From Sphaerisporangium rubeum (GTDB taxonomy: Bacteria; Actinomycetota; Actinomycetes; Streptosporangiales; Streptosporangiaceae), in the NCBI RefSeq assembly GCF_014207705.1, contig NZ_JACHIU010000001.1:6378501-6442500 (forward strand): DNA of 64,000 nt, written 5' to 3'. Positions 1-64,000 of this stretch are shown here, in pieces. The first letter of the stretch is position 1. Every line of letters begins with the position of its first letter. The notes beneath the pieces were generated by a model. That model was not told where the DNA came from. It did not search any database and saw nothing but the letters and a program-made list of their open reading frames with translations. The translations under genes were made by a program, and so were the position numbers.

Positions 1-1738
1 CGTTGTCCCACACCGGAGCCAGGTCCCTGGCGAACTTGATGTCGTCGTTGCTCGTGCCGGCGGCCACCATGGGCCAGACCATGGCGTCCTTGTGCACGAC
101 GAAGTCGATGACCACCGGCACGTCGGTGATCTCCCTCGCCTTCGCGATCACCGCGTCGACGTCCTCGGGACGCTCGCAGCGCAGGCCCACACAACCGTAG
201 GCCTCGGCGAGCTTCACGAAGTCGGGGATGCGGCGCACCGCCTGCAGGTCGGTGTTGGAGTAGCGCTCGTTGTAGAACAACGTCTGCCACTGGCGCACCA
301 TGCCGAGGTTACCGTTGTTGATGACGGCGACCTTGATCGGCACGCCTTCCAGCGCGCAGGTCGCGAGCTCCTGGTTGGTCATCTGGAAACAGCCGTCGCC
401 GTCGATGGCCCACACCTCGGTCTCCGGCCGGCCCATCTTGGCGCCGAGCGCCGCCGGCACCGCGAACCCCATGGTGCCGGCGCCGCCGGAGTTGATGAAC
501 GCTCCGGGCTTGGTGTAGTTGATGAACTGCGAGGCCCACATCTGGTGCTGTCCGACCCCCGCCAGGTAGATGGCGTCGGGGCCGGCGATCTCACCGATGC
601 GCTTGATGACGTGCTGCGGCGACAGCGTGCCGTCCTCGGGGTCGTCGTACCCGAGGGGGTAGGTGTCGCGGTAGCCGTCCAGCAGGGACCACCAGGCCGA
701 GTAGTCACCCTTGCGGCCCTCGGCGCGCTCATGCCGCACGGCCGCCAGCAGCTCGGTCAGCACCTCGCGGCAGTCGCCGACGATGGGGACGTCGGCGTGG
801 CGGTTCTTTGAGATCTCCGCGGGGTCGATGTCCGCGTGGACGATCTTGGCGTGCGGCGCGAACGTGTCGAGCCGGCCGGTCACCCGGTCGTCGAAACGCG
901 TGCCGAGCGCGATGATCAGGTCGCTGCGCTGCAGGGCCCCCACGGCGGCGACCGTGCCGTGCATGCCGGGCATGCCGAGGTGCAGCGGGTGACCGTCGGG
1001 GAAGGTGCCCCTGGCCATCAACGTGGTGACGACCGGGATGCCGGTCAGCTCGGCCAGCTCCGCGAGCTCCGCCGACGCGCGCGCCTTGTGGACGCCGCCG
1101 CCGACGTACAGGACCGGACGGCGGGCCTCGCCGATCAGCCGGGCCGCCTCGCGGATCTGCTTGGAGTGGGGCCGGGTCACCGGCCGGTACCCCGGCAGCC
1201 GCATGACCGGCGGCCAGGAGAACGTCGTGGTGGCCTGCAGCGCGTCCTTGGCGATGTCGACGAGCACCGGTCCCGGACGGCCGGTGGCGGCGATGTGGAA
1301 CGCCTCGGCGATGATCCGGGGGATGTCACCGGCGTCGGTCACCAGGAAGTTGTGCTTGGTGATCGGCATGGTGATGCCGGAGATGTCGGCCTCCTGGAAG
1401 GCGTCGGTGCCGATCAGCGGCGTCGCGACCTGGCCGGTGATCGCGACCATCGGGACCGAGTCCATGTAGGCGTCGGCGATGGCGGTCACCAGGTTGGTGG
1501 CGCCGGGCCCGCTGGTCGCCATGCAGACCCCGACCTTGCCGGTGGCCTGCGCGTACCCCTCGGCGGCGTGGCCGGCCCCCTGCTCGTGGCGTACGAGCAC
1601 GTGCCTGACCTTGGTGGAGTCGTAGAGCGGGTCGTAGGCGGGGAGGATGGCGCCGCCCGGGATCCCGAACACCGTGTCGGCCCCGACCTGCTCCAGTGCC
1701 CTGACGAGGGCCTGCGCACCTGTCATCTGTTCGGTCAT
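1..1738 (-). CDS. ilvB: Acetolactate synthase large subunit (partial, C-terminal end cut by window edge)
   Basis: Thiamine-diphosphate enzyme that condenses pyruvate with pyruvate or 2-oxobutyrate in branched-chain amino acid synthesis; it works with a small regulatory subunit (ilvN, expected just beyond position 1). About 579 codons are visible. The N-terminal [14 protein letters not shown] segment carries the catalytic glutamate, and the ThDP motif [13 protein letters not shown]...INN lies in the C-terminal third. The last visible residues ([12 protein letters not shown]) match the usual end of actinobacterial IlvB, so only some 10-30 residues are probably missing. The ATG at 1738 is preceded by AAGGAACGAG as ribosome binding site. 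An attenuator with a leader peptide lies directly upstream, so expression is probably controlled by charged branched-chain tRNA. Confidence 0.95.
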
Positions 1739-1776
1739 CGGCTCGTTCCTTGCCTGGCTGAGCTGCGTGTGGCCAT

Positions 1777-1814
1777 AAAAAAGGCCCCGCCCGCCGGGAT
1801 GGCGGCGCTGGGGC
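1777..1814 (-). terminator. Rho-independent attenuator terminator of ilvB
   Basis: On the minus strand GCCCC-AGCG-CCGCC-ATCCC-GGCGG-GC-GGGGC folds into a strong hairpin followed at once by TTTTTT. It ends about 40 nt before the ilvB start and after the leader peptide stop, the position expected for a transcription attenuator. U-tract terminators are uncommon in such GC-rich genomes, which supports a regulatory role. Confidence 0.85.
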
Positions 1815-1815
1815 T

Positions 1816-1906
1816 GCGCGCAGGCTGGGGACTCTTCGTCAGCGGCCTGCGCGCCGGCGAAGTACTACGTCCAGGAACCGGGAGGGCCCGGCGCTGAAGT
1901 CCCCAG
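1816..1906 (-). promoter_or_regulatory. Alternative pairing segments of the ilvB attenuator
   Basis: Two sets of perfect complements are visible. CTGGGGACT at 1898-1906 (inside the leader peptide frame, minus-strand reading) pairs with AGTCCCCAG at 1825-1833. GCGCGCAGGC at 1845-1854 (end of the leader frame) pairs with GCCTGCGCGC at 1816-1825. The two pairings interleave, so they are probably alternative states chosen by ribosome position on the leader, with the terminator further downstream. The pairing partners are seen; the switching mechanism is inferred from known ilv/leu attenuators. Confidence 0.7.
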
Positions 1907-1916
1907 TGATATGCAT
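1839..1916 (-). CDS. ilvB leader peptide (25 residues)
   Basis: A short frame starting with ATG at 1916 and ending TGA at 1839-1841. It encodes 25 residues with the branched-chain run F-L-D-V-V-L near the middle plus one early isoleucine. The two valines use GTA and the last leucine uses CTT, codons that are rare in such GC-rich genomes; rare cognate codons are typical of attenuator leader peptides. A weak ribosome binding site (TAAGG) lies about 8 nt upstream. The stop codon falls between the two partners of the 10-bp stem at 1816-1854. Ribosome stalling for lack of Leu/Val tRNA would expose alternative pairings and let transcription reach ilvB. Corynebacterium ilvBNC is the known parallel. 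Confidence 0.75.
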
Positions 1917-2046
1917 GCCGCAACCTTAGCCCCTGAGCGTGCGGGGGTGTCAAATCCCCGGACACATGTCTCACGATCCGGACGGCGGAACCCATGTCCC
2001 CGCGGTCGTGCCGGGACGTGGAGCCGTGCGTTCACGCGTGTCGCGG

Positions 2047-4686
2047 TCAGGCGGTGTTCTGCAGCGGGGACAGGCCGGCCGGCATGAGGGTCTCGATGCC
2101 GCGCGCGTCCGTCGGACGGGCCACGAGGTAGCCCTGGCCGCGCGTGCAGCCCATCTCACGCAGCAGTTCGAGCTGCTCGGGACACTCGATGCCTTCGGCC
2201 ACCACGGTCAGGCCGAGGTCGTGACCCACGCGCACGATGGTGCGGGTCAGCATGGTCAGCGCGTCGTCCCTGCCGAGGCCGGAGACGAACGACGGGTCGA
2301 TCTTGATGATGTCGACCGGGAGGCGCCGCAGCAGGGCCAGCGACGCGTAGCCGGTGCCGAAGTCGTCGATGGCGAGCCGCACGCCGAGCTCACGCAGCCG
2401 CGACAGCCGTTCGACGACCTCCTCGGCGTCCTCGACCAGCATCTCCTCGATCACTTCGAGGGTGAGCGCGCTCGGCGGCAGGCCGCTCTCGGCCAGCGCC
2501 GCCTCGATGGTCTCCACGAAACGCGGCGCGGTGATCTGCCGGGTCGACAGGTTGAGCGACAGCCCGATGTCCCACGCCGACGCGCGCCAGGCCGCCACGT
2601 CGCGGCACGCCTGGGCCAGCACCCACTCGCCGAGCGGCACGATCAGGCCGGTGTCCTCGGCCGCGCCGAGGAACTGCCTCGGCGGCGAGTACGTGCCGGC
2701 GTGCCACCAGCGCACCAGGGCCTCCACGGCGATCACCCTGGAGGTCACCAGGTCGACCACCGGCTGGTACTCCACGGCGAACTGCTCGGCGAGCAGCGCG
2801 CGCCGCAGGTCCGCGGCGAGCTCCAGGCGGCGTACGACGTCGGCGTGCATGTGCGCGGCGAACACCTCGACCCGGCCGCCGCCGAGCTCCTTGGCGCGGG
2901 CCGTGGCGACGTCGGCGTTGCGTATCAGGTCGCCTGCGGTGATCTCCTCGTCGGCGAACGCGACCCCGACGCTCGCGGTGAGCACGATGTCGCGGTCGGC
3001 CACCCGGAACGACTCGGCGGACACCGCGCGCACCATGCGCTCGGCGAGTTCCATCGCCACCCGCGCGTCGTCCGGCTGGCCCGCCGCCGCCTCGATGAGC
3101 ACGGCGAACTCGTCGCCACCCCAGCGCGCCAGCGTGTCCCCGGTGCGCAGCACCGAACGCAGGCGGCGGGAGGCCTGGCTGAGCAGGTGGTCACCGGCGG
3201 CGTGCCCCACCGAGTCGTTGACGCCGGTGAAGCCGTCGAGGTCCAGGAACACCACCGCGGTACGGCCGCCCGCATGGCGGGCCAGCACCTCGCGGGTGCG
3301 CTCCTCGAAGTAGGCGCGGTTCGGCAGGCCGGTCACGCCGTCGTGAAAGGTCAGGTGGGCCACCTGGTTGCGCAGCGCCACCTGGTCGCTGACGTCCCTG
3401 GTGGAGATCAGCACCAGGTCCTCACCCTCGCTCGGGTGCCGCGTCGCGACCGACTCGGCGGGCCGCCACGTGCCGTCGGCGGCACGCACCCGGCACGACA
3501 GGCGGCAGGCGGTCTGCCGGTCGGCCGTCTCGTCGTCGGACATGGCGCGCAACGCCGACTGCACGGCCTCGGCGTCCTCGGAGTGCACATAGTCGAAGAT
3601 GGACCGGCCGACGAGCTCCTGCGGCTGGTAGCCGTACAGGGCCTCCACGCCGGGGCCCATCTCGTGGACCATGCCGTCGGGGTCGCAGACCAGCACGAGG
3701 TCACCCGCGCTCTCGGCCATGTGCATGAGCCGGCGCTCGCCGGACTCGATGGTGCCGCGCATGCCGGCGGTGGCCAGCGCGAGGAAGAACACCTTGACCA
3801 GCAGCACCAGCACGACGGACGCGGCCACCACAGGCAGCACGGCCACCGGCCGGGCCGGCACACCGGTGATCACCCGGACGGCGAGCACGACGGTGGCGGC
3901 GCCGGCGAGCACCAGCGGCAGGCCGTCGACGACCACGTCCGCCACGGGACGCGGGGGCCGGATCAGCGCGCGGCCGGACCACGGCGCGGCGGCGAGCAGG
4001 AGCAACGCGGCGCAGGCGGGGAGCACGGCGAGCGGCGTCGTGCCGCCTCCCTCAAGGCGGCCGAGGGCCGTGACGAACTCCTCGGCCGTGATCGCCACGA
4101 GCGTCACGAGGGCCGCCACCCCGACCCTGCGGCCCGCCGAGCGCGCCGCCAGCACGGCCGGCGCGACGGCGCACGCCGCCATCAGGCACAACACCGGCAG
4201 CACCAGCGTGCCGGGCTCGTCGGCGTCGGCGTACGCGGGGCCGAGCAGCAGCACCCAGCAGACGGCGAACACCGAGGCGCCGCTGAGGTAGGCGCCGAGG
4301 ATGTAGTGGAGCAGCGACCGGCCGTACGCGCGGCGGCGCGCGGCGCGGGCCGCGCCGATGGCGAGCAGCGCGGTGCCGACGAACAAAAGCAGGTCGGCGA
4401 AGGTCAGCACGAACGGCGTGCCTTCGGCGAGCGGCCGCACCCCCGCGCCGGCGGCCCATATGGCCGCGCCGGCGGCGAGCCAGCGCCACGAGGCCGAGCG
4501 GTGCGGGGAACGGGTGGCCTTCACCGAGGCGACGCCGAGCGACGCCGCCGCGAGGACCCCCGCGACGACCGTGGCCGCCGCCGCCAGCACCGCGGAGGAG
4601 CCGTTCCAGATGAGGGCAGCCGCCAGCGCCACCGCGGCGAGGCCGGCGGCGGTCAACGGGACCCGGGGGTCACGAAGCCCGATCAA
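2047..4686 (-). CDS. cdgF: Membrane PAS-GGDEF-EAL cyclic-di-GMP protein
   Basis: Predicted to make and/or break cyclic di-GMP, the second messenger that controls development in filamentous actinomycetes. Residues 1-310 form about ten hydrophobic helices, 315-435 a PAS domain, 440-605 a GGDEF domain with intact GGDEF (523-527) and the product-inhibition RxxD site (RTGD) exactly five residues before it, and 620-870 an EAL domain with EALVRW, EVIEEML, DDFGTGYASL and KIDPSFV. Both active sites look complete, so it may be bifunctional. The only in-frame start after the upstream stop is TTG at 4686, without a clear ribosome binding site; a later GTG is possible. Position beside ilvB and the domain order match Streptomyces CdgF; the symbol is given on that basis. 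Confidence 0.9.
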   Translation of the reverse strand: MIGLRDPRVPLTAAGLAAVALAAALIWNGSSAVLAAAATVVAGVLAAASLGVASVKATRSPHRSASWRWLAAGAAIWAAGAGVRPLAEGTPFVLTFADLLLFVGTALLAIGAARAARRRAYGRSLLHYILGAYLSGASVFAVCWVLLLGPAYADADEPGTLVLPVLCLMAACAVAPAVLAARSAGRRVGVAALVTLVAITAEEFVTALGRLEGGGTTPLAVLPACAALLLLAAAPWSGRALIRPPRPVADVVVDGLPLVLAGAATVVLAVRVITGVPARPVAVLPVVAASVVLVLLVKVFFLALATAGMRGTIESGERRLMHMAESAGDLVLVCDPDGMVHEMGPGVEALYGYQPQELVGRSIFDYVHSEDAEAVQSALRAMSDDETADRQTACRLSCRVRAADGTWRPAESVATRHPSEGEDLVLISTRDVSDQVALRNQVAHLTFHDGVTGLPNRAYFEERTREVLARHAGGRTAVVFLDLDGFTGVNDSVGHAAGDHLLSQASRRLRSVLRTGDTLARWGGDEFAVLIEAAAGQPDDARVAMELAERMVRAVSAESFRVADRDIVLTASVGVAFADEEITAGDLIRNADVATARAKELGGGRVEVFAAHMHADVVRRLELAADLRRALLAEQFAVEYQPVVDLVTSRVIAVEALVRWWHAGTYSPPRQFLGAAEDTGLIVPLGEWVLAQACRDVAAWRASAWDIGLSLNLSTRQITAPRFVETIEAALAESGLPPSALTLEVIEEMLVEDAEEVVERLSRLRELGVRLAIDDFGTGYASLALLRRLPVDIIKIDPSFVSGLGRDDALTMLTRTIVRVGHDLGLTVVAEGIECPEQLELLREMGCTRGQGYLVARPTDARGIETLMPAGLSPLQNTA

Positions 4687-4908
4687 CGTCGTCGCCCATG
4701 CGGCTCATCCCTGTCACGTCGCCAAGTGTCGCGTCCTCCCGGCTGTGCGGGAGGCGGCAACCGCCCAGTCGTCACCGATCTGATAAGCGCCCTTATGCCT
4801 CCGGACGGTCGCGCGGTGAGATTCACCGTACGCATCGGAGGTCACGACGCAGCCACGTTCCGGGTTTGCTTTCCTATCGGTCGGAGTCAGCAACTCCTGT
4901 CAGGACGG

Positions 4909-5826
4909 TCAATACGACCCTGTGATCACGTTGTTCAGCGGTTCGCCGGACAAGTATCTCAGCATCTGAGACCGGACGAGTTTACAGGTGCGCCGCACGG
5001 AGGCCGGTGTGCTGCCTGCCACATGCGGGGTGATCAGCACGCCGGGGGCCGTCCACAGGGGGTGGTCCTGCGGCAATGGCTCGGGGTCGGTCACGTCGAG
5101 CGCGGCGCGCAGCCGTCCGGCGGTGAGCTCCGCCACGAGTGCGTCGGTCTCCACGACCGACCCGCGTGCGGCGTTCACCAGCACCGCGCCGTCCTTCATG
5201 CGCGCGAGGAACCCCGCGTCCACCATCTTCACCGTGTCCGGGGTCACCGGCACCAGCAGCACGACCACGTCCGCCTGCGGCAGCAGCGCCGGCAGGTCGT
5301 CCATGCCGTACACCCCTTCACGCGCCGTGCGCGCGACCCGCACGACCTCCACCTCGAACCCCGCGAGCCTGCGTTCGAGCGCCTGACCGATCGACCCGTA
5401 CCCCACGATCAGCACCGTCGAGTCCGCCAGCACCCCCGTGTGCCGGTAGGTCCACTCCCCTGTCCGCTGCGCCAGGGTGAACGCCGGGAAGTCTCGCACC
5501 ACCGAGATCATCGCCCCCACGGCCCACTCCGCCGTCCCCGCGTCGTGCACCCCGCGAGCGTTGCAGAGGATCACCCCGTCGGGAATGTACGGCCGATACG
5601 GCTCCACCCCCGCCGTCACCGTCTGCACCAGCCGCAGCTTCGCCATCCTCCCGAGCATCTCCCGAAGCGGCCCCGGCGGAATCAACGGCGGAATCCACAC
5701 CTCGACCGACTCGGCCCCCTCAGGCGGCGTGTCCCCCCCGTCATAGACACTGCACTCGACATCCGGCAGATCGACCAGAACACCCGCGACATCCTGCGAC
5801 GGAGCCCAAACCCTCATGACCCCCAA
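4909..5826 (-). CDS. D-isomer-specific 2-hydroxyacid dehydrogenase
   Basis: NAD(P)-dependent oxidoreductase for 2-oxo/2-hydroxy acids; the substrate is not evident. It has the nucleotide-binding motif GYGSIG near residue 140 in a Rossmann domain, the catalytic arginine in VNAARGSVV, the glutamate in DVTDPEPLP and the histidine in TPHVAGS, in the usual order. At about 305 residues it is the short GhrA/phosphoglycerate-dehydrogenase-like type without an ACT domain, so it is not SerA. A TTG start at 5826 has a good ribosome binding site (GAGGAGGG, 7 nt away); an ATG at 5817 is the alternative. It lies alone between the GGDEF-EAL gene and the divergent sugar dehydrogenase. Confidence 0.88.
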   Translation of the reverse strand: MGVMRVWAPSQDVAGVLVDLPDVECSVYDGGDTPPEGAESVEVWIPPLIPPGPLREMLGRMAKLRLVQTVTAGVEPYRPYIPDGVILCNARGVHDAGTAEWAVGAMISVVRDFPAFTLAQRTGEWTYRHTGVLADSTVLIVGYGSIGQALERRLAGFEVEVVRVARTAREGVYGMDDLPALLPQADVVVLLVPVTPDTVKMVDAGFLARMKDGAVLVNAARGSVVETDALVAELTAGRLRAALDVTDPEPLPQDHPLWTAPGVLITPHVAGSTPASVRRTCKLVRSQMLRYLSGEPLNNVITGSY

Positions 5827-5937
5827 CCCTAACCCTCCTCACCTCCGGTCACGGCGGGCCTGAGACTGGAAGAACCGTCCTCGGCGCAGGAACCTCCGCC
5901 GCTGGGGCAGCAGTACTGAGCACTGAGGAGGTCCCAC

Positions 5938-7086
5938 ATGAACGTCTGGACATCGACCACCACTCCGGGAACCCGGCGTCCTCTCGCTGACCTGAGACGC
6001 CGCGCTCTCGTGGGGGTGCTCACCATTTCGCTGGCTGCGGGATGCACGCGTGGCGAGGCCGTACCGGAGGGAGGCGCCACATCGGCGACAGGAGCCCCGT
6101 CGCAGGACGGGACGGCGGTCGCGAAGCCGGGTGAGCCGCGGACCCTGGTGAAGGGTCTGAGTGTGCCGTGGGCCATCGCGTTCCTGCCGGACGGCGACGC
6201 GCTGGTGACCGAGCGGGACTCGGCGCGGTTGCTGCGGGTGACGCCGGAAGGTGCGGTGAGCACGGTCGGGACGATCGACGGTGTCTCTCCTTCCGGTGAG
6301 GGAGGGCTGCTCGGAGTCGCCGTGTCACCGGAATTCCCGAAAGACCACTACGTCTTCGTCTATTTCACGGCAGTGAACGAGAACCGGATCGTCCGCTACC
6401 GATACGACAAAACCCTGAAAGACCCCAAAACCATCCTGGACGGCATCCCGGCCGCCGGCAACCACAACGGCGGACGTCTCGAATTCGGCCCCGACGGCTA
6501 CCTGTACGCCGCCACCGGAGACGCAGGCGACCGTTCCCTCGCACAGGCTCTCGGCTCACTCGGCGGCAAGATCCTCCGGATGACGGTGGACGGCGCGACA
6601 CCCCCCGAGAGCCCGTTCCAGAACGTGATCTGGTCCTACGGCCACCGCAACGTCCAAGGCATGGCCTGGGACGACCAGGGCCGCATGTTCGCCACCGAGT
6701 TCGGCCAGAACACCTACGACGAGATCAACCGCATCGAGAGAGGCGGCAACTACGGCTGGCCCACCGTCGAAGGCGCCGGCGGACGCGACGAGTTCACCGA
6801 CCCGCTGGTCACCTGGTCCACCGCCGACGCCTCACCGTCCGGCCTCGCGTACGCCGGCGGGTCCCTGTGGGCCGCCGGCCTGCGCGGCACCCGCCTGTGG
6901 CAGATCCCCGTCGGCGAGGACGGCGGCCTCGGCACCCCGGTCGCGCGCTTCGACGGCGACTACGGACGCCTGCGGGCCGCCGAACGCGCTCCTGACGGCA
7001 GCCTGTGGGTCACCACCAGCAACAAGGACGGCCGCGGCTCACCGGACGGTGACGACGACCGCATCCTGGTCATCCCCACCGGCTGA
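5938..7086 (+). CDS. PQQ-type glucose/sorbosone dehydrogenase, lipoprotein
   Basis: Six-bladed beta-propeller quinoprotein of the GSDH/YliI family, expected to oxidise aldose sugars outside the membrane. An N-terminal signal ends in the lipobox LAAGC near residue 36, so it should be lipid-anchored. Family signatures include NHNGGRLEFGPDGYLY, GHRNVQGMAWD and the TEFGQNTYDEIN region. The length of 382 residues is normal. A strong ribosome binding site (GAGGAGG) lies 8 nt before the ATG. It diverges from the dehydrogenase at 4909-5826 and ends 63 nt from the convergent VanW gene. PQQ dependence is assumed from the family; no PQQ synthesis genes are in the window. Confidence 0.9.
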   Translation: MNVWTSTTTPGTRRPLADLRRRALVGVLTISLAAGCTRGEAVPEGGATSATGAPSQDGTAVAKPGEPRTLVKGLSVPWAIAFLPDGDALVTERDSARLLRVTPEGAVSTVGTIDGVSPSGEGGLLGVAVSPEFPKDHYVFVYFTAVNENRIVRYRYDKTLKDPKTILDGIPAAGNHNGGRLEFGPDGYLYAATGDAGDRSLAQALGSLGGKILRMTVDGATPPESPFQNVIWSYGHRNVQGMAWDDQGRMFATEFGQNTYDEINRIERGGNYGWPTVEGAGGRDEFTDPLVTWSTADASPSGLAYAGGSLWAAGLRGTRLWQIPVGEDGGLGTPVARFDGDYGRLRAAERAPDGSLWVTTSNKDGRGSPDGDDDRILVIPTG

Positions 7087-7149
7087 ACAGGGACGAGCCG
7101 ACGGCCGGTGGAAGGGATCGCACGACCGGGTCGTGAGCGGCGAACCGGC

Positions 7150-9411
7150 TCACCTGCTCCCGCCCTGCCCCTTCTTCTTGCCCTTGTTCTGACCCTGCGG
7201 GGTCGACTGCTTGTTCGGACCGGCCGGAAGACCGTTCTTCTGGTCCTTGTCCTGGCCCGGCGGGGTGCCGTTACGGCCTCTGCCGCCGTTCCCGTTGGAG
7301 TTGTCGCGGCCCGTGGGAGACAGTGACGGGGGGACGCCGGACCGGTCGTCGCTCACCGGGGGCTCGTCGTCCGGCGTCACCGGGGCCCCGCAGATCACGT
7401 GGTCGCGCGGCCGGTACACCGTGATCACGGGCTGGTCGCGGCGCAGCACACGACCCCCCTGGTAAAAGGCTCGCGTGACGGTGACGGTGAAGCCCGGCGC
7501 GCCGTCCATCGGCAGGCAGCCGGGTGAGTCGTCGGTGACCGTGCGCGGCTGGGTGATGCCGGACTTCGGTGAGGTCTCGGGCTCCACCCGTTCGTACCGC
7601 TTGGTGCTCCACATCTCGATGGTGACCGACGCGTCGGTGTACGCCGCCTTGATCAGCACCCCGTAGCCGGAGTCGTTGCGGAACCGCATGTCGTGGTCGG
7701 GGTAGGACAGCACGGCGTCCCGGCCGGCCGGATAGCGGCGCACATGGAACGCGTGCGCGACGCGTTCGAGGTCGGCCATGCCGGCGTAGAACGCCGCGTT
7801 GTACACCGTGGTGACGACCTGCGACACGCCGCCACCCATGCCGATCGCGAGCCGGTCGCCGTCGATGAGCTGCGCACGCACGAAACCCCGAGCCTTGTCC
7901 GGCCGGCCGATGACCTCGTTCATCGAGAACGTCTCACCCGGACGCACCAGGTGTCCGTCCAGCAGGTCGGCGGCACGCTGGATGTTGGTGACCCGGGCCG
8001 CGCAGCACGGGAACACCGAGGTGTACCGGCTGATCCGCTCCTTGATGCCGAGTTTCGCGGCCTGCTCGTCACGCAGGGCCGGCTCGGTGATGGCCAGGGC
8101 GACCGGGATGGTGCGATCTCCCCCCTTGGCGATCGCCTTCGACACGGCCGTGCAGAGCTCCTTCACGTCCACCCCCCGGCCCGTGCGGGCCGGGACCAGG
8201 CGTGGCGTGCCTCCCTCGATGACGAACCCGGCGTCGCGGGCCGCCTGCGCGGAGCCGACCAGAGCGGACTCGTACCCGGTGACCGCGGTCTTCGCGTCGA
8301 ACTCCGGCCGCACCACCCCGCCGGTGTCGGACACGAAGACGAGGTTGGCGGCGATCACCTCAGGCGACAGCGACACCTTGCGTGCGCCGTTCACCAGCGT
8401 GATCGGACCCGCCACGGCCTCGCGCGCCATGGTGAGCCGCCGGTTGAACGCCGCGGTGTCGGCCCGCGCGCGCACCGGGACGACCGGCAGGGTGATCGAC
8501 GGGGGACGGCTCAGGAACGCGTCCTTGATCACCTCGGCGGCGGCCCCCTGGTCGAGCGCGACGCCGTCACGCGGCGGGACGACCTTCGGCGTGGTCCCGG
8601 TGTAGACGATGGCACCCTCACGCACCGGGTGGTCGACGTCCTTGGCCACACCGCGCAGCCACGAGGCGAACTTGGCGGTGTTGACCGAGATCAGCGGGGG
8701 GATCTCCCGGTCGCTGGTGAGGGCCCGCACCACTGCGACGGGGCTCGGGAAGCCCCGCTGCGCCGAGGCGATCGTGGCCTCCACGTCGAACGCCAGGCCC
8801 GCCTCCTGAGGGTCGAGCACGCCGACCCGCCGGCCGTCCACGACCAGTGGGACAGGCTGACGCTCCAGGCCCTCGAACCGCTGGCGTACGCGGTCGATGG
8901 CGGCGGTCTCGCTCATGCCGCCGATCCGCACACCCGCCACGTGGGTGCCGGGAAGGACACGGCCCCACATGTACATGGCCGGCACGGCGTAGGCGAGCAG
9001 GAGCAGCAACGCGAACGCACCGACGATCATCAACGGGGTGCGCAGGCGGCTCGGCGGCTCCTCCTCGGGGGCCTCAGGCGCGATGACGACGGACGGCTCG
9101 CCACCGATGTCCGCGCCACGACGGCTGGACACCGTCCACAACTGGGCCTCGGGTGCCGGCGGCGGCAACGGGGTGGAGCGGTTGACGCCACCGGACGGGA
9201 CACCGGCACCAGGCAGGCTGCCGGACGCGGGGGGCTCGAAGACCTCGGGGGACACCCCCGGCGGCAGCGGTGACACCCCACGCGGCAGGCGCTTCTTCTT
9301 CGCTCCGGCTTCGGCGTCCCCTTGGGAACGGTCATCGGAGGAACGGTTCTTGCGGCGGGTGGATAAGAAAGGCTCGGACGGCGGATCGACGGAAGGTCCG
9401 GCGTCACGCAC
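7150..9411 (-). CDS. VanW-family cell-envelope protein with peptidoglycan-binding-like domains
   Basis: A single-pass membrane protein. Residues 1-120 are a charged, proline-rich cytoplasmic segment, one helix (MIVGAFALLLLLAYAVPA) follows, then extracytoplasmic repeats of the YoaR/PG-binding-4 type (GRVLPGTHVAGVRIGGMS...), a VanW domain (CAARVTNIQRAADLL, RPGETFSMNEVIGR, GGGVSQVVTTVYNAAF), and a basic Gly/Asn/Gln-rich tail. VanW proteins are linked to envelope integrity, but the biochemical activity is unknown. The GTG at 9411 is preferred because AGGAGG lies 7 nt upstream; a longer GTG start at 9429 is possible but has poorer spacing. It is convergent with the sugar dehydrogenase. Confidence 0.88.
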   Translation of the reverse strand: MRDAGPSVDPPSEPFLSTRRKNRSSDDRSQGDAEAGAKKKRLPRGVSPLPPGVSPEVFEPPASGSLPGAGVPSGGVNRSTPLPPPAPEAQLWTVSSRRGADIGGEPSVVIAPEAPEEEPPSRLRTPLMIVGAFALLLLLAYAVPAMYMWGRVLPGTHVAGVRIGGMSETAAIDRVRQRFEGLERQPVPLVVDGRRVGVLDPQEAGLAFDVEATIASAQRGFPSPVAVVRALTSDREIPPLISVNTAKFASWLRGVAKDVDHPVREGAIVYTGTTPKVVPPRDGVALDQGAAAEVIKDAFLSRPPSITLPVVPVRARADTAAFNRRLTMAREAVAGPITLVNGARKVSLSPEVIAANLVFVSDTGGVVRPEFDAKTAVTGYESALVGSAQAARDAGFVIEGGTPRLVPARTGRGVDVKELCTAVSKAIAKGGDRTIPVALAITEPALRDEQAAKLGIKERISRYTSVFPCCAARVTNIQRAADLLDGHLVRPGETFSMNEVIGRPDKARGFVRAQLIDGDRLAIGMGGGVSQVVTTVYNAAFYAGMADLERVAHAFHVRRYPAGRDAVLSYPDHDMRFRNDSGYGVLIKAAYTDASVTIEMWSTKRYERVEPETSPKSGITQPRTVTDDSPGCLPMDGAPGFTVTVTRAFYQGGRVLRRDQPVITVYRPRDHVICGAPVTPDDEPPVSDDRSGVPPSLSPTGRDNSNGNGGRGRNGTPPGQDKDQKNGLPAGPNKQSTPQGQNKGKKKGQGGSR

Positions 9412-9540
9412 GCCTCTGCCTCCTCCCACTCGAAACCCGACTCCCCCGCCTCACACTAAACCACCACCCCGCGTAAATTCTTCTACATCGCGAGATGAAT
9501 CCACCGCCACCACATAGGGATTTCCTCCCCCTTCCGATGC

Positions 9541-9580
9541 CGCACCCGCCACCCCACATCACTGTGGCGCGGCGGGTGCG
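9541..9580 (-). terminator. GC-rich hairpin downstream of gatB
   Basis: A perfect 10-bp stem (CGCACCCGCC at 9541-9550 with GGCGGGTGCG at 9571-9580) encloses a second small stem CCACA-TCAC-TGTGG. It sits 38 nt after the gatB stop, with no T tract, as is common for actinobacterial terminators. It also lies in the upstream region of the VanW gene. Confidence 0.6.
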
Positions 9581-9617
9581 TGGCGGATGCGCGGCGGATG
9601 CGCGGTGGCGGACCGGG

Positions 9618-11126
9618 TCAGCCGGAGACCCCGAGGCGTTCCAGGATGAGCTCGCGGGCACGGCCCGCGTCGGCCTTGCCGCGGCTGGCCTTCATGACGC
9701 CGCCGACCAGCGCGCCGACCGCGGCGATCTTGCCGGAGCGCACCTTGTCGGCGGCGTCGGCGTTGGCGGCGAGCACGTCGTCGATGATGGACGTCAGCTC
9801 ACCCTCGTCGTTCACGATGCGCAGACCGCGGGCCTCGACCACCTCGTCGGGGGTGCCCTCACCGGCCAGCACGCCTTCGAGCACCTGCCGGGCCAGCTTG
9901 TCGTTGAGCGCGCCGGAGGCCACCAGCTCGACCACCCTGGCGATCTGCTGCGGCGTGATCGGCAGGTCGGCCAGCGCGGTGCCGGACTCGTTGGCGCGGC
10001 GGGCCAGCTCACCCATCCACCACTTGCGCGCGTCGGCCGCCGGCACACCGGCGGCGACCGTCGCCTCCACCAGGTCCACCGCGCCGGCGTTGCGCATGGC
10101 GGCCATGTCGAGGTCGGACAGGGCCCACTCGGCCTGGAGCCTCGCGCGGCGTGCCGCCGGGGGCTCGGGGAGGGTGGCGCGCAGCTCCTCGACCCACTCG
10201 GGGGCCGGCGCGATCGGCAGCAGGTCGGGCTCGGGGAAGTAGCGGTAGTCCTGCGCCTCCTCCTTGGACCGGCCGGAGGTGGTGGCGCCGGTGTCCTCGT
10301 GGAAGTGGCGGGTCTCCTGCACGATGCGGCCGCCGTCGGCGAGGATCGCCGCCTGGCGCTCGATCTCGCCGCGCACCGCGCGCTCGACGCTGCGCAGCGA
10401 GTTGACGTTCTTGGTCTCGGTGCGGGTGCCCCACTCCTTCGCGCCGCGCGGCATCAGCGAGACGTTGACGTCGCAGCGCAGCGAGCCCTGCTCCATGCGC
10501 ACGTCGGAGACGCCGAGCGTGCGCATCAGCTCGCGCAGTTCGGTGACGTACGCCTTGGCGACCTCAGGCGCGAGATGACCGGCCCCCTCGACGGGCCGGG
10601 TGACGATCTCGACGAGCGGGATGCCGGCGCGGTTGTAGTCGACGATCGAGTAGTCGGCGCCGTGGATGCGGCCGGTGGCGCCGCCGACGTGGGTGGACTT
10701 GCCGGTGTCCTCCTCCAGGTGGACCCGCTCGATGCCGACGCGGAACGTGCGGCCCTCGACCTCGACGTCGAGGTAGCCGTCGCTGCACAGCGGCTCGTCG
10801 TACTGGCTGATCTGGTAGTTCTTCGGCATGTCCGGATAGAAGTAGTTCTTCCGGGCGAAACGGCACCACTCGGCGATGCCGCAGTTCAGCGCCAGGCCGA
10901 TGCGGATGGTCGACTCGATCGCCTTGTCGTTGGCGACCGGCAGCGCACCCGGCAGGGCCAGGCACACGGGGCACACATGGGTGTTCGGCGGCGCGCCGAA
11001 CTCGGTGCGGCAGCCACAGAACATCTTGGACTCGGTGCCGAGCTCGACGTGGGTCTCAAGGCCCAGCACCGGCTCGAAGCGCTCAAGCGCCTCGTCGAAC
11101 GGCATGGTGGCGCGGGTGGTGGTCAC
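9618..11126 (-). CDS. gatB: Asp-tRNA(Asn)/Glu-tRNA(Gln) amidotransferase subunit B
   Basis: tRNA-binding and kinase subunit of the GatCAB complex, which converts misacylated Glu-tRNA(Gln) or Asp-tRNA(Asn) to the correct amide. The start region [21 protein letters not shown] and the zinc-type cysteine set CGC...CPVC are visible, followed by the [20 protein letters not shown] core and a C-terminal YqeY-like domain ending in LERLGVSG. The GTG at 11126 is chosen: it overlaps the gatA stop as GTGA and has AAGGAGG about 10 nt upstream. This gives 502 residues, the usual length. It is the last gene of gatC-gatA-gatB, so translation is coupled. Confidence 0.96.
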
Positions 11127-12613
11127 AGTGCCGGAGCCTCCTTCAGCAGCGGGCCGCCCCAGCGGTCCTGGAACGCCTTCTCGACGGCGGCGCCGACGCG
11201 GTAGCACCGGTCGTCCCCGAGGACCGGCGCCATGATCTGCAACCCGGCCGGCAGGCCGTCCTCGTCGGCCAGGCCGCAGGGAACCGAGATGGCGGCGTTT
11301 CCGGCGAGGTTGGCCGGGATGGTGCACAGGTCGGCGAGGTACATCGCCATGGGGTCGTCCGCGCGCTCCCCGATGGGGAACGCCGTGGTCGGCGTGGTCG
11401 GCGAGATCAGCACGTCCACCTGGTGGAACGCCGCCTCGAAGTCACGGGAGATCAGCGTGCGGACCTTCTGCGCCGAGCCGTAGTAGGCGTCGTAGTAACC
11501 GCTGGACAGCGCGTACGTGCCGAGCATGATGCGCCGCTTCACCTCGGCGCCGAAACCGGCGGCCCTGGTGAGCGCCATGACCTCCTCGGCGCTGCGGGTG
11601 CCGTCGTCGCCGACACGCAGGCCGTACCGCATGCCGTCGAACCTCGCGAGGTTCGACGAGCACTCCGACGGCGCGATCAGGTAGTAGGCCGGCAGCGCGT
11701 AGGTGAAGCTCGGGCAGGAGACCTCGGTGACCTTGGCGCCGAGGGACTCCAGCAGGTCCACCGCCTCCTGGAAGCGGGCCAGCACACCGGGCTGGTAGCC
11801 CTCGCCGGACAGCTCCCTGACCACGCCGACCCGCAGGCCCGCGACGTCGCCGTGCCTCGCGGCCTCGACCACCGGCGGCACCTCGGCGTGGATGGACGTG
11901 GAGTCCATCACGTCGTGGCCGGAGAACGCCTCGTGCAGCAGCGCCGCGTCGAGCACGGTGCGCGCGAACGGGCCGGGGGTGTCCAGCGAGGACGCGAAGG
12001 CGATCAGGCCGTACCGTGACGAACCGCCGTAGGTCGGCTTCATGCCGACGATGCCGGTGACCGCGGCCGGCTGGCGGATCGAGCCGCCGGTGTCGGTGCC
12101 GGTGGACAGCGGCGCCTGGTAGGACGCCACGGCCGCGCTGGAACCGCCGGACGAGCCGCCGGGGATGCGGCCGAGGTCCCACGGGTTGTGCGACGGGCCG
12201 TACGCGGAGTTCTCGGTGGAGGAGCCCATCGCGAACTCGTCGAGGTTGGTCTTGCCGAGGATCACCAGGCCCGCCTCGCGCAGACGGGCCGTCACCGTGG
12301 CGTCGTACGGCGGCCGGTAACCTTCGAGGATCTTGGAACCGGCCGTGGTCGGCATGTCCTTGGTGGTGAACACGTCCTTGTGCGCGATCGGCACCCCGGC
12401 CAGCGGCCCGAGCGCCTCCCCCGCGGCGCGGCGCGCGTCGACCGAGCGGGCCTGCTCCAGCGCCGCCTCGGCGGCGACGTGGAGGAACGCGCCGACCTTG
12501 CCGTCCACCTCGGCGATGCGGTCCAGGTGGGCCTGCGTGACCTCGACGGCCGACACCTCGCCGGCGGCCATCAGCTCGCCGAGCTCGGCGGCGGTCCTGC
12601 GGGTGAGGCTCAT
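11123..12613 (-). CDS. gatA: Asp-tRNA(Asn)/Glu-tRNA(Gln) amidotransferase subunit A
   Basis: Amidase-signature subunit that releases ammonia from glutamine for GatB. The Ser-cisSer-Lys triad is visible as the lysine in VPIAHKDVF, the cis-serine in GGSIRQPA and the nucleophile region [11 protein letters not shown] with TDTGGSI. At 496 residues it has the family length. The ATG overlaps the gatC stop as ATGA and the gene end overlaps the gatB start as GTGA, so all three subunits are translationally coupled, as expected for a 1:1:1 complex. Confidence 0.97.
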
Positions 12614-12909
12614 GCCTCCTCCCCGAGGATGCGCGGCACGCGGAACCGGTCGTCCTCGACCGCCGGGGCCATCGCCAGCGCCTCCTGCGGCGTCAGGCAG
12701 GGCCGCGCCTCGTCAGGCCGGTAGACGTTGGTGAGCGGCAGAGCGTGCGACGACGGCGGGATGTCACCGGAGGCCACCTCGGCGACACGCGCGACCGCGG
12801 CGATGATCTGGTCGAGCTGCGCGGCGTAGTGGTCGAGCTCGGCGTCGGCCAGCGCCAGCCGTGACAGGCGGGCGAGGTGAGCGACCTCGTCGCGGGTTAT
12901 GGCGGACAT
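12610..12909 (-). CDS. gatC: Asp-tRNA(Asn)/Glu-tRNA(Gln) amidotransferase subunit C
   Basis: Small 99-residue belt subunit that wraps GatA and GatB. It shows the family pattern [17 protein letters not shown] at the start, then [14 protein letters not shown], and the [21 protein letters not shown] stretch before a variable tail. First gene of the operon. The 111-nt gap from the GGDEF-EAL stop codon upstream should hold the promoter, but no clear -35/-10 is seen. Confidence 0.96.
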
Positions 12910-13020
12910 GAGTCGTCAACCCGTTTCATGGACGGCAATCGGACAGTGTCATCCTAGGGCTCGCCACCGGACGGGACCGAACCGTTAACCACCGCTTTCC
13001 CGGCCGTGACGACCCGGCGG

Positions 13021-15090
13021 CTAGGACGCGGTGACCTCAGCCGAACCGCACAGCGGCAGTGCGCCGCGCATGCGGCGGGCCTTGAGCCAGGTGGTGGTCT
13101 CCACGGCCGGCATCGCCTCGGCGAACCACCAGCCCTGGCCCGCGTCACACCCCATCTCGGTCAGAAGGATCGCGGCCTCCTCGGTCTCCACGCCTTCGGC
13201 GACCGAACGCAGGCCGAGCGAGCGCACGAGGTCCACGATGGAACGGACGATGCGCTCGTCGTCACCGGACTTGCCGATGCGCTGCACGAACGAGCCGTCG
13301 ATCTTGACCTCGGACACCGGCAGGCGCTGGAGGCGTACCAGCGAGCTGTAACCGGTGCCGAAGTCGTCCAGGGCCAGCGGCACGCCGAGCCGCACCAGAG
13401 CGCGCACCGAATCGGCGGTGTAGGCCTGGTCGGTCATCAAGATGCGCTCGGTGACCTCCAGCTGGACCGCGTCAGGAGGCAGGCTCAGGCGGACGAGACC
13501 GGCCTCCAGCAGGTCGGGAAGCGCGGGGTCCAGCAGGTCGCGGGCCGAGACGTTGACCGCGACGGGGACCTTGAGGCCCTGGTGCCACCACTCGGCGGCC
13601 TGTTCGAGCGCCATGTCGATCACGTGCTGGGTGAGCTCGCGCATGAGGTACGACTGCTCGGCCAGCGGGATGAAGTCGGCCGGGTACACCGGGCCGCGCA
13701 CCGGGTGCCACCAGCGCAGCAGCGCCTCGACACCCTCCACCACGCCGGTGGCGAGGCCCACCTTGGGCTGGTAGTGGAGCTGGAGCTCGTTGCCGCCGAT
13801 GGCTCTGCGCAGGTCGCCGAGCAGGTTGAGACGCTCAGGCGAGTTGCGGTCCTTCTCCGCGACGTACACCTCGACGCCGGTACGCGCCTCCTTGGCGAAG
13901 TACATGGCCACGTCGGAGCGTTGCAGCAGCAACTCGAAGTCCGGAGCGTGGTCGGGGTACAGCGCGATGCCGACGGAGGCGTCCAGGTCGAAGGTCAGGC
14001 CCTCGAGGCGCACCGGCTCGGTCAGCGCGACCCGCAGGCGTGCCGCGACCTCGCGCGCGGCGAACGCGTCGCGGACGGTCGGCAGCAGCACGGCGAACTC
14101 GTCGCCGCCGAGCCGCGCCACCACGTCGCCGGGCCGCACGCTGTGCGTGAGGCGGTGCGCGACGATCTGCAACAGCCGGTCCCCCACAGGGTGGCCGAGA
14201 GTGTCGTTGACCTCCTTGAACCGGTCGAGGTCGAGCAGCAGCAGGCCGACACGCTGCCGGTCGCGGGCCTCGGCCAGGGCCTCCTCGGTGCGCAGGATCA
14301 GCATCTTGCGGTTCGGCAGCGACGTCAGGCCGTCGTGCATGGCCTGGTGGTCGCGGCGGCGCGACAGGGACGCGGTGAAGTACATCGTCGCCAGCGGCGC
14401 CACGAACAGCGGCACCATGGCCGGGGAACGGCTCATCACGACGACGACCAGCGGCGCGAGGCCGAGCAGCGCGGCGTACATGGCGCTCTGGTGGCCGATC
14501 GTGGTCCGCAGCACGCGGCGCAGCGGACGGCGCTCATGCAGCGCGACGGCGCCGCAGACCAGCACGCAGCGCACCGCGAAGTACGCCACCGCCGCGAGCC
14601 CGACCGGCGCGATGTCCGCGCCGTCCGGCACCCACGGGGCCGCCGGGTGGGGATGGTGGCCGAACGCGCCGAGCACCACGGCCGCCGCCGTGGAGGCCAG
14701 AGCCACCTGGGAGACGTTGAACGCCACCCGGTGCCAGGCCCTGCGGTGCAGCAGTCCGCTCACCACGACCGCCAGCGTGTGGATCAGCAGGGCCACGGAG
14801 AGCCCGTGGTAGAGCAGGACCGCGAAGGTGAACAGCGTCGAGGTCGCCGTGCCTCCGGCCAGCCGGGAGTTGGAGACGATGATCGGCCGCAGCTCCCCCA
14901 GCACGACCAGGACGACCAGCATCCAAAACAGCGAGGACGTGCGCGCGAGCGCGGCGAACTCCTCGACGCCGAGCCGCATCTCGGCGACGACGAGCGCCGC
15001 GAGGCCCGCGGCGATGACCGCCACCAGGTACGTCCACAGCGGCGAGTAGCGCCTCGGCCCGAGGTCGCGCGTGTCGGATGGGTCCGTCAT
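13021..15090 (-). CDS. rmdB: Membrane GGDEF-EAL cyclic-di-GMP protein (RmdB-like)
   Basis: Second cyclic-di-GMP turnover protein in the window. Residues 1-245 hold about six to seven hydrophobic helices, followed directly, without a PAS domain, by a GGDEF domain (RLGGDEFAVL, with inhibitory RPGD five residues before it) and an EAL domain (VEALLRWWHP, NVSARDL, EVTERIL, DDFGTGYSSL, KIDGSFV). Both active sites look intact. Its place between ligA and gatC is the same as that of Streptomyces rmdB (SCO5495), which is needed for normal aerial development; the symbol rests on this synteny and architecture. ATG at 15090 is preferred over a TTG two codons upstream. Confidence 0.9.
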   Translation of the reverse strand: MTDPSDTRDLGPRRYSPLWTYLVAVIAAGLAALVVAEMRLGVEEFAALARTSSLFWMLVVLVVLGELRPIIVSNSRLAGGTATSTLFTFAVLLYHGLSVALLIHTLAVVVSGLLHRRAWHRVAFNVSQVALASTAAAVVLGAFGHHPHPAAPWVPDGADIAPVGLAAVAYFAVRCVLVCGAVALHERRPLRRVLRTTIGHQSAMYAALLGLAPLVVVVMSRSPAMVPLFVAPLATMYFTASLSRRRDHQAMHDGLTSLPNRKMLILRTEEALAEARDRQRVGLLLLDLDRFKEVNDTLGHPVGDRLLQIVAHRLTHSVRPGDVVARLGGDEFAVLLPTVRDAFAAREVAARLRVALTEPVRLEGLTFDLDASVGIALYPDHAPDFELLLQRSDVAMYFAKEARTGVEVYVAEKDRNSPERLNLLGDLRRAIGGNELQLHYQPKVGLATGVVEGVEALLRWWHPVRGPVYPADFIPLAEQSYLMRELTQHVIDMALEQAAEWWHQGLKVPVAVNVSARDLLDPALPDLLEAGLVRLSLPPDAVQLEVTERILMTDQAYTADSVRALVRLGVPLALDDFGTGYSSLVRLQRLPVSEVKIDGSFVQRIGKSGDDERIVRSIVDLVRSLGLRSVAEGVETEEAAILLTEMGCDAGQGWWFAEAMPAVETTTWLKARRMRGALPLCGSAEVTAS

Positions 15091-15726
15091 AGGCAACTAA
15101 ACCCCCAAGAGGTCACTATGGGAGGGTACGACCTCTGGGCCACTTCGCGAAACCGGTTGGGCACGTTCCGTCACCAGAAGTTTCCACGACTGATCACAAA
15201 CCCACCGACACCTTCCCGCGCCGTTCCTCTGGAACATCCCGTTAACCTGCGCGACGGCATACTTCCCACCGACCGCGAGCCGTGGACGTCGGCAGAAAGC
15301 CGGTCAAGGCCGCCGCACGCCAGATTGCCTCCGCCGAGGACCGTGCCGTCGTCGACGGGCTACCCCGCCGCGGGCATCGGAGGCGTCCGCGGTTGCCCCG
15401 TTCAACCCTCGCCTCCGCCGGCCGAGCCGCGCGACCACCCCGACACGATCGGCCAGTCCGTCAGCACCCGGCGCCTGGCCGGCGTGGACGACCCCTACTC
15501 CCTCGCACCCAGCGCCGAGGCCCACCCAGTGATCAGCGAGACGTCAGACCACGGCCACCCATCTACGAACGCCTCCGCCGCCGTCATCGTCGGCGACATC
15601 ATCTGGGCCCCGCCATCACCGGCGCCTTCCTCCTGACCACCCGAGGCGGCGACCACACCCTGCACCATGGAAACCACACGACACGGCTACACAACCCTGG
15701 CCCCCACCTCGCCGAGCCGGAAAACC
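15091..15726. other. Intergenic region upstream of the RmdB-like gene, no gene supported
   Basis: About 640 nt with no convincing coding frame on either strand: the open frames are Arg/Pro-rich GC artefacts and none has a good ribosome binding site. The 15.1-15.25 kb part has lower GC and probably carries the promoter of the minus-strand GGDEF-EAL gene. A short minus-strand frame near 15500-15600 reads like ordinary protein for about 30 residues (AEAFVDGWPWSDVSL), possibly a gene relic, but it cannot be extended. Confidence 0.5.
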
Positions 15727-15881
15727 CGCACCGCACCGCACCGCACGGCACCGCACCGCACCGCACCGCACGGCACCGCACGGCACGGCACCGCACCGCA
15801 CGGCACGGCACGGCACCGCACCGCACGGCACGGCACGGCACCGCACCGCACGGCACGGCACCGCACCGCACCGCGCGGCAC
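15727..15881. repeat. Pentanucleotide array (CGCAC/GGCAC) between ligA and the RmdB-like gene
   Basis: About 150 bp made of some 30 five-base units that alternate between GCACC and GCACG. Because the unit is not a multiple of three, all three frames on the minus strand are open and read as Cys/Arg/Ala/Val-rich repeats; these are not genes. It ends about 65 bp beyond the ligA stop codon. Slipped-strand expansion is the likely origin. Confidence 0.9.
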
Positions 15882-15945
15882 GGTCAGGCGAACCCGATCA
15901 CGGCCCTCACCCAGGACGGGCTCATCGGTGGGAGCCGTTGTACGG

Positions 15946-18507
<2,562 letters not shown>

Positions 18508-18660
18508 CTACGGCCGCCGACATGCTCCCGCACCCCCGCTTGGCCGCTCTACCTGGGGAATCGTTACTTCCACCATGCCATTCGGCACCGACATTTCTCC
18601 ACGAACCTCGCCATCACCACCATCGCCCCACAAGTCCCATCAATACACCCCTATCAGGAG

Positions 18661-19674
18661 TCAGTCCTCACGATCCTCCGGGTCCTCGCGCAGCACACGC
18701 GCGGCCTCACGGCAGCGGGCCAGAGCGGCGCGCGCGTACGCCGGGGAGGCGCCGGCCAGGCCGCAGGACGGCGTGAGGACCGCCTGTGCCGCCAGTGCGC
18801 CGGGGTCGAAGCCGAGACGGCGCCACAACTCGATGACGGGCTTGGCGACGACCCCCTTGTCGGGAAGCCGCGTGCCGCCTCTGCCGGGGACGACGCCGAA
18901 GAACAAGGCGGTGCCGGCCTCGACGGCCTCGCCGATGTGGTCCTCGTCGCGGCGCCGCAGCAGGGAGAGATCGAGAGAAAGACCACCGGCCCCGGCCCCA
19001 CGCAGCACATCGAACGGCACCCCCGGCGCGCAGCAGTGCACCAGCGTGAAAACGTCCGCCGGCAGCACGGCGTGCAACCGCTCCGACACCAGCGGCGGCT
19101 CCACCGCCGCGAGCCGGCCGAACCCCGAGGCGGTCGGCACGGTGCCGGCCAGCACACCCGGCAGCCCCGGCTCGTCGATCTGCACCACCACCTGGGCTCC
19201 CGGCACCCGTGAACGCACCGCCGCGACATGGCCCGCCAGCCCCTCGGCCAGCGAGTCGGCGAGGTCGCGCACCGCGCCGCCGTCCGCGAGCACCTTGTCG
19301 CCGTACCGCAGCTCGATGGCCCCCGCCAGCGTCCACGGCCCGCAGACCTGGATCTTCAATGGCCCTTCGTACCCCTGCGCGACCTCCTCCAGCCCGTCGA
19401 GGTCGCGTGCCAGATGTTCCTTGGCCCTGCGCGCGTCCCGTCCCGGATGATCGGCCATGCGCCACCCCGACGGCTGCACCTCCACAGGCAACTCGACCAG
19501 CAGGGACGCCGTGCGGCCGATCATGTCGGCTCCCACACCGCGATCCGGCAACTCGGGTAGATAAGGCAGATCAGGCAACTCGCCGAAGACCACTCGCAAC
19601 GTCTCGACGTGATCGTTACCGGGATGGGAACCCACCCCTGTCGCCGCAGCGGGATTCCAGGGAAATTGACTCAC
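18661..19674 (-). CDS. Cobalamin-independent methionine synthase-like protein (MetE C-terminal domain)
   Basis: A stand-alone barrel resembling the catalytic half of MetE, of about 337 residues from GTG 19674 (reading SQFPWNPAAATGVGSHPG). The likely zinc ligands are the His and Cys of LVHCCAPG and the Cys of LTPSCGLAG; the family glutamate is less clear. It lacks the N-terminal folate-binding half of true MetE, so the methyl donor is uncertain; a role in methionine synthesis or another thiol methyl transfer is inferred. Such proteins commonly lie between ligA and mnmA in actinomycetes. The ribosome binding site is weak; a longer in-frame start at 19746 would add 24 poorly conserved residues. 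Confidence 0.8.
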   Translation of the reverse strand: MSQFPWNPAAATGVGSHPGNDHVETLRVVFGELPDLPYLPELPDRGVGADMIGRTASLLVELPVEVQPSGWRMADHPGRDARRAKEHLARDLDGLEEVAQGYEGPLKIQVCGPWTLAGAIELRYGDKVLADGGAVRDLADSLAEGLAGHVAAVRSRVPGAQVVVQIDEPGLPGVLAGTVPTASGFGRLAAVEPPLVSERLHAVLPADVFTLVHCCAPGVPFDVLRGAGAGGLSLDLSLLRRRDEDHIGEAVEAGTALFFGVVPGRGGTRLPDKGVVAKPVIELWRRLGFDPGALAAQAVLTPSCGLAGASPAYARAALARCREAARVLREDPEDRED

Positions 19675-19769
19675 AGCCCGAAGCTTAGGACCGGCGCGAA
19701 CAGCCCGGACGAGCCCTGTGGACAACGCAAGGAATGTCGGCGCCATCTGCTACCGCCACACATCGTCCG

Positions 19770-19870
19770 CTCCGACCGGACCCGGACGACTCCAGCCGTG
19801 GCGACTCCGACCCCAGCGGCTCCGGCCGTGGCGACTCCGACCCAGGCGACTCCGGGTCCGGCCGACTCCG
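19770..19870. repeat. GACTCC-based low-complexity stretch
   Basis: About 100 bp in which short units such as GGCGACTCCGACCC and GGCTCCGGCCGT recur several times in direct orientation. It fills most of the gap between the divergent MetE-like and metallo-hydrolase genes (19675-20012), so it is also in the promoter zone of both. No gene is seen in this gap. Confidence 0.65.
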
Positions 19871-20012
19871 GCCTTCCGCGCCTTCACGTCTCCGGAGTGC
19901 CGGCCATAGAGAAGCCGTAGAGAAATGGCCTCCACCTGCTCGGCAGCCCGGCGCGCGCCGTACTTCACGGGGTGCCGGGGAACGCCGCGCGGCGAGGACC
20001 ATGATGGGAGAT

Positions 20013-20645
20013 ATGAAGCTCACCAAACACGGGCACGCGTGTGTGCGGCTGGAGAAGGACGGGGCCACCCTGGTCATCGACCCCGGAGGGCTGACCGAGG
20101 AGTCGGCGCTCGACGGAGCCGACGCCGTGCTCATCACGCACGAGCACTTCGACCACCTGGAGGTCGAACGCCTCGCCGCCCTCGGACCGCACGTCCAGAT
20201 CTGGACATGCGACGCCGTGGCCAGTCAACTCGACGGCATCGGCGCCACGGTCAACGTCGTCGGTGAAGGCGATTCCTTCACCGCCGCCGGATTCGACGTC
20301 GGGGTGGCCGGCCGACAGCACGCGAGGATCGCCTTCGACATGCCGGTGGTGCCGAACATCGGCTTCCTGGTGGACGGCGAGCTGTTCCACCCCGGCGACG
20401 CCTTCACCGTCCCCGGCGTCCCCGTCGGCACCCTGCTGACCCCGACCTCAGGCCCCTGGCTCAAGGCGGCCGAATTCGTGGACTACCTGCGTGAGGTCGC
20501 GCCGCAGCGCGCGTACTCCATCCACGACGGCCTGTACAACGACATCGGCCTGGCCCTGGTGGACAACACACTGAACCGTCGCGGCGAAGCCCAGAACGCC
20601 GACTTCCGCCGCCTCAAGCCCGGCGAAAGCGTCACCCTGCCCTGA
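20013..20645 (+). CDS. Metallo-beta-lactamase-fold metal-dependent hydrolase
   Basis: About 210 residues, of the L-ascorbate-lactonase-like/UPF0173-type MBL fold. The start MKLTKHGHACVRLE is typical of the family, the first metal-binding motif is THEHFDH (HxHxDH), and later ligands are likely in FHPGDAF and SIHDGLYND. The substrate is unknown. Three in-frame ATGs occur at 20001, 20004 and 20013; the last is chosen by family start position, although GGGAG is very close to it. The frame is open far upstream, but the extra part is Ser/Gly/Asp repeat and is not protein-like. Convergent with mnmA. Confidence 0.82.
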   Translation: MKLTKHGHACVRLEKDGATLVIDPGGLTEESALDGADAVLITHEHFDHLEVERLAALGPHVQIWTCDAVASQLDGIGATVNVVGEGDSFTAAGFDVGVAGRQHARIAFDMPVVPNIGFLVDGELFHPGDAFTVPGVPVGTLLTPTSGPWLKAAEFVDYLREVAPQRAYSIHDGLYNDIGLALVDNTLNRRGEAQNADFRRLKPGESVTLP

Positions 20646-20748
20646 CGTTCCCACAGGGACAGGCGACCCGTCGCCGGCCGCCGGTCCCGGCGGGAAGACG
20701 CCGTCCGTACCGGGACCCGCATGACCACTCAAGAACGCGCGGCCTCGC

Positions 20749-21819
20749 TCAGGACGACGAGGTGATGGTGGCGGACCCCAGCACGGTGTCCCCGTCGTAG
20801 AGGACGGCCGCCTGGCCCGCCGCCACACCCGTCGCCGGACTGTCCAGCTCGATGTGCATATCGTCACCCGAAAGCTGCACCCGGCACCCGTACACCTCGC
20901 CGTGCGCACGCAGCTGCACCTGGCAGACCAGTGGCTCGCGCGGCTCGGCGACCGGCCCGTTCCAGATCGGCCGGCTCCCCACGATCGAACTCACCGCCAG
21001 GGACGACCGCGGCCCCACCGTCACCGTGTTGGACACCGGCTCGATGGACAACACGTACCGCGGCCGTCCGTCCGGCGTCGGCCGGTCGATCCGCAACCCC
21101 TTGCGCTGTCCGATCGTGAACCCGTAAGCCCCCGCGTGCTCCCCCACGACCTCACCGGACTCGTCCACGATCGGCCCCGGCTCCGACCCGAGCCTGTCGG
21201 CGAGGAACCCGCGCGTGTCCCCGTCCGCGATGAAGCAAATGTCATGACTGTCCGGCTTGTCGGCCACGGTGAGCCCCCGCACCGCCGCCTCGGCCCGCAC
21301 CTCGGCCTTGGTCGACCCCCCCAGCGGGAAAACGGCCCGCGCGAGCTGCTCCCGCGTCAGCACCCCGAGAACGTACGACTGGTCCTTCCCCGCGTCCACA
21401 CTGCGCCGCAGCACCCCGCCGTCCAGCCGCGCGTGATGCCCCGTCACGACCGCGTCGAACCCCAGCGCCACCGCACGGTCGAGCACCGCCTCGAACTTGA
21501 TCTTCTCGTTGCACCGCAGACAAGGATTAGGCGTCCGCCCCGCCGCGTACTCACTGACGAAGTCCTCGACCACGTCCCGATGGAACCGCTCCGCCATGTC
21601 CCACACGTAGAACGGGATCCCGATCACATCGGCCGCACGCCGAGCGTCCCGGGAATCCTCCAGGGTGCAACACCCCCGGGCCCCGGTCCGGTACGACTGC
21701 GGATTGGACGACAACGCAAGGTGAACCCCGGTGACGTCATGACCGGCCTCAGCCGCCCGAGCCGCCGCCACCGCGGAATCCACACCGCCGGACATGGCGG
21801 CCAGCACACGAAGACTCAT
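20749..21819 (-). CDS. mnmA: tRNA-specific 2-thiouridylase
   Basis: Adds sulfur to position 2 of the wobble uridine (U34) in Lys, Glu and Gln tRNAs. The PP-loop SGGVDS is near residue 10. The catalytic cysteines are in [14 protein letters not shown] and [11 protein letters not shown], followed by the central domain [10 protein letters not shown]-like stretch (here [14 protein letters not shown]) and a C-terminal beta-barrel. The length of 356 residues is normal. The sulfur donor is a cysteine desulfurase, and a good candidate lies at 28318-29478, separated here by about 6.5 kb of accessory genes. Confidence 0.95.
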
Positions 21820-21936
21820 AACCCTTCGAGACTACCTTTCCCCCACCCCCTGGCCGCCGCACTGTGGACGAAGCAGCCGGGGGTGGATCACGGAAAGGAC
21901 GCCTCTCGACGAGGAGCCCTCAGGCCAGGAGGCCGA

Positions 21937-22863
21937 TCAGCCGAGAAGCTCGTCGGCGCTCGCGGCGGTGGCCGCGCGGCGCAGCCATCCTTCGAGCTGA
22001 CCGGTGTCGGTGCAGGACGTCACGCGCTGCCGCTGCTCATCGGTGACCGGGAGGCCGCGTCCCTCCAGCACCAGCAGGACGGCCTTGGCCTCACCTTTGG
22101 CCTCACCTTTGGCCTCGCCCTTGGCCTCGCCCTCCAGCAGTCCTTCCGCGCGGCCTTCTTCGCGGCCTTCTTCGCGGCCCTTGAGGCGGAGTTCGGACAC
22201 GTAAGGGTGGGTCCGAGTGGTCATAAGTGTCCTCCAGATGTCGAGTGCGTGCCCCTTGCCGAGGCCGGATTCGGTGAATTCGGCGAGGTCGGCGGCTTCT
22301 CGCGTATCGATGTCGCGCAGTGCGTCGGACAGTGTGCTCAGTATCGCATCCACGCTGGGTGACGTGGCGTGTACGACGGCAGACAAGATGGCGCGGTGGA
22401 TGTCCTGGGCCGCTTCGACCGGATCGGTGATCACGGGGATGTTGTCGGGGCCGAGGACGAGCGGCCGGATGGTCATGGTGTGCCACTGGGGAAGGCCCAC
22501 GAAATAGGGTTCGCGGGCCCAGCAGGCGGTGGCGGCGGTGGGACAGGTGACGATGAGCAGCACGTCACATTGGTAGGTGTCGTGCAGATGCGCCAGGTAT
22601 CGGGCCCAGCGGCGGCGCTTCTCCTCGGATCGACCGGTCTGCGCTTCGATGGCGGCGATGATCTGTTTGTCGGGGAGATGGAGCTTGAGCAGGGTGTCGA
22701 CCCAGCGGGGGACAGGGGTGAGGTCGGTGAGGTCGACGTTCATGATCTCGACCTTGACCGTGTCGGGAAGGGGCATGGACAGTTCGTTCCGAAGGACGCG
22801 AGGCAGCAGGTCGGTGTCTCGCTGGAAGATCCTGTGCAGCGCCTCGTGAGTGGAAGCGGGCAT
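21937..22863 (-). CDS. Rpn-like PD-(D/E)XK nuclease-fold protein with internal repeat tail
   Basis: 308 residues starting ASTHEALHRIFQRD, resembling actinobacterial proteins related to Rpn/YhgA-type recombination-promoting nucleases. A putative active-site region runs RWVDTLLKLHLPDKQIIAAIEAQ (D, then E-x-Q) around residues 53-76, where related proteins usually read VESQ. Residues about 228-262 are a charged repeat tract: GREEGREEGRAEG followed by four GEAK units. This four-codon repeat resembles the variable-length tails of YhgA/Rpn proteins. The product is probably cytoplasmic. No clear ribosome binding site precedes ATG 22863, although TAAGAT could be a -10 box close to the start. Nuclease activity is inferred, not shown. 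Confidence 0.65.
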   Translation of the reverse strand: MPASTHEALHRIFQRDTDLLPRVLRNELSMPLPDTVKVEIMNVDLTDLTPVPRWVDTLLKLHLPDKQIIAAIEAQTGRSEEKRRRWARYLAHLHDTYQCDVLLIVTCPTAATACWAREPYFVGLPQWHTMTIRPLVLGPDNIPVITDPVEAAQDIHRAILSAVVHATSPSVDAILSTLSDALRDIDTREAADLAEFTESGLGKGHALDIWRTLMTTRTHPYVSELRLKGREEGREEGRAEGLLEGEAKGEAKGEAKGEAKAVLLVLEGRGLPVTDEQRQRVTSCTDTGQLEGWLRRAATAASADELLG

Positions 22864-23002
22864 GACGCAAAGTTATCTTATGAATACTCTCCGTACATGG
22901 CAAAGTCGCAATCGTGTCAGCCGGAGAAAGGGGTCCGGGTGTCCTTGAGCGTGCGCCGGGCCGGCGCCGTAGTGGCACGGTTCAGCCGGTGGTGGAGATG
23001 GG

Positions 23003-23938
23003 TCAGGTGTGGGCTTGGAGGGCTTTGCCGATCCAGTCGTGGGCCTTGGTCTCGGGGTGGGGCCAGGGGGAGCCGGTGATGATGGCGGCCAGTTGCCACT
23101 GGCGGGTGGCGCGGGGGTCGTGGTCCTGGTAGGTGCGGGCCAGGGTGCGGCGGAAGGTGGGGCCGTCTTCGGATTTGTGCATGGCGGCCAGGAGAGAGGC
23201 GATCTTGTTCAGGATGGGGACGGCTCGGGGGGATGCGGGGTCGATGTCGTCGGAGACCGCGGTCAGGGCGATGCGGGTGACGGTCTCGTTGTCCTGGCGC
23301 CATCGGTCGAGGTCGGCGGCTCCTTCGCGTTGCCGGCGTTCCCAGAACTCCTCGCTCTGGCGGCGCAGGCTGGCCCGGTAGTCCTCGTCGGACATCAGTT
23401 CCACGAGTTCGAGCCAGGCGTCGAGCTGCCGGGGGGTGGGCTCGGCCGGCAGGTCGGGGACCATGGCCTCCCGCAGGCCGGTGAGCCACCGCTCGCGTGC
23501 TTCGTTGCCGCCGCCGACCTCGGCCACGAACGAGTCCAGCAGCGCCGCTCTCTCGGCCGCGCCGAGGCGTCCAAGGGTGTTGAGCTTGCGCAGGTCGGCT
23601 TCGGACGGGTCGTCTTTCTCCAGGGTGGCCCGGAGCACGGCACGGGTTCGCTGGAGATTCGTGAGCTGCGTCTCCACTGTGCGCAGATGCAGCGCGAGGA
23701 CCTGTTTGAGGTCCTGCTCCCCCAGTGTGCGGATCGTCGCGAGGTTCACCCCCATCTCGCGCAACGCTCGCACGAGCTCCAGCCGCGCCAGATCGTCCTC
23801 GCCGTACACGCGGTATCCGGCCGCGGTGCGGTCCCGCTCAGGCAGGACACCGGCGTCCGAGTAGAAGCGGATGGTCTTCACCGGCAGCCCTGACATGCGG
23901 GAGAGCTGTCCGATCGTGTACCCCTCCCCCGGCGCCAC
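23003..23938 (-). CDS. MerR-family transcriptional regulator
   Basis: 311 residues. The N-terminal winged helix is clear (YTIGQLSRMSGLPVKTIRFYSDAGVLP, then GYRVYGEDDLARLELVRALREMG), followed by a dimerisation coiled coil around 75-110 and a long C-terminal region of about 190 residues, rich in Trp, Arg and Glu, which should be the effector-sensing part. No cysteines suggest a metal sensor, so an organic ligand is likely. It diverges from the first FG-GAP gene with 153 nt between the starts and may control it, the Rpn-like gene downstream, or itself. GTG 23938 has GGAGGAG close upstream. Confidence 0.85.
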   Translation of the reverse strand: MAPGEGYTIGQLSRMSGLPVKTIRFYSDAGVLPERDRTAAGYRVYGEDDLARLELVRALREMGVNLATIRTLGEQDLKQVLALHLRTVETQLTNLQRTRAVLRATLEKDDPSEADLRKLNTLGRLGAAERAALLDSFVAEVGGGNEARERWLTGLREAMVPDLPAEPTPRQLDAWLELVELMSDEDYRASLRRQSEEFWERRQREGAADLDRWRQDNETVTRIALTAVSDDIDPASPRAVPILNKIASLLAAMHKSEDGPTFRRTLARTYQDHDPRATRQWQLAAIITGSPWPHPETKAHDWIGKALQAHT

Positions 23939-23964
23939 GGCTCCTCCAGACCACCTCGAAGACT

Positions 23965-23975
23965 CCAGCTACTGG
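23965..23975. promoter_or_regulatory. Small dyad in the MerR / FG-GAP divergent promoter
   Basis: CCAG-CTA-CTGG is a perfect 4-bp-arm dyad 27 nt upstream of the merR start, next to AT-richer TGGATACTTTAC. It could be part of a MerR operator, which typically lies between -35 and -10. This is a weak site on its own. Confidence 0.35.
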
Positions 23976-24029
23976 ATACTTTACCGTTGCCGAGGCGGTT
24001 CCATCAGCGGCTTGCAGCCGTCTTGGAGC

Positions 24030-24039
24030 GGATTTACAG
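24030..24039 (+). promoter_or_regulatory. Shared 10-mer upstream of FG-GAP gene 1
   Basis: GGATTTACAG ends 52 nt before the first FG-GAP gene. The identical 10-mer occurs at 25604-25613, 56 nt before the second FG-GAP gene. Sequence around the two copies is otherwise different, so the match is not explained by a long duplication. It may be a common promoter or activator element. Confidence 0.45.
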
Positions 24040-24091
24040 GGCTTCGGAGTCTCGTTGATCTCGTCCCGATACCGAGGAGACGAGAACTTCG

Positions 24092-25531
24092 ATGAACCTT
24101 TCTTTCGCATGGACTCGGCAGACGCGGCGGCGTGCCGGCAAGCCGGCCGGGCTGGTCGTGGCGATCTCGGCCGGGCTGGTGGTGGGGCTTCCCGGGCCGG
24201 CGGTGGCGGAGCCGACGCCGGGGCCGCAGGCCAGTGATGTCAACGCGGCGCGGGCTCTGGCGGCGTGTGATCCGAGTGGGACGACGGGGACGGACTCGGC
24301 GCTCGCGGCGGAGTTGAACGGCAAGCTCAAGGCGAAGATGCGCGGCTACATGTCGGCGTACCGGGTGTCGTGCGCGCGGATGGTGGTCAAAGCGGTGCGG
24401 GACAGAGGGCTGCACTCGCGGGCCGCGGTGATCGCGATCACGACGACGATCGTGGAGAGCAGCATCGACAACATCAGTGAGGAACTCGACCACGACAGTT
24501 TGGGGTTGTTCCAGCAGCGGGCTTCCTGGGGGACGCGAGCACAGCGTCTGGACCCGATATGGGCCACCAACGCTTTTCTGAACAAGATGCTGTCGAAGTA
24601 TCCGAACAACGCCTGGCGGACGGCGCCGATCGGGGAGATATGCCAGGCGGTACAGGTGTCCGCCTACCCGGACCGGTACCAGCCGCAGGCCGGCGACGCG
24701 CAGATCATCGTGGACACGCTGTGGGGCGGGGTTTCGGCGACTGATTTCAGTGGCGACGGTAAGGCTGATGTGCTGGCGCGGAACGCCACCACCAAGGACC
24801 TGCACCTCTACCGGGGGAACGGCTCCGGGGGGTTCCAGAGCGGCACCGGCGAGAACATCGGCAACAACTGGAGCGCCTTCGACGTCCTCTTCTCGCCTGG
24901 CGACTTCAACGGGGACGGAAAGGCCGACATCCTGGCGCGGAACGCCACCACCAAGGACCTGCACCTCTACCGGGGTAACGGGTCCGGCGGGTTCCAGAGC
25001 GGCACCGGGGAGAACATCGGGAACAACTGGAGCGCATTCGATGTCGTGTTCTCGCCTGGCGACTTCAACGGGGACGGAAAGGCCGACGTGGTGGCTCGCA
25101 ACGCCACCACCAAGGACCTGCACCTCTACCGCGGGAACGGCTCCGGCGGGTTCCAAAGCGGCACCGGGGAGAACATCGGCAACAACTGGAGCGCCTTCGA
25201 CAAGGTCTTCTCCGCCGGCGACTTCAACGGCGACGGGAAAGCCGACATCCTCGCGCGGAACGCCACCACCAAGGACCTGCACCTCTACCGGGGGAACGGC
25301 TCCGGCGGGTTCCAAGGCGGCACCGGCGAGAACATCGGCAACAACTGGAGCGCTTTCGATCTGATCTTCTCGCCTGGCGACTTCAACGGGGACGGGAAAG
25401 CGGACGTGGTGGCGCGGAACGCCACCACCAAGGACCTGCACCTCTACCGCGGGAACGGCTCCGGCGGGTTCCAGAGCGGCACCGGCGAGAACATCGGCAA
25501 CAACTGGAGCGCTTTCGACGCCATCTTCTGA
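24092..25531 (+). CDS. Secreted lysozyme-like protein with five FG-GAP/VCBS modules
   Basis: 479 residues. A signal peptide (LVVAISAGLVVGLPGPAVAE) leads to a lysozyme-like domain at about 50-215. That domain contains AAVIAITTTIVESSIDN, whose glutamate fits a muramidase/lytic transglycosylase acid, and SLGLFQQRASWGTRAQRLDP, a pattern common in actinobacterial and phage cell-wall hydrolases. From about residue 218 there are five modules of 53 residues, each starting DFNGDGKAD (a calcium-type loop) and ending NNWSAFD. The modules are almost identical at DNA level (24743-25531, 159-bp period). It probably acts on cell wall outside the cell; the modules should form a beta-propeller or adhesion surface. 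Paralogous modules occur in the next gene. Confidence 0.8.
   Translation: MNLSFAWTRQTRRRAGKPAGLVVAISAGLVVGLPGPAVAEPTPGPQASDVNAARALAACDPSGTTGTDSALAAELNGKLKAKMRGYMSAYRVSCARMVVKAVRDRGLHSRAAVIAITTTIVESSIDNISEELDHDSLGLFQQRASWGTRAQRLDPIWATNAFLNKMLSKYPNNAWRTAPIGEICQAVQVSAYPDRYQPQAGDAQIIVDTLWGGVSATDFSGDGKADVLARNATTKDLHLYRGNGSGGFQSGTGENIGNNWSAFDVLFSPGDFNGDGKADILARNATTKDLHLYRGNGSGGFQSGTGENIGNNWSAFDVVFSPGDFNGDGKADVVARNATTKDLHLYRGNGSGGFQSGTGENIGNNWSAFDKVFSAGDFNGDGKADILARNATTKDLHLYRGNGSGGFQGGTGENIGNNWSAFDLIFSPGDFNGDGKADVVARNATTKDLHLYRGNGSGGFQSGTGENIGNNWSAFDAIF
24743..25531 (+). repeat. Five 159-bp FG-GAP coding repeats (set 1)
   Basis: In-frame 159-bp units start at 24743, 24902, 25061, 25220 and 25379. 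Differences are concentrated at a few codons (D-V/I-L/V-A and the last F-D-x-x-F positions). They match the units at 26327-27115 closely enough for recombination between the two genes. Confidence 0.9.
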
Positions 25532-25603
25532 CCGGTGCGGACGTAGGGCCGGCGTCGGGCTGGCGGCGCCGTTGTCCCGGCCGCTCTGTCGGGGACTTCC
25601 AGA

Positions 25604-25613
25604 GGATTTACAG
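25604..25613 (+). promoter_or_regulatory. Shared 10-mer upstream of FG-GAP gene 2
   Basis: GGATTTACAG, the same 10-mer as at 24030-24039, at almost the same distance from the start codon. See that entry. The gap 25532-25669 holds no gene. Confidence 0.45.
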
Positions 25614-25669
25614 CGCCACACATCAGGCTTTCATCCACAGACACTTGATCACGACGAAGGAAAGTGGCA

Positions 25670-27115
25670 ATGAATCAATCAGTCATACGCCTCGGCTTGG
25701 TCCGTACGGTCGCGGTGTTCGCGGCGCTCGTCACCGCGATGTTCGCTCTTGCCGCGCTGGACGAGGGGGCGAAGAGGAATCATGCGGACGCGAGTACCGC
25801 CGGGGGGCCCATCACGCGTTCCGAGGTGCTCGCTCGTGCGCAGAACTGGGTGAACCGCAATGTGCAGTACAACCTGACACGCCGGTCCAACACGCTGGTG
25901 ACCGATGTGGACGGGTCGCACAAGTACGGGCCGGACTGCTCCGGGCTGGTGTCCATGGCCTGGCACATCACGGCGAACTCCGGCAAGGGTGGGAACAGCA
26001 CCTCCGATTTCGCGGGATGGTCCGGTAAGTCCTACCTGTCGAGTCTGCATGAGCTCAAGCCTGGGGATGCCATTCTCAAGGACGGGCACATGGAGTTGTT
26101 CGCGCGGTGGAAGAACTCCTCCGACCACACGCAGGGGGCCTGGACGTACTCGCTGAACGGCGGGTCGGACCCGGACGGCGACGGCTGGGAGAACGACTGG
26201 GCCAAGGGACCGAGCGAGAACTCGCACGGTCAGGTCGGCAGCGAGTCGTGGTCGAGCATGCAGAACTACCGGCCGATCCGGTACGACAACATCGTCGACG
26301 ACAGCGTCGGCGGCGGAGCGGACCGGGACTTCAACGGTGACGGGAAGGCCGACATCCTGGTCCGGAACGCCACCACCAAGGACCTGCATCTCTACCGGGG
26401 GAACGGGTCCGGCGGGTTCCAAAGCGGCACCGGCGAGAACATCGGCAACAACTGGAGCGCATTCGACCTGATCTTCTCCGCCGGCGACTTCAACGGCGAC
26501 GGAAAGGCCGACGTGGTGGCTCGCAACGCCACCACCAAGGACCTGCACCTCTACCGGGGTAACGGGTCCGGCGGGTTCCAAAGCGGCACCGGCGAGAACA
26601 TCGGCAACAACTGGAGCGCATTCGACCTGATCTTCTCCGCCGGCGACTTCAACGGCGACGGAAAGGCCGACGTGGTGGCTCGCAACGCCACCACCAAGGA
26701 CCTGCACCTCTACCGGGGTAACGGGTCCGGCGGCTTCCAGAGCGGCACCGGCGAGAACATCGGCAACAACTGGAGCGCATTCGACGTCCTCTTCTCGCCT
26801 GGCGACTTCAACGGCGACGGAAAGGCCGACATCCTGGCCCGGAACGCCACCACCAAGGACCTCCACCTCTACCGCGGGAACGGCTCCGGGGGCTTCCAGA
26901 GCGGCACCGGGGAAAACATCAGCAACAACTGGAGCGCCTTCGACAAGGTCTTCTCGGTCGGTGACTTCAACGGTGACGGGAAGGCCGATGTGCTGGCTCG
27001 AAACGCGTCCACCACGGACCTGCACCTCTACCGGGGGAACGGATCCGGGGGTTTCCAGAGCGGCACCGGCGAGAACATCGGCAACAACTGGAGCGCCTTC
27101 GACATCATCTTCTGA
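25670..27115 (+). CDS. Secreted NlpC/P60-like protein with five FG-GAP/VCBS modules
   Basis: 481 residues from ATG 25670 (AAGGAAAG about 6 nt upstream; a GTG two codons earlier is less likely). The N-terminus is a signal/anchor helix (VRTVAVFAALVTAMFALAAL). Residues about 45-200 look like an NlpC/P60-type cysteine peptidase: the catalytic cysteine is in YGPDCSGLVSMAWH and the histidine probably in KDGHMELFARW. Residues from about 218 to the end are five 53-residue FG-GAP modules nearly identical to those of the preceding gene. Together the pair would attack glycan strands and peptide stems. Enzymatic activities are inferred; the module identity is seen directly. Confidence 0.8.
   Translation: MNQSVIRLGLVRTVAVFAALVTAMFALAALDEGAKRNHADASTAGGPITRSEVLARAQNWVNRNVQYNLTRRSNTLVTDVDGSHKYGPDCSGLVSMAWHITANSGKGGNSTSDFAGWSGKSYLSSLHELKPGDAILKDGHMELFARWKNSSDHTQGAWTYSLNGGSDPDGDGWENDWAKGPSENSHGQVGSESWSSMQNYRPIRYDNIVDDSVGGGADRDFNGDGKADILVRNATTKDLHLYRGNGSGGFQSGTGENIGNNWSAFDLIFSAGDFNGDGKADVVARNATTKDLHLYRGNGSGGFQSGTGENIGNNWSAFDLIFSAGDFNGDGKADVVARNATTKDLHLYRGNGSGGFQSGTGENIGNNWSAFDVLFSPGDFNGDGKADILARNATTKDLHLYRGNGSGGFQSGTGENISNNWSAFDKVFSVGDFNGDGKADVLARNASTTDLHLYRGNGSGGFQSGTGENIGNNWSAFDIIF
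26327..27115 (+). repeat. Five 159-bp FG-GAP coding repeats (set 2)
   Basis: Units start at 26327, 26486, 26645, 26804 and 26963. Units 2 and 3 are identical over roughly their first 100 bases, which points to very recent duplication or conversion. The last unit is the most divergent (NASTTDLHL). Confidence 0.9.
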
Positions 27116-27155
27116 TGGTGCTCTGCGAACGTCCGCCGGGTGAACCGCCGTAAAC

Positions 27156-27197
27156 GGCGCCGGATTCACCGCACCACGTCCCGCCGTACCGGCGCCG
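27156..27197 (+). repeat. Dispersed 42-bp palindromic repeat, copy 1
   Basis: Begins GGCGCCGGATTC and ends CGGCGCCG, so the ends can pair as a stem around a loop of about 28 nt. Related 42-bp copies lie at 32006-32047 and 33218-33259. This copy follows the FG-GAP gene 2 stop by 40 nt. Confidence 0.75.
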
Positions 27198-27294
27198 ACA
27201 AGGTCACACCAGACGTGACGGGGAAGTGGCGACACCGGCGAAGGTGAGCAGTCACCACACCGGACACAAGATGTACAACCGGCCAGCCGATCCG

Positions 27295-28205
27295 GCTGGC
27301 CGGTTTCCGTTTCCGGTTCCGAGCCCGATCCGGCCCGGTTACGAGTCCAGTTCCGGCACCGGTGCCGGTTCGAGTCCCCTACCGAGTCCGAATCCATACC
27401 GCGTCCAGTCCCGTACCGCGTCCGGTTCCGTCTCCGGTTCCGTCTCCGGTACAAGTCCAGTTCCGGCACCCGCGCCGGTTCGAGTCCCGTACCGAATCCG
27501 AATCCCATACCGAGTCCGAATCCGTACCGCGTCCAGTCCGGTACCGCGTCCCGTTCAGCGTCCGGTTCCGTCACCGGTACAAGTCCAGTTCCGGCACCCG
27601 CGCCGGTTCGAGTCCCCTACCGAATCCGAATCCCATACCGAGTCCGAATCGGTACCGCGTCCAGTCCGGTACCGCGTCCCGTTCAGCGTCCGGTTCCGTC
27701 ACCGGTACAAGTCCAGTTCCGGCACCCGCGCCGGTTCGAGTCCCCTACCGAGTCCGAGTCCGAGTCCCGTACCGAGTCCGAGTCCGAGTCCCGTACCGAG
27801 TCCGAATCCGTACCGCGTCCAGTCCGGTACCGCGTCCCGTTCAGCGTCTGATTCCGTCTCCGGTTCCGGTTCCGTCTCCGGTTCCGAGTCCGGTCTGGTT
27901 CCGAGTCCGGTTCCGCGTCCGTTCCGGTTCCGCGTCCGTTCCGGTTACGCGTCCGGTCCGGTTCCGGTTCCCGCGTCGCGGTCCGAGTCCGAATCCAGTA
28001 CCGAGTCCGGTTTCGACTCCCGTTCCAAGTCCGAGGCTGGTTCCGGGTCCGAATTCGGTGCCGAATTCGGTGCCGAATCCAGTCCGGTGCCGCGTCCAGT
28101 GCCGGTTCCGAGTCCCGTCCGGTTCGCAGTCACGTACCGAGTCCGAATCTGGTCCGGTTCCAGCACCGCGTCCGGTTACGAGTCCGGCCCGGTGCCGTCC
28201 GGCCA
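27295..28205. repeat. 0.9-kb satellite-like array of GTCCGG/GGTTCC-type units with 128-bp higher-order repeats
   Basis: Built from short units such as GAGTCC, GGTTCCG, CGTCC and AATCCG. A higher-order unit of 128 bp beginning GTCCAGTTCCGGCACC recurs at 27455, 27583 and 27711, with a shorter relative at 27345. Several frames on both strands stay open (Ser/Pro/Val/Arg- or Thr/Gly/Asp-rich); these are composition artefacts and no ribosome binding site or start stands out. It lies between the convergent FG-GAP gene 2 and cysteine desulfurase genes. No gene is seen in 27116-28317. Confidence 0.9.
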
Positions 28206-28317
28206 ATGCTCACAGCAGAAGCCTCGGCCGGCCGGGGCCTCCGCAGGGAAGGACGACCACCCGTAACCGTCACGGAAAGTTCTGGTCAGTCGGTTCCACG
28301 TGGTCGGTTCTGGTTCG

Positions 28318-29478
28318 TCAGCTGATGCCGGCTCGGCGGGCTCGTTCCACGGCGGGGGGGAGGACGGTGATGAGGTCGGTTATGTCGGAGTTGGTGGAGG
28401 TGTGGCCCAGGGAGAAGCGGAGGGAGCCTCGGGAACGGATGGGGTCGGCGCCCATGGCGAGGAGGACGTGGGACGGCTGGGCCACGCCTGCTGAGCAGGC
28501 GGAGCCGGTGGAGCATTCGATGCCTTTGGCGTCGAGGAGCATCAGGAGTGCGTCGCCTTCGCAGCCGGGGAAGGAGAAGTGTGCGTTGCCGGGGAGGCGG
28601 TGGTCGGGGTGGCCGTTGAGGATGACGTCGGGGACGGCTTCGCGGATCTTGGTGATCAGGTCGGTGCGCAGGGTGCGGAGGTGAGCGGCGTTGGCTTCGC
28701 GGCGTTCCACAGCGGTGTGGACGGCGGCGGCGAAGCCGGCGATGGCGGGGGCGTCCAGGGTGCCGGAACGGACTTCGCGTTCCTGGCCGCCGCCGTGGAG
28801 GACGGGGACGGGGTCGACGCCTCTGGCGAGCAGGAGTGCGCCTACTCCCATGGGGCCGCCGAGCTTGTGCGCGGAGACGGTGAGAGCGGCGGCGCCTGAG
28901 GTGGCGAAGGAGACGGGGAGCTGGCCGACGGCCTGGACGGCGTCGGTGTGGAACGGGATGCCGTACTCGGCGGCGATGGCGGCCAGTTCGCTGACGGGCT
29001 GGATCGTGCCGACCTCGTTGTTGGCCCACATGACGCTGACCAGGGCCACGCTCGCGGGGTCGCGTTCGATGGCGGCGCGGAGGGTCTCGGGATGCACCAT
29101 GCCGTACTCGTCGACGGCCAGATGCTCCACGGACGCGCCTTGCCGGTCGGCGAGCCAGTGTGCGGGGTCGAGAGCGGCGTGGTGCTCCACGGCGCTGATG
29201 AGGACGCGGCCGGCGCCGGTGGCGGCCTGTCTGGACCAGTAGAGGCCCTTGATGGCGAGGTTGTCGGCCTCGGTGCCACCGCCGGTGAAGACGACCTCGC
29301 TGGGACGTGCGCCGAGGGCCGCGGCGATGGTCTCGCGCGCCTCCTCGACGACCCTGCGGGTGCGGCGGCCGGCGGAATGGAGGGAGGAGGCGTTGCCGAC
29401 GCGCATGAGCTGCGCGGTCATCGCCTCGATCGCTTCGGGGAGCATCGGCGTGGTCGCCGCGTGGTCGAGATAAGCCAT
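28318..29478 (-). CDS. Cysteine desulfurase (NifS/IscS family)
   Basis: PLP enzyme that takes sulfur from cysteine for tRNA thiolation (MnmA) and iron-sulfur work. The PLP lysine is in [16 protein letters not shown], the persulfide cysteine is in [11 protein letters not shown], and the N-terminus is the usual [11 protein letters not shown]. About 386 residues from ATG 29478; a GTG at 29499 would add seven residues but has no ribosome binding site. In many actinomycetes this gene is next to mnmA; here about 6.5 kb separates them. It diverges from a TetR gene over a perfect operator that overlaps its promoter, so TetR control is likely. Confidence 0.93.
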
Positions 29479-29508
29479 GGCGTACTCAAGCGTACCCACT
29501 TTGCCAGG

Positions 29509-29528
29509 TGTACCGTCCGGACGGTACA
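29509..29528. promoter_or_regulatory. Perfect 20-bp TetR operator between cysteine desulfurase and tetR
   Basis: TGTACCGTCCGGACGGTACA is a complete palindrome. It overlaps the probable promoter of tetR (-10 TACAGT at 29525-29530, about 7 nt before the GTG start, implying a leaderless transcript) and lies 30 nt upstream of the desulfurase ATG. The TACCGnCCGGnCGGTA form is typical of TetR-family operators. Autorepression and repression of the desulfurase are inferred. Confidence 0.85.
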
Positions 29529-29537
29529 GTAACGGGT

Positions 29538-30044
29538 GTGAGAAGAGATGAGCTTTTGAACGCCGCGGAGGCGCTCCTGGCCGAGCAGGGGGCCCCGTGC
29601 CTCACGCTGGCGGCCGTGGCCGAGCGCGCCGGTGTGAGCAAAGGAGGGCTTCTCTATCACTTCAACACCAAAGAAGCGCTGATCAAGGGCTTGATCGAGC
29701 GGCTGGTCCGTGATTTCGACGAGCTGGTGGCGGCGCAGGACGAGCCGTCGTACACGCGGGCTTACCTCGCGGCGACATTTGCCGCCGTGCGGAGCGGGAG
29801 CCTGCGGCGCTGGGCCGTGGCGACCGGTGCGGCGGGGGACCCCGAGCTGCTGGCGCCGTTACGGGAGGCCATGGCGCGCTGGCATCGTGAGGGCCTGGCC
29901 GACGAGCCGGACCCGATGGCGGCCCGGATCGTGCGCCTGGCCTGCGAAGGGCTCTGGGAAGTGGCTACGCACGACCCCGGCTTCTACGACGAGGGTCAGT
30001 ACGAGGAGCTGTACCAGCGGCTCTGCGGGCTGCTGCCAGGGTGA
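29538..30044 (+). CDS. TetR-family transcriptional regulator
   Basis: 168 residues from GTG 29538. The helix-turn-helix reads [47 protein letters not shown]; the C-terminal ligand domain resembles the TetR_C type with [25 protein letters not shown]. Because the -10 box lies immediately before the GTG, translation is probably leaderless. It should bind the palindrome at 29509-29528 and so regulate itself, and perhaps the divergent cysteine desulfurase. The MFS gene downstream, in the same direction but separated by 710 nt of repeats, is a second possible target. Confidence 0.88.
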
Positions 30045-30084
30045 TGGGACGGCGCGACACGTTCATTCCACCTGTGGACTGGGC

Positions 30085-30575
30085 CTTGGGCCTTGGGCCC
30101 GGCTCGGGTTCTGGGTCGGGCTGAGGGCTGAGACCGGGTCGAGGTCCGGGTCAGGGTCAGGGTCGAAGTCCGGATCCAGGTCCAGATCAAAGACCAGGTC
30201 AGGTCAAAGACCGGGGCCTGGTCCTGCTTCTGGTCCTGGTCCTGGTCCTGGTCCTGGTCAAAGTCGGGTCCTGGTCAAAGTCCGGGTCGAAGTCCGGGCC
30301 CGGGTTTCGGCCCGTGTCACAGCACGGGGCCGGGTCGAAGTCCTGGTCCGCGTCCGGACCCCGGCTGGGGCCCGGTCCGGGTCGAAGGCCCGGTTTCGGT
30401 CTGAGTTCTGGTCCAGGTCCGAGTTCCTGTCCTGACCAAGGTCCCAGTCCTGACCAGGGTCTTCCCGTCCTGCCCTGAGTCCTGAACTTGGTCCACGTCC
30501 TGGTCCGGGCCGGAGTCCTGGTTCAGATACGAGACCTGATCCTGGTCTCGGTCTGGTCTGCCGAAGTCCGGTCGC
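30085..30575. repeat. 0.5-kb GGTCCTGGTC / GTCCGGGTCGAA array
   Basis: Degenerate six-base periodicity based on GGTCCT, GGTCCG and GGTCAAA. It includes an uninterrupted run of six GGTCCT copies near 30200-30260. Frames on both strands are open by composition only. It separates tetR from the MFS gene; the remaining 30576-30754 probably contains the MFS promoter. With the array at 27295-28205 it flanks the desulfurase-tetR block. Confidence 0.85.
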
Positions 30576-30754
30576 CGGAGTCCCCTCGTGGAAGTCTCCG
30601 CCGGAGATGGCGGCCTGCCGCTCCTCGACCCGATTCCACTTTCCGTCCCGATATCACTACTCCCGGCGTGCCTGTCGTTCCCCGGCGCGCCGGTTCTCTC
30701 CTGCGTCACCGCGTGGTGACGCCTGCCCTGAAAGTACGTGAAAGGAGCTCAGCG

Positions 30755-31972
30755 ATGAGCCGCGCTCTGAGGACCGCTCGTTACGGCGTGATCCTCACCT
30801 TCGTTCTCGCCGGACTGGTGTGCGGTACGTATACCGTCCGCATTCCAGCCCTCACCGACAAACTCGGCGTGTCCGAGGCGGCGATGGGGGTGGTGCTGCT
30901 CGCCTGGGGTCTTGGGGCCTTGGTGACGATGCAGGCCATGCGGGGGGTGATGGCCCGGATGGGAAGCGCGGCGGTCTTGCGGGTCGCGGCGCCGCTGTGC
31001 GCGGTGTCGCTGCTCGCGGTGGCCGTGGCACCGTCGTACCCGCTGGTGGTGGCGGCGTCCGCGTTGTTCGGCATGTTCTTCGGCACGGTGGACGTGGCGA
31101 TGAACGCGCAAGGGTCGACGGTGGAGCGGTCGTACGGCCGTCCGCTGATGAACGGCATGCACGCCGGGTGGTGCGTCGGCGCCATGTCCGCCGGGGTGTT
31201 CGGCACCGTGGCGATCACGCTCGGCATGTCCTTCACCGCCAACCTCGTGGCCGTGGCCCTGGCGGCCGTTCCCGCGGCGTTCCTGCTCGGCCGTACGTAT
31301 GTGCCTGACCTCGCGGCCGGTACGTCGTCCGGTGGTGCGCGGCGCCGGATGCCACCGGTGGTCTACCTGCTCGGTGTCATCGCGTTCGCGGCGTTCATGG
31401 TGGAAGGCGCGGTGGCCGACTGGAACGGCCTGTTCCTGCGCGACACCATCGGTGCGCCTGAGGCCGTCGCCGCGATCGGCTACCCGATCTTCGAAGGCGG
31501 CATGCTGATCTCCCGCCTCACGGGTGACCGCCTGCGGGCCCGTTTCGGTGCCCGCGCTCTCATCGCGGCCTCCGGTCTGGCCACGGCCGCCGCCTTCGCA
31601 CTGGTCCTCAGCACGTCATCGGTGGTGGTGGCCGTCGCAGGCATGGTGCTCATCGGCCTGGCAGTCGCCACGGTCTCCCCCATGGCCCTGTCCCTGGCCG
31701 GCTCCGCGACCCGCACCCCTGGACCGGCCATCGCACAGACCGGCGCCATGGGTTACGCCGGCCTGCTCCTCGGCCCTGTGGTCATCGGCATGCTCACCCA
31801 CGCCACGTCCCTGCGCGCCGCTCTGACCCTGACCATCGGCCTCGGCTTCCTCATGACCGTCACGGCCCTGCTCCTCCCCCGCGTCTCCCTACCTGTCCTA
31901 GGCGAGGCACGGCGTGAACCACCGCGCGAAAAGGAATCCACCACACGAGAGCCGGCCCGACTCGCCGCCTGA
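30755..31972 (+). CDS. Major facilitator superfamily transporter
   Basis: 405 residues from ATG 30755 (AAAGGAG 7 nt upstream), with about twelve hydrophobic helices. The first loop has GVVLLAWGLGALVTMQAMRGVMARMG, a motif-A-like region, and helix 5 has LMNGMHAGWCVGAMSAGVFG. This resembles the FucP/YbjJ-like MFS group; substrate unknown. The C-terminus is a charged cytoplasmic tail. The frame is open upstream for 260 nt, but that part lies in the repeat array and is not used. Efflux or sugar uptake both remain possible. Confidence 0.88.
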   Translation: MSRALRTARYGVILTFVLAGLVCGTYTVRIPALTDKLGVSEAAMGVVLLAWGLGALVTMQAMRGVMARMGSAAVLRVAAPLCAVSLLAVAVAPSYPLVVAASALFGMFFGTVDVAMNAQGSTVERSYGRPLMNGMHAGWCVGAMSAGVFGTVAITLGMSFTANLVAVALAAVPAAFLLGRTYVPDLAAGTSSGGARRRMPPVVYLLGVIAFAAFMVEGAVADWNGLFLRDTIGAPEAVAAIGYPIFEGGMLISRLTGDRLRARFGARALIAASGLATAAAFALVLSTSSVVVAVAGMVLIGLAVATVSPMALSLAGSATRTPGPAIAQTGAMGYAGLLLGPVVIGMLTHATSLRAALTLTIGLGFLMTVTALLLPRVSLPVLGEARREPPREKESTTREPARLAA

Positions 31973-32005
31973 CGACCGGCCACGGCCTGTCGGCCGCCGT
32001 ATTTA

Positions 32006-32047
32006 GGCGCCGGATTCGTCGTACCACTTCCCGCCGCGTCGGCGCCG
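32006..32047 (+). repeat. Dispersed 42-bp palindromic repeat, copy 2
   Basis: Same 42-bp element as at 27156-27197 and 33218-33259, with about eight differences from copy 1, the terminal GGCGCC / GGCGCC arms kept. It starts 33 nt after the MFS stop codon, like copy 1 after FG-GAP gene 2, so a terminator-like role is possible. 31973-32392 holds no other gene. Confidence 0.75.
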
Positions 32048-32224
32048 GGGAGGAACAGGTCCAGGGAGGGGAACGTGGGCCGGTCTGGTGCTTTCCTGTC
32101 CGGGTCCGGGTGGCGGGTCTGTTCCGGCGGGTTCGTTTCGACCGACACATCCTGTCTCGTGACTCGCGGCGTTGTTTTATGCCGACAGGTCATGGTGGGG
32201 GTGGGGTGCGCTTACGGGGCCGGA

Positions 32225-32275
32225 ATCTGAGTACTCCGGTAAGTGCCGGCAATGCCTACGGTGATCGGCGTGTGC
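32225..32275 (+). repeat. Left-end-like repeat, copy 1 (partial)
   Basis: Contains CTGAGTACTCCGGTAAGTG and about 30 further bases that recur at 32645 and 32912. After ..ATCGGCGTG it diverges from the other two copies. It lies 160 nt upstream of the IS256-type transposase start and may be the left end of that element. Confidence 0.6.
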
Positions 32276-32392
32276 GGGGGTGCGTCCGCGGAGGTGGTGT
32301 ACGAGTTTCCGCTGGTAGTCAGCGTGGCGTCGTGAAATGAGGACGGCCACGTGATCCTTCGAGTGCGAAGATCAAGATCGAAGGAGAACAGG

Positions 32393-32656
32393 ATGGCCGT
32401 CAACGACAGTGTGGATGCTGCGGGCTGGCTGGCGAAGCAGATCGAGTCCGGGGATCGGGATCTGTTGCCATCCATGATGAAGACCATGGCCGAGACGTTG
32501 ATGTCGGCCGAGGCCGACGGCCTGTGCGGCGCCGGATACGGCACCCGCAGCAGCGAGTGGACCAACCGGCGTAACGGTTATCGGACCCGCGAATGGGACA
32601 CCCGTGCCGGCACCGTCGAGCTGTCCGTCCCCAAACTCCGGCAGGGACTCCGGTAA
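32393..32656 (+). pseudogene. IS256-family (mutator) transposase, N-terminal remnant
   Basis: 87 residues starting MAVNDSVDAAGWLAKQI with its own ribosome binding site (AAGGAG). It includes the family pattern LMSAEADGLCGAGYGTRS, RNGYRTREWDTRAGTVEL and VPKLRQG, after which the frame ends at once (LR, stop). Full-length IS256 transposases are about 400 residues, and the next residues would normally be SYFP. The break coincides with the start of the repeated segment at 32645, so the gene was cut there by insertion or recombination. All three catalytic acidic residues are lost; it cannot be active. Confidence 0.88.
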
Positions 32657-32899
32657 GTGTCGGCAATGCCTACGGTGGTCGGCGTGGGGTTCCGATTCCG
32701 GTCACGTCGTCTGAGGCGGCACGCCATGTGCCGGTCAGGACGTGGTGGGGGTTGGGTGGGTGGCCGAGTTGAGGTGGGACAACTCTTATGGGTGGGCCAA
32801 GGCCACAAAGCCGACGTTGGGGTTTCAAACGAAGGGGCGAAGCCCCGGAGAAACACAGCACGAGCCGGAAGGCGTCCCGGCGCCGGAGGCGAGGACCAC
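32645..32899 (+). repeat. 255-bp direct repeat, copy A, with conserved hairpins
   Basis: Starts GGACTCCGGTAAGTG and ends GAGGACCAC. Copy B follows with a 267-bp offset. It holds hairpins GGCAC-GCCAT-GTGCC (32718-32732), GGGGC-GAA-GCCCC (32834-32846) and GGCGT-CCCG-GCGCC (within 32870-32885), plus a G-rich run GGTGGGGGTTGGGTGGGTGG. Small frames exist on both strands but none looks like a protein. Confidence 0.8.
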
Positions 32900-32911
32900 T
32901 CCGAAATCTGA

Positions 32912-33167
32912 GTACTCCGGTAAGTGCCGGCAGGGTCTGCGGGGGTCGGCGTGGGGTTCCGATTCCGGTCACGTCGTCTGAGGCGGCACGCTATGTGCCG
33001 GTCAGGACGTGGTGGGGGTTGGGTGGGTGGCCGAGTTAGGGTGGGACGACTCTTATGGGTGGGCTAAGGCCACAAGGCCGAAGTTGGGTTTTCAAACGAA
33101 GGGGCGAAGCCCCTGGGGAATACGGCCCGAGCCGGAAGGCGCCTCGGCGCCTGGAGGTGAGGACCAC
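32912..33167 (+). repeat. 255-bp direct repeat, copy B, with conserved hairpins
   Basis: Nearly identical to copy A. Changes fall mostly in loops or keep pairing: the first hairpin loop is GCTAT instead of GCCAT with arms unchanged, and the third hairpin is AGGCGC-CTCG-GCGCCT where copy A has a compatible G-T pair. Hairpins lie at 32985-32999, 33101-33113 and 33137-33152. Confidence 0.8.
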
Positions 33168-33217
33168 GGCGCGGACGGTGAGCATCCTCCCGTACCGCCG
33201 GTTGACGTGCGTACGAA

Positions 33218-33259
33218 GGCGCCGGATTCGCCGTACCGCGTCCCACCGCGTCGGCGCCG
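33218..33259 (+). repeat. Dispersed 42-bp palindromic repeat, copy 3
   Basis: Third copy of the GGCGCCGGATTC...CGGCGCCG element, 50 nt beyond copy B of the long direct repeat. Closest to copy 2. Confidence 0.75.
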
Positions 33260-33317
33260 CTGGGAAGCGACGCTGAACGCGGTGGGAGGCCGGAACGCCG
33301 GAAGAGGTTGGCGTACG

Positions 33318-33428
33318 GCGGACCTCGGATACCGGGGTACAGCGGACCTCGGATTACCGACCTACGGCAGACCTCGGATGCCGGGGTACAGCGGACCTCG
33401 GGTTACCGGCGTACGGCGGAGCTAGGTC
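33318..33428. repeat. 49-bp tandem repeat (24+25 nt half units) touching the etfA stop
   Basis: Units beginning GCGGACCTCGGAT alternate in length: 24 nt (ending CCGGGGTACA) and 25 nt (ending TTACCG..TACG). The pair occurs twice and a partial fifth unit runs to the etfA stop codon. It forms the 3' flank of etfA. Confidence 0.85.
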
Positions 33429-34380
33429 AGCGGCGCTTTTCTACCTCTTCGGTGAGTTGGGGGACGATTTGGTGGAGGTCGCCTACTACGCCGAAGTCGG
33501 CCAGTTCGAAGATGGGGGCTTCAGGGTCCTTATTGATGGCGATGATGGTTTTGGCGGTTTGCATGCCGGCGCGGTGTTGGATGGCGCCGGAGATGCCGGC
33601 GGCTATGTAGAGCTGGGGGGCTACGGTTTTGCCGGTCTGGCCTACCTGGAACTGGTGGGGGTACCAGCCGGCGTCGGTGGCGGCTCGGGAGGCGCCTACG
33701 GCGGCGCCTAGGGAGTCGGCGAGTTTCTCGATGATTGAGAAGTTCTCGGCGGAGCCTACGCCTCGGCCGCCGGAGACGACTATGGCGGCTTCGGTGAGTT
33801 CGGGGCGGGCTCCCTTTTCCTGCTTCACGCGGTCCACCACGTGGGCCAGGCGTGCGGTGTCGGAGAGGGTGACCTCGACGCGCTGCTCGGTGCCGGCGGC
33901 GGGGGACGGTTCGGGGGTGGTGGCGTTGGGTCGCACGGCGATGATGGGGGTGCCCTTGGTGACGCGCGAGGTGACGTTGACGCCGCCGCCGAAGATGGAC
34001 TGTTCTGCGGTGAAGCCTTCGCCGAGGCCGACGGCGTCGGTGATGATGCCGGAGTCGGTCTTGACGGCGAGGCGGCCGGCGACCTCCTTGCCTTCTGCGG
34101 TGGCGGCGACGAGGACGCCGGCGGGGGTCGCGGTGGAGACGAGCTGGGCCAGCAGCTCGGCTTTCGGTGCGACGACGTGGTCGGCGAGGTCGGCGGCGTC
34201 GGCGACGTAGATCTTGTCGGCGCCGTACTCGGCCAGTTTGGCCTGGATGTCCGGCGAGTAGCCGGGGCCGGCCCACACCGCGGAGGGGGAGCCGAGGGTG
34301 CGGGCCAGGGTCAGCAGTTCAAGGGTGACCTTCTTGACCGCGCCGTCGACGTGCTCGACGAGTACCAGAATCTCAGCCAC
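33427..34380 (-). CDS. etfA: Electron transfer flavoprotein alpha subunit
   Basis: FAD-binding half of the ETF heterodimer that carries electrons from acyl-CoA dehydrogenases to the membrane. The C-terminal FAD domain shows [24 protein letters not shown] and [26 protein letters not shown], both family hallmarks. 317 residues is normal. GTG 34380 has GAGGAG 7 nt upstream, and this site overlaps the etfB stop, so the two subunits are coupled. The stop codon lies directly against a tandem repeat. Confidence 0.96.
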
Positions 34381-34390
34381 AGGTCACTCC

Positions 34391-35164
34391 TCAGATGAAC
34401 TTCTTCGACGCGAGGAACTCGGCGGTCTTGGCCCCGCCGTCGCCCTCGTCCTTGACGATCGTGCCGGCGGCGCGCGGCGGCGCGACGGCGAAGTCGGCGA
34501 CTTCGCTCCAGGCGCCGGCGAGGCCGAGCAGCCCGGCGTCGAGGCCGTCGGCGCCGACCGTCTCGACCGGCTTCTTCTTGGCGGCCATGATGCCCTTGAA
34601 CGACGGGTACCGCGGCTCGTTGATCTTCTCGACGACGGACACGACGGCAGGCAGGCTGCCCTGGACCTTGTCGTAGCCGTAGTCGGTGACGCGGTGGATG
34701 GTGACGTCGGAGCCGTCGATGTCGAGCTTGGACGCGAAGGTCAGCTGCGCCACGCCGAGCCGCTCGGCGAGCATGGCGGCGAGCACACCCATGCGCGCGT
34801 CGGTGGACTCGGTGCCGAGGATGACGAGGTCGAAGCCGATGCGCTTCAGCGTCTCGGCGATGGCGTACGACGTGGAGAGCGCGTCGGAGCCGTGCAGCGC
34901 GTCGTCCACCAGGTGGACGGCCTTGTCGGCACCCATGGCGAGGGCTTTGCGTATGGTGTCGGTGGCCTTGGCCGGGCCCATGGTGAGCACGGTCACCTCG
35001 CCGCCGTGGGCCTCTTTGACCTTGAGGGCTTCCTCGACGGCGTATTCGCACAGTTCGTTGATGACGCCGTCCGCGGCGTCACGGTCGAGCGTGTTGTCAT
35101 CGGACCTCAGCTTGCGCTCGGTCGCCGTGTCGGGGACCTGCTTCACGCAGACGACGATGTTCAT
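34391..35164 (-). CDS. etfB: Electron transfer flavoprotein beta subunit
   Basis: AMP-binding partner of EtfA. Starts MNIVVCVKQVPDTATERKL, with LTMGPAKATDTIRKALAMGADKAVHL and the recognition-loop region, and ends in AAGTIVKDEGDGGAKTAEFLASKKFI. 257 residues. ATG 35164 is chosen by family start; GGAGG lies about 12 nt upstream, somewhat far. First gene of etfBA, 10 nt before etfA. Confidence 0.96.
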   Translation of the reverse strand: MNIVVCVKQVPDTATERKLRSDDNTLDRDAADGVINELCEYAVEEALKVKEAHGGEVTVLTMGPAKATDTIRKALAMGADKAVHLVDDALHGSDALSTSYAIAETLKRIGFDLVILGTESTDARMGVLAAMLAERLGVAQLTFASKLDIDGSDVTIHRVTDYGYDKVQGSLPAVVSVVEKINEPRYPSFKGIMAAKKKPVETVGADGLDAGLLGLAGAWSEVADFAVAPPRAAGTIVKDEGDGGAKTAEFLASKKFI

Positions 35165-35255
35165 GACCGGTGGCCGACCTCCTGTTTGCCAGGCGCCGCC
35201 GCATTGGCGCCGCTTCGGTCGCACGCGCGGGGGGTGCGCGCACTCCCTGTCATAT

Positions 35256-35271
35256 GTTACTCAACAGTAGC
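35256..35271. promoter_or_regulatory. Candidate operator upstream of etfB
   Basis: GTTACTCAACAGTAGC is an imperfect dyad (GTTACT / AGTAGC around CAAC) about 92 nt before etfB. ETF genes of actinomycetes are often controlled with fatty-acid degradation, so a TetR-type site is plausible. Single site, modest symmetry. Confidence 0.35.
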
Positions 35272-35340
35272 TTACGGTTCCGGCAACCCACCGGACCATC
35301 GAGGGTCACCCTACCGAACATAGTTCCAGACCGATGTGCC

Positions 35341-36564
35341 TCACCCCGCGAACGCCACCATGACCAGCACCACCAGCACCGTCGCCAAGGCGAGCACCAG
35401 CGTGAACGGGCTGAACAGAGTAGTCAGCAGCGCGTACAGACCGACCGTACCCGCGCCGCTGACCAGGTCGAACACGATCCGGGCCCGCGCGCGGGCCGCC
35501 AGGCCGAACGCCGCGTCGGTCAGCACCCCGAGGCCGTACGCCGCCAGCAGCAGCAGCGACAACTCCGGCACGTACGCCTCCGCCGCGGCCGCCGCGAGCC
35601 CCGCCACCACGCCGGTCGACACCATCCAGCGCCTGCGGACCTTCTCGCGGTGCCTGGCCCGCGCCTGTTCCAGCGACGTCCGTTCGTCCTGCCGCCGGTC
35701 CGGCCGCCATTCCATCGTCTGCGGCTCGTCGCCGCTCACCAGGCGCCGCCGCTCCACCGGAGCCGGCGGCGGCACGGCCGCGCCGAGCCGTTCGCACAGC
35801 GCCGGCGCGGTGGGACGGTCGGCGGGGACACGCTGGAGGCAGTCGCGCAGCACCGGCGCCAGCCAGGCAGGCACCTCGTCCAGGTCAGGCGGGTGGTGCA
35901 CCACGCGGTACGCCACCGCCGACGCCGGCCCGGTGCCGTACGGCTGCCGTCCCGAGGCCGCGTACGCGAGCGTGGCGCCGAACGAGAACACGTCGGCCTC
36001 CGGCCCCACCGCGCCGCCTTCCAGCACCTCAGGCGCCAGGTAGCCGGGGGTGCCGAGCACCGCACCCGAAGCGGTCACCGACGCCGAGTCCAGTGCGTAG
36101 GCGATGCCGAAGTCGATGACGTACGGCTCGCCGTCGGAGATGATGACGTTCGCCGGCTTGAGGTCGCGGTGCACCACCCCCGCGCCATGGACGACCGCCA
36201 GCGCCTCGGCCAGCCCCCTGGCCAGCCGCGTGAGGCCCTCCCCACGCAGCGGCTCACCACCCGCGAGCAGCGCCGCGAGCGAACGGCCCTGGACGTACCG
36301 CGTGACGACGTACGGCTGTTCACCGTCGAGCGAGGCGTCGAGGATCTCGGCGACGTGCGGCCCGCGTACCCGCCGCATCGTCTCGACCTCGCGGGCCAGC
36401 CGCGCCAGCGCCGTCTGGTCCGCCGCGACATGTGGATGCAGCACTTTCACCGCGACGGTGCGGCCCTCGGGGTCGAGCGCGAGATGGACCTCGCCGAAAC
36501 CACCCGCCCCGAGCCGGGAAAGCAGGCGGTAGGGCCCGAGGCGGTCCGCCGTTGGCACACCCAT
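35341..36564 (-). CDS. Ser/Thr protein kinase with C-terminal membrane helices (1)
   Basis: 407 residues. The Hanks-type kinase domain at 10-265 has the glycine loop LGAGGFGEVHLA, lysine in VAVKVLHPH, HRDLKPANV, DFGIAYALD and GTPGYLAPEVL, so it should be active. A linker at 270-320 contains EWRPDRRQ, then about four hydrophobic helices complete the protein, with no PASTA or other external sensor domain. Third of three tandem kinase genes on this strand, 66 nt after the second. The activation loop is threonine-poor (SVTASGAVLGT). Confidence 0.92.
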   Translation of the reverse strand: MGVPTADRLGPYRLLSRLGAGGFGEVHLALDPEGRTVAVKVLHPHVAADQTALARLAREVETMRRVRGPHVAEILDASLDGEQPYVVTRYVQGRSLAALLAGGEPLRGEGLTRLARGLAEALAVVHGAGVVHRDLKPANVIISDGEPYVIDFGIAYALDSASVTASGAVLGTPGYLAPEVLEGGAVGPEADVFSFGATLAYAASGRQPYGTGPASAVAYRVVHHPPDLDEVPAWLAPVLRDCLQRVPADRPTAPALCERLGAAVPPPAPVERRRLVSGDEPQTMEWRPDRRQDERTSLEQARARHREKVRRRWMVSTGVVAGLAAAAAEAYVPELSLLLLAAYGLGVLTDAAFGLAARARARIVFDLVSGAGTVGLYALLTTLFSPFTLVLALATVLVVLVMVAFAG

Positions 36565-36630
36565 GCCTCTCCTTCCGTCCCCTCACCTTTCCACGGTCAC
36601 GTGCGGGGAAACCGGAGGCCACGCGCGACG

Positions 36631-38598
36631 TCACCTGGTGAAGGGGAAGAACCCGAATCCGTTACGGCCGAGCAGATCCTGCAGCAGGCCTCCGATCACC
36701 CCCATGGCGCTGTCGCGGGCCGACTGGCCGAGCGCCGTGATGGCGTCCGACGGCGGACGCCACGGCACCCACGACGGCACGGTGTTGAGCGCGGTCGCCG
36801 CCGCGAGGAACGCCACCGTGCCGACGATGATCGTCACGACCATGCCGGCTCCGGGGCTGCGGATCGCCGCGGTGAGGGTGCGGGCCACCGCCTTGCGCGG
36901 CTTGCCGCCGCCTGGCAGCAGGAACAGGCCCGCGACGAACGCCGCGGCACCCCACGCGGCGGCCGAGTCCCCGCCGGACGACGTGTCGTTGAAGCCCGCC
37001 AGGTAGTACAGCGCTCCCCAGACGAGCACCCCGAACATCAAGGCGACCGTGCTCGCGAACAACGTGGCGAACGCCGCCTTGACCAGGGCCCACGGCGTGC
37101 CGAGCACCGCGAGCAGCGGGTCGCTCGGGCTGCTGCCCCTGATCGAGCGCCGCTGCGCGAGGTCGGCCCACAGGTACTCGCCGACCCGCAGGCACATCAC
37201 CACGACGACCATCAGGGTGCTGACCAGCACGGGGAGCATGCGGGCCCCCGCGACCACGGTCACGAGCAGCAACGCGGCGAGCAGCGGGTGCCCCGTGCGG
37301 TACGGCGGACGCTGCTCGCGCGGCTCAGGCGGCTGCGGACGCGGCTGGTGCGGCGGCGCGAGCGGCGCCGGCGGGCCGGACGGCGGAGGCGGCGGGTATC
37401 CGGCCACCCGCTGGTCGGGGTAGGGGGCCGGTGCGCCGTACCCCGGCGGCGGACCGTAGGGGGCCGGGGGGTAGGCGGGGGCCGGCGGCGGCGCGGTGGG
37501 GACACGGCCCGCCGGTCCCCGCTCGGGACGGGGACGGCGTGGCCGCTGCTCCGGCTCGGCGTACTGCACCGGAGGCAGCACGTCGGAGTAGCTGTCCTCG
37601 CTCACGGGCCTGGTGCGCCTGGTCGGCGCCGGCTCGTCCCCCGGGGACGCCGCGCCGTCCAGCACGCGGGTGCCGTCGGGAACGGAGCCGAGCCTGCGGG
37701 TGCCGTCGGGGACGGGGTCGCGGGTGTCGAGCCTGCGGGTGTGGCCCGGCTGGTCGGTGCGCGGCGGGGACTCCTGGAAGGCGGTGACGCTCGGGTCGAG
37801 CGCGCGTGACCGCCGTAGCAGGCCGTGCGCGTCGGGCCGTGAGGAGGCGTCCACCGCGAGCGCGGCGCGCAGCCACTGGCGCAGCCACACCGGGGCCCGC
37901 TCGATGTCGGCGCGGCCCTCCATGATGTTGTAGCAGACCGACTCGAACGACCCGGTGCCGAACGGCGGCCGGCCGGTCGCGCCGAAGAACACCGTGGCGG
38001 CCAAGGCGTGCACGTCCGCCGCCTGCGTGATCTCCTCGTCCCTGATGATCTCGGGGGCGAGGTAGCCGGGGGTGCCGACGAACATGCCGGTCTGGGTGAG
38101 CCTGGTCGCGTTGACCAGGTGCGCGATGCCGAAGTCGATGACCAGCGGGTCGCCGTCGACCACCATGACGTTGGCCGGCTTGAGGTCGCGGTGGATCACG
38201 TCGGCGTTGTGGATGGCGATCAGCGCCTCCGACAGGCCGCGGGCCAGCCGGATGACCTGCTGCGGCGCCAGCGGGCCGTCCGTGAGGACGATCTCCTCCA
38301 GGGTGCGGCCCGGCGCGAAGCGCGTGACGATGTACGGCTGACCGCCGGTGAGGCGCGCGTCGAGCACCTCGGCGACGCGGGGGCTGCGGACCCTGCGCAT
38401 GGTCTCGACCTCGCGGGTCAGCCGGTCACGCGCCTTGAGGTCGGCGGCCACGTGCGGGTGGAGCACCTTGACGGCGACCTGCCGGCCTTCCTCGTCGAGC
38501 GCGAGGTGCACGACCCCCATGCCTCCCTCGCCGAGGCGGCGCAACAGGCGATAGGGGCCGAGTCGTTCCATGGTGTCCGGCACGCGTTCCCCCGTCAT
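36631..38598 (-). CDS. Ser/Thr protein kinase with Pro-rich linker and membrane helices (2)
   Basis: About 655 residues. Kinase domain at 10-270 (LGEGGMGVVHLA, VAVKVLHPH, HRDLKPANVMV, DFGIAHLVN, RLTQTGMFVGTPGYLAPEII), then a long linker rich in Pro, Tyr, Gly and Asp with repeated DTRDPVPDGTRRL / SVPDGTRVLD-type segments, then about five hydrophobic helices. ATG 38598 overlaps the stop of the upstream kinase gene as ATGA. A longer open frame upstream is antisense-like and not used. Activity is likely; the signal is unknown. Confidence 0.92.
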   Translation of the reverse strand: MTGERVPDTMERLGPYRLLRRLGEGGMGVVHLALDEEGRQVAVKVLHPHVAADLKARDRLTREVETMRRVRSPRVAEVLDARLTGGQPYIVTRFAPGRTLEEIVLTDGPLAPQQVIRLARGLSEALIAIHNADVIHRDLKPANVMVVDGDPLVIDFGIAHLVNATRLTQTGMFVGTPGYLAPEIIRDEEITQAADVHALAATVFFGATGRPPFGTGSFESVCYNIMEGRADIERAPVWLRQWLRAALAVDASSRPDAHGLLRRSRALDPSVTAFQESPPRTDQPGHTRRLDTRDPVPDGTRRLGSVPDGTRVLDGAASPGDEPAPTRRTRPVSEDSYSDVLPPVQYAEPEQRPRRPRPERGPAGRVPTAPPPAPAYPPAPYGPPPGYGAPAPYPDQRVAGYPPPPPSGPPAPLAPPHQPRPQPPEPREQRPPYRTGHPLLAALLLVTVVAGARMLPVLVSTLMVVVVMCLRVGEYLWADLAQRRSIRGSSPSDPLLAVLGTPWALVKAAFATLFASTVALMFGVLVWGALYYLAGFNDTSSGGDSAAAWGAAAFVAGLFLLPGGGKPRKAVARTLTAAIRSPGAGMVVTIIVGTVAFLAAATALNTVPSWVPWRPPSDAITALGQSARDSAMGVIGGLLQDLLGRNGFGFFPFTR

Positions 38599-40820
38599 CC
38601 GGCCTTCTTCCGAAGGTTGTTCAGTTGCTGCAGCCAGTGGTCGATGTCCACCGGTGTCCAGATCGCGTCCCCCGTAGGCGTGATCAGGGTCATCACCGCG
38701 TACGCGGTGGCCGCCGCGGCGATCAGGCCGGTGATCGCGACGAGCCCGATGGCGGCCCCCTTGTCGGGGAACACCGCGGCGAGGCTCCTGCGCATCTGGC
38801 GGCCGGGCCCCTCGACACCGGGCCCCGCGCAGACGATCCACAACGCGACCGCGACACCCCAGCTCAGACAGGTGCCGACCGGCACGTGACGCACCAGGAA
38901 GGCGAGCACCAGCGTGACCGGCACGGCGAGGATGAGAGCGTACGGCACCAGCGCGATCGTGACGCCGATCGACTTGACCAGCGGACCCGGCGACAGGCCG
39001 CGCAGCAAGCCGGGACGGCCGTCGGAGGCGTACGCGATGTCCGCGCCGCGCAGCAGCACGGCGACCGGCAGGATCACCAGCGCGGCCACCACCGGCGCCA
39101 CGACCGCCGCGCCGACCACGATGAGCAGCGCGAGCAGTGCCGCCGCGGCGTACAGGGCCGAGGTCTCCGGCAGGCCGGCGCGGGCCGGTTCGCGGCCGGT
39201 GAGCGCGGCGGCCTGGTCGGGAGGCAGGTGCACGGTCGGCGAGTGGCCCTGGCTCCGCGGGATGCCGGGGTGGCGGATGTGGGGGGTGCGCTCGAACACC
39301 TCCGACGGCTGCTCGAACAGCGCCTGGTGGTAGGCGCCGGGAGGCTGGCCGCCTTGTCCGTACGGCGAGGCCTGCCGGCCGTGCGGGACGTGCTGCGCGT
39401 TCTGGCCCGGCTGGACGGGGTGGCCGTACTGTCCGGGATGCGCGTTCTGGCCGGGGTGTGCGTTCTGACCCGGGAAGGCGCCGGGGTGTGCGTTCTGGCC
39501 GGGCTGGCCGGAGCGGTGCGCGTCGCGATCGAGGGTGCCGAGTTCCTCGGGCCGGACGCGGCGGGTCGGCACCTCACCCTGGTCGGGAGCGGGCTTGGGG
39601 GCTCCCTGCCAGGAGGAGCCGGTGGCGGGTGGCGCGAACCGTGTCGGCACCTCGCCTTCCGGCGTGCGGGCCTGCTCACGGGGGTTCGCGCCGGTTCCCG
39701 GCAGACCGGCCTGGCGCAGTTCCTCGCCGGTCACCCGCACGGTCGGCCAGGGGTCACCGGGGCCGGGACCCTGCGGCGCCTCGCTGAGCAGCGACACGTA
39801 CTCGTCGGCCCCGGCGGCGGGCCCCGCGACCGGGACGCCGGCGCCGGGGGTGCCGGCGGGCTGACCGGTACGGCCGGGGGCCGTCGGGCCCTGCTGCGGG
39901 CTGGAGGACGGGCCGGTGGCGGGGGCCTTGCGTGCCGGGTTGGTGGCCTCAGGCGCCTTACCCGAAAGGCCCGACATGTCTGGCATGGTGCGTATGTCGT
40001 CAGGGATGCGCGCGCGGCCCGGCCCCGTCGGAGGCATGAGCTGGGTCAGCCGCGCGGCCAGCTCGGCGGCGCTCGGCCGCTTGGCCGGATCGCGCTGGAA
40101 GGCGCCACGCAGCAGCGGCCGCAGGATCTCCGGAGCCGCGTCGATGTTCGCACGGCCCGCGGTGATGTTGTAGAACACCATCTCCAGCGTGCCCTTGCCG
40201 AACGGCGGCTGGCCGGTCGCGGCGTACAGCAGAGTGCCGGCCCACGCGTGCACGTCGACCTCGGGCCCCGCCTCGTGGCCCTCGATGATCTCAGGCGCGA
40301 GGTAGCCGGGGGTGCCGATGAACATGCCGGTCTGCGTGAGCCGCGTGGCGTCCACCGCCTGCGCGATGCCGAAGTCGATCAGCACGGGCTCGCCGTCCAG
40401 CAGCAGGACGTTACCCGGCTTGAGGTCGCGGTGGATCACCCCGGCGGCGTGCACCGCGGCGAGCGCGTCCGCGACGCCGTGCGCGAGCCGCAGCAACGCG
40501 TCGACCGGGAGCGGGCCGTCCTGTTTGACCGCCTCGTCGAGCGGCTTGCCGGGGACGTAACGGGTGACGATGTAGGGGCGGCTGCCGGTGACGTCGGCGT
40601 CCAGCACCTCGGCGATGTACTTGTTGCGTACCCGCCGCATCGTCTCGACCTCACGGGACAGCCGTCTGCGCGCGACGTCGTCCCCCGCGACCTCCGCGCG
40701 CAGCACCTTGACGGCGACCTGCCTGCCGTGAGAGTCCAGGGCGAGGTGCACCACGCCCATGCCACCAGCACCGAGCCGCCGGAGCAGCCGGTAGGGGCCC
40801 AAACGGTCGTCCTGATTCAT
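38595..40820 (-). CDS. Ser/Thr protein kinase with Gln/His/Pro repeat linker and membrane helices (3)
   Basis: 741 residues, first of the three-gene kinase operon. The kinase domain (LGAGGMGVVHLA, VAVKVLRAEV, HRDLKPGNVLL, DFGIAQAVD, GTPGYLAPEII) is followed by about 200 residues of Pro/Gly-rich linker including GQNAHPG-type repeats near residues 445-480, then five or six hydrophobic helices. Kinases 2 and 3 share the RLTQTGMFxGTPGYLAPEII activation loop exactly, which indicates tandem duplication. It is translationally coupled to kinase 2 through ATGA. Confidence 0.92.
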   Translation of the reverse strand: MNQDDRLGPYRLLRRLGAGGMGVVHLALDSHGRQVAVKVLRAEVAGDDVARRRLSREVETMRRVRNKYIAEVLDADVTGSRPYIVTRYVPGKPLDEAVKQDGPLPVDALLRLAHGVADALAAVHAAGVIHRDLKPGNVLLLDGEPVLIDFGIAQAVDATRLTQTGMFIGTPGYLAPEIIEGHEAGPEVDVHAWAGTLLYAATGQPPFGKGTLEMVFYNITAGRANIDAAPEILRPLLRGAFQRDPAKRPSAAELAARLTQLMPPTGPGRARIPDDIRTMPDMSGLSGKAPEATNPARKAPATGPSSSPQQGPTAPGRTGQPAGTPGAGVPVAGPAAGADEYVSLLSEAPQGPGPGDPWPTVRVTGEELRQAGLPGTGANPREQARTPEGEVPTRFAPPATGSSWQGAPKPAPDQGEVPTRRVRPEELGTLDRDAHRSGQPGQNAHPGAFPGQNAHPGQNAHPGQYGHPVQPGQNAQHVPHGRQASPYGQGGQPPGAYHQALFEQPSEVFERTPHIRHPGIPRSQGHSPTVHLPPDQAAALTGREPARAGLPETSALYAAAALLALLIVVGAAVVAPVVAALVILPVAVLLRGADIAYASDGRPGLLRGLSPGPLVKSIGVTIALVPYALILAVPVTLVLAFLVRHVPVGTCLSWGVAVALWIVCAGPGVEGPGRQMRRSLAAVFPDKGAAIGLVAITGLIAAAATAYAVMTLITPTGDAIWTPVDIDHWLQQLNNLRKKAG

Positions 40821-41262
40821 CTGATCTCCGGCGGTGCCCCGGAACCGGTATCCGGAAGGAAGCGCCTTGCTCCAATTGTGACATTCGGCTTACTGTGCGC
40901 AACGGCTGTCCGGGAAAACCCGTCCCGCCGGGTGACGAGAACCGTCACCAACTTCACCTTGTTCACCTTGTGCCGCCGGATCGGACGCCCCCCGTCGCCT
41001 CTCACCCCGCGGCCGGTCGGCCATCGGCCACCGGTCACATCCGCCGGCTCACGCCTGCGATCCTTAACGGCACGTAGCACCATACCGGCTTAAACCCCGC
41101 CCATGAGATGAACCAAGAGGTCACATTCCCGGTTGTACAACGGGCGAACCGGCCCCTGTGGTTTCCCAAATGGCTCAAGATTTTCTCCGGCCCCGCGGGT
41201 CACCGGGACCGGTCACCGGCATTCCTGAGCCTTTCTCGCAGGTCGAAGCCGCATTCGTGTGA
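40821..41262. other. Intergenic region upstream of the kinase operon, no gene seen
   Basis: 442 nt between the yet-unnamed deacylase stop and the kinase 3 start. It should hold the kinase promoter, and a terminator for the operon at 41263-45505. Repeated GGTCACCGG / CCGGTCAC near 41200 could form weak hairpins, but none is convincing. No coding frame with a ribosome binding site is seen. Confidence 0.5.
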
Positions 41263-41787
41263 TCACTGGGCCAGGGAGAGCACTTCCGCCGATTTCAGCC
41301 GCGCCAGGGCCTCTCCCGCGAGAGCCAGCTTGGAACCCCTGATGCCGCTGCCGATCACCACCTCGGGACGCTCGGCGACCCGCGTGTCCACCAGCACCGG
41401 CCAGTCGTCCGGCAGGCCGATCGGGGTGATGCCGCCGTACTCCATGCCGGACCGCGTCACCGCGTCGTCCTGCGCGGCGAAGGACGTCTTGCGCGCGTCC
41501 AGGTGGCGGCGGATCACGCCGTTGACGTCGGCCCGCGTCGTGGCGAGCACCATCACGGCGGCGTACCGCGTCTCGCCTCCCCGCCTGGCGGTGACGATCA
41601 CGCAGTTGGCGGAGTCCGCCGGCGCCACGCCGTACCGCTCGCAGAACACCGCCGTGTCGGCCAGGCCGGCGTCGATCGGCGCGACCCGAACGGCGTCGGT
41701 CATGCAGGCGAGCGCCTGCGCCACCGGGTCGGCCAGCAGGTCGCGGCGGTCCAGCGCGGGTACCCAGTCGAGCGTGCCGAGGCCCAC
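41263..41787 (-). CDS. YbaK/ProX-type aminoacyl-tRNA deacylase domain protein
   Basis: 174 residues of the YbaK/EbsC editing fold, which hydrolyses mischarged tRNAs such as Cys-tRNA(Pro) or Ala-tRNA(Pro). Visible family features are ANCVIVTA, the lysine in DARKTSFAAQDDAVTRSGMEYGGITPIGLP and the final GSGIRGSKLALAGEAL. GTG 41787 has AGGAGGG 8 nt upstream and starts only 3 nt after the amine oxidase stop, so it is the last gene of a four-gene operon. A general tRNA-editing role is possible, but its coupling to peptidase, oxidase and PP-loop genes suggests it may act on an unusual aminoacyl or thioester intermediate; that is inference. Confidence 0.82.
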   Translation of the reverse strand: MGLGTLDWVPALDRRDLLADPVAQALACMTDAVRVAPIDAGLADTAVFCERYGVAPADSANCVIVTARRGGETRYAAVMVLATTRADVNGVIRRHLDARKTSFAAQDDAVTRSGMEYGGITPIGLPDDWPVLVDTRVAERPEVVIGSGIRGSKLALAGEALARLKSAEVLSLAQ

Positions 41788-41790
41788 GGG

Positions 41791-43428
41791 TCATCCCTCC
41801 TTCAGAACACGGTGGTGCAGATCGGTGACCACCTTACGTGCCGACTCCAGCGCACCGGCCTGCCAGGCGATGAGGTGCGTCAGCCAGTCCCCCGCGAAGT
41901 ACACCCGGCCGGCCGGCCGCTGGAGCAGGGACAGGCCGCTCGTGGACGGCCAGCGCACCCATGCGCCTTCGATGTGCGGCTGCCTGCGCCACGAGATCGT
42001 CACCGCGTCCAGCACGTCCTTGCGGTACTTGGCGCCGTGCACGCGCGCACCGTGGCCGAGCGCACGGCGCACCCGGTCGCGGTGCGGCATCGCGTCGTAG
42101 GCCTCGGCGTGCGGCCCGGTGTTGTAGTAGCCGACGACCAGGCCGCGCTCGGTGTGGTAGTCGTGCGAGGGGTACCAGATGTGGCCGATCTCCAGGTCGG
42201 TCTCGGTGGCGCCGCCGTACACGCGGTCCTCCAGCTCCCACCAGCGGCGGCCGTACTCCAGGCCGAGCTTGCCGGCCGCCATGGGGATCGGGGTCGCCAG
42301 CGCGGAATGGACGTCGGCGCCGAGGTTGGTGCGCACACGGGTCAGGACGTGCGGAGGCAGCGCGGCCACGCAGTAGTCGGCGGTCAGGACGGCGCCGCCG
42401 TCGAGCTCGACCTCCACCCCGCTCGGACGGTTGGTGATCCTGGTGACGCGTGTGCCGGTCCTGATGCGCTCCGCGCCGACCCGGCCGGCCAGCGCGCGCA
42501 CGATGGCGTCCATGCCGCCGATCGGCTGGAACATCGGCATGGCCTGCTCGTAGCCGGCGTCCATGGTCAGCATGCGGCCGAGGCCCTGGCTGAGGACCTC
42601 GGCCAGCTCAGGCGGACGGCCGAGCGCCGACCCCGCCGTGACGCCGGGGTCCACGCGGTAGCCGCGGCGCTCCCCGCCGGTGTAGGTGTGCGCCGGGCCG
42701 ATCTCCCCGAAGTGGGACAGGAAGTCGAGCAGCAGCTCCTGGTCGGCCTTGGTCAGCCTGGCGTCGAGAGCCCCGGCGTCGGTGGCCTTGGCGAGTAACT
42801 CGGAGATGTAGCCGTAGGCGTCGGCGCGCGCGGTGCGCATGCGGACCGGGGCCCGCATGCCGGAGGTGAGGACGTACGCGCTGGAGTTGCTGTTGACGAA
42901 CACCTCAAGGGGGACGCCGAGCTCGCGGCAGTAGTCGAGGGTGACCATCCACTGAGCGATGCGAGCGGGACCGGCGTTGAAGTAGGTGCCGGGGCCGAAG
43001 CGGACCTGCCGCCGTTCCGGGGAGTCCGCGGTGCCGGGGCTCGCGGAACCGTTCCACGAGACCGGAAGCTCGGTGACTGTGTCGCCACCGCGCAGTGTAA
43101 GGCTGCGGCCCCCTATGCGATCACGTGCCTCAAGCACCGTGCAGTCGTACCCGGCCTTGCCGAGTTCGTACGCGCACGCCAGCCCCGCCACGCCGGCGCC
43201 GAGCACCAGCACCTTGGCGGGACGGCCACCGCGCAGCGTGAAGTCCGACCGGCCAGGCGGGACGTACGGCGCGGGACCCGCCGCGCCGCCGGTGCGCGGC
43301 AGCGGGTCGGCGGCAGGGGACGGGGCCAGTCCGAGCACACCCATGGCGGCGTACATGGCACCCGCGCCGCCGGCCGCGCCGATGCCGACGAGCAGTGAGC
43401 GACGGGTGAGCTTGGCGGGGTCAGGCAC
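41791..43428 (-). CDS. Flavin monoamine oxidase with twin-arginine signal
   Basis: About 545 residues. The N-terminus has a Tat-type signal (KLTRRSLLVGIGAAGGAGAM), so the folded flavoprotein should be exported. An FAD-binding motif follows (VLVLGAGVAGLACAYELGKAGYDCTVLEARDRIGGRS), and the C-terminus keeps the second flavin-contact region GRVYFAGDWLTHLIAWQAGALESARK. It probably oxidises an amine or L-/D-amino-acid-like substrate, releasing aldehyde, ammonia and peroxide. GTG 43428 starts 5 nt after the M55 peptidase gene stop. The large upstream open frame is a shadow of that gene. Confidence 0.85.
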   Translation of the reverse strand: MPDPAKLTRRSLLVGIGAAGGAGAMYAAMGVLGLAPSPAADPLPRTGGAAGPAPYVPPGRSDFTLRGGRPAKVLVLGAGVAGLACAYELGKAGYDCTVLEARDRIGGRSLTLRGGDTVTELPVSWNGSASPGTADSPERRQVRFGPGTYFNAGPARIAQWMVTLDYCRELGVPLEVFVNSNSSAYVLTSGMRAPVRMRTARADAYGYISELLAKATDAGALDARLTKADQELLLDFLSHFGEIGPAHTYTGGERRGYRVDPGVTAGSALGRPPELAEVLSQGLGRMLTMDAGYEQAMPMFQPIGGMDAIVRALAGRVGAERIRTGTRVTRITNRPSGVEVELDGGAVLTADYCVAALPPHVLTRVRTNLGADVHSALATPIPMAAGKLGLEYGRRWWELEDRVYGGATETDLEIGHIWYPSHDYHTERGLVVGYYNTGPHAEAYDAMPHRDRVRRALGHGARVHGAKYRKDVLDAVTISWRRQPHIEGAWVRWPSTSGLSLLQRPAGRVYFAGDWLTHLIAWQAGALESARKVVTDLHHRVLKEG

Positions 43429-43433
43429 GGGGG

Positions 43434-44276
43434 TCAGCCGTAGATGCCGCTGTCGCAGGCCACCCGGCCGGCGATCATCGCGTAGACACCGAGCAGCGCC
43501 ATGATGTCCCTGAAGTCCTCCGAGGTGAACTCGATGTGCCGGGGACCGGCCGGGCGCGTGCCGGGGATCAGCGAGCAGCCCGCCGCGATGGCCGTCGAGT
43601 TCCACTCCACCCCGAGCGTGAACGGCGGCGGCACGACGTACGGCCGGAAGTCGCTCAGCCGGTTCAGCGCACGCGCCGCGGCCTCCCTGATGAGCGCGTG
43701 CGCGACGGCCGGCGGCAGCAACTGCGCCGCGAACCGGTCGATGCCCTTCTTCACCGGCACCGTCTCGACCTCGCCGAGCACCTCGCGGGCCTCCGCGCAC
43801 GCCGCCTCGTCCCCGGTGACCAGCGCCACCGGTACGCCGAGGAACCCGGCGAACCCGGCGACCAGCCGGATCTCACCGCAGATCTCACCGTTGAGGTACA
43901 CGTTCTGGATCTCGTGACCCATCCACGTGTGGTTGAGCACGCCGTGCCGGGTGCCGGCGCGCGCGTGGTAGCCGGCGAAGCAGGCCGCGTCGAAGCCGGC
44001 CGTCAGGCCCTCGGCCATGCGCATCGGCTTGCCGGGGCCGCGGATCAGCGACGCGCGGGGGTCGAGCTGGTCGATGCGGAGATTCTTGGTGGAGCCGTGC
44101 GCGTCGTTGACGACCACGTCGGTCGCGCCGGCCTCGTACACCCCCGCGACGACGGCGTTGGCGTCGGCGGTCATCAGCTCGCAGCCACGCTCGTAGCCCC
44201 GGCCGCCGGCGTGCATCTCCTCAGGGTCGGTGAGGCCGGTCACGCCTTCCATGTCCACCGACACGTACACCTTCAT
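43434..44276 (-). CDS. D-aminopeptidase, M55 (DppA) family
   Basis: 280 residues. Metal ligands line up exactly with Bacillus DppA: Asp8 and Glu10 in SVDMEGVTG, His60 in NDAHGS, His104 in GYHARAG, with a glutamate near 131-135 and a catalytic-type histidine in NHTWMGHE. DppA cuts D-Ala-containing peptides, so a D-amino-acid peptide or related amide is the likely substrate. ATG 44276 overlaps the stop of the PP-loop gene by one base (TGATG). No transporter (dppBCDE) accompanies it, unlike in Bacillus. Confidence 0.88.
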   Translation of the reverse strand: MKVYVSVDMEGVTGLTDPEEMHAGGRGYERGCELMTADANAVVAGVYEAGATDVVVNDAHGSTKNLRIDQLDPRASLIRGPGKPMRMAEGLTAGFDAACFAGYHARAGTRHGVLNHTWMGHEIQNVYLNGEICGEIRLVAGFAGFLGVPVALVTGDEAACAEAREVLGEVETVPVKKGIDRFAAQLLPPAVAHALIREAAARALNRLSDFRPYVVPPPFTLGVEWNSTAIAAGCSLIPGTRPAGPRHIEFTSEDFRDIMALLGVYAMIAGRVACDSGIYG

Positions 44277-45505
44277 CACAGCCCCCAGCTCTCCACCCGG
44301 AGACGGTCGGCCGCGTCCATGAAGCCGAACCGGTCCGCCATGATCGGCTCGATCTCCTTGCGCCACTTCTCGGGGATCTCCTCGACGGCGGGAGGGTAGC
44401 ACCGCTCCAGCCACCGCGTGGACTCGACGGTGGCCTTCAGATGCCGCGCGGCCGTGGCGAACGGTGTCGTCTCGATGTCCGGCACGTGCGCGCAGCCGTA
44501 CTCGATCATCTCCTGGCCGCCGTACGGCGGGGGCTGCTGCCACTTGCGCGCCACCGGCCGGTCGGCCGTGATCTCGGTGCGCATCGGCCGCCGCTCGACG
44601 GCGGCCTGGATGAGCTCCTTGTACAGGCACTTGCCGCACCGGCCGCACGGCCCGCTGCCGTCGCCGCGCAGGCACCAGCGCACCTGGTCCCTCAGTTCCG
44701 ACTCCAGCGCGATCCGCATGGTCATCGCCTCGCTGATGCCCCCGACCGGCAGCACCAGCGGCAGCCCCACGGCCGCGAACGCTCTCCCCCACCTGCCGTG
44801 CGCCGACCACATGGGGTTGTCCGGCGTGTACCGGTGGACGTACCGGCCCCCGCCGAGCCAGCGCGAGCCGATCTCGTACCCGAGCGCCACCCCGCCGAGG
44901 TCCGCCTCGCCGGCCGTCAGCAGCGCACCGGCCAGCACCGCGTGGTGCTCGGGGTAACCGGGCCGGGGCTTGCGGAGCATGAACTCGAGATCGGACCGGA
45001 CGACCGTGACCTCACGACCGGTCCCACGCGCCAACTTCGCCAGCACGTCGGAGCGGTAGTGCGTCCACCGGTTCGGCACCCGCGGATGCGGCACCCGCTG
45101 GAAGTGGACGAGCGGCGCCTCCGGCAGCAGCGCCGCCACCGCCACCGAATCGGCCCCGCCGCTGTAGGAGATCGCCAGCCGCTCCCCGGCCTCCCGCGCC
45201 GCACCCCCCACGGGACCCGCGTCGACCCCCCAGCCGTCGTGCAACGCGCCGGCCAGCGCGGCCGAGACGGGCCGGTCGAAGACCACTCTCCCCCGGGCCC
45301 ACGGCGCCGCCACCGTCCAGGCCGCCAGTGCGAGCAGATCAGGATGCGGCTCGCCGTGCTCCCCCTCCGGAAGCCGCACATGGCAGGTGTCGGTGGCCAG
45401 TTCCACCGCCTGCCCGTCCGTCACGACCCCCGCGACCCCTTCACCGGCGTCCAGCCGCAACCGCAGCCGCCACTCGGCCCCGTCCCGCGTCCACGCCAGC
45501 CTCAT
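44276..45505 (-). CDS. QueC-like PP-loop ATP pyrophosphatase
   Basis: 409 residues. After an N-terminal region of about 105 residues comes the PP-loop SYSGGADSVAVAALLP (SGGADS at 115-120). Near residues 285-300 there is a four-cysteine set spaced C-x8-C-x2-C-x2-C (ending CGRCGKCLYKELI), the same spacing as the zinc site of QueC, which turns a carboxylate into amide and nitrile using ATP and ammonia. The rest of the protein is longer than QueC (about 230 residues) and has its own N- and C-terminal parts, so it is a distinct family; DUF6395-like is a guess. First gene of the four-gene operon. An ATP-dependent amidation, nitrile or thiolation step is inferred. Confidence 0.75.
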   Translation of the reverse strand: MRLAWTRDGAEWRLRLRLDAGEGVAGVVTDGQAVELATDTCHVRLPEGEHGEPHPDLLALAAWTVAAPWARGRVVFDRPVSAALAGALHDGWGVDAGPVGGAAREAGERLAISYSGGADSVAVAALLPEAPLVHFQRVPHPRVPNRWTHYRSDVLAKLARGTGREVTVVRSDLEFMLRKPRPGYPEHHAVLAGALLTAGEADLGGVALGYEIGSRWLGGGRYVHRYTPDNPMWSAHGRWGRAFAAVGLPLVLPVGGISEAMTMRIALESELRDQVRWCLRGDGSGPCGRCGKCLYKELIQAAVERRPMRTEITADRPVARKWQQPPPYGGQEMIEYGCAHVPDIETTPFATAARHLKATVESTRWLERCYPPAVEEIPEKWRKEIEPIMADRFGFMDAADRLRVESWGL

Positions 45506-45602
45506 ACCCGTCCTCCACCGCGACGCCGCACGGCCCCGCCACCGATCCCTGGCACCGGCCCGGCGCTCGTTCCTCCACCGCGACGTCGCACGGACCCGGC
45601 CC

Positions 45603-45974
45603 TCATGAGGATGCCGCCGGTGAGCTCCGCCCCGCCTCGCCGTCCTCGCGCAGCCCGTCCACGGCCTGCCAGAGCAGGACCTCGGCCTGCAGCAGATGGT
45701 CGACGGCCGACGAGGCCTCCGTCGCCAGCCGGTGAGCGTCCTCGACCTTCGCCTTCAGACCGCCGTCACCAGAAGGAGCCCTCCCCTGCTTGCGCAGCAG
45801 CTCCACCTCGCGCCGCAGCTCGGTGACCTCACGCCGGAGCGCCTGCACCTCCCACAACGAGTCCTTGACATCCTGTCGATGCTCGGCTCGCGTGACGTAC
45901 CGTCCGTCCAGCCGCACCAGCACAGCCCGCAACACCCGCCGAGGCACCAAAGCCCGCCACACAACCCGCGCCAT
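45603..45974 (-). CDS. Small coiled-coil protein of unknown function
   Basis: 123 residues. A basic N-terminus (MARVVWRALVPRRVLRAVLVRLDGRYV) is followed by a coiled coil at about 38-65 (WEVQALRREVTELRREVELLRKQ) and a second helical stretch that may dimerise. It has no catalytic motif. It lies 97 nt upstream of the PP-loop operon on the same strand and may be transcribed with it. Function not recognised; a scaffold or membrane-proximal adaptor is possible. Confidence 0.65.
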   Translation of the reverse strand: MARVVWRALVPRRVLRAVLVRLDGRYVTRAEHRQDVKDSLWEVQALRREVTELRREVELLRKQGRAPSGDGGLKAKVEDAHRLATEASSAVDHLLQAEVLLWQAVDGLREDGEAGRSSPAASS

Positions 45975-46035
45975 GACCGGCCACCCTAGCGGAACCCGTG
46001 AACCTTCCCGGCAAATGCCGCCACACCCTTGGTGA

Positions 46036-46617
46036 TCAGTCGGCGGGCCGCTCCGTCAGCAGGTGGATGCGCCGTCCGTCGTGGTCCAGCACCGCCAGGA
46101 TCTCCGCGGGCCCGTCCTTGGCGCCGAACGCGTGCGGGATCATGGTCGAGAAGGCCGCCGCCTGCCCCGTCTCGACGGTGATGGTCCGCTCCCCCAGCAG
46201 CAACAGGACCGTCCCGGACAACACGGTGAACCAGTCGTGTCCCGGATGGACCTTCAGCGCGTCCCGCCGCGGCGGCGGCTTGACGATCCGCATCCTCGCC
46301 ACCGTGACACCGTGCGGCCCGTCCTCCCTGCTCAACATCCACGTGGTCACGCCACGCGCCGGATCGTGCACCGGCCTGATCACCACGTCCTCGTCCGCGA
46401 CCGACTCCACGAGCTGGTCGAGCGTCACCCCGAGGGCCCGCGCGATCGCGGTGAGCTGGTCGAGTCCGATGCGCCGGTGACCGGTCTCGATGCGGCTCAA
46501 GGTGGACGGGCTCATGTGACACCGGGCAGCGAAGTCGTCCAACGACCAGCCGAGAGCCGTCCGCAACCCCCGGATCCGGCTACGGACCAACGCGTCGACG
46601 TCATCATCTTGCTTCAT
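46036..46617 (-). CDS. XRE-family regulator with C-terminal cupin
   Basis: 193 residues from ATG 46617. A helix-turn-helix lies at about 10-65 (LRTALGWSLDDFAARCHMSPSTLSRIETGHRRIG), then a cupin sensor domain at 105-190 (HPGHDWFTVLSGTVLLLLGERTITVETGQAAAF). Such regulators usually sense a small ligand. It diverges from the methyltransferase gene with 47 nt between starts. An 8+8 inverted repeat covers its own start codon, which suggests tight autorepression. Confidence 0.88.
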   Translation of the reverse strand: MKQDDDVDALVRSRIRGLRTALGWSLDDFAARCHMSPSTLSRIETGHRRIGLDQLTAIARALGVTLDQLVESVADEDVVIRPVHDPARGVTTWMLSREDGPHGVTVARMRIVKPPPRRDALKVHPGHDWFTVLSGTVLLLLGERTITVETGQAAAFSTMIPHAFGAKDGPAEILAVLDHDGRRIHLLTERPAD

Positions 46618-46627
46618 ACGCAAGATG
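46605..46627. promoter_or_regulatory. Inverted-repeat operator over the XRE-cupin start codon
   Basis: CATCTTGC (46605-46612) and GCAAGATG (46620-46627) are perfect complements around 7 nt that include the ATG of the regulator. The site is also 38 nt before the methyltransferase start, just upstream of a possible -10 TATGCT (46629-46634), so one protein dimer could shut both genes. Confidence 0.75.
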
Positions 46628-46664
46628 GTATGCTCCTACCGCAAAGCTCGCGTACCGTCGAACC

Positions 46665-47642
46665 ATGACACAACACGACCCCGACCCGCAGCACAGCGGC
46701 CACGGTCACGGCCCCCAGCACGACCACGGACGCACGGCGCCACACGAGGCCGGTCACGGACCGCAGCAGGGCCACGGCCACGGTCACGGCCATGGCCACG
46801 GTCATCAGCACGGCACGGCCGGCCCCGGCGGCGCCGAACTGGCCGAGGTCCTGGATCTCGACGCCGAGGTCCTGCACTCGCTGTTGTCCGAGGCGGTCGG
46901 CCACGTCCACACCCTCACCGCCGACGCGCCGGTCCGCCACATCCTCGACCTGGGCAGCGGAACCGGCACCGGCACACTGGCCCTTCTCGGCCGCTTCCCC
47001 GGCGCGGAGGCCACCGCCGTGGACGGCTCCCCCGAAATGCTGAGCCGCCTGGAGTCGAAGGCCCACACCGCCGGCCTGGCCGCCAGGCTCCGCACCATCG
47101 AAGCCGACCTCGACACGACGTGGCCCGCCGTGGCCACCCCCGACCTCGTCTGGGCCTCGGCGTCCCTCCACCACATGGCCGACCCCGCGCACACCCTCAC
47201 CCGGATCCTCACCACCCTGCGTCCCGGCGGCCTCCTCGCGGTCCTCGAACTGGACTCCTTCCCCACCTTCCTCCCTCACGACCTCGGCATCGGCACCCCC
47301 GGCCTGGAAGCCCGCTGCCAGGCCCTCGTCACCACCGGCAACGTCGCCACGATGCCGACGTTCGGCGCCGACTGGGCCCCGCTCCTCCGCAAGGCCGGCT
47401 TCACCGTGGAACTCACCCGCCACCTCACCACCACGATCCCGGCCCCCATCTCCCCCTCGGCCCGCCGCTACGCCGAACTCACCCTGACCCGCGTCCGCGA
47501 CCGCCTGGCCGACCAGCTCGACCCCGAGGACCGGAAAACCCTCGACACCCTCCTCGACAACACCTCACCGTCAGGCCTCATCCACCGCGACGACCTCACC
47601 GTCCAGGCCTCGAGGTCCCTCTGGGTGGCCCGCCGGCCCTGA
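46665..47642 (+). CDS. Class I SAM-dependent methyltransferase with His-rich N-terminus
   Basis: 325 residues. Residues 1-50 are very His/Gly rich (QHSGHGHGPQHDHG, then HGHGHGHGHGHQHG), a likely Zn/Ni/Cu-binding segment. The Rossmann methyltransferase core follows at about 80-235, with motif I ILDLGSGTGTGTLALL, motif II ATAVDGSPEMLSRL and the post-motif WASASLHHMADP. Substrate unknown. It has no good ribosome binding site, and the ATG may be near the transcript start. Divergent from the XRE-cupin regulator and convergent with cutA 5 nt away. Confidence 0.85.
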   Translation: MTQHDPDPQHSGHGHGPQHDHGRTAPHEAGHGPQQGHGHGHGHGHGHQHGTAGPGGAELAEVLDLDAEVLHSLLSEAVGHVHTLTADAPVRHILDLGSGTGTGTLALLGRFPGAEATAVDGSPEMLSRLESKAHTAGLAARLRTIEADLDTTWPAVATPDLVWASASLHHMADPAHTLTRILTTLRPGGLLAVLELDSFPTFLPHDLGIGTPGLEARCQALVTTGNVATMPTFGADWAPLLRKAGFTVELTRHLTTTIPAPISPSARRYAELTLTRVRDRLADQLDPEDRKTLDTLLDNTSPSGLIHRDDLTVQASRSLWVARRP

Positions 47643-47647
47643 CCCCG

Positions 47648-47983
47648 TCAGCCCCCAGGCGACCGCTCCGCGGTCTCCGCGGTGACCCACCCCAGATAGT
47701 CCGCGAGCCCACCCTCGATCGGCACCGCCACGACCTCCGGAGTCGTGTAGGAGTGCAGCCCCCGGACCACCGCCACCAGATCGTCCAGCCGTCCGGCACC
47801 GGTCTTCATGAGGATGAGGAACTCCTCGTCCTGCTGGACCTCTCCCTCCCACCGGTAGACCGACCTGACCGGCCCGACGACCTGCGCACAGGCCGCCACC
47901 CTCCGGCTCACGACCGCCACAGAGATCGCCTCCGCCTCCTCACGCGTCGGAGCGGTCACATGCACCTCGAAATGCCGCGTCAT
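47648..47983 (-). CDS. cutA: Divalent-cation tolerance protein CutA
   Basis: 111 residues, a ferredoxin-like trimeric protein. Family features are the N-terminal VHVTAPTREEAEAISVAVVSRRVAACAQVV, YRWEGEVQQDEEFLILMKT and HSYTTPEVVAVPI. CutA1 proteins bind Cu(II) and are linked to metal tolerance, although the mechanism is unsettled. It overlaps no gene but stops 5 nt from the His-rich methyltransferase stop. Confidence 0.94.
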   Translation of the reverse strand: MTRHFEVHVTAPTREEAEAISVAVVSRRVAACAQVVGPVRSVYRWEGEVQQDEEFLILMKTGAGRLDDLVAVVRGLHSYTTPEVVAVPIEGGLADYLGWVTAETAERSPGG

Positions 47984-48017
47984 GCGATCAGCGTAGGGCC
48001 GGGCTCGCCGTCACACG

Positions 48018-48049
48018 CGAAGGTCCCCGGCTCATGCCGGGGACCTTCG
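48018..48049 (-). terminator. Perfect 14-bp hairpin downstream of glgP
   Basis: CGAAGGTCCCCGGC (48018-48031) and GCCGGGGACCTTCG (48036-48049) pair fully around a TCAT loop, directly after the glgP stop. No U tract. It lies between glgP and the cutA start. Confidence 0.8.
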
Positions 48050-48056
48050 TCGTTCG

Positions 48057-50651
48057 TCAGCGGAGGGTGCCGTTGGTCATGCCGACCGGCTCCTCGGGGA
48101 GGGCTATCTGGCCGCATTCGGCCGGGTTGGACATCAAGGAGTGGTGGGGGACGGTGCGGACGGTGTAACCGAAGGCGCCGGTGCGGTTCAACGGGACGGT
48201 GCCGGTGTAGGAGGCCTTGCCGTCGTCGGTCACCGCGTCGGTGGTGAGAGTGGTGTAGGAGGGGTGGAGGAGTTCGTCGTGGGGGCCGACCTTGCCGTAG
48301 GCGGCCTGCACTATCACGTCGTCGGGGGACAGCTCCCCGAGGGCCACGGTGGCGCGGATCTCCATGGCGGCGCCTAGTTCGGGGGTGTCGCCTATGCCGC
48401 TGGCCTCGATGTGTTCCACGCGGACGCCGGGCCAGGCCTTGGTCACGCGGAGTTTCCAGGCGGCGAACTCCTTGGCCTTGTTGTGGTCGGCCTTGGAGAG
48501 CTCGCGGGCCGAGGCGGCGGCGGGGGTGTACAGGTCGACGACGTAGTCGCGGAGCATGCGGCCGGCCAGGACCTTGGGGCCGAGGGAACTCAGGGTGTGC
48601 TTGACCATGTCGAGCCAGCGGCGGGGGTGGGAGCCGCCGGTGCGGTCGTAGAAGCGGTCGGCGACCTCGCGTTCGATGAGGTCGTACAGGGCCGAGGCCT
48701 CCAGGTCGTCGCGGCGGTCGGGGTCCTCGACGCCGTCGGCGGTGGGGATGGCCCAGCCGTTGTTGCCGTCGTACCACTCGTCCCACCAGCCGTCGCGGAT
48801 CGACAGGTTGAGGCCGCCGTTGAGTGCGGCCTTCATGCCTGAGGTGCCGCAGGCCTCCAGGGGACGGAGGGGGTTGTTCATCCAGACGTCGCAGCCCTGG
48901 ACCATGAGCTGGCCGAGGTTCATGTCGTAGTCGGGGAGGAACACGATGCGGTGGCGGACGTCCTCGCTGTCGGCGAAGCGGACGATCTGCTGGATGAGCT
49001 TCTTGCCGCCTTCGTCGGCGGGGTGGGCCTTGCCGGCGATGACGATCTGGACGGGCTTCTCGGGGTCGAGCAGCAGGGCCTTCAGGCGGGCCGGGTCCTT
49101 GAGCATCAGGGTGAGACGCTTGTAGGACGGGACGCGGCGCGCGAAGCCGAAGGTCAGGATGTCGGGGTCGAGTGCCTCGTCGATCCAGCCGAGCTCGGCG
49201 GTGGAGGCTCCCCTGGCCTTCCAGGAGGCGCGCAGGCGCGATCTGGCGGCCTCCACGAGGTTGCGGCGCAGGCGGCCGCGGATGGACCAGATGTCCTCGT
49301 CGGAGAGCTTCTGGACGCCTTCCCAGCCCTGGGCCTTCTCGACGATGGACGGCAGTTCCTTGCCGGCGAGCTCCATGACCTCGCGTGCGACCCACGTGGG
49401 TGCGTGGACGCCGTTGGTGATGAAGCCGATGGGGACGTCGTCCACGTCGAAGCCGGGCCACAGGCCCTGGAACATCTCGCGGCTGACGGCGCCGTGCAGC
49501 TCGGACACGCCGTTGACGCGCTGCGCCAGGCGCATGCCCATGACGGCCATGTTGAAGATCTCGGGGTCGCCGCCGTTCTCGGGCTCGGCGCCGAGCGCGA
49601 GGATGCGCTCCACCGGGACGGTGGGCCAGGCGTTGTCGCCGCCGAACTGGCGGCCGATCATCTCCGACGGGAAGCGGTCGATGCCGGCGGGGACCGGGGT
49701 GTGGGTCGTGAAGACCGTGCCGGCGCGCACGGCCTCCAGGGCCTCGTCGAACGACAGGCGGTGCTCGGTGAGCTCGCGGATGCGTTCGAGGCCGAGGAAG
49801 CCGGCGTGGCCCTCGTTGGTGTGGAAGACCTCGGGCTCGGGGTGGCCGGTGATCCTGCAGTACGCGCGCAGCGCGCGCACGCCGCCGATGCCGAGCAGGA
49901 GCTCCTGCATGAGGCGGTGGTCGGTGCCGCCGCCGTACAGGCGGTCGGTGACGTCGCGCGCGGCCGAGTCGTTCTCGGCGACGTCGGAGTCGAGCAGGAG
50001 CAGCGGGACGCGGCCGACCTGCGCGACCCAGATCTGCGAGTGCAGCGTGCGGCCTCCCGGCAGGGGGATGGCCACCCTGGCCGGGGTTCCGTCGTCCTCC
50101 TTGAGGAGGCTCAGCGGCAGGCCGCCGGGGTCGAGGCTCGGGTAGTGCTCCTGCTGCCAGCCTTCGGCGGACAGGGACTGGGTGAAGTAACCGTGGCGGT
50201 AGAGAAGGCCCACGCCGAGGATGGGGACGCCGAGGTCGCTGGCCGCCTTGAGGTGGTCGCCGGCGAGGATGCCGAGACCGCCGGAGTACTGCGGCAGTGC
50301 GGCGGCGATGCCGTACTCGGGGGAGAAGTAACCGATGGCGGCCGGCGCGTCGGGGAGCGTCTGGTACCACCGGGGCGCGGTCATGTACTCGCGCAGGTCG
50401 TCGGCGGCGTCGGCCAGCCGGCGGAGGAATCTGCGGTCGCGCGCGAGCTCGGCGAGCCTGCCGGCTTCGACGGCCCCCAGCAGCGCTACGGGATCATGGC
50501 CGACCCGCTCCCACGTGCCGGGATCCACCTCCGCGAACAGGTCCATGGTCTCCGGGTGCCATGACCAGCGCAGATTGTGCACGAGCTCGCTCAGCGCGGC
50601 CAGCTCGGCGGGAAGGACGGTACGTACGGTGAACCTGCGGATTGCTCTCAC
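48057..50651 (-). CDS. glgP: Alpha-glucan phosphorylase
   Basis: 864 residues. Releases glucose-1-phosphate (or maltose-1-phosphate-type chain ends, in the GlgP family of actinomycetes) from glycogen-like glucans. N-terminal FTVRTVLPAELAALSELVHNLRWSWHPET is typical of the actinobacterial alpha-glucan phosphorylase family. The PLP lysine lies in PLEACGTSGMKAALNGG, and NNPLRP and DGWWDEWYDGNNGWAI are present. It diverges from glgE across 518 nt. It supplies sugar phosphate from the glucan that GlgE and GlgB build. Confidence 0.94.
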   Translation of the reverse strand: MRAIRRFTVRTVLPAELAALSELVHNLRWSWHPETMDLFAEVDPGTWERVGHDPVALLGAVEAGRLAELARDRRFLRRLADAADDLREYMTAPRWYQTLPDAPAAIGYFSPEYGIAAALPQYSGGLGILAGDHLKAASDLGVPILGVGLLYRHGYFTQSLSAEGWQQEHYPSLDPGGLPLSLLKEDDGTPARVAIPLPGGRTLHSQIWVAQVGRVPLLLLDSDVAENDSAARDVTDRLYGGGTDHRLMQELLLGIGGVRALRAYCRITGHPEPEVFHTNEGHAGFLGLERIRELTEHRLSFDEALEAVRAGTVFTTHTPVPAGIDRFPSEMIGRQFGGDNAWPTVPVERILALGAEPENGGDPEIFNMAVMGMRLAQRVNGVSELHGAVSREMFQGLWPGFDVDDVPIGFITNGVHAPTWVAREVMELAGKELPSIVEKAQGWEGVQKLSDEDIWSIRGRLRRNLVEAARSRLRASWKARGASTAELGWIDEALDPDILTFGFARRVPSYKRLTLMLKDPARLKALLLDPEKPVQIVIAGKAHPADEGGKKLIQQIVRFADSEDVRHRIVFLPDYDMNLGQLMVQGCDVWMNNPLRPLEACGTSGMKAALNGGLNLSIRDGWWDEWYDGNNGWAIPTADGVEDPDRRDDLEASALYDLIEREVADRFYDRTGGSHPRRWLDMVKHTLSSLGPKVLAGRMLRDYVVDLYTPAAASARELSKADHNKAKEFAAWKLRVTKAWPGVRVEHIEASGIGDTPELGAAMEIRATVALGELSPDDVIVQAAYGKVGPHDELLHPSYTTLTTDAVTDDGKASYTGTVPLNRTGAFGYTVRTVPHHSLMSNPAECGQIALPEEPVGMTNGTLR

Positions 50652-51169
50652 GAGGCCAGACCCTAGTTACTCAGCGCCACGACGCGCGACCGAAACACAC
50701 TTGCCGCCTGGTTAGATCTCATGCGATTCGCCCTCACCACCCGCTAAAACCGGTCAGACAACATCAAAGCCGACAGTCCCTCTTCCATTCAAATTGATCA
50801 TGTACTGTTCGCGCTCACAGGGCAAATCTCGGCGTTGAGAGCTTCTCGTCTCATGCGCGAACTTCCCTTGAACAGGCTTGAAGCGCGACTATGGGGGCAG
50901 ACGCATGTAAGAACCTCACGACAATGTACGAGTCCCGTTCGTCTCTCTCACCAGGAGGGACGACGCCGCGTGCCGCCGACCCGGTTCGCGCCGTCACCCC
51001 CCGGGTGAGGAATCTCGTCACCGGAGGGCCGGCCTAAACCTGCCCCACGGTGAATGCGATCATGCCCGTCGGTACGGCGGACCTTCGGGCCGGGTCGGCA
51101 CCACATGATCACCTTTTGCCCTCACAATTCCCGGCGGCGCCTGGTGCGCCGTCACTACCTTGAGACGCG
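50652..51169. other. Divergent glgP/glgE control region
   Basis: 518 nt. The 50.70-50.95 kb part is unusually AT-rich for this window (TTGATCATGTACTGTTC and neighbours) and probably carries both promoters; TTGAAC followed after 16 nt by TATGGG (near 50871-50898) is one candidate for glgE. A 48-codon frame starting ATG 50891 exists but has no ribosome binding site and is not supported as a gene. Confidence 0.5.
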
Positions 51170-53197
51170 ATGATCGGACGAATCCCAATACTGGACATCC
51201 ACCCTGTCGTCGAGTGCGGTCAGTGGCCGGCGAAGGCCGCGGCGGGGGAGACCTTCGAGATAAGCGCGACCGTGTTCCGTGAGGGACATGACGCGGTCGC
51301 GGCGGGGGTGGTGCTGACCGGCCCCCAGGGGGCCAGAGGGCCCCTGCTCCCCATGCGGCAGGTGGCGCCAGGCACCGACCGCTGGGCCGTCGAGGTCACT
51401 CTGCCCGACGAGGGCGACTGGAGCTTCCGTGTCGAGGCGTGGAGCGACCCGATCGCCACGTGGCTGCACGACGCGGAGATCAAGATCCCGCGCGGCCTCG
51501 ACACCGATCTGATGTGCGAAGAGGGTGCGCGCCTGTTCGAGCGCGCCGCGCGCGGGGTGCGCGCGCAGAACTGCGACGGCTGCGCGCACCGTGCCGCGTT
51601 GCTGTCGGTGGCCGAGCGGCTGCGTGACGACGGCTACGACCCGCGGGCCCGCCTCGCGGTCGCCGAGCTGCCGGGGACGGCCGCCGCGCTGGCCGCTCAC
51701 CCGCTGCGCGACCTGGTGACCCGCAGCGGACGCGTGCGGGTGCGGGTGGACCGCCGCCGCGCGCTGTTCGGGTCCTGGTACGAGTTCTTCCCCCGGTCGG
51801 AGGGGGCCGTGGTGCCGGAGGAAGGCGAGCCGGTGTCCGGCACCTTCCGCACCGCGGCGGAGCGGTTGCCGGCCGTCGCCGGCATGGGGTTCGACATCGT
51901 GTACCTGCCGCCGATCCACCCCATCGGCTCGACGTTCCGCAAGGGCCGCAACAACACGCTGCACCCCGAGCCGTACGACGTGGGCTCCCCCTGGGCCATC
52001 GGGTCGGAGGACGGCGGCCACGACGCGGTCCATCCCGATCTCGGCACCCTGGAGGACTTCGACGGCTTCGTGAAGCGGGCCAAGGAGCTCGGGCTGGAGA
52101 TCGCGCTCGACCTGGCGCTCCAGTGCTCCCCCGACCACCCGTGGGTCAAGGAGCACCCCGAGTGGTTCACGGTCAGGGCGGACGGCACCATCGCGTACGC
52201 TGAGAACCCGCCGAAGAAGTATCAGGACATCTACCCCCTGAACTTCGACAAGGATCCCGAGGGCATCTACGCCGAGGTCCTGCGCGTGGTGCGGCACTGG
52301 ATGGCGCACGGCGTGCGGGTCTTCCGGGTGGACAACCCGCACACCAAGCCGGTGGGCTTCTGGGAGAGGCTGCTCGCCGAGGTCAACACCACCGACCCCG
52401 ACGTGATCTTCCTCTCCGAGGCGTTCACCCGGCCCGCCATGCTGCGTGGCCTCGGGAAGATCGGGTTCCACCAGTCGTACACCTATTTCACGTGGAAGAA
52501 CTCCAAAGCCGACCTGGAGCAGTATCTGGGTGAGCTCTCCCACGAGACCGCGCATTACGTCCGTCCAAATTTCTTCGTCAACACACCGGACATCCTCCAT
52601 GAATACCTACAAAACGGCGGTATTCCGGCATTCAAGGTGCGGGCCGTCATCGCGGCGCTCGGCTCGCCGAGCTGGGGCGTGTACTCGGGCTACGAGCTCG
52701 GGGAGAACGTCCCGGTGCGGCCGGGCAGCGAAGAGTACCTGCACAGCGAGAAATTCGAGCTCCGGCCGCGCGACTGGGCCGGCGCCGAACGGGACGGACG
52801 GAGCCTGGCGCCGTTCATCACTCGGCTCAATTTGTTCAGAAGAGCACACCCTGCGGTCCAGGAACTGCGTAATCTACGGTTCCACACCATCGACCACCCG
52901 GACATGCTGTGCTTCTCCAAGCGGCTGCCCGGCGCCTACGACCCGTCCACACGACGGCACGGCCTAGGCGATGTGGTTCTGGTCGTCGTGAACCTCGATC
53001 CACACAACACGCACGAGGCCACGGTCCGGCTCGACATGCCGGCGCTCGGTCTCGACTGGGACGCGGAGTTCGTGGTGGACGACGACCTCACAGGGGAGAC
53101 GTACCACTGGCGCCAAGCCAACTACGTACGCCTCGACCCCCACATCAATCCAGCACACGTCCTCACACTGCGCGCGCTATCGCAGGGCCGGTCATAG
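51170..53197 (+). CDS. glgE: Alpha-1,4-glucan:maltose-1-phosphate maltosyltransferase
   Basis: 675 residues, GH13 subfamily 3. It extends alpha-glucan chains with maltosyl units from maltose-1-phosphate. The nucleophile aspartate is in VFRVDNPHTKPVGFWE and the acid/base glutamate in IFLSEAFTRPAML, both diagnostic of GlgE. The N-terminal domain (GRIPILDIHPVVECGQWPAKA) also fits. First gene of glgE-treS-mak; glgB follows after one small gene. The route trehalose to maltose (TreS), to maltose-1-phosphate (Mak), to linear glucan (GlgE), to branched glucan (GlgB) is complete here. Confidence 0.97.
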   Translation: MIGRIPILDIHPVVECGQWPAKAAAGETFEISATVFREGHDAVAAGVVLTGPQGARGPLLPMRQVAPGTDRWAVEVTLPDEGDWSFRVEAWSDPIATWLHDAEIKIPRGLDTDLMCEEGARLFERAARGVRAQNCDGCAHRAALLSVAERLRDDGYDPRARLAVAELPGTAAALAAHPLRDLVTRSGRVRVRVDRRRALFGSWYEFFPRSEGAVVPEEGEPVSGTFRTAAERLPAVAGMGFDIVYLPPIHPIGSTFRKGRNNTLHPEPYDVGSPWAIGSEDGGHDAVHPDLGTLEDFDGFVKRAKELGLEIALDLALQCSPDHPWVKEHPEWFTVRADGTIAYAENPPKKYQDIYPLNFDKDPEGIYAEVLRVVRHWMAHGVRVFRVDNPHTKPVGFWERLLAEVNTTDPDVIFLSEAFTRPAMLRGLGKIGFHQSYTYFTWKNSKADLEQYLGELSHETAHYVRPNFFVNTPDILHEYLQNGGIPAFKVRAVIAALGSPSWGVYSGYELGENVPVRPGSEEYLHSEKFELRPRDWAGAERDGRSLAPFITRLNLFRRAHPAVQELRNLRFHTIDHPDMLCFSKRLPGAYDPSTRRHGLGDVVLVVVNLDPHNTHEATVRLDMPALGLDWDAEFVVDDDLTGETYHWRQANYVRLDPHINPAHVLTLRALSQGRS

Positions 53198-53252
53198 GCA
53201 CATGGCCGGTCCCTCGGCAGAGCGGGCATAAAGCACAGCGGGGAGCCCACAG

Positions 53253-54961
<1,709 letters not shown>

Positions 54962-54965
<4 letters not shown>

Positions 54966-56380
54966 GACCTACTTTCGAGGAGCTGCTTGCCGGCTGGATC
55001 ACCCGTCAGCGGTGGTTCGCCGGCAAGGGCCGCGCGATCACCGAACTGGCCGTAGAGACCGCCACCCCCCTGCCCCTTCGTGGTCCTGCAGAATCCCGCC
55101 ACAGCGATGTGGCGGGGTCCTCCAGGACCACGGACGACGAAAGCACACTCCCCGTCACCGTGCGCCACCTGATCATCACGGTACGCCAGGAGTCCCGCAC
55201 CGACCGCTACCAGCTCTTCCTCGGGTTCCGGCCCGAGCTGCCGCAGCGGCTGAACCATGTGGCGATCGGCCCCACCGACGACGGCGTGGCCTACGACGCC
55301 GTCCACGACGCCGAGGTCACCGGCCTGCTGCTCGGCGGCATCGCCGGCGAGGACGAGATCGGGCCGCTGCGGTTCCACCGCATGCCAGGCGTCGAGATCG
55401 ACACCTCGCCGCGCAGCCTGGTGCTCGGCGCCGAGCAGTCCAACACCTCGCTGGTGTACGGCGACCGCTACATCTGCAAGCTTTTCCGCAAGATCGTGCC
55501 AGGCGTGAACCCCGAGCTGGAGATCGTCTCGGCGCTGGCCGAGCGCGGCTCGCCGCACATCGCCAAGCCGTACGGCTGGATCGAGACCGACGTGGCCGGC
55601 GAGAACACCACGCTGGCGTTCACCCAGGAGTTCCTGCCGACCGCCTGCGACGGCTGGGCTCTCGCGCTCACCAGCGTGCGCGACCTGTACGGCTCGCTGG
55701 CCGGCACCGACGCCGGCGACGCGGGAGGCGACTTCGCCGCCGAGTCGCACCGGCTCGGCGTGGCCACGGCCCACCTGCACAAGGAGATGGCGGCGGCGTT
55801 CCCCACCGGCGCCATCGAGGCCCCCGAGGTCAAACGCATGGTCGAGGGGTTCAGGCGGCGCCTGGAGTCCGCCATCGCCGAGGTGCCGGAGCTCGCGGCC
55901 CACGCCGGCGAGGCCCATGAGGCGTTCGACCGGCTGGCCGACGTCGAGCATCCCATCCCGGTGCAGCGGGTCCACGGCGACTACCACCTCGGTCAGGTGA
56001 TGCGCACCCCGAGCGAATGGGTGGTGCTCGACTTCGAGGGAGAGCCGGGCCAGCCGCTCGGCGAACGCCGCGCGCTGGACTCACCGCTGCGGGACGTCGC
56101 CGGCATGCTGCGTTCCTTCGAGTACGCGGCGCGTCACCTGCTCTTCGACCATCCGGACCCGCGGCGGCTCGCGCCAAGGGCCGCCGAGTGGGCCGCGCGC
56201 AACCGCGCGGCGTTCCTCGCGGGCTACTCGGCCGGCGGTGGCGGCATCCGCGGCGACGACGCGGTGCTGCTGCGCGCGCTGGAGCTCAGCAAGGCGGCGT
56301 ACGAGGTGGTGTACGAGGCGCGCAACCGGCCGGCGTGGCTGCCGATCCCGCTCGCCGCGTTCACCGGCCCCGGTGCCTGA
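54962..56380 (+). CDS. mak: Maltokinase (Pep2)
   Basis: About 472 residues. Phosphorylates maltose with ATP to maltose-1-phosphate, the GlgE substrate. The kinase-like fold shows [12 protein letters not shown] (catalytic loop) and [13 protein letters not shown] (metal-binding), and the N-terminal cap domain begins [26 protein letters not shown] 54962 overlaps the treS stop by four bases, so the two are translationally coupled. A longer frame upstream is an out-of-phase shadow of treS. Confidence 0.95.
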
Positions 56381-56457
56381 CCGCACGCCGTCCACCGTGC
56401 GCACCTCTCGGTCGGATACGATCCGTCACATTACGACGACGGATCGTAGGAGTGCGG

Positions 56458-56913
56458 GTGACGCGGAGGCGGCTCACTGTGGCGCTGGCGGGGCTGGCCA
56501 CGCTCGCCGTGGGGCTCGGCGCGGGGCTGGTGGCCGGCCTCTCCGTGGAGCACGGGCCACGGCCGCGGCAGGTGCGGCCGATCGCGACCGTGCAGCCGCC
56601 GCGCGCCGATCCGTTCGGGCCGCTGCACCCGAGCCCGGCCCCCGCTCCGTGGGAGGAGCGGTACGCCACCGAGTTGCTGCTGGCCCATCCGGTGCTCGGC
56701 GAGACCGTACGCGGCGAGTACGCGAGGTCGGCGGGCCGGCGGCTGCGGTCGGCGGCGGACCTGCGGGTGCACACGCTGATCTTCCGGCGGCACGGGTGCG
56801 AGGCGCATCGGTGCCTGCAGGTGTTCATCCGGTTCCCCGGTGGCGAGTGGCTGGACGTGGGGAGGGTCGTGGTGGATCTGACCACCGAGACCGTCCGCGT
56901 CCTGGAATGGTGA
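56458..56913 (+). CDS. Small secreted or membrane-anchored protein of unknown function
   Basis: About 151 residues from GTG 56458 (AGGAG 5 nt upstream). A signal/anchor helix (LTVALAGLATLAVGLGAGLVAGL) is followed by a Pro-rich linker and a compact domain with two close cysteines (HGCEAHRCLQVFIRFPGGEWLDVGRVVVDL) that may form a disulfide. It sits between mak and glgB on the same strand, 77 nt and 105 nt away, yet nothing in it suggests sugar metabolism. Not recognised as a named family. Confidence 0.65.
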   Translation: MTRRRLTVALAGLATLAVGLGAGLVAGLSVEHGPRPRQVRPIATVQPPRADPFGPLHPSPAPAPWEERYATELLLAHPVLGETVRGEYARSAGRRLRSAADLRVHTLIFRRHGCEAHRCLQVFIRFPGGEWLDVGRVVVDLTTETVRVLEW

Positions 56914-57018
56914 AAAATCGTCTTTTGGGGGGCACCGGGTCTGTCGCCGTGGGTCGGCGCGAGGATCCTGGGCAGGGGTACATGACCGAAGACCGTGCTG
57001 AGGAGCGATAACGATCCG

Positions 57019-59289
57019 ATGGACCTTGACCTGAACCGGCTGGCCGGAGGAGCCCACCACGATCCGCACGCGATCCTGGGTGGCCACCTCACCCCCGAGG
57101 GCCTCACCGTGCGAGCGCTGCGACCGCTCGCGGAGAAGGTCGAGCTGGTGCTGGACGGCGCCGCGCACGAGATGGCCCACGAGGCGTACGGCGTCTTCAC
57201 CGTGACCCTCCCCGGCGTGGACAAGGTCCCGCCGTACCGCCTGCGCGTCACCTACACCGGCGCCGCGCCGTACGAGGCCGGCGACCCCTACCGCCACTGG
57301 CCGACACTCGGCGAGGTCGACCTGCACCTGATCGGCGAGGGACGGCACGAACGCCTCTGGGAGGTGCTCGGCGCCAGAGTCATGACGCACGACGACGAGG
57401 AGGGCACCGCGTTCGCCGTGTGGGCCCCGAACGCGCGCGGCGTGCGCGTCGAAGGCGGCTTCAACCACTGGAACGGCGCCGCGCACCCCATGCGGTCCCT
57501 CGGCCACAGCGGCGTGTGGGAGCTGTTCGTGCCAGGCGTCGGGGCCGGCGAGCACTACAAGTTCTCGGTGCTCGGCGCCGACTCGGTCTGGCGGTCCAAG
57601 GCCGACCCGATGGCCCGCCGCACCGAGCAACCCCCTGCCACCGCGTCCGTGGTCGACGTCACCGGCTACACCTGGCAGGACGGCGAGTGGATGCGGCGGC
57701 GGGCCGACGGCGACGCGCTGGAGCGGCCGATGAGCGCCTACGAGGTGCACCTCGGCTCGTGGCGGCCCGGCCTGACGTACCGCGAGCTGGCCGACCAGCT
57801 CGTGGAGTACGTCACGGAGATGGGCTTCACCCACGTGGAGCTGCTGCCGGTGGCCGAGCACCCGTTCGGCGGGTCCTGGGGCTACCAGGTGACGTCCTAC
57901 TACGCGCCGACCTCGCGGTTCGGCTCCCCCGACGAGTTCCGGCACCTCGTGGACCGGCTGCACCAGGCCGGGATCGGCGTGCTGCTCGACTGGGTCCCCG
58001 CGCACTTCCCGAGGGACGAGTGGGCCCTCGCACGGTTCGACGGCACCCCGCTGTACGAGCACTCCGACCCCCGGCGCGGCGAGCACCCCGAGTGGGGGAC
58101 CTACATCTTCGACTACGGCCGCAACGAGGTGCGCAACTTCCTGGTGGCCAACGCGCTGTACTGGCTCAAGGAGTTCCACGTCGACGGCCTGCGGGTGGAC
58201 GCCGTGGCCTCCATGCTGTACCTGGACTACTCGCGCCGCGAAGGCGAGTGGACCCCGAACGTCTACGGCGGCAGGGAGAACCTCGACGCCGTGGAGTTCC
58301 TCAAGGAGATGAACGCGGTCGTGTACCGCGAGGCCCCCGGCATCGTGACGATCGCCGAGGAGTCCACCGCGTGGCCCGGCGTGTCGCGGCCGGTGCACCT
58401 CGGCGGGCTCGGTTTCGGGTTCAAGTGGAACATGGGGTGGATGCACGACACGCTGGCATACCTGCATCACGAGCCGGTGTTCCGGCAGTACCACCACCAT
58501 CAGATGACGTTCTCGCTGATGTACGCCTACTCGGAGAACTTCGTGCTGCCGCTGTCCCACGACGAGGTGGTGCACGGCAAGGGGTCGCTGCTCGGCAAGA
58601 TGCCGGGGGACGAGTGGCAGCGATTCGCCAACCTGCGAGCGCTGTTCGCGTTCATGTGGGCCCACCCCGGCAAGAAGCTGCTGTTCATGGGGGGTGAGTT
58701 CGGCCAGGGCCTGGAGTGGTCGGAGGAGCGCGGGCTCGACTGGTGGATGCTGGACTTCGAGCCCCACCAGGGGGTCCGGCGGCTGGTGCGCGACCTCAAC
58801 CGCGTGTACGCCACGACACCGGCGCTCTACTCGCAGGACCACACGCCGAAGGGCTTCGAGTGGATCGACGCCGACGACGCGTCCGGGAACGTGTTCTCGT
58901 TCGTGCGGCACGGGTCAGACGGCTCGATGCTGGTGTGCGTCGCCAACTTCTCCGGCCAGGCGCACGACGGGTACGTCGTCGGGCTGCCGTCCGGGGGCCG
59001 CTGGGACGAGGTGGTCAACACCGACGCCTACGACTACCACGGCAGCGGGGTCGGCAACCTCGGCGGCGTGGACGCGGTGGCCGAGCCGTGGCACGGCAGG
59101 CCGTACTCGGCGCGCCTTCGGGTGCCGCCGCTCGGCGCGCTGTGGCTGCACCAGCCGGCGCCGGAGCCCGTGGTGTCCGCGGCGTCGGTATCGGGAGAAG
59201 AGACCGCGTCGCCTGAGCAGTCCGCGTTGCCGGAGGAGTCCGTGTCGTCTGACGAGTCCGGCGAGCGTGAGGTGGACGCCGGGAACTGA
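57019..59289 (+). CDS. glgB: 1,4-alpha-glucan branching enzyme
   Basis: About 756 residues, GH13. It makes alpha-1,6 branches in the GlgE product. An N-terminal CBM48-like part ([11 protein letters not shown]...) is followed by the barrel with the nucleophile aspartate in [19 protein letters not shown], the glutamate in [12 protein letters not shown] and [20 protein letters not shown]. The C-terminal 40 residues are a Ser/Glu-rich tail ([17 protein letters not shown]) not seen in typical GlgB. ATG 57019 has AGGAG 13 nt upstream, a long spacing; a GTG at 56995 is possible. Confidence 0.95.
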
Positions 59290-59337
59290 GCCGCCGCCGT
59301 ACGCCTGTCACGCCGGATCGTCGCCTAGGGTGTCGCT

Positions 59338-61029
59338 ATGGACGCGACAAAGGCGATCACGGACACGGTCGACCGGTTCCGGCAGCGGCGCAGCGCTCCC
59401 CTGGTCCTCGAACTCGATCTCACCGACGGCCTCATCGAGGGGCCGCCGGCCGATCCTCTCGGTGCGCTCCTGTCCATGCGCAAGACCCGCCTGGCCGACA
59501 TTCTCGCCGGGCTCAGGCGGGCCCGCACCGACCCCAGGGTCAAGGGCCTGATCGTGAAGATCGGCGGCCGGCCCATCGGTCTCGCCATGGTGCAGGAGCT
59601 GCGGTCGGCGGTGACCGCGCTTCGCGAGGCCGGCAAACGCACCGTGGCGTTCTCCGAGACCTTCGGCGAGTTCGGCGCCGGCACGGTGTCGTACTACCTG
59701 GCGACCGCCTTCGGCGAGATCTACCTCCAGCCGTCCGGTGACGTCGGCCTGACCGGTGTCTCGCTTGAGCAGCGTTTCGTGAAGAACGCGCTCACCAAGC
59801 TCGGCGTGGACTACCAGGTGGGGCAGCGGCACGAGTACAAGACCGCCGCCAACACGTTCACGCAGGACCACATGACCGAGGCGCACCGCGAGTCCGCGGC
59901 CCGCATCGCCGAGTCGGTCATCGAGCAGATCGTCGCCGGCGTCGCCGAGGGCCGGGGTCTCGAGCCCGAGCGGGTGCGCGCGCTGATCGACCAGGGGCCG
60001 TTCATCGGCACCGAGGCCGTCGAGGCGGGGCTGGTGGACCGGCTGGCGTACCGCGACGAGGTGTACGACGAGGTCCGCGACGAGGACGATCTGCTGCTGT
60101 ACGTCGGCCGGTACGCCAAGGGACCGCTGGGGATCGGCGCCAAGCTCCCCAAACCCGGCGAGAAGGTCGTCGCGCTGGTGCACGGCACCGGCATGATCCG
60201 TCTCGGCCGCAGTGGCCGCAGCCCGCTCGGCGGCGGCGGTTCCATGGGTTCCGACACCATCTGCGCCGCGCTGCGCTCGGCCAGGCGCGACGAGCACGTC
60301 AAGGCCATCGTGTTCCGCGTGGACAGCCCCGGCGGCTCGTACGTCGCCTCCGACGCGATCTGGCGCGAGGTGCTGCTGGCGCGCCGCGCCGGCAAGCCGG
60401 TGATCGTCTCGATGGGAGACGTCGCCGCGTCCGGTGGCTACTTCGTCGCCATGGGGGCCGACGTCATCGTGGCCCAGCCCGGCACGCTGACCGGCTCCAT
60501 CGGGGTGTTCGGCGGCAAGCCGTCGCTGGAGAAGCTGCTGGACCGCATCGGCGTGAACTACGAGGCGGTGGACGTCGGCGCCAACTCCGGCATGTACTCC
60601 ACCAGCCGTTCGTTCTCCGAGCCCCAGTGGGCCAGGATCAACGCCTGGCTGGACCGCGTGTACGACGACTTCGTCGGCAAGGTCGCGCAGGGCCGGGGTT
60701 TCGACCGCGACCGTGCGCACGACCTGGCCCGCGGCCGGGTCTGGACCGGCGCCGACGCGTTCAGCGGCGGCCTGGTGGACGAGCTCGGCGGCCTTGAGGA
60801 CGCGCTGGCCCTGGCCCGCGGCAAGGCCGGCCTCCCCGCCGACGCGCCGGTGCGCTCCTACCCCCGCGTCCACCCCCTGGACCGGCTGCGTCCCGCCGAC
60901 TCCAGCGAGGACAAGGCCGCCGCGCTCACCCGCGTGGAGGCCTGGGGCCCTCTCACCCGCGTGGCCGCCGAGCTCGGCCTGCCGGCGTACGGCCCACTCG
61001 TCCTGCCGGGCTGGTGGACCATCCGCTGA
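59338..61029 (+). CDS. sppA: Signal peptide peptidase SppA (protease IV type, long form)
   Basis: 563 residues with two tandem SppA domains (S49). The serine nucleophile is in GDVAASGGYFVAMGAD of the second domain, and the general-base lysine lies in HEYKTAANTFTQDHMTEAHRE of the first, as in E. coli SppA. The first domain has the usual GVSLEQRFVKNALTKLGV. No N-terminal membrane helix is visible (it begins MDATKAITDTVDRFRQRR), unlike E. coli SppA, so membrane contact must come another way. It follows glgB by 48 nt but has no strong ribosome binding site. Confidence 0.93.
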   Translation: MDATKAITDTVDRFRQRRSAPLVLELDLTDGLIEGPPADPLGALLSMRKTRLADILAGLRRARTDPRVKGLIVKIGGRPIGLAMVQELRSAVTALREAGKRTVAFSETFGEFGAGTVSYYLATAFGEIYLQPSGDVGLTGVSLEQRFVKNALTKLGVDYQVGQRHEYKTAANTFTQDHMTEAHRESAARIAESVIEQIVAGVAEGRGLEPERVRALIDQGPFIGTEAVEAGLVDRLAYRDEVYDEVRDEDDLLLYVGRYAKGPLGIGAKLPKPGEKVVALVHGTGMIRLGRSGRSPLGGGGSMGSDTICAALRSARRDEHVKAIVFRVDSPGGSYVASDAIWREVLLARRAGKPVIVSMGDVAASGGYFVAMGADVIVAQPGTLTGSIGVFGGKPSLEKLLDRIGVNYEAVDVGANSGMYSTSRSFSEPQWARINAWLDRVYDDFVGKVAQGRGFDRDRAHDLARGRVWTGADAFSGGLVDELGGLEDALALARGKAGLPADAPVRSYPRVHPLDRLRPADSSEDKAAALTRVEAWGPLTRVAAELGLPAYGPLVLPGWWTIR

Positions 61030-61052
61030 CCGCAGGCGCGCGTCATGGCACG

Positions 61053-61457
61053 TCACACCGTCCAGGCCGGGACGAGCTCGTCACCGTCCCGGACGGCGCA
61101 GCCGGGGGCCACGTCCCCGGTGACGCCGTACGCGCGTCCCCCGGCCGGCGCCGCGACGACGGCGCTCAGGCCGCCGGTCCCGCTGCGCACGCGGCGCGGC
61201 ACCCCGGCGGCCATGACGACCGTGTCCCCCGCCGCCACCTCGGACGTCTCATCGCCGAGCTCGACGGTCGCGCCGCCGTCGAGCACGGTCCACACCTGCT
61301 CGACGTCGAACGCGTGCGGCGGCCCCGCCTGTCCCGCGGCCATGTCCACCCGCCAGACGGCGATCCCGGCGCCTCCCTGGGCCGGTGAGGCGAAGGTCGT
61401 CATGACGGCGTTCGGCGTCTCGGTGGTACGGCACTGCTCACGACGGATGACAGTCAT
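61053..61457 (-). CDS. Cupin-domain protein
   Basis: 134 residues with a single cupin barrel (FDVEQVWTVLDGGATVELGDETSEVAAGDTVVMAAGVPRRV). The typical metal-binding HxH set is only partly present (PPHAFDVEQ), so it may be a binding rather than an enzymatic cupin. ATG 61457 has GGGGAGGG 5 nt upstream. It diverges from a MarR regulator with a small operator between them, which makes it the likely target of that regulator. Confidence 0.82.
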   Translation of the reverse strand: MTVIRREQCRTTETPNAVMTTFASPAQGGAGIAVWRVDMAAGQAGPPHAFDVEQVWTVLDGGATVELGDETSEVAAGDTVVMAAGVPRRVRSGTGGLSAVVAAPAGGRAYGVTGDVAPGCAVRDGDELVPAWTV

Positions 61458-61476
61458 GGAGCCCTCCCCCATAATC

Positions 61477-61491
61477 GACAATGTGGTTGTC
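61477..61491. promoter_or_regulatory. Candidate MarR operator between cupin and marR genes
   Basis: GACAA-TGTGG-TTGTC is a perfect 5-bp-arm dyad; GTTGTCCACAGTGTCAAC, a related weaker dyad, covers the marR start (61507-61524). TATAGT (61494-61499) is a likely -10 for marR, placing the first dyad just upstream of it. Confidence 0.65.
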
Positions 61492-61516
61492 TATATAGTG
61501 AACGAGGTTGTCCACA

Positions 61517-61990
61517 GTGTCAACTGACCCACCCGGCTTCGAGCTCCCCCTCCGGCTCTTCCTGGGCTTCCGCACCATGATCGACGACCTCCACGCCGAA
61601 CTGTCCCGCCAGGGCCACCCCGACATGCGTCCCATGTACGGCTTCGTCCTCCAGGCCATCGGCCAGAGAGGCACCACCGCCGCCGACCTCGGCCGCACCC
61701 TCGGCGTCTCCAAACAGGCCGCAGGCAAGACCATCGACAACCTCGAACGCCTCGGCTACATCCACCGCGTCACCGACCCCCACGACGCACGCCGCAAAAC
61801 CGTCCGCCTCACCGACCGAGGCGTCGACTGCCTCACCCGCTCGGCTCGCATCTTCGAGGACCTGCGGGCCCGCTGGGCCAAGACCCTCGGCGCCGACCGC
61901 CTGCGCGCACTGGAGTCCGACCTGCGCCAGGTCACCCCGGCCAACCTGTTCCACCTGGACGTGCCAGGCTGGTTCAACGGCTATCAGTAG
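61517..61990 (+). CDS. MarR-family transcriptional regulator
   Basis: About 157 residues from GTG 61517 (GAGG 9 nt upstream; TTG 61508 is an alternative). The winged helix reads TTAADLGRTLGVSKQAAGKTIDNLERLGYIHRVTDPHDARRKTVRLTDRG. It probably represses the divergent cupin gene and itself. Its 3' end overlaps the convergent isomerase-fold gene by 17 nt. Confidence 0.88.
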   Translation: MSTDPPGFELPLRLFLGFRTMIDDLHAELSRQGHPDMRPMYGFVLQAIGQRGTTAADLGRTLGVSKQAAGKTIDNLERLGYIHRVTDPHDARRKTVRLTDRGVDCLTRSARIFEDLRARWAKTLGADRLRALESDLRQVTPANLFHLDVPGWFNGYQ

Positions 61991-62876
61991 CCGCCGAGCC
62001 GCGAGCGTACGGGATGGTGGGGACGCGCACGGTGTGGAGGAACTCCGGCAGGAGCCAGGGGCGGCGGCCCCAGGCGATCAGGCCGCCGGTCAGGACGGCG
62101 CGGGGCTGGGAGATGCGGCCGAAGAGCATCAGGTTGAGTGTCGCGGGGTCGAAGGCGATATGCGCGTCGGTGCCGGGGCCCGGGGGTTCGGCGGTGATGC
62201 GGCCGGCCTGGGCCACCAGGCGCGCGGGGGTCGTGTGGCGGGAGTGGAACCTTACGGCGATGCGCCTCGAGGAGACGGGGCCGGGGCGGTTCAGCAGGTC
62301 GCCGGTGTCGTTGCGGAGCATGCCGAGGAGGAACAGGTCGAAGAAGAGGGCCGCGTGGCGGGACGGGATGGGCCAGCGGACGCCGGCGGCGGTGGCGATG
62401 TCCCAGCCGTGCAGGAGCAGCTCGTTGACGAGATGAGCGAACAGGCCTCCGAGGGGGACGACGGAACTTCCGAGCCAGATGACCGGGGCCGAGGGGTCGG
62501 CGTTCTCGGTGACGCGGAGGATCTCGGTGATGTCGTCGCGGAGGCGGGCCGCGAGGACCTTCAGGTCGCGCTCGGTGAAGCGCTCCAGGGAGATGTCGTT
62601 GAACAGGCCGACCGTCTCGATCGTGACCGGCGCGACGGCGGAGTCGAGGCCGTCGATGGGGAACGGCGTGCCGTCCGCGCGGGCCAGTGCCGTGTACATG
62701 CGGGAGATGACGACGACGTGCGCGGCGGTCTCCGCGATCGTCCAGTCCTTCGTGGCCATCACGGCGGGATCGGGGACCGAGGTGACGAGTGCGGCGAAGC
62801 GGTCGCCGGTCTCCTTGAGCGCGGTGCGCGCGGTGGCCCACCGGTCCTGCGGCACCGTCACACCGAGGTCGTCCAC
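61974..62876 (-). CDS. Maleylpyruvate isomerase-fold (DinB/MDMPI_N) protein
   Basis: About 300 residues from GTG 62876 (GGAGG 6 nt upstream). The N-terminal half is the DinB-like four-helix bundle (WTIAETAAHVVVISRMYTAL... with FAHLVNELLLHGWDIATAAG, the His near the usual metal site); the C-terminal half resembles an SCP2-like or MDMPI_C domain (DAHIAFDPATLNLMLFGR). Proteins of this type often use mycothiol in actinomycetes. No dedicated pathway genes are near, so the substrate is open. Convergent overlap with marR. Confidence 0.8.
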   Translation of the reverse strand: MDDLGVTVPQDRWATARTALKETGDRFAALVTSVPDPAVMATKDWTIAETAAHVVVISRMYTALARADGTPFPIDGLDSAVAPVTIETVGLFNDISLERFTERDLKVLAARLRDDITEILRVTENADPSAPVIWLGSSVVPLGGLFAHLVNELLLHGWDIATAAGVRWPIPSRHAALFFDLFLLGMLRNDTGDLLNRPGPVSSRRIAVRFHSRHTTPARLVAQAGRITAEPPGPGTDAHIAFDPATLNLMLFGRISQPRAVLTGGLIAWGRRPWLLPEFLHTVRVPTIPYARGSAATDSR

Positions 62877-62944
62877 AGCTACCCTCCACGGGATGGGGAA
62901 CCCCCTCAATGATCCACTGATCTCGCGAAGCCCGCCAGGGGTCG

Positions 62945-63030
62945 CGGCGGCTTGCGGGGTCGGGTCAGGGTGGCGGCGGCTCGCGGGGCCGACCGGAGGT
63001 GTCGGTGGCTCGCGGGGTCAGGTCAGGGGA
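62945..63030. repeat. Three imperfect 29-30-nt direct repeats
   Basis: Units based on GGCGGCTCGCGGGGTC followed by GGGTCAGGG occur three times, the last overlapping the 3' end and stop codon of the flavin reductase gene. Minor, but in line with the other intergenic repeats of this window. Confidence 0.6.
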
Positions 63031-63497
63031 CGGTAGCGGCCTCGCAGGCGGACGAGCGGGGGGTGGGACGGGTCGATGTAGTCGACGGCGATGACGGTGG
63101 CGAGGAACAGGGTGTGGTCGCCGCCGGGGACGACGCGGGTGGTCTCGGCCTCCAGTGCGGCCACGCCGCCGTCGATGATCATGGCTTCGGTGCGGGAGCC
63201 TCGGTGGTGGGGGACGCCGGCGAGGAGCAGGCGCGCGCTCGGCCGACCGGGGGTGGCGAAACGGCTGGCGATCACGGACTGGCCGGCGGAGAGCAGGGTG
63301 ACGGCCCACCGGTCGTGGCGGAGCATGACCTCGCACAGGTAGCCCGCCGAGTCCAGGCTGAGCGCCGCCATCGGGGGGTCGAGCGACAGCGACGCGAAGG
63401 TGGTGACGGTGGTGCCGATGTCGTCGCGGCCCTCGCGGACGGTCACCACGGCCACGCCGGCCGCCAGTTGCCGCATCGCCTCGGTGAACTCGTTCAT
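63018..63497 (-). CDS. Flavin reductase-like, FMN-binding protein
   Basis: 159 residues of the split-barrel flavin reductase family (two-component monooxygenase partners). Visible motifs are FTEAMRQLAAGVAVVTVREGRDDIGTTVTTFASLSLDPPMAALSLD, DRWAVTLLSAGQSVIASRFA, and the closing DHTLFLATVIAVD. The partner monooxygenase is not in this window. ATG 63497 is followed upstream by a long hairpin that ends the neighbouring operon. Confidence 0.9.
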   Translation of the reverse strand: MNEFTEAMRQLAAGVAVVTVREGRDDIGTTVTTFASLSLDPPMAALSLDSAGYLCEVMLRHDRWAVTLLSAGQSVIASRFATPGRPSARLLLAGVPHHRGSRTEAMIIDGGVAALEAETTRVVPGGDHTLFLATVIAVDYIDPSHPPLVRLRGRYRPLT

Positions 63498-63523
63498 GGG
63501 CTCTTCTCGTCGGAGGAACGCAA

Positions 63524-63564
63524 CGAAGGCGTCGTCCCCACCGTACGTGGGGACGACGCCTTCG
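63524..63564 (-). terminator. Perfect 18-bp hairpin after the glycine-betaine-type binding protein
   Basis: CGAAGGCGTCGTCCCCAC (63524-63541) pairs fully with 63547-63564 around a 5-nt loop, directly after the stop at 63574. It is the strongest hairpin in the window and probably terminates the transporter operon before the flavin reductase gene. Confidence 0.85.
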
Positions 63565-63573
63565 GGACGAGGC

Positions 63574-64000
63574 CTAAAGGAGGCCGTTCTGGGTGAGCCA
63601 GTCCTTCGCGACGGCCGGGGGGTCGTCCTTGTCGACGGCGACGCGCTTCATCAGGTCGGTCAGCGTGGTCGTGTCGAGCTTGGCGGAGATGGCGTTGAGC
63701 GTGGTGCGCACGGTGTCGTTCACGGCGGCCTTGTTGACCACCGGGGTGACGTTCTGCGCGCTGAACACGTTCTTCGGGTCCTGCAGCGGCACCAGGCCGT
63801 TGATCAGGATCTTGGGGTCGGTGGTGAAGACGTTGCCGACCTGGACGGCGTCGCTCTTGATGGCGTCCGCGGTGGTCTCACCGGTCGGCTTCCACTCCTT
63901 GAACGTCAGGCCGTAGACGTCCTTGAACTGGGCCTCGCGGCGCTTCTTGAACTCCGGCGGGCCGCCGACCGTGAAGTCCTTCGCCACCTTGGCGAGGTCC
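63574..64000 (-). CDS. Glycine betaine/osmoprotectant ABC transporter substrate-binding protein (C-terminal part)
   Basis: Only the last 142 codons are inside the window. The sequence FTVGGPPEFKKRREAQFKDVYGLTFKEWKPTG and DAVQVGNVFTTDPKILINGLVPLQDPKNVFSAQNVTPVV is typical of the OpuAC/OsmF type-2 binding domain that takes up quaternary ammonium osmolytes. The end LTQNGLL is the natural C-terminus. The N-terminal lipoprotein signal and the permease and ATPase genes would lie beyond 64000. Confidence 0.9.
   Translation of the reverse strand, partial: DLAKVAKDFTVGGPPEFKKRREAQFKDVYGLTFKEWKPTGETTADAIKSDAVQVGNVFTTDPKILINGLVPLQDPKNVFSAQNVTPVVNKAAVNDTVRTTLNAISAKLDTTTLTDLMKRVAVDKDDPPAVAKDWLTQNGLL

Follow-up and report, generated by a model that had tools for sequence, protein, structure and literature searches.

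The closest described systems to the locus reported here are built around PP-loop proteins of the QueC superfamily. QueC is the 7-cyano-7-deazaguanine synthase (PF06508; 2pg3, 3bl5), a protein of about 220 residues, QatC belongs to the anti-phage system qatABCD (9y01, 9y02; PMC13279940), and WbpG gives its name to a subcluster of N-sugar amidotransferases (PMC13329287). A further family, DUF6395 (PF19932), has no function assigned by Pfam. Our literature search returned no paper on DUF6395 under either name, none on the operon described below and none connecting QueC with polysaccharide, and the main text of a 2026 survey of the QueC family leaves DUF6395/PF19932 unmentioned.

We analysed a window of 64,000 nt from Sphaerisporangium rubeum (GCF_014207705.1; NZ_JACHIU010000001.1, positions 6,378,501 to 6,442,500, forward strand), and coordinates are those of the window. 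On its minus strand, a PP-loop protein (PP; 44276..45505, 409 aa) is followed by a DppA-like M55 D-aminopeptidase (DppA; 43434..44276, 280 aa; PF04951, E 5.5e-96; 1hi9, E 2.3e-52), an L-amino acid oxidase with a twin-arginine leader (LAAO; 41791..43428, 545 aa) and a YbaK-fold protein (YbaK; 41263..41787, 174 aa; PF04073, E 2.5e-20). The Pfam names for the four genes are DUF6395, Peptidase_M55, Amino_oxidase and tRNA_edit. A sequence-only reading of this DNA had described four tightly packed genes, and indeed PP and DppA overlap by 1 nt (TGATG), DppA and LAAO are 5 nt apart and LAAO and YbaK 3 nt apart, both LAAO and YbaK starting with GTG. A small protein read from its sequence as a coiled coil (CC; 45603..45974, minus strand, 123 aa) ends 97 nt upstream of PP. 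Outside the tight block, the conserved downstream neighbour on the minus strand (38595..40820) was named from sequence reading as a Ser/Thr protein kinase-like gene; three such genes follow one another on the minus strand at 35341-40820. On the other side, at 46665-47642, a methyltransferase-like protein opens with a long His/Gly repeat (HGHGHGHG).

PP appears to be a relative of QueC and QatC about which little is known. It passes the Pfam cut-off for DUF6395 (230 versus 25 bits), this being its sole family match and not a family of known and unrelated function. The structural comparison and the alignment agree with the QueC-like PP-loop protein originally proposed, QatC being the best structural match in an alignment that covers the N-terminal region. 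PP nevertheless differs from QueC in its length and in having additional N- and C-terminal parts, and none of 15 diverse DUF6395 members matched PF06508 at E≤0.01. Residues 115-120, SGGADS, form the PP-loop motif SGGxDS. S115, G117, D119 and S120 are kept in all 78 PP loci and G116 in 76; the first two places of the motif deviate in three of the 15 diverse members. Four cysteines, C278-x8-C287-x2-C290-x2-C293, are present in every one of the 78 loci and the 15 members, and constitute a predicted zinc-type motif. Both motifs had been reported correctly from the sequence; the accompanying statement that the cysteines have exactly the QueC spacing was too strict, the first interval being x7 in 19, x8 in 3, x9 in 3 and x11 in 1 of 26 QueC proteins. 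Within DUF6395 the same interval is x8 in 35 and x7 in 31 of 66 rows, seven rows of A1 and A2 being counted twice. The N-terminal domain also carries an invariant HPD motif, which may lie at the active site.

Several of these features bear on the idea that PP is a diverged 7-deazapurine enzyme replacing QueC. The TPDN of PP aligns with YPDC of QueC, and the host genome contains one PTPS (QueD-like) gene and no full-length QueC, its two PF06508 matches being partial (positions 4-61 and 5-61) and both falling in asparagine synthetase-like proteins. Two further QueC motifs, YxQxHxxE and VPxRN, as given in PMC13329287, are absent from the expected places in the hhalign alignment of PP; a VPNR at residues 143-146 lies about 25 residues past the loop, versus about 85 expected. 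No queD or queE was noticed on reading the frames around the locus. QueE was represented in the host genome by partial matches (two, to one model, at 30 and 21 bits versus a cut-off of 206), which are weak as evidence of absence since this model passes its own cut-off in just 1 of 14 control genomes. Such a replacement is highly improbable. At about 4478-9293 of L126 (G000:C1:5917000-5936800) a group of genes includes the PTPS gene with GTP cyclohydrolase II-like and glycosyltransferase-like genes near it, and no QueE was noticed beside it.

The 78 PP loci come from one scan of genome contigs with PP as a single-protein query. They range over Streptosporangiaceae genera and three MAGs, one of which is placed no closer than Actinobacteria, with the nearest relatives in Sphaerisporangium (76-83% identity); this narrow range in part reflects the method, since a single-protein query reaches close relatives only. 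The full set of CC, PP, DppA, LAAO, YbaK and next kinase, with order and strand unchanged, occurs in 60 of the 78 loci, a count in which loci truncated by contig ends are scored as misses. The genes of the block thus co-occur more than by chance. CC and PP are the steadiest pair: CC precedes PP at 77 of the 78 loci, bearing out the earlier suggestion that the coiled-coil gene belongs, with a median gap of -4 nt and a gap of ≤30 nt in 74 of 77. The median gap is also -4 nt between PP and DppA (≤30 nt in 52/69), 30 nt between DppA and LAAO (33/65 at ≤30 nt), 55 nt between LAAO and YbaK (27/64, two of which, in L036 and L047, are artefacts caused by incomplete YbaK matches) and 131 nt between YbaK and the kinase, where no gap among 69 is ≤30 nt or even ≤100 nt. 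All gap figures use start codons picked by script, and some CC ends are uncertain because the alignment overran the stop codon in five CC matches. As the PP tree broadly tracks genera, gene order could persist through descent alone, a caveat that matters since the downstream kinase, which is not tightly spaced, is also kept in 74 of the 78 loci.

CC homologues accompany DUF6395 at two places outside the operon. In L098 the homologue (E 7e-10) overlaps the 5' end of a DUF6395 gene that is divergent in sequence and lies on the same strand. In L096 it lies between two DUF6395 copies (9662-10036; E 5.8e-19) on the opposite strand, and hence is no upstream operon partner; the other non-operon DUF6395 loci read gave no CC homologue at E≤0.01. 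A helical partner is also a feature of QatC, which works with QatB, and Cap9 modifies its partner, according to PMC13279940. Together with the structural match to QatC, this would fit a protein modification in which PP attaches a small molecule to the N terminus of CC, with a possible switch function in immunity or signalling. Yet an N-terminal glycine motif is required in both known partners, whereas glycine at residue 2 is found in 0 of 74 CC copies (the window and 73 loci, starts picked by script). PADLOC returned no QatC match for PP or the 15 members, and a PP tree that broadly follows genera is unlike that of a mobile defence system. The lack of full-length QueC in the host, with its partial QueE matches, also counts against this reading but is not decisive. 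We consider a modification of this kind unlikely.

The sequence-only reading had gone further and joined the four enzymes into a single pathway, in which PP would activate an amino-acid-derived carboxylate, DppA would trim D-residue peptides, LAAO would carry out an oxidation outside the membrane and YbaK would remove an ester. The tight spacing in the window, the 60 complete loci and the overlapping PP-DppA junction speak for it, but DppA, LAAO and YbaK drop out separately while PP stays. DppA is missing from seven loci (L015, L030, L031, L034, L037, L045 and L051, the last also without YbaK), LAAO from three (L049, L057 and L082) and YbaK from four more (L043, L053, L055 and L056), and YbaK is only partly matched in L036 and L047. 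The seven genomes without DppA at the locus have no close copy elsewhere, as far as draft genomes with possible assembly gaps can tell; four have a relative at 41-42% identity and three have none, and that of L015 has in addition a split partial match (49% over 86 residues). By comparison, the genomes of L011, L006 and L040 each have DppA at 74-85% identity. In L011 a 2103-aa open frame (10236-16547) follows PP at the expected DppA site and DppA is found elsewhere at 85% identity, probably on the same contig; L011 is probably no true loss.

The converse arrangement occurs at L140 (G428), which has a short CC (348-653) and no PP but retains DppA, LAAO, YbaK and the kinase. Four other sampled genomes of that genus also have no DUF6395. 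LAAO has its own distribution: among 296 genomes of the class, 30 gave a match (E≤1e-80). Of the 30 resulting loci, 21 lack both DppA and YbaK within 1.5 kb; 20 of these belong to other families, and one, L151, sits at a contig end. The nine with DppA all come from the window's own family. Hence the four genes are no obligate set, and their coupling characterizes a single family. With these separate losses, the looser DppA-LAAO and LAAO-YbaK gaps and the YbaK-fold active site described below, a single four-enzyme pathway is quite unlikely; four enzymes can be encoded side by side without forming one pathway. At three of the non-operon loci (L137, L147 and L148) LAAO adjoins a gene for a secreted-looking protein of 214-249 aa with a GTPERYxD motif, and at L144 a neighbour of LAAO has a start resembling that protein.

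The three downstream enzymes were compared with their characterized relatives. DppA shares its metal and nucleophile positions with Bacillus subtilis DppA (1hi9, M55): all 69 copies keep D8, E10, H60 and H104, the residues singled out from the sequence at the outset, together with H116 and E135. These last, numbered on the protein studied here, correspond to M55 H115 and E133, which we take to be the last two metal/nucleophile residues. At 222.8 bits the protein does not reach the NCBIfam cut-off for DppA (430 bits), so its substrate may differ from that of the B. subtilis enzyme. LAAO matches Rhodococcus opacus LAAO (2jae) at E 1.1e-125. R156 is present in 72 of 72 copies and Y435, W490 and W522 in 71, the remaining copy not being covered; R156 and Y435 are presumably the arginine and tyrosine that bind the substrate carboxylate, and W490 and W522 the cage tryptophans. 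The window protein differs from the Rhodococcus enzyme in its conserved twin-arginine leader and in its setting in this operon. A twin-arginine motif precedes LAAO in 72 of 72 copies under a permissive pattern, and R9-R10 are kept in all 41 copies aligned there, 31 not being covered. The Tat signal noticed earlier therefore holds across relatives, and LAAO is probably exported. A role for LAAO as the ammonia source for PP was dropped, as its probable export would leave the two enzymes separated by the membrane.

The YbaK-fold protein had been expected to hydrolyse aminoacyl esters. In alignments to 1dbu, 2dxa and 1wdv, however, its Asn61 occupies the position of the catalytic lysine (K46), a residue conserved among trans-editing domains according to a figure legend in PMC9425024. 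Asn61 is asparagine in all 67 readable copies of 69. Deacylase activity is therefore doubtful, and the score against TIGR00011 is 42.7 bits versus a cut-off of 153.25. The motif with asparagine in place of lysine reads SANCV and possibly marks a separate subfamily.

DUF6395 is rare, occurring in 2 of 396 genomes from across the phylum, one of the two being that of the window, 54 of 150 of the family and 12 of 296 of the class of G331, 10 of these over the cut-off. It was found in 2 of 72,556 plasmid records, one being an 11.85-Mb Nonomuraea record listed as a plasmid (NZ_LT559118.1), and one stretch among viral contigs encodes a relative. We read nine non-operon loci (L094, L096-L099, L112-L114 and L116; L101-L111, L115 and L117 were left out). 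Six of the nine have glycosyltransferase genes near DUF6395, by Pfam in L096, L097, L098, L112 and L116 and by annotation in L094, a Priestia plasmid locus; in L112 and L116 DUF6395 is a fragment only. L096 has four DUF6395 matches, three of which read as full frames, beside glycosyltransferases, a methyltransferase domain and, judged from sequence, an export ATPase. In L097 and L098 DUF6395 lies within a run of threonine-like genes. One glycosyltransferase family is common to L096, L097, L098 and L112 and a second to L096, L097 and L098, at 29-61% identity. By eye, no glycosyltransferase genes were seen in L099, L113 and L114; in L113 and L114, from clade f91 of another class, DUF6395 lies among xanthine dehydrogenase-like and hydantoinase-like genes.

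The window genome's own threonine operon contains homologous glycosyltransferases and no DUF6395. Two such genes lie between hom-like and thrC-like genes at about 7866-11746 of L121 (G000:C1:1954000-1973900), and the place matching this interval in L097 and L098 also holds DUF6395, the threonine names being taken from sequence. The threonine-operon glycosyltransferase is present in 51 of 54 DUF6395-positive and 9 of 96 negative genomes, at a profile cut of E 1e-160 set after a gap in the values had been seen. This profile was rejected as evidence of a link because it follows clades. The glycosyltransferase occurs in the absence of DUF6395 in each of the five g269 genomes sampled and in four of five from g264, and three genomes of g259 have DUF6395 but no such orthologue.

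Glycan decoration is the best-supported role for CC plus PP, on the strength of neighbours elsewhere and not of the window locus. The same neighbours, and the place of WbpG within the QueC superfamily in the service of O-antigen (PMC13329287), would suit a WbpG-type N-sugar amidotransferase, with PP installing an ammonia-derived amide or amidine on a surface-glycan sugar. The cysteine patterns differ, however, and reading of the loci brought no glutaminase partner to notice, so that we regard a WbpG-type reaction as rather unlikely.

Our preferred reading, which we hold tentatively, is that the core of the locus is CC plus PP, a QueC-superfamily ligase with its dedicated partner; DppA, LAAO and YbaK are separable from it. 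PP would bind ATP at its SGGxDS loop, activate a carboxylate as an adenylate and transfer it to a nitrogen nucleophile in an amide-type ligation. CC might contact PP as a scaffold or membrane tether, and the most likely substrate would be a cell-surface glycan precursor. In Streptosporangiaceae the CC-PP pair may have become co-transcribed with the M55 D-aminopeptidase, the probably exported LAAO and a YbaK-fold protein whose deacylase chemistry is probably gone, the three presumably serving amino-acid or peptide turnover. CC could alternatively be a carrier or acceptor that PP loads with the activated acid and that holds it at the membrane for modification of surface glycan or wall, LAAO and the D-aminopeptidase then remodelling or recycling the decoration. 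We think this very unlikely; if true, it would add a new role for the QueC fold to those in nucleobase synthesis and immune protein tagging. The sequence-only reading is thus partly supported, and the locus anatomy is real and partly unexplained. With its place near QueC and QatC, its conserved partner and its glycan context elsewhere, DUF6395 offers a test of whether this fold decorates cell surfaces.

Set against the described systems, PP departs from QatC in its cysteines, which follow C-x19-CGxCxxRR in QatC (PMC13329287) versus a first interval of x7 or x8 in 66 of 66 DUF6395 rows. The operon has no qatA or qatD and consists instead of M55, LAAO and YbaK-fold genes. QatB has an N-terminal glycine motif, whereas the partner of PP is a short coiled coil in which none of the 74 copies has Gly2. 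The WbpG subcluster, likened here by its description in PMC13329287, has CxxC-x6-CxC versus C-x7/8-C-x2-C-x2-C in PP; it likewise comprises QueC-superfamily PP-loop proteins, of 300-400 aa, encoded in a glycan gene cluster.
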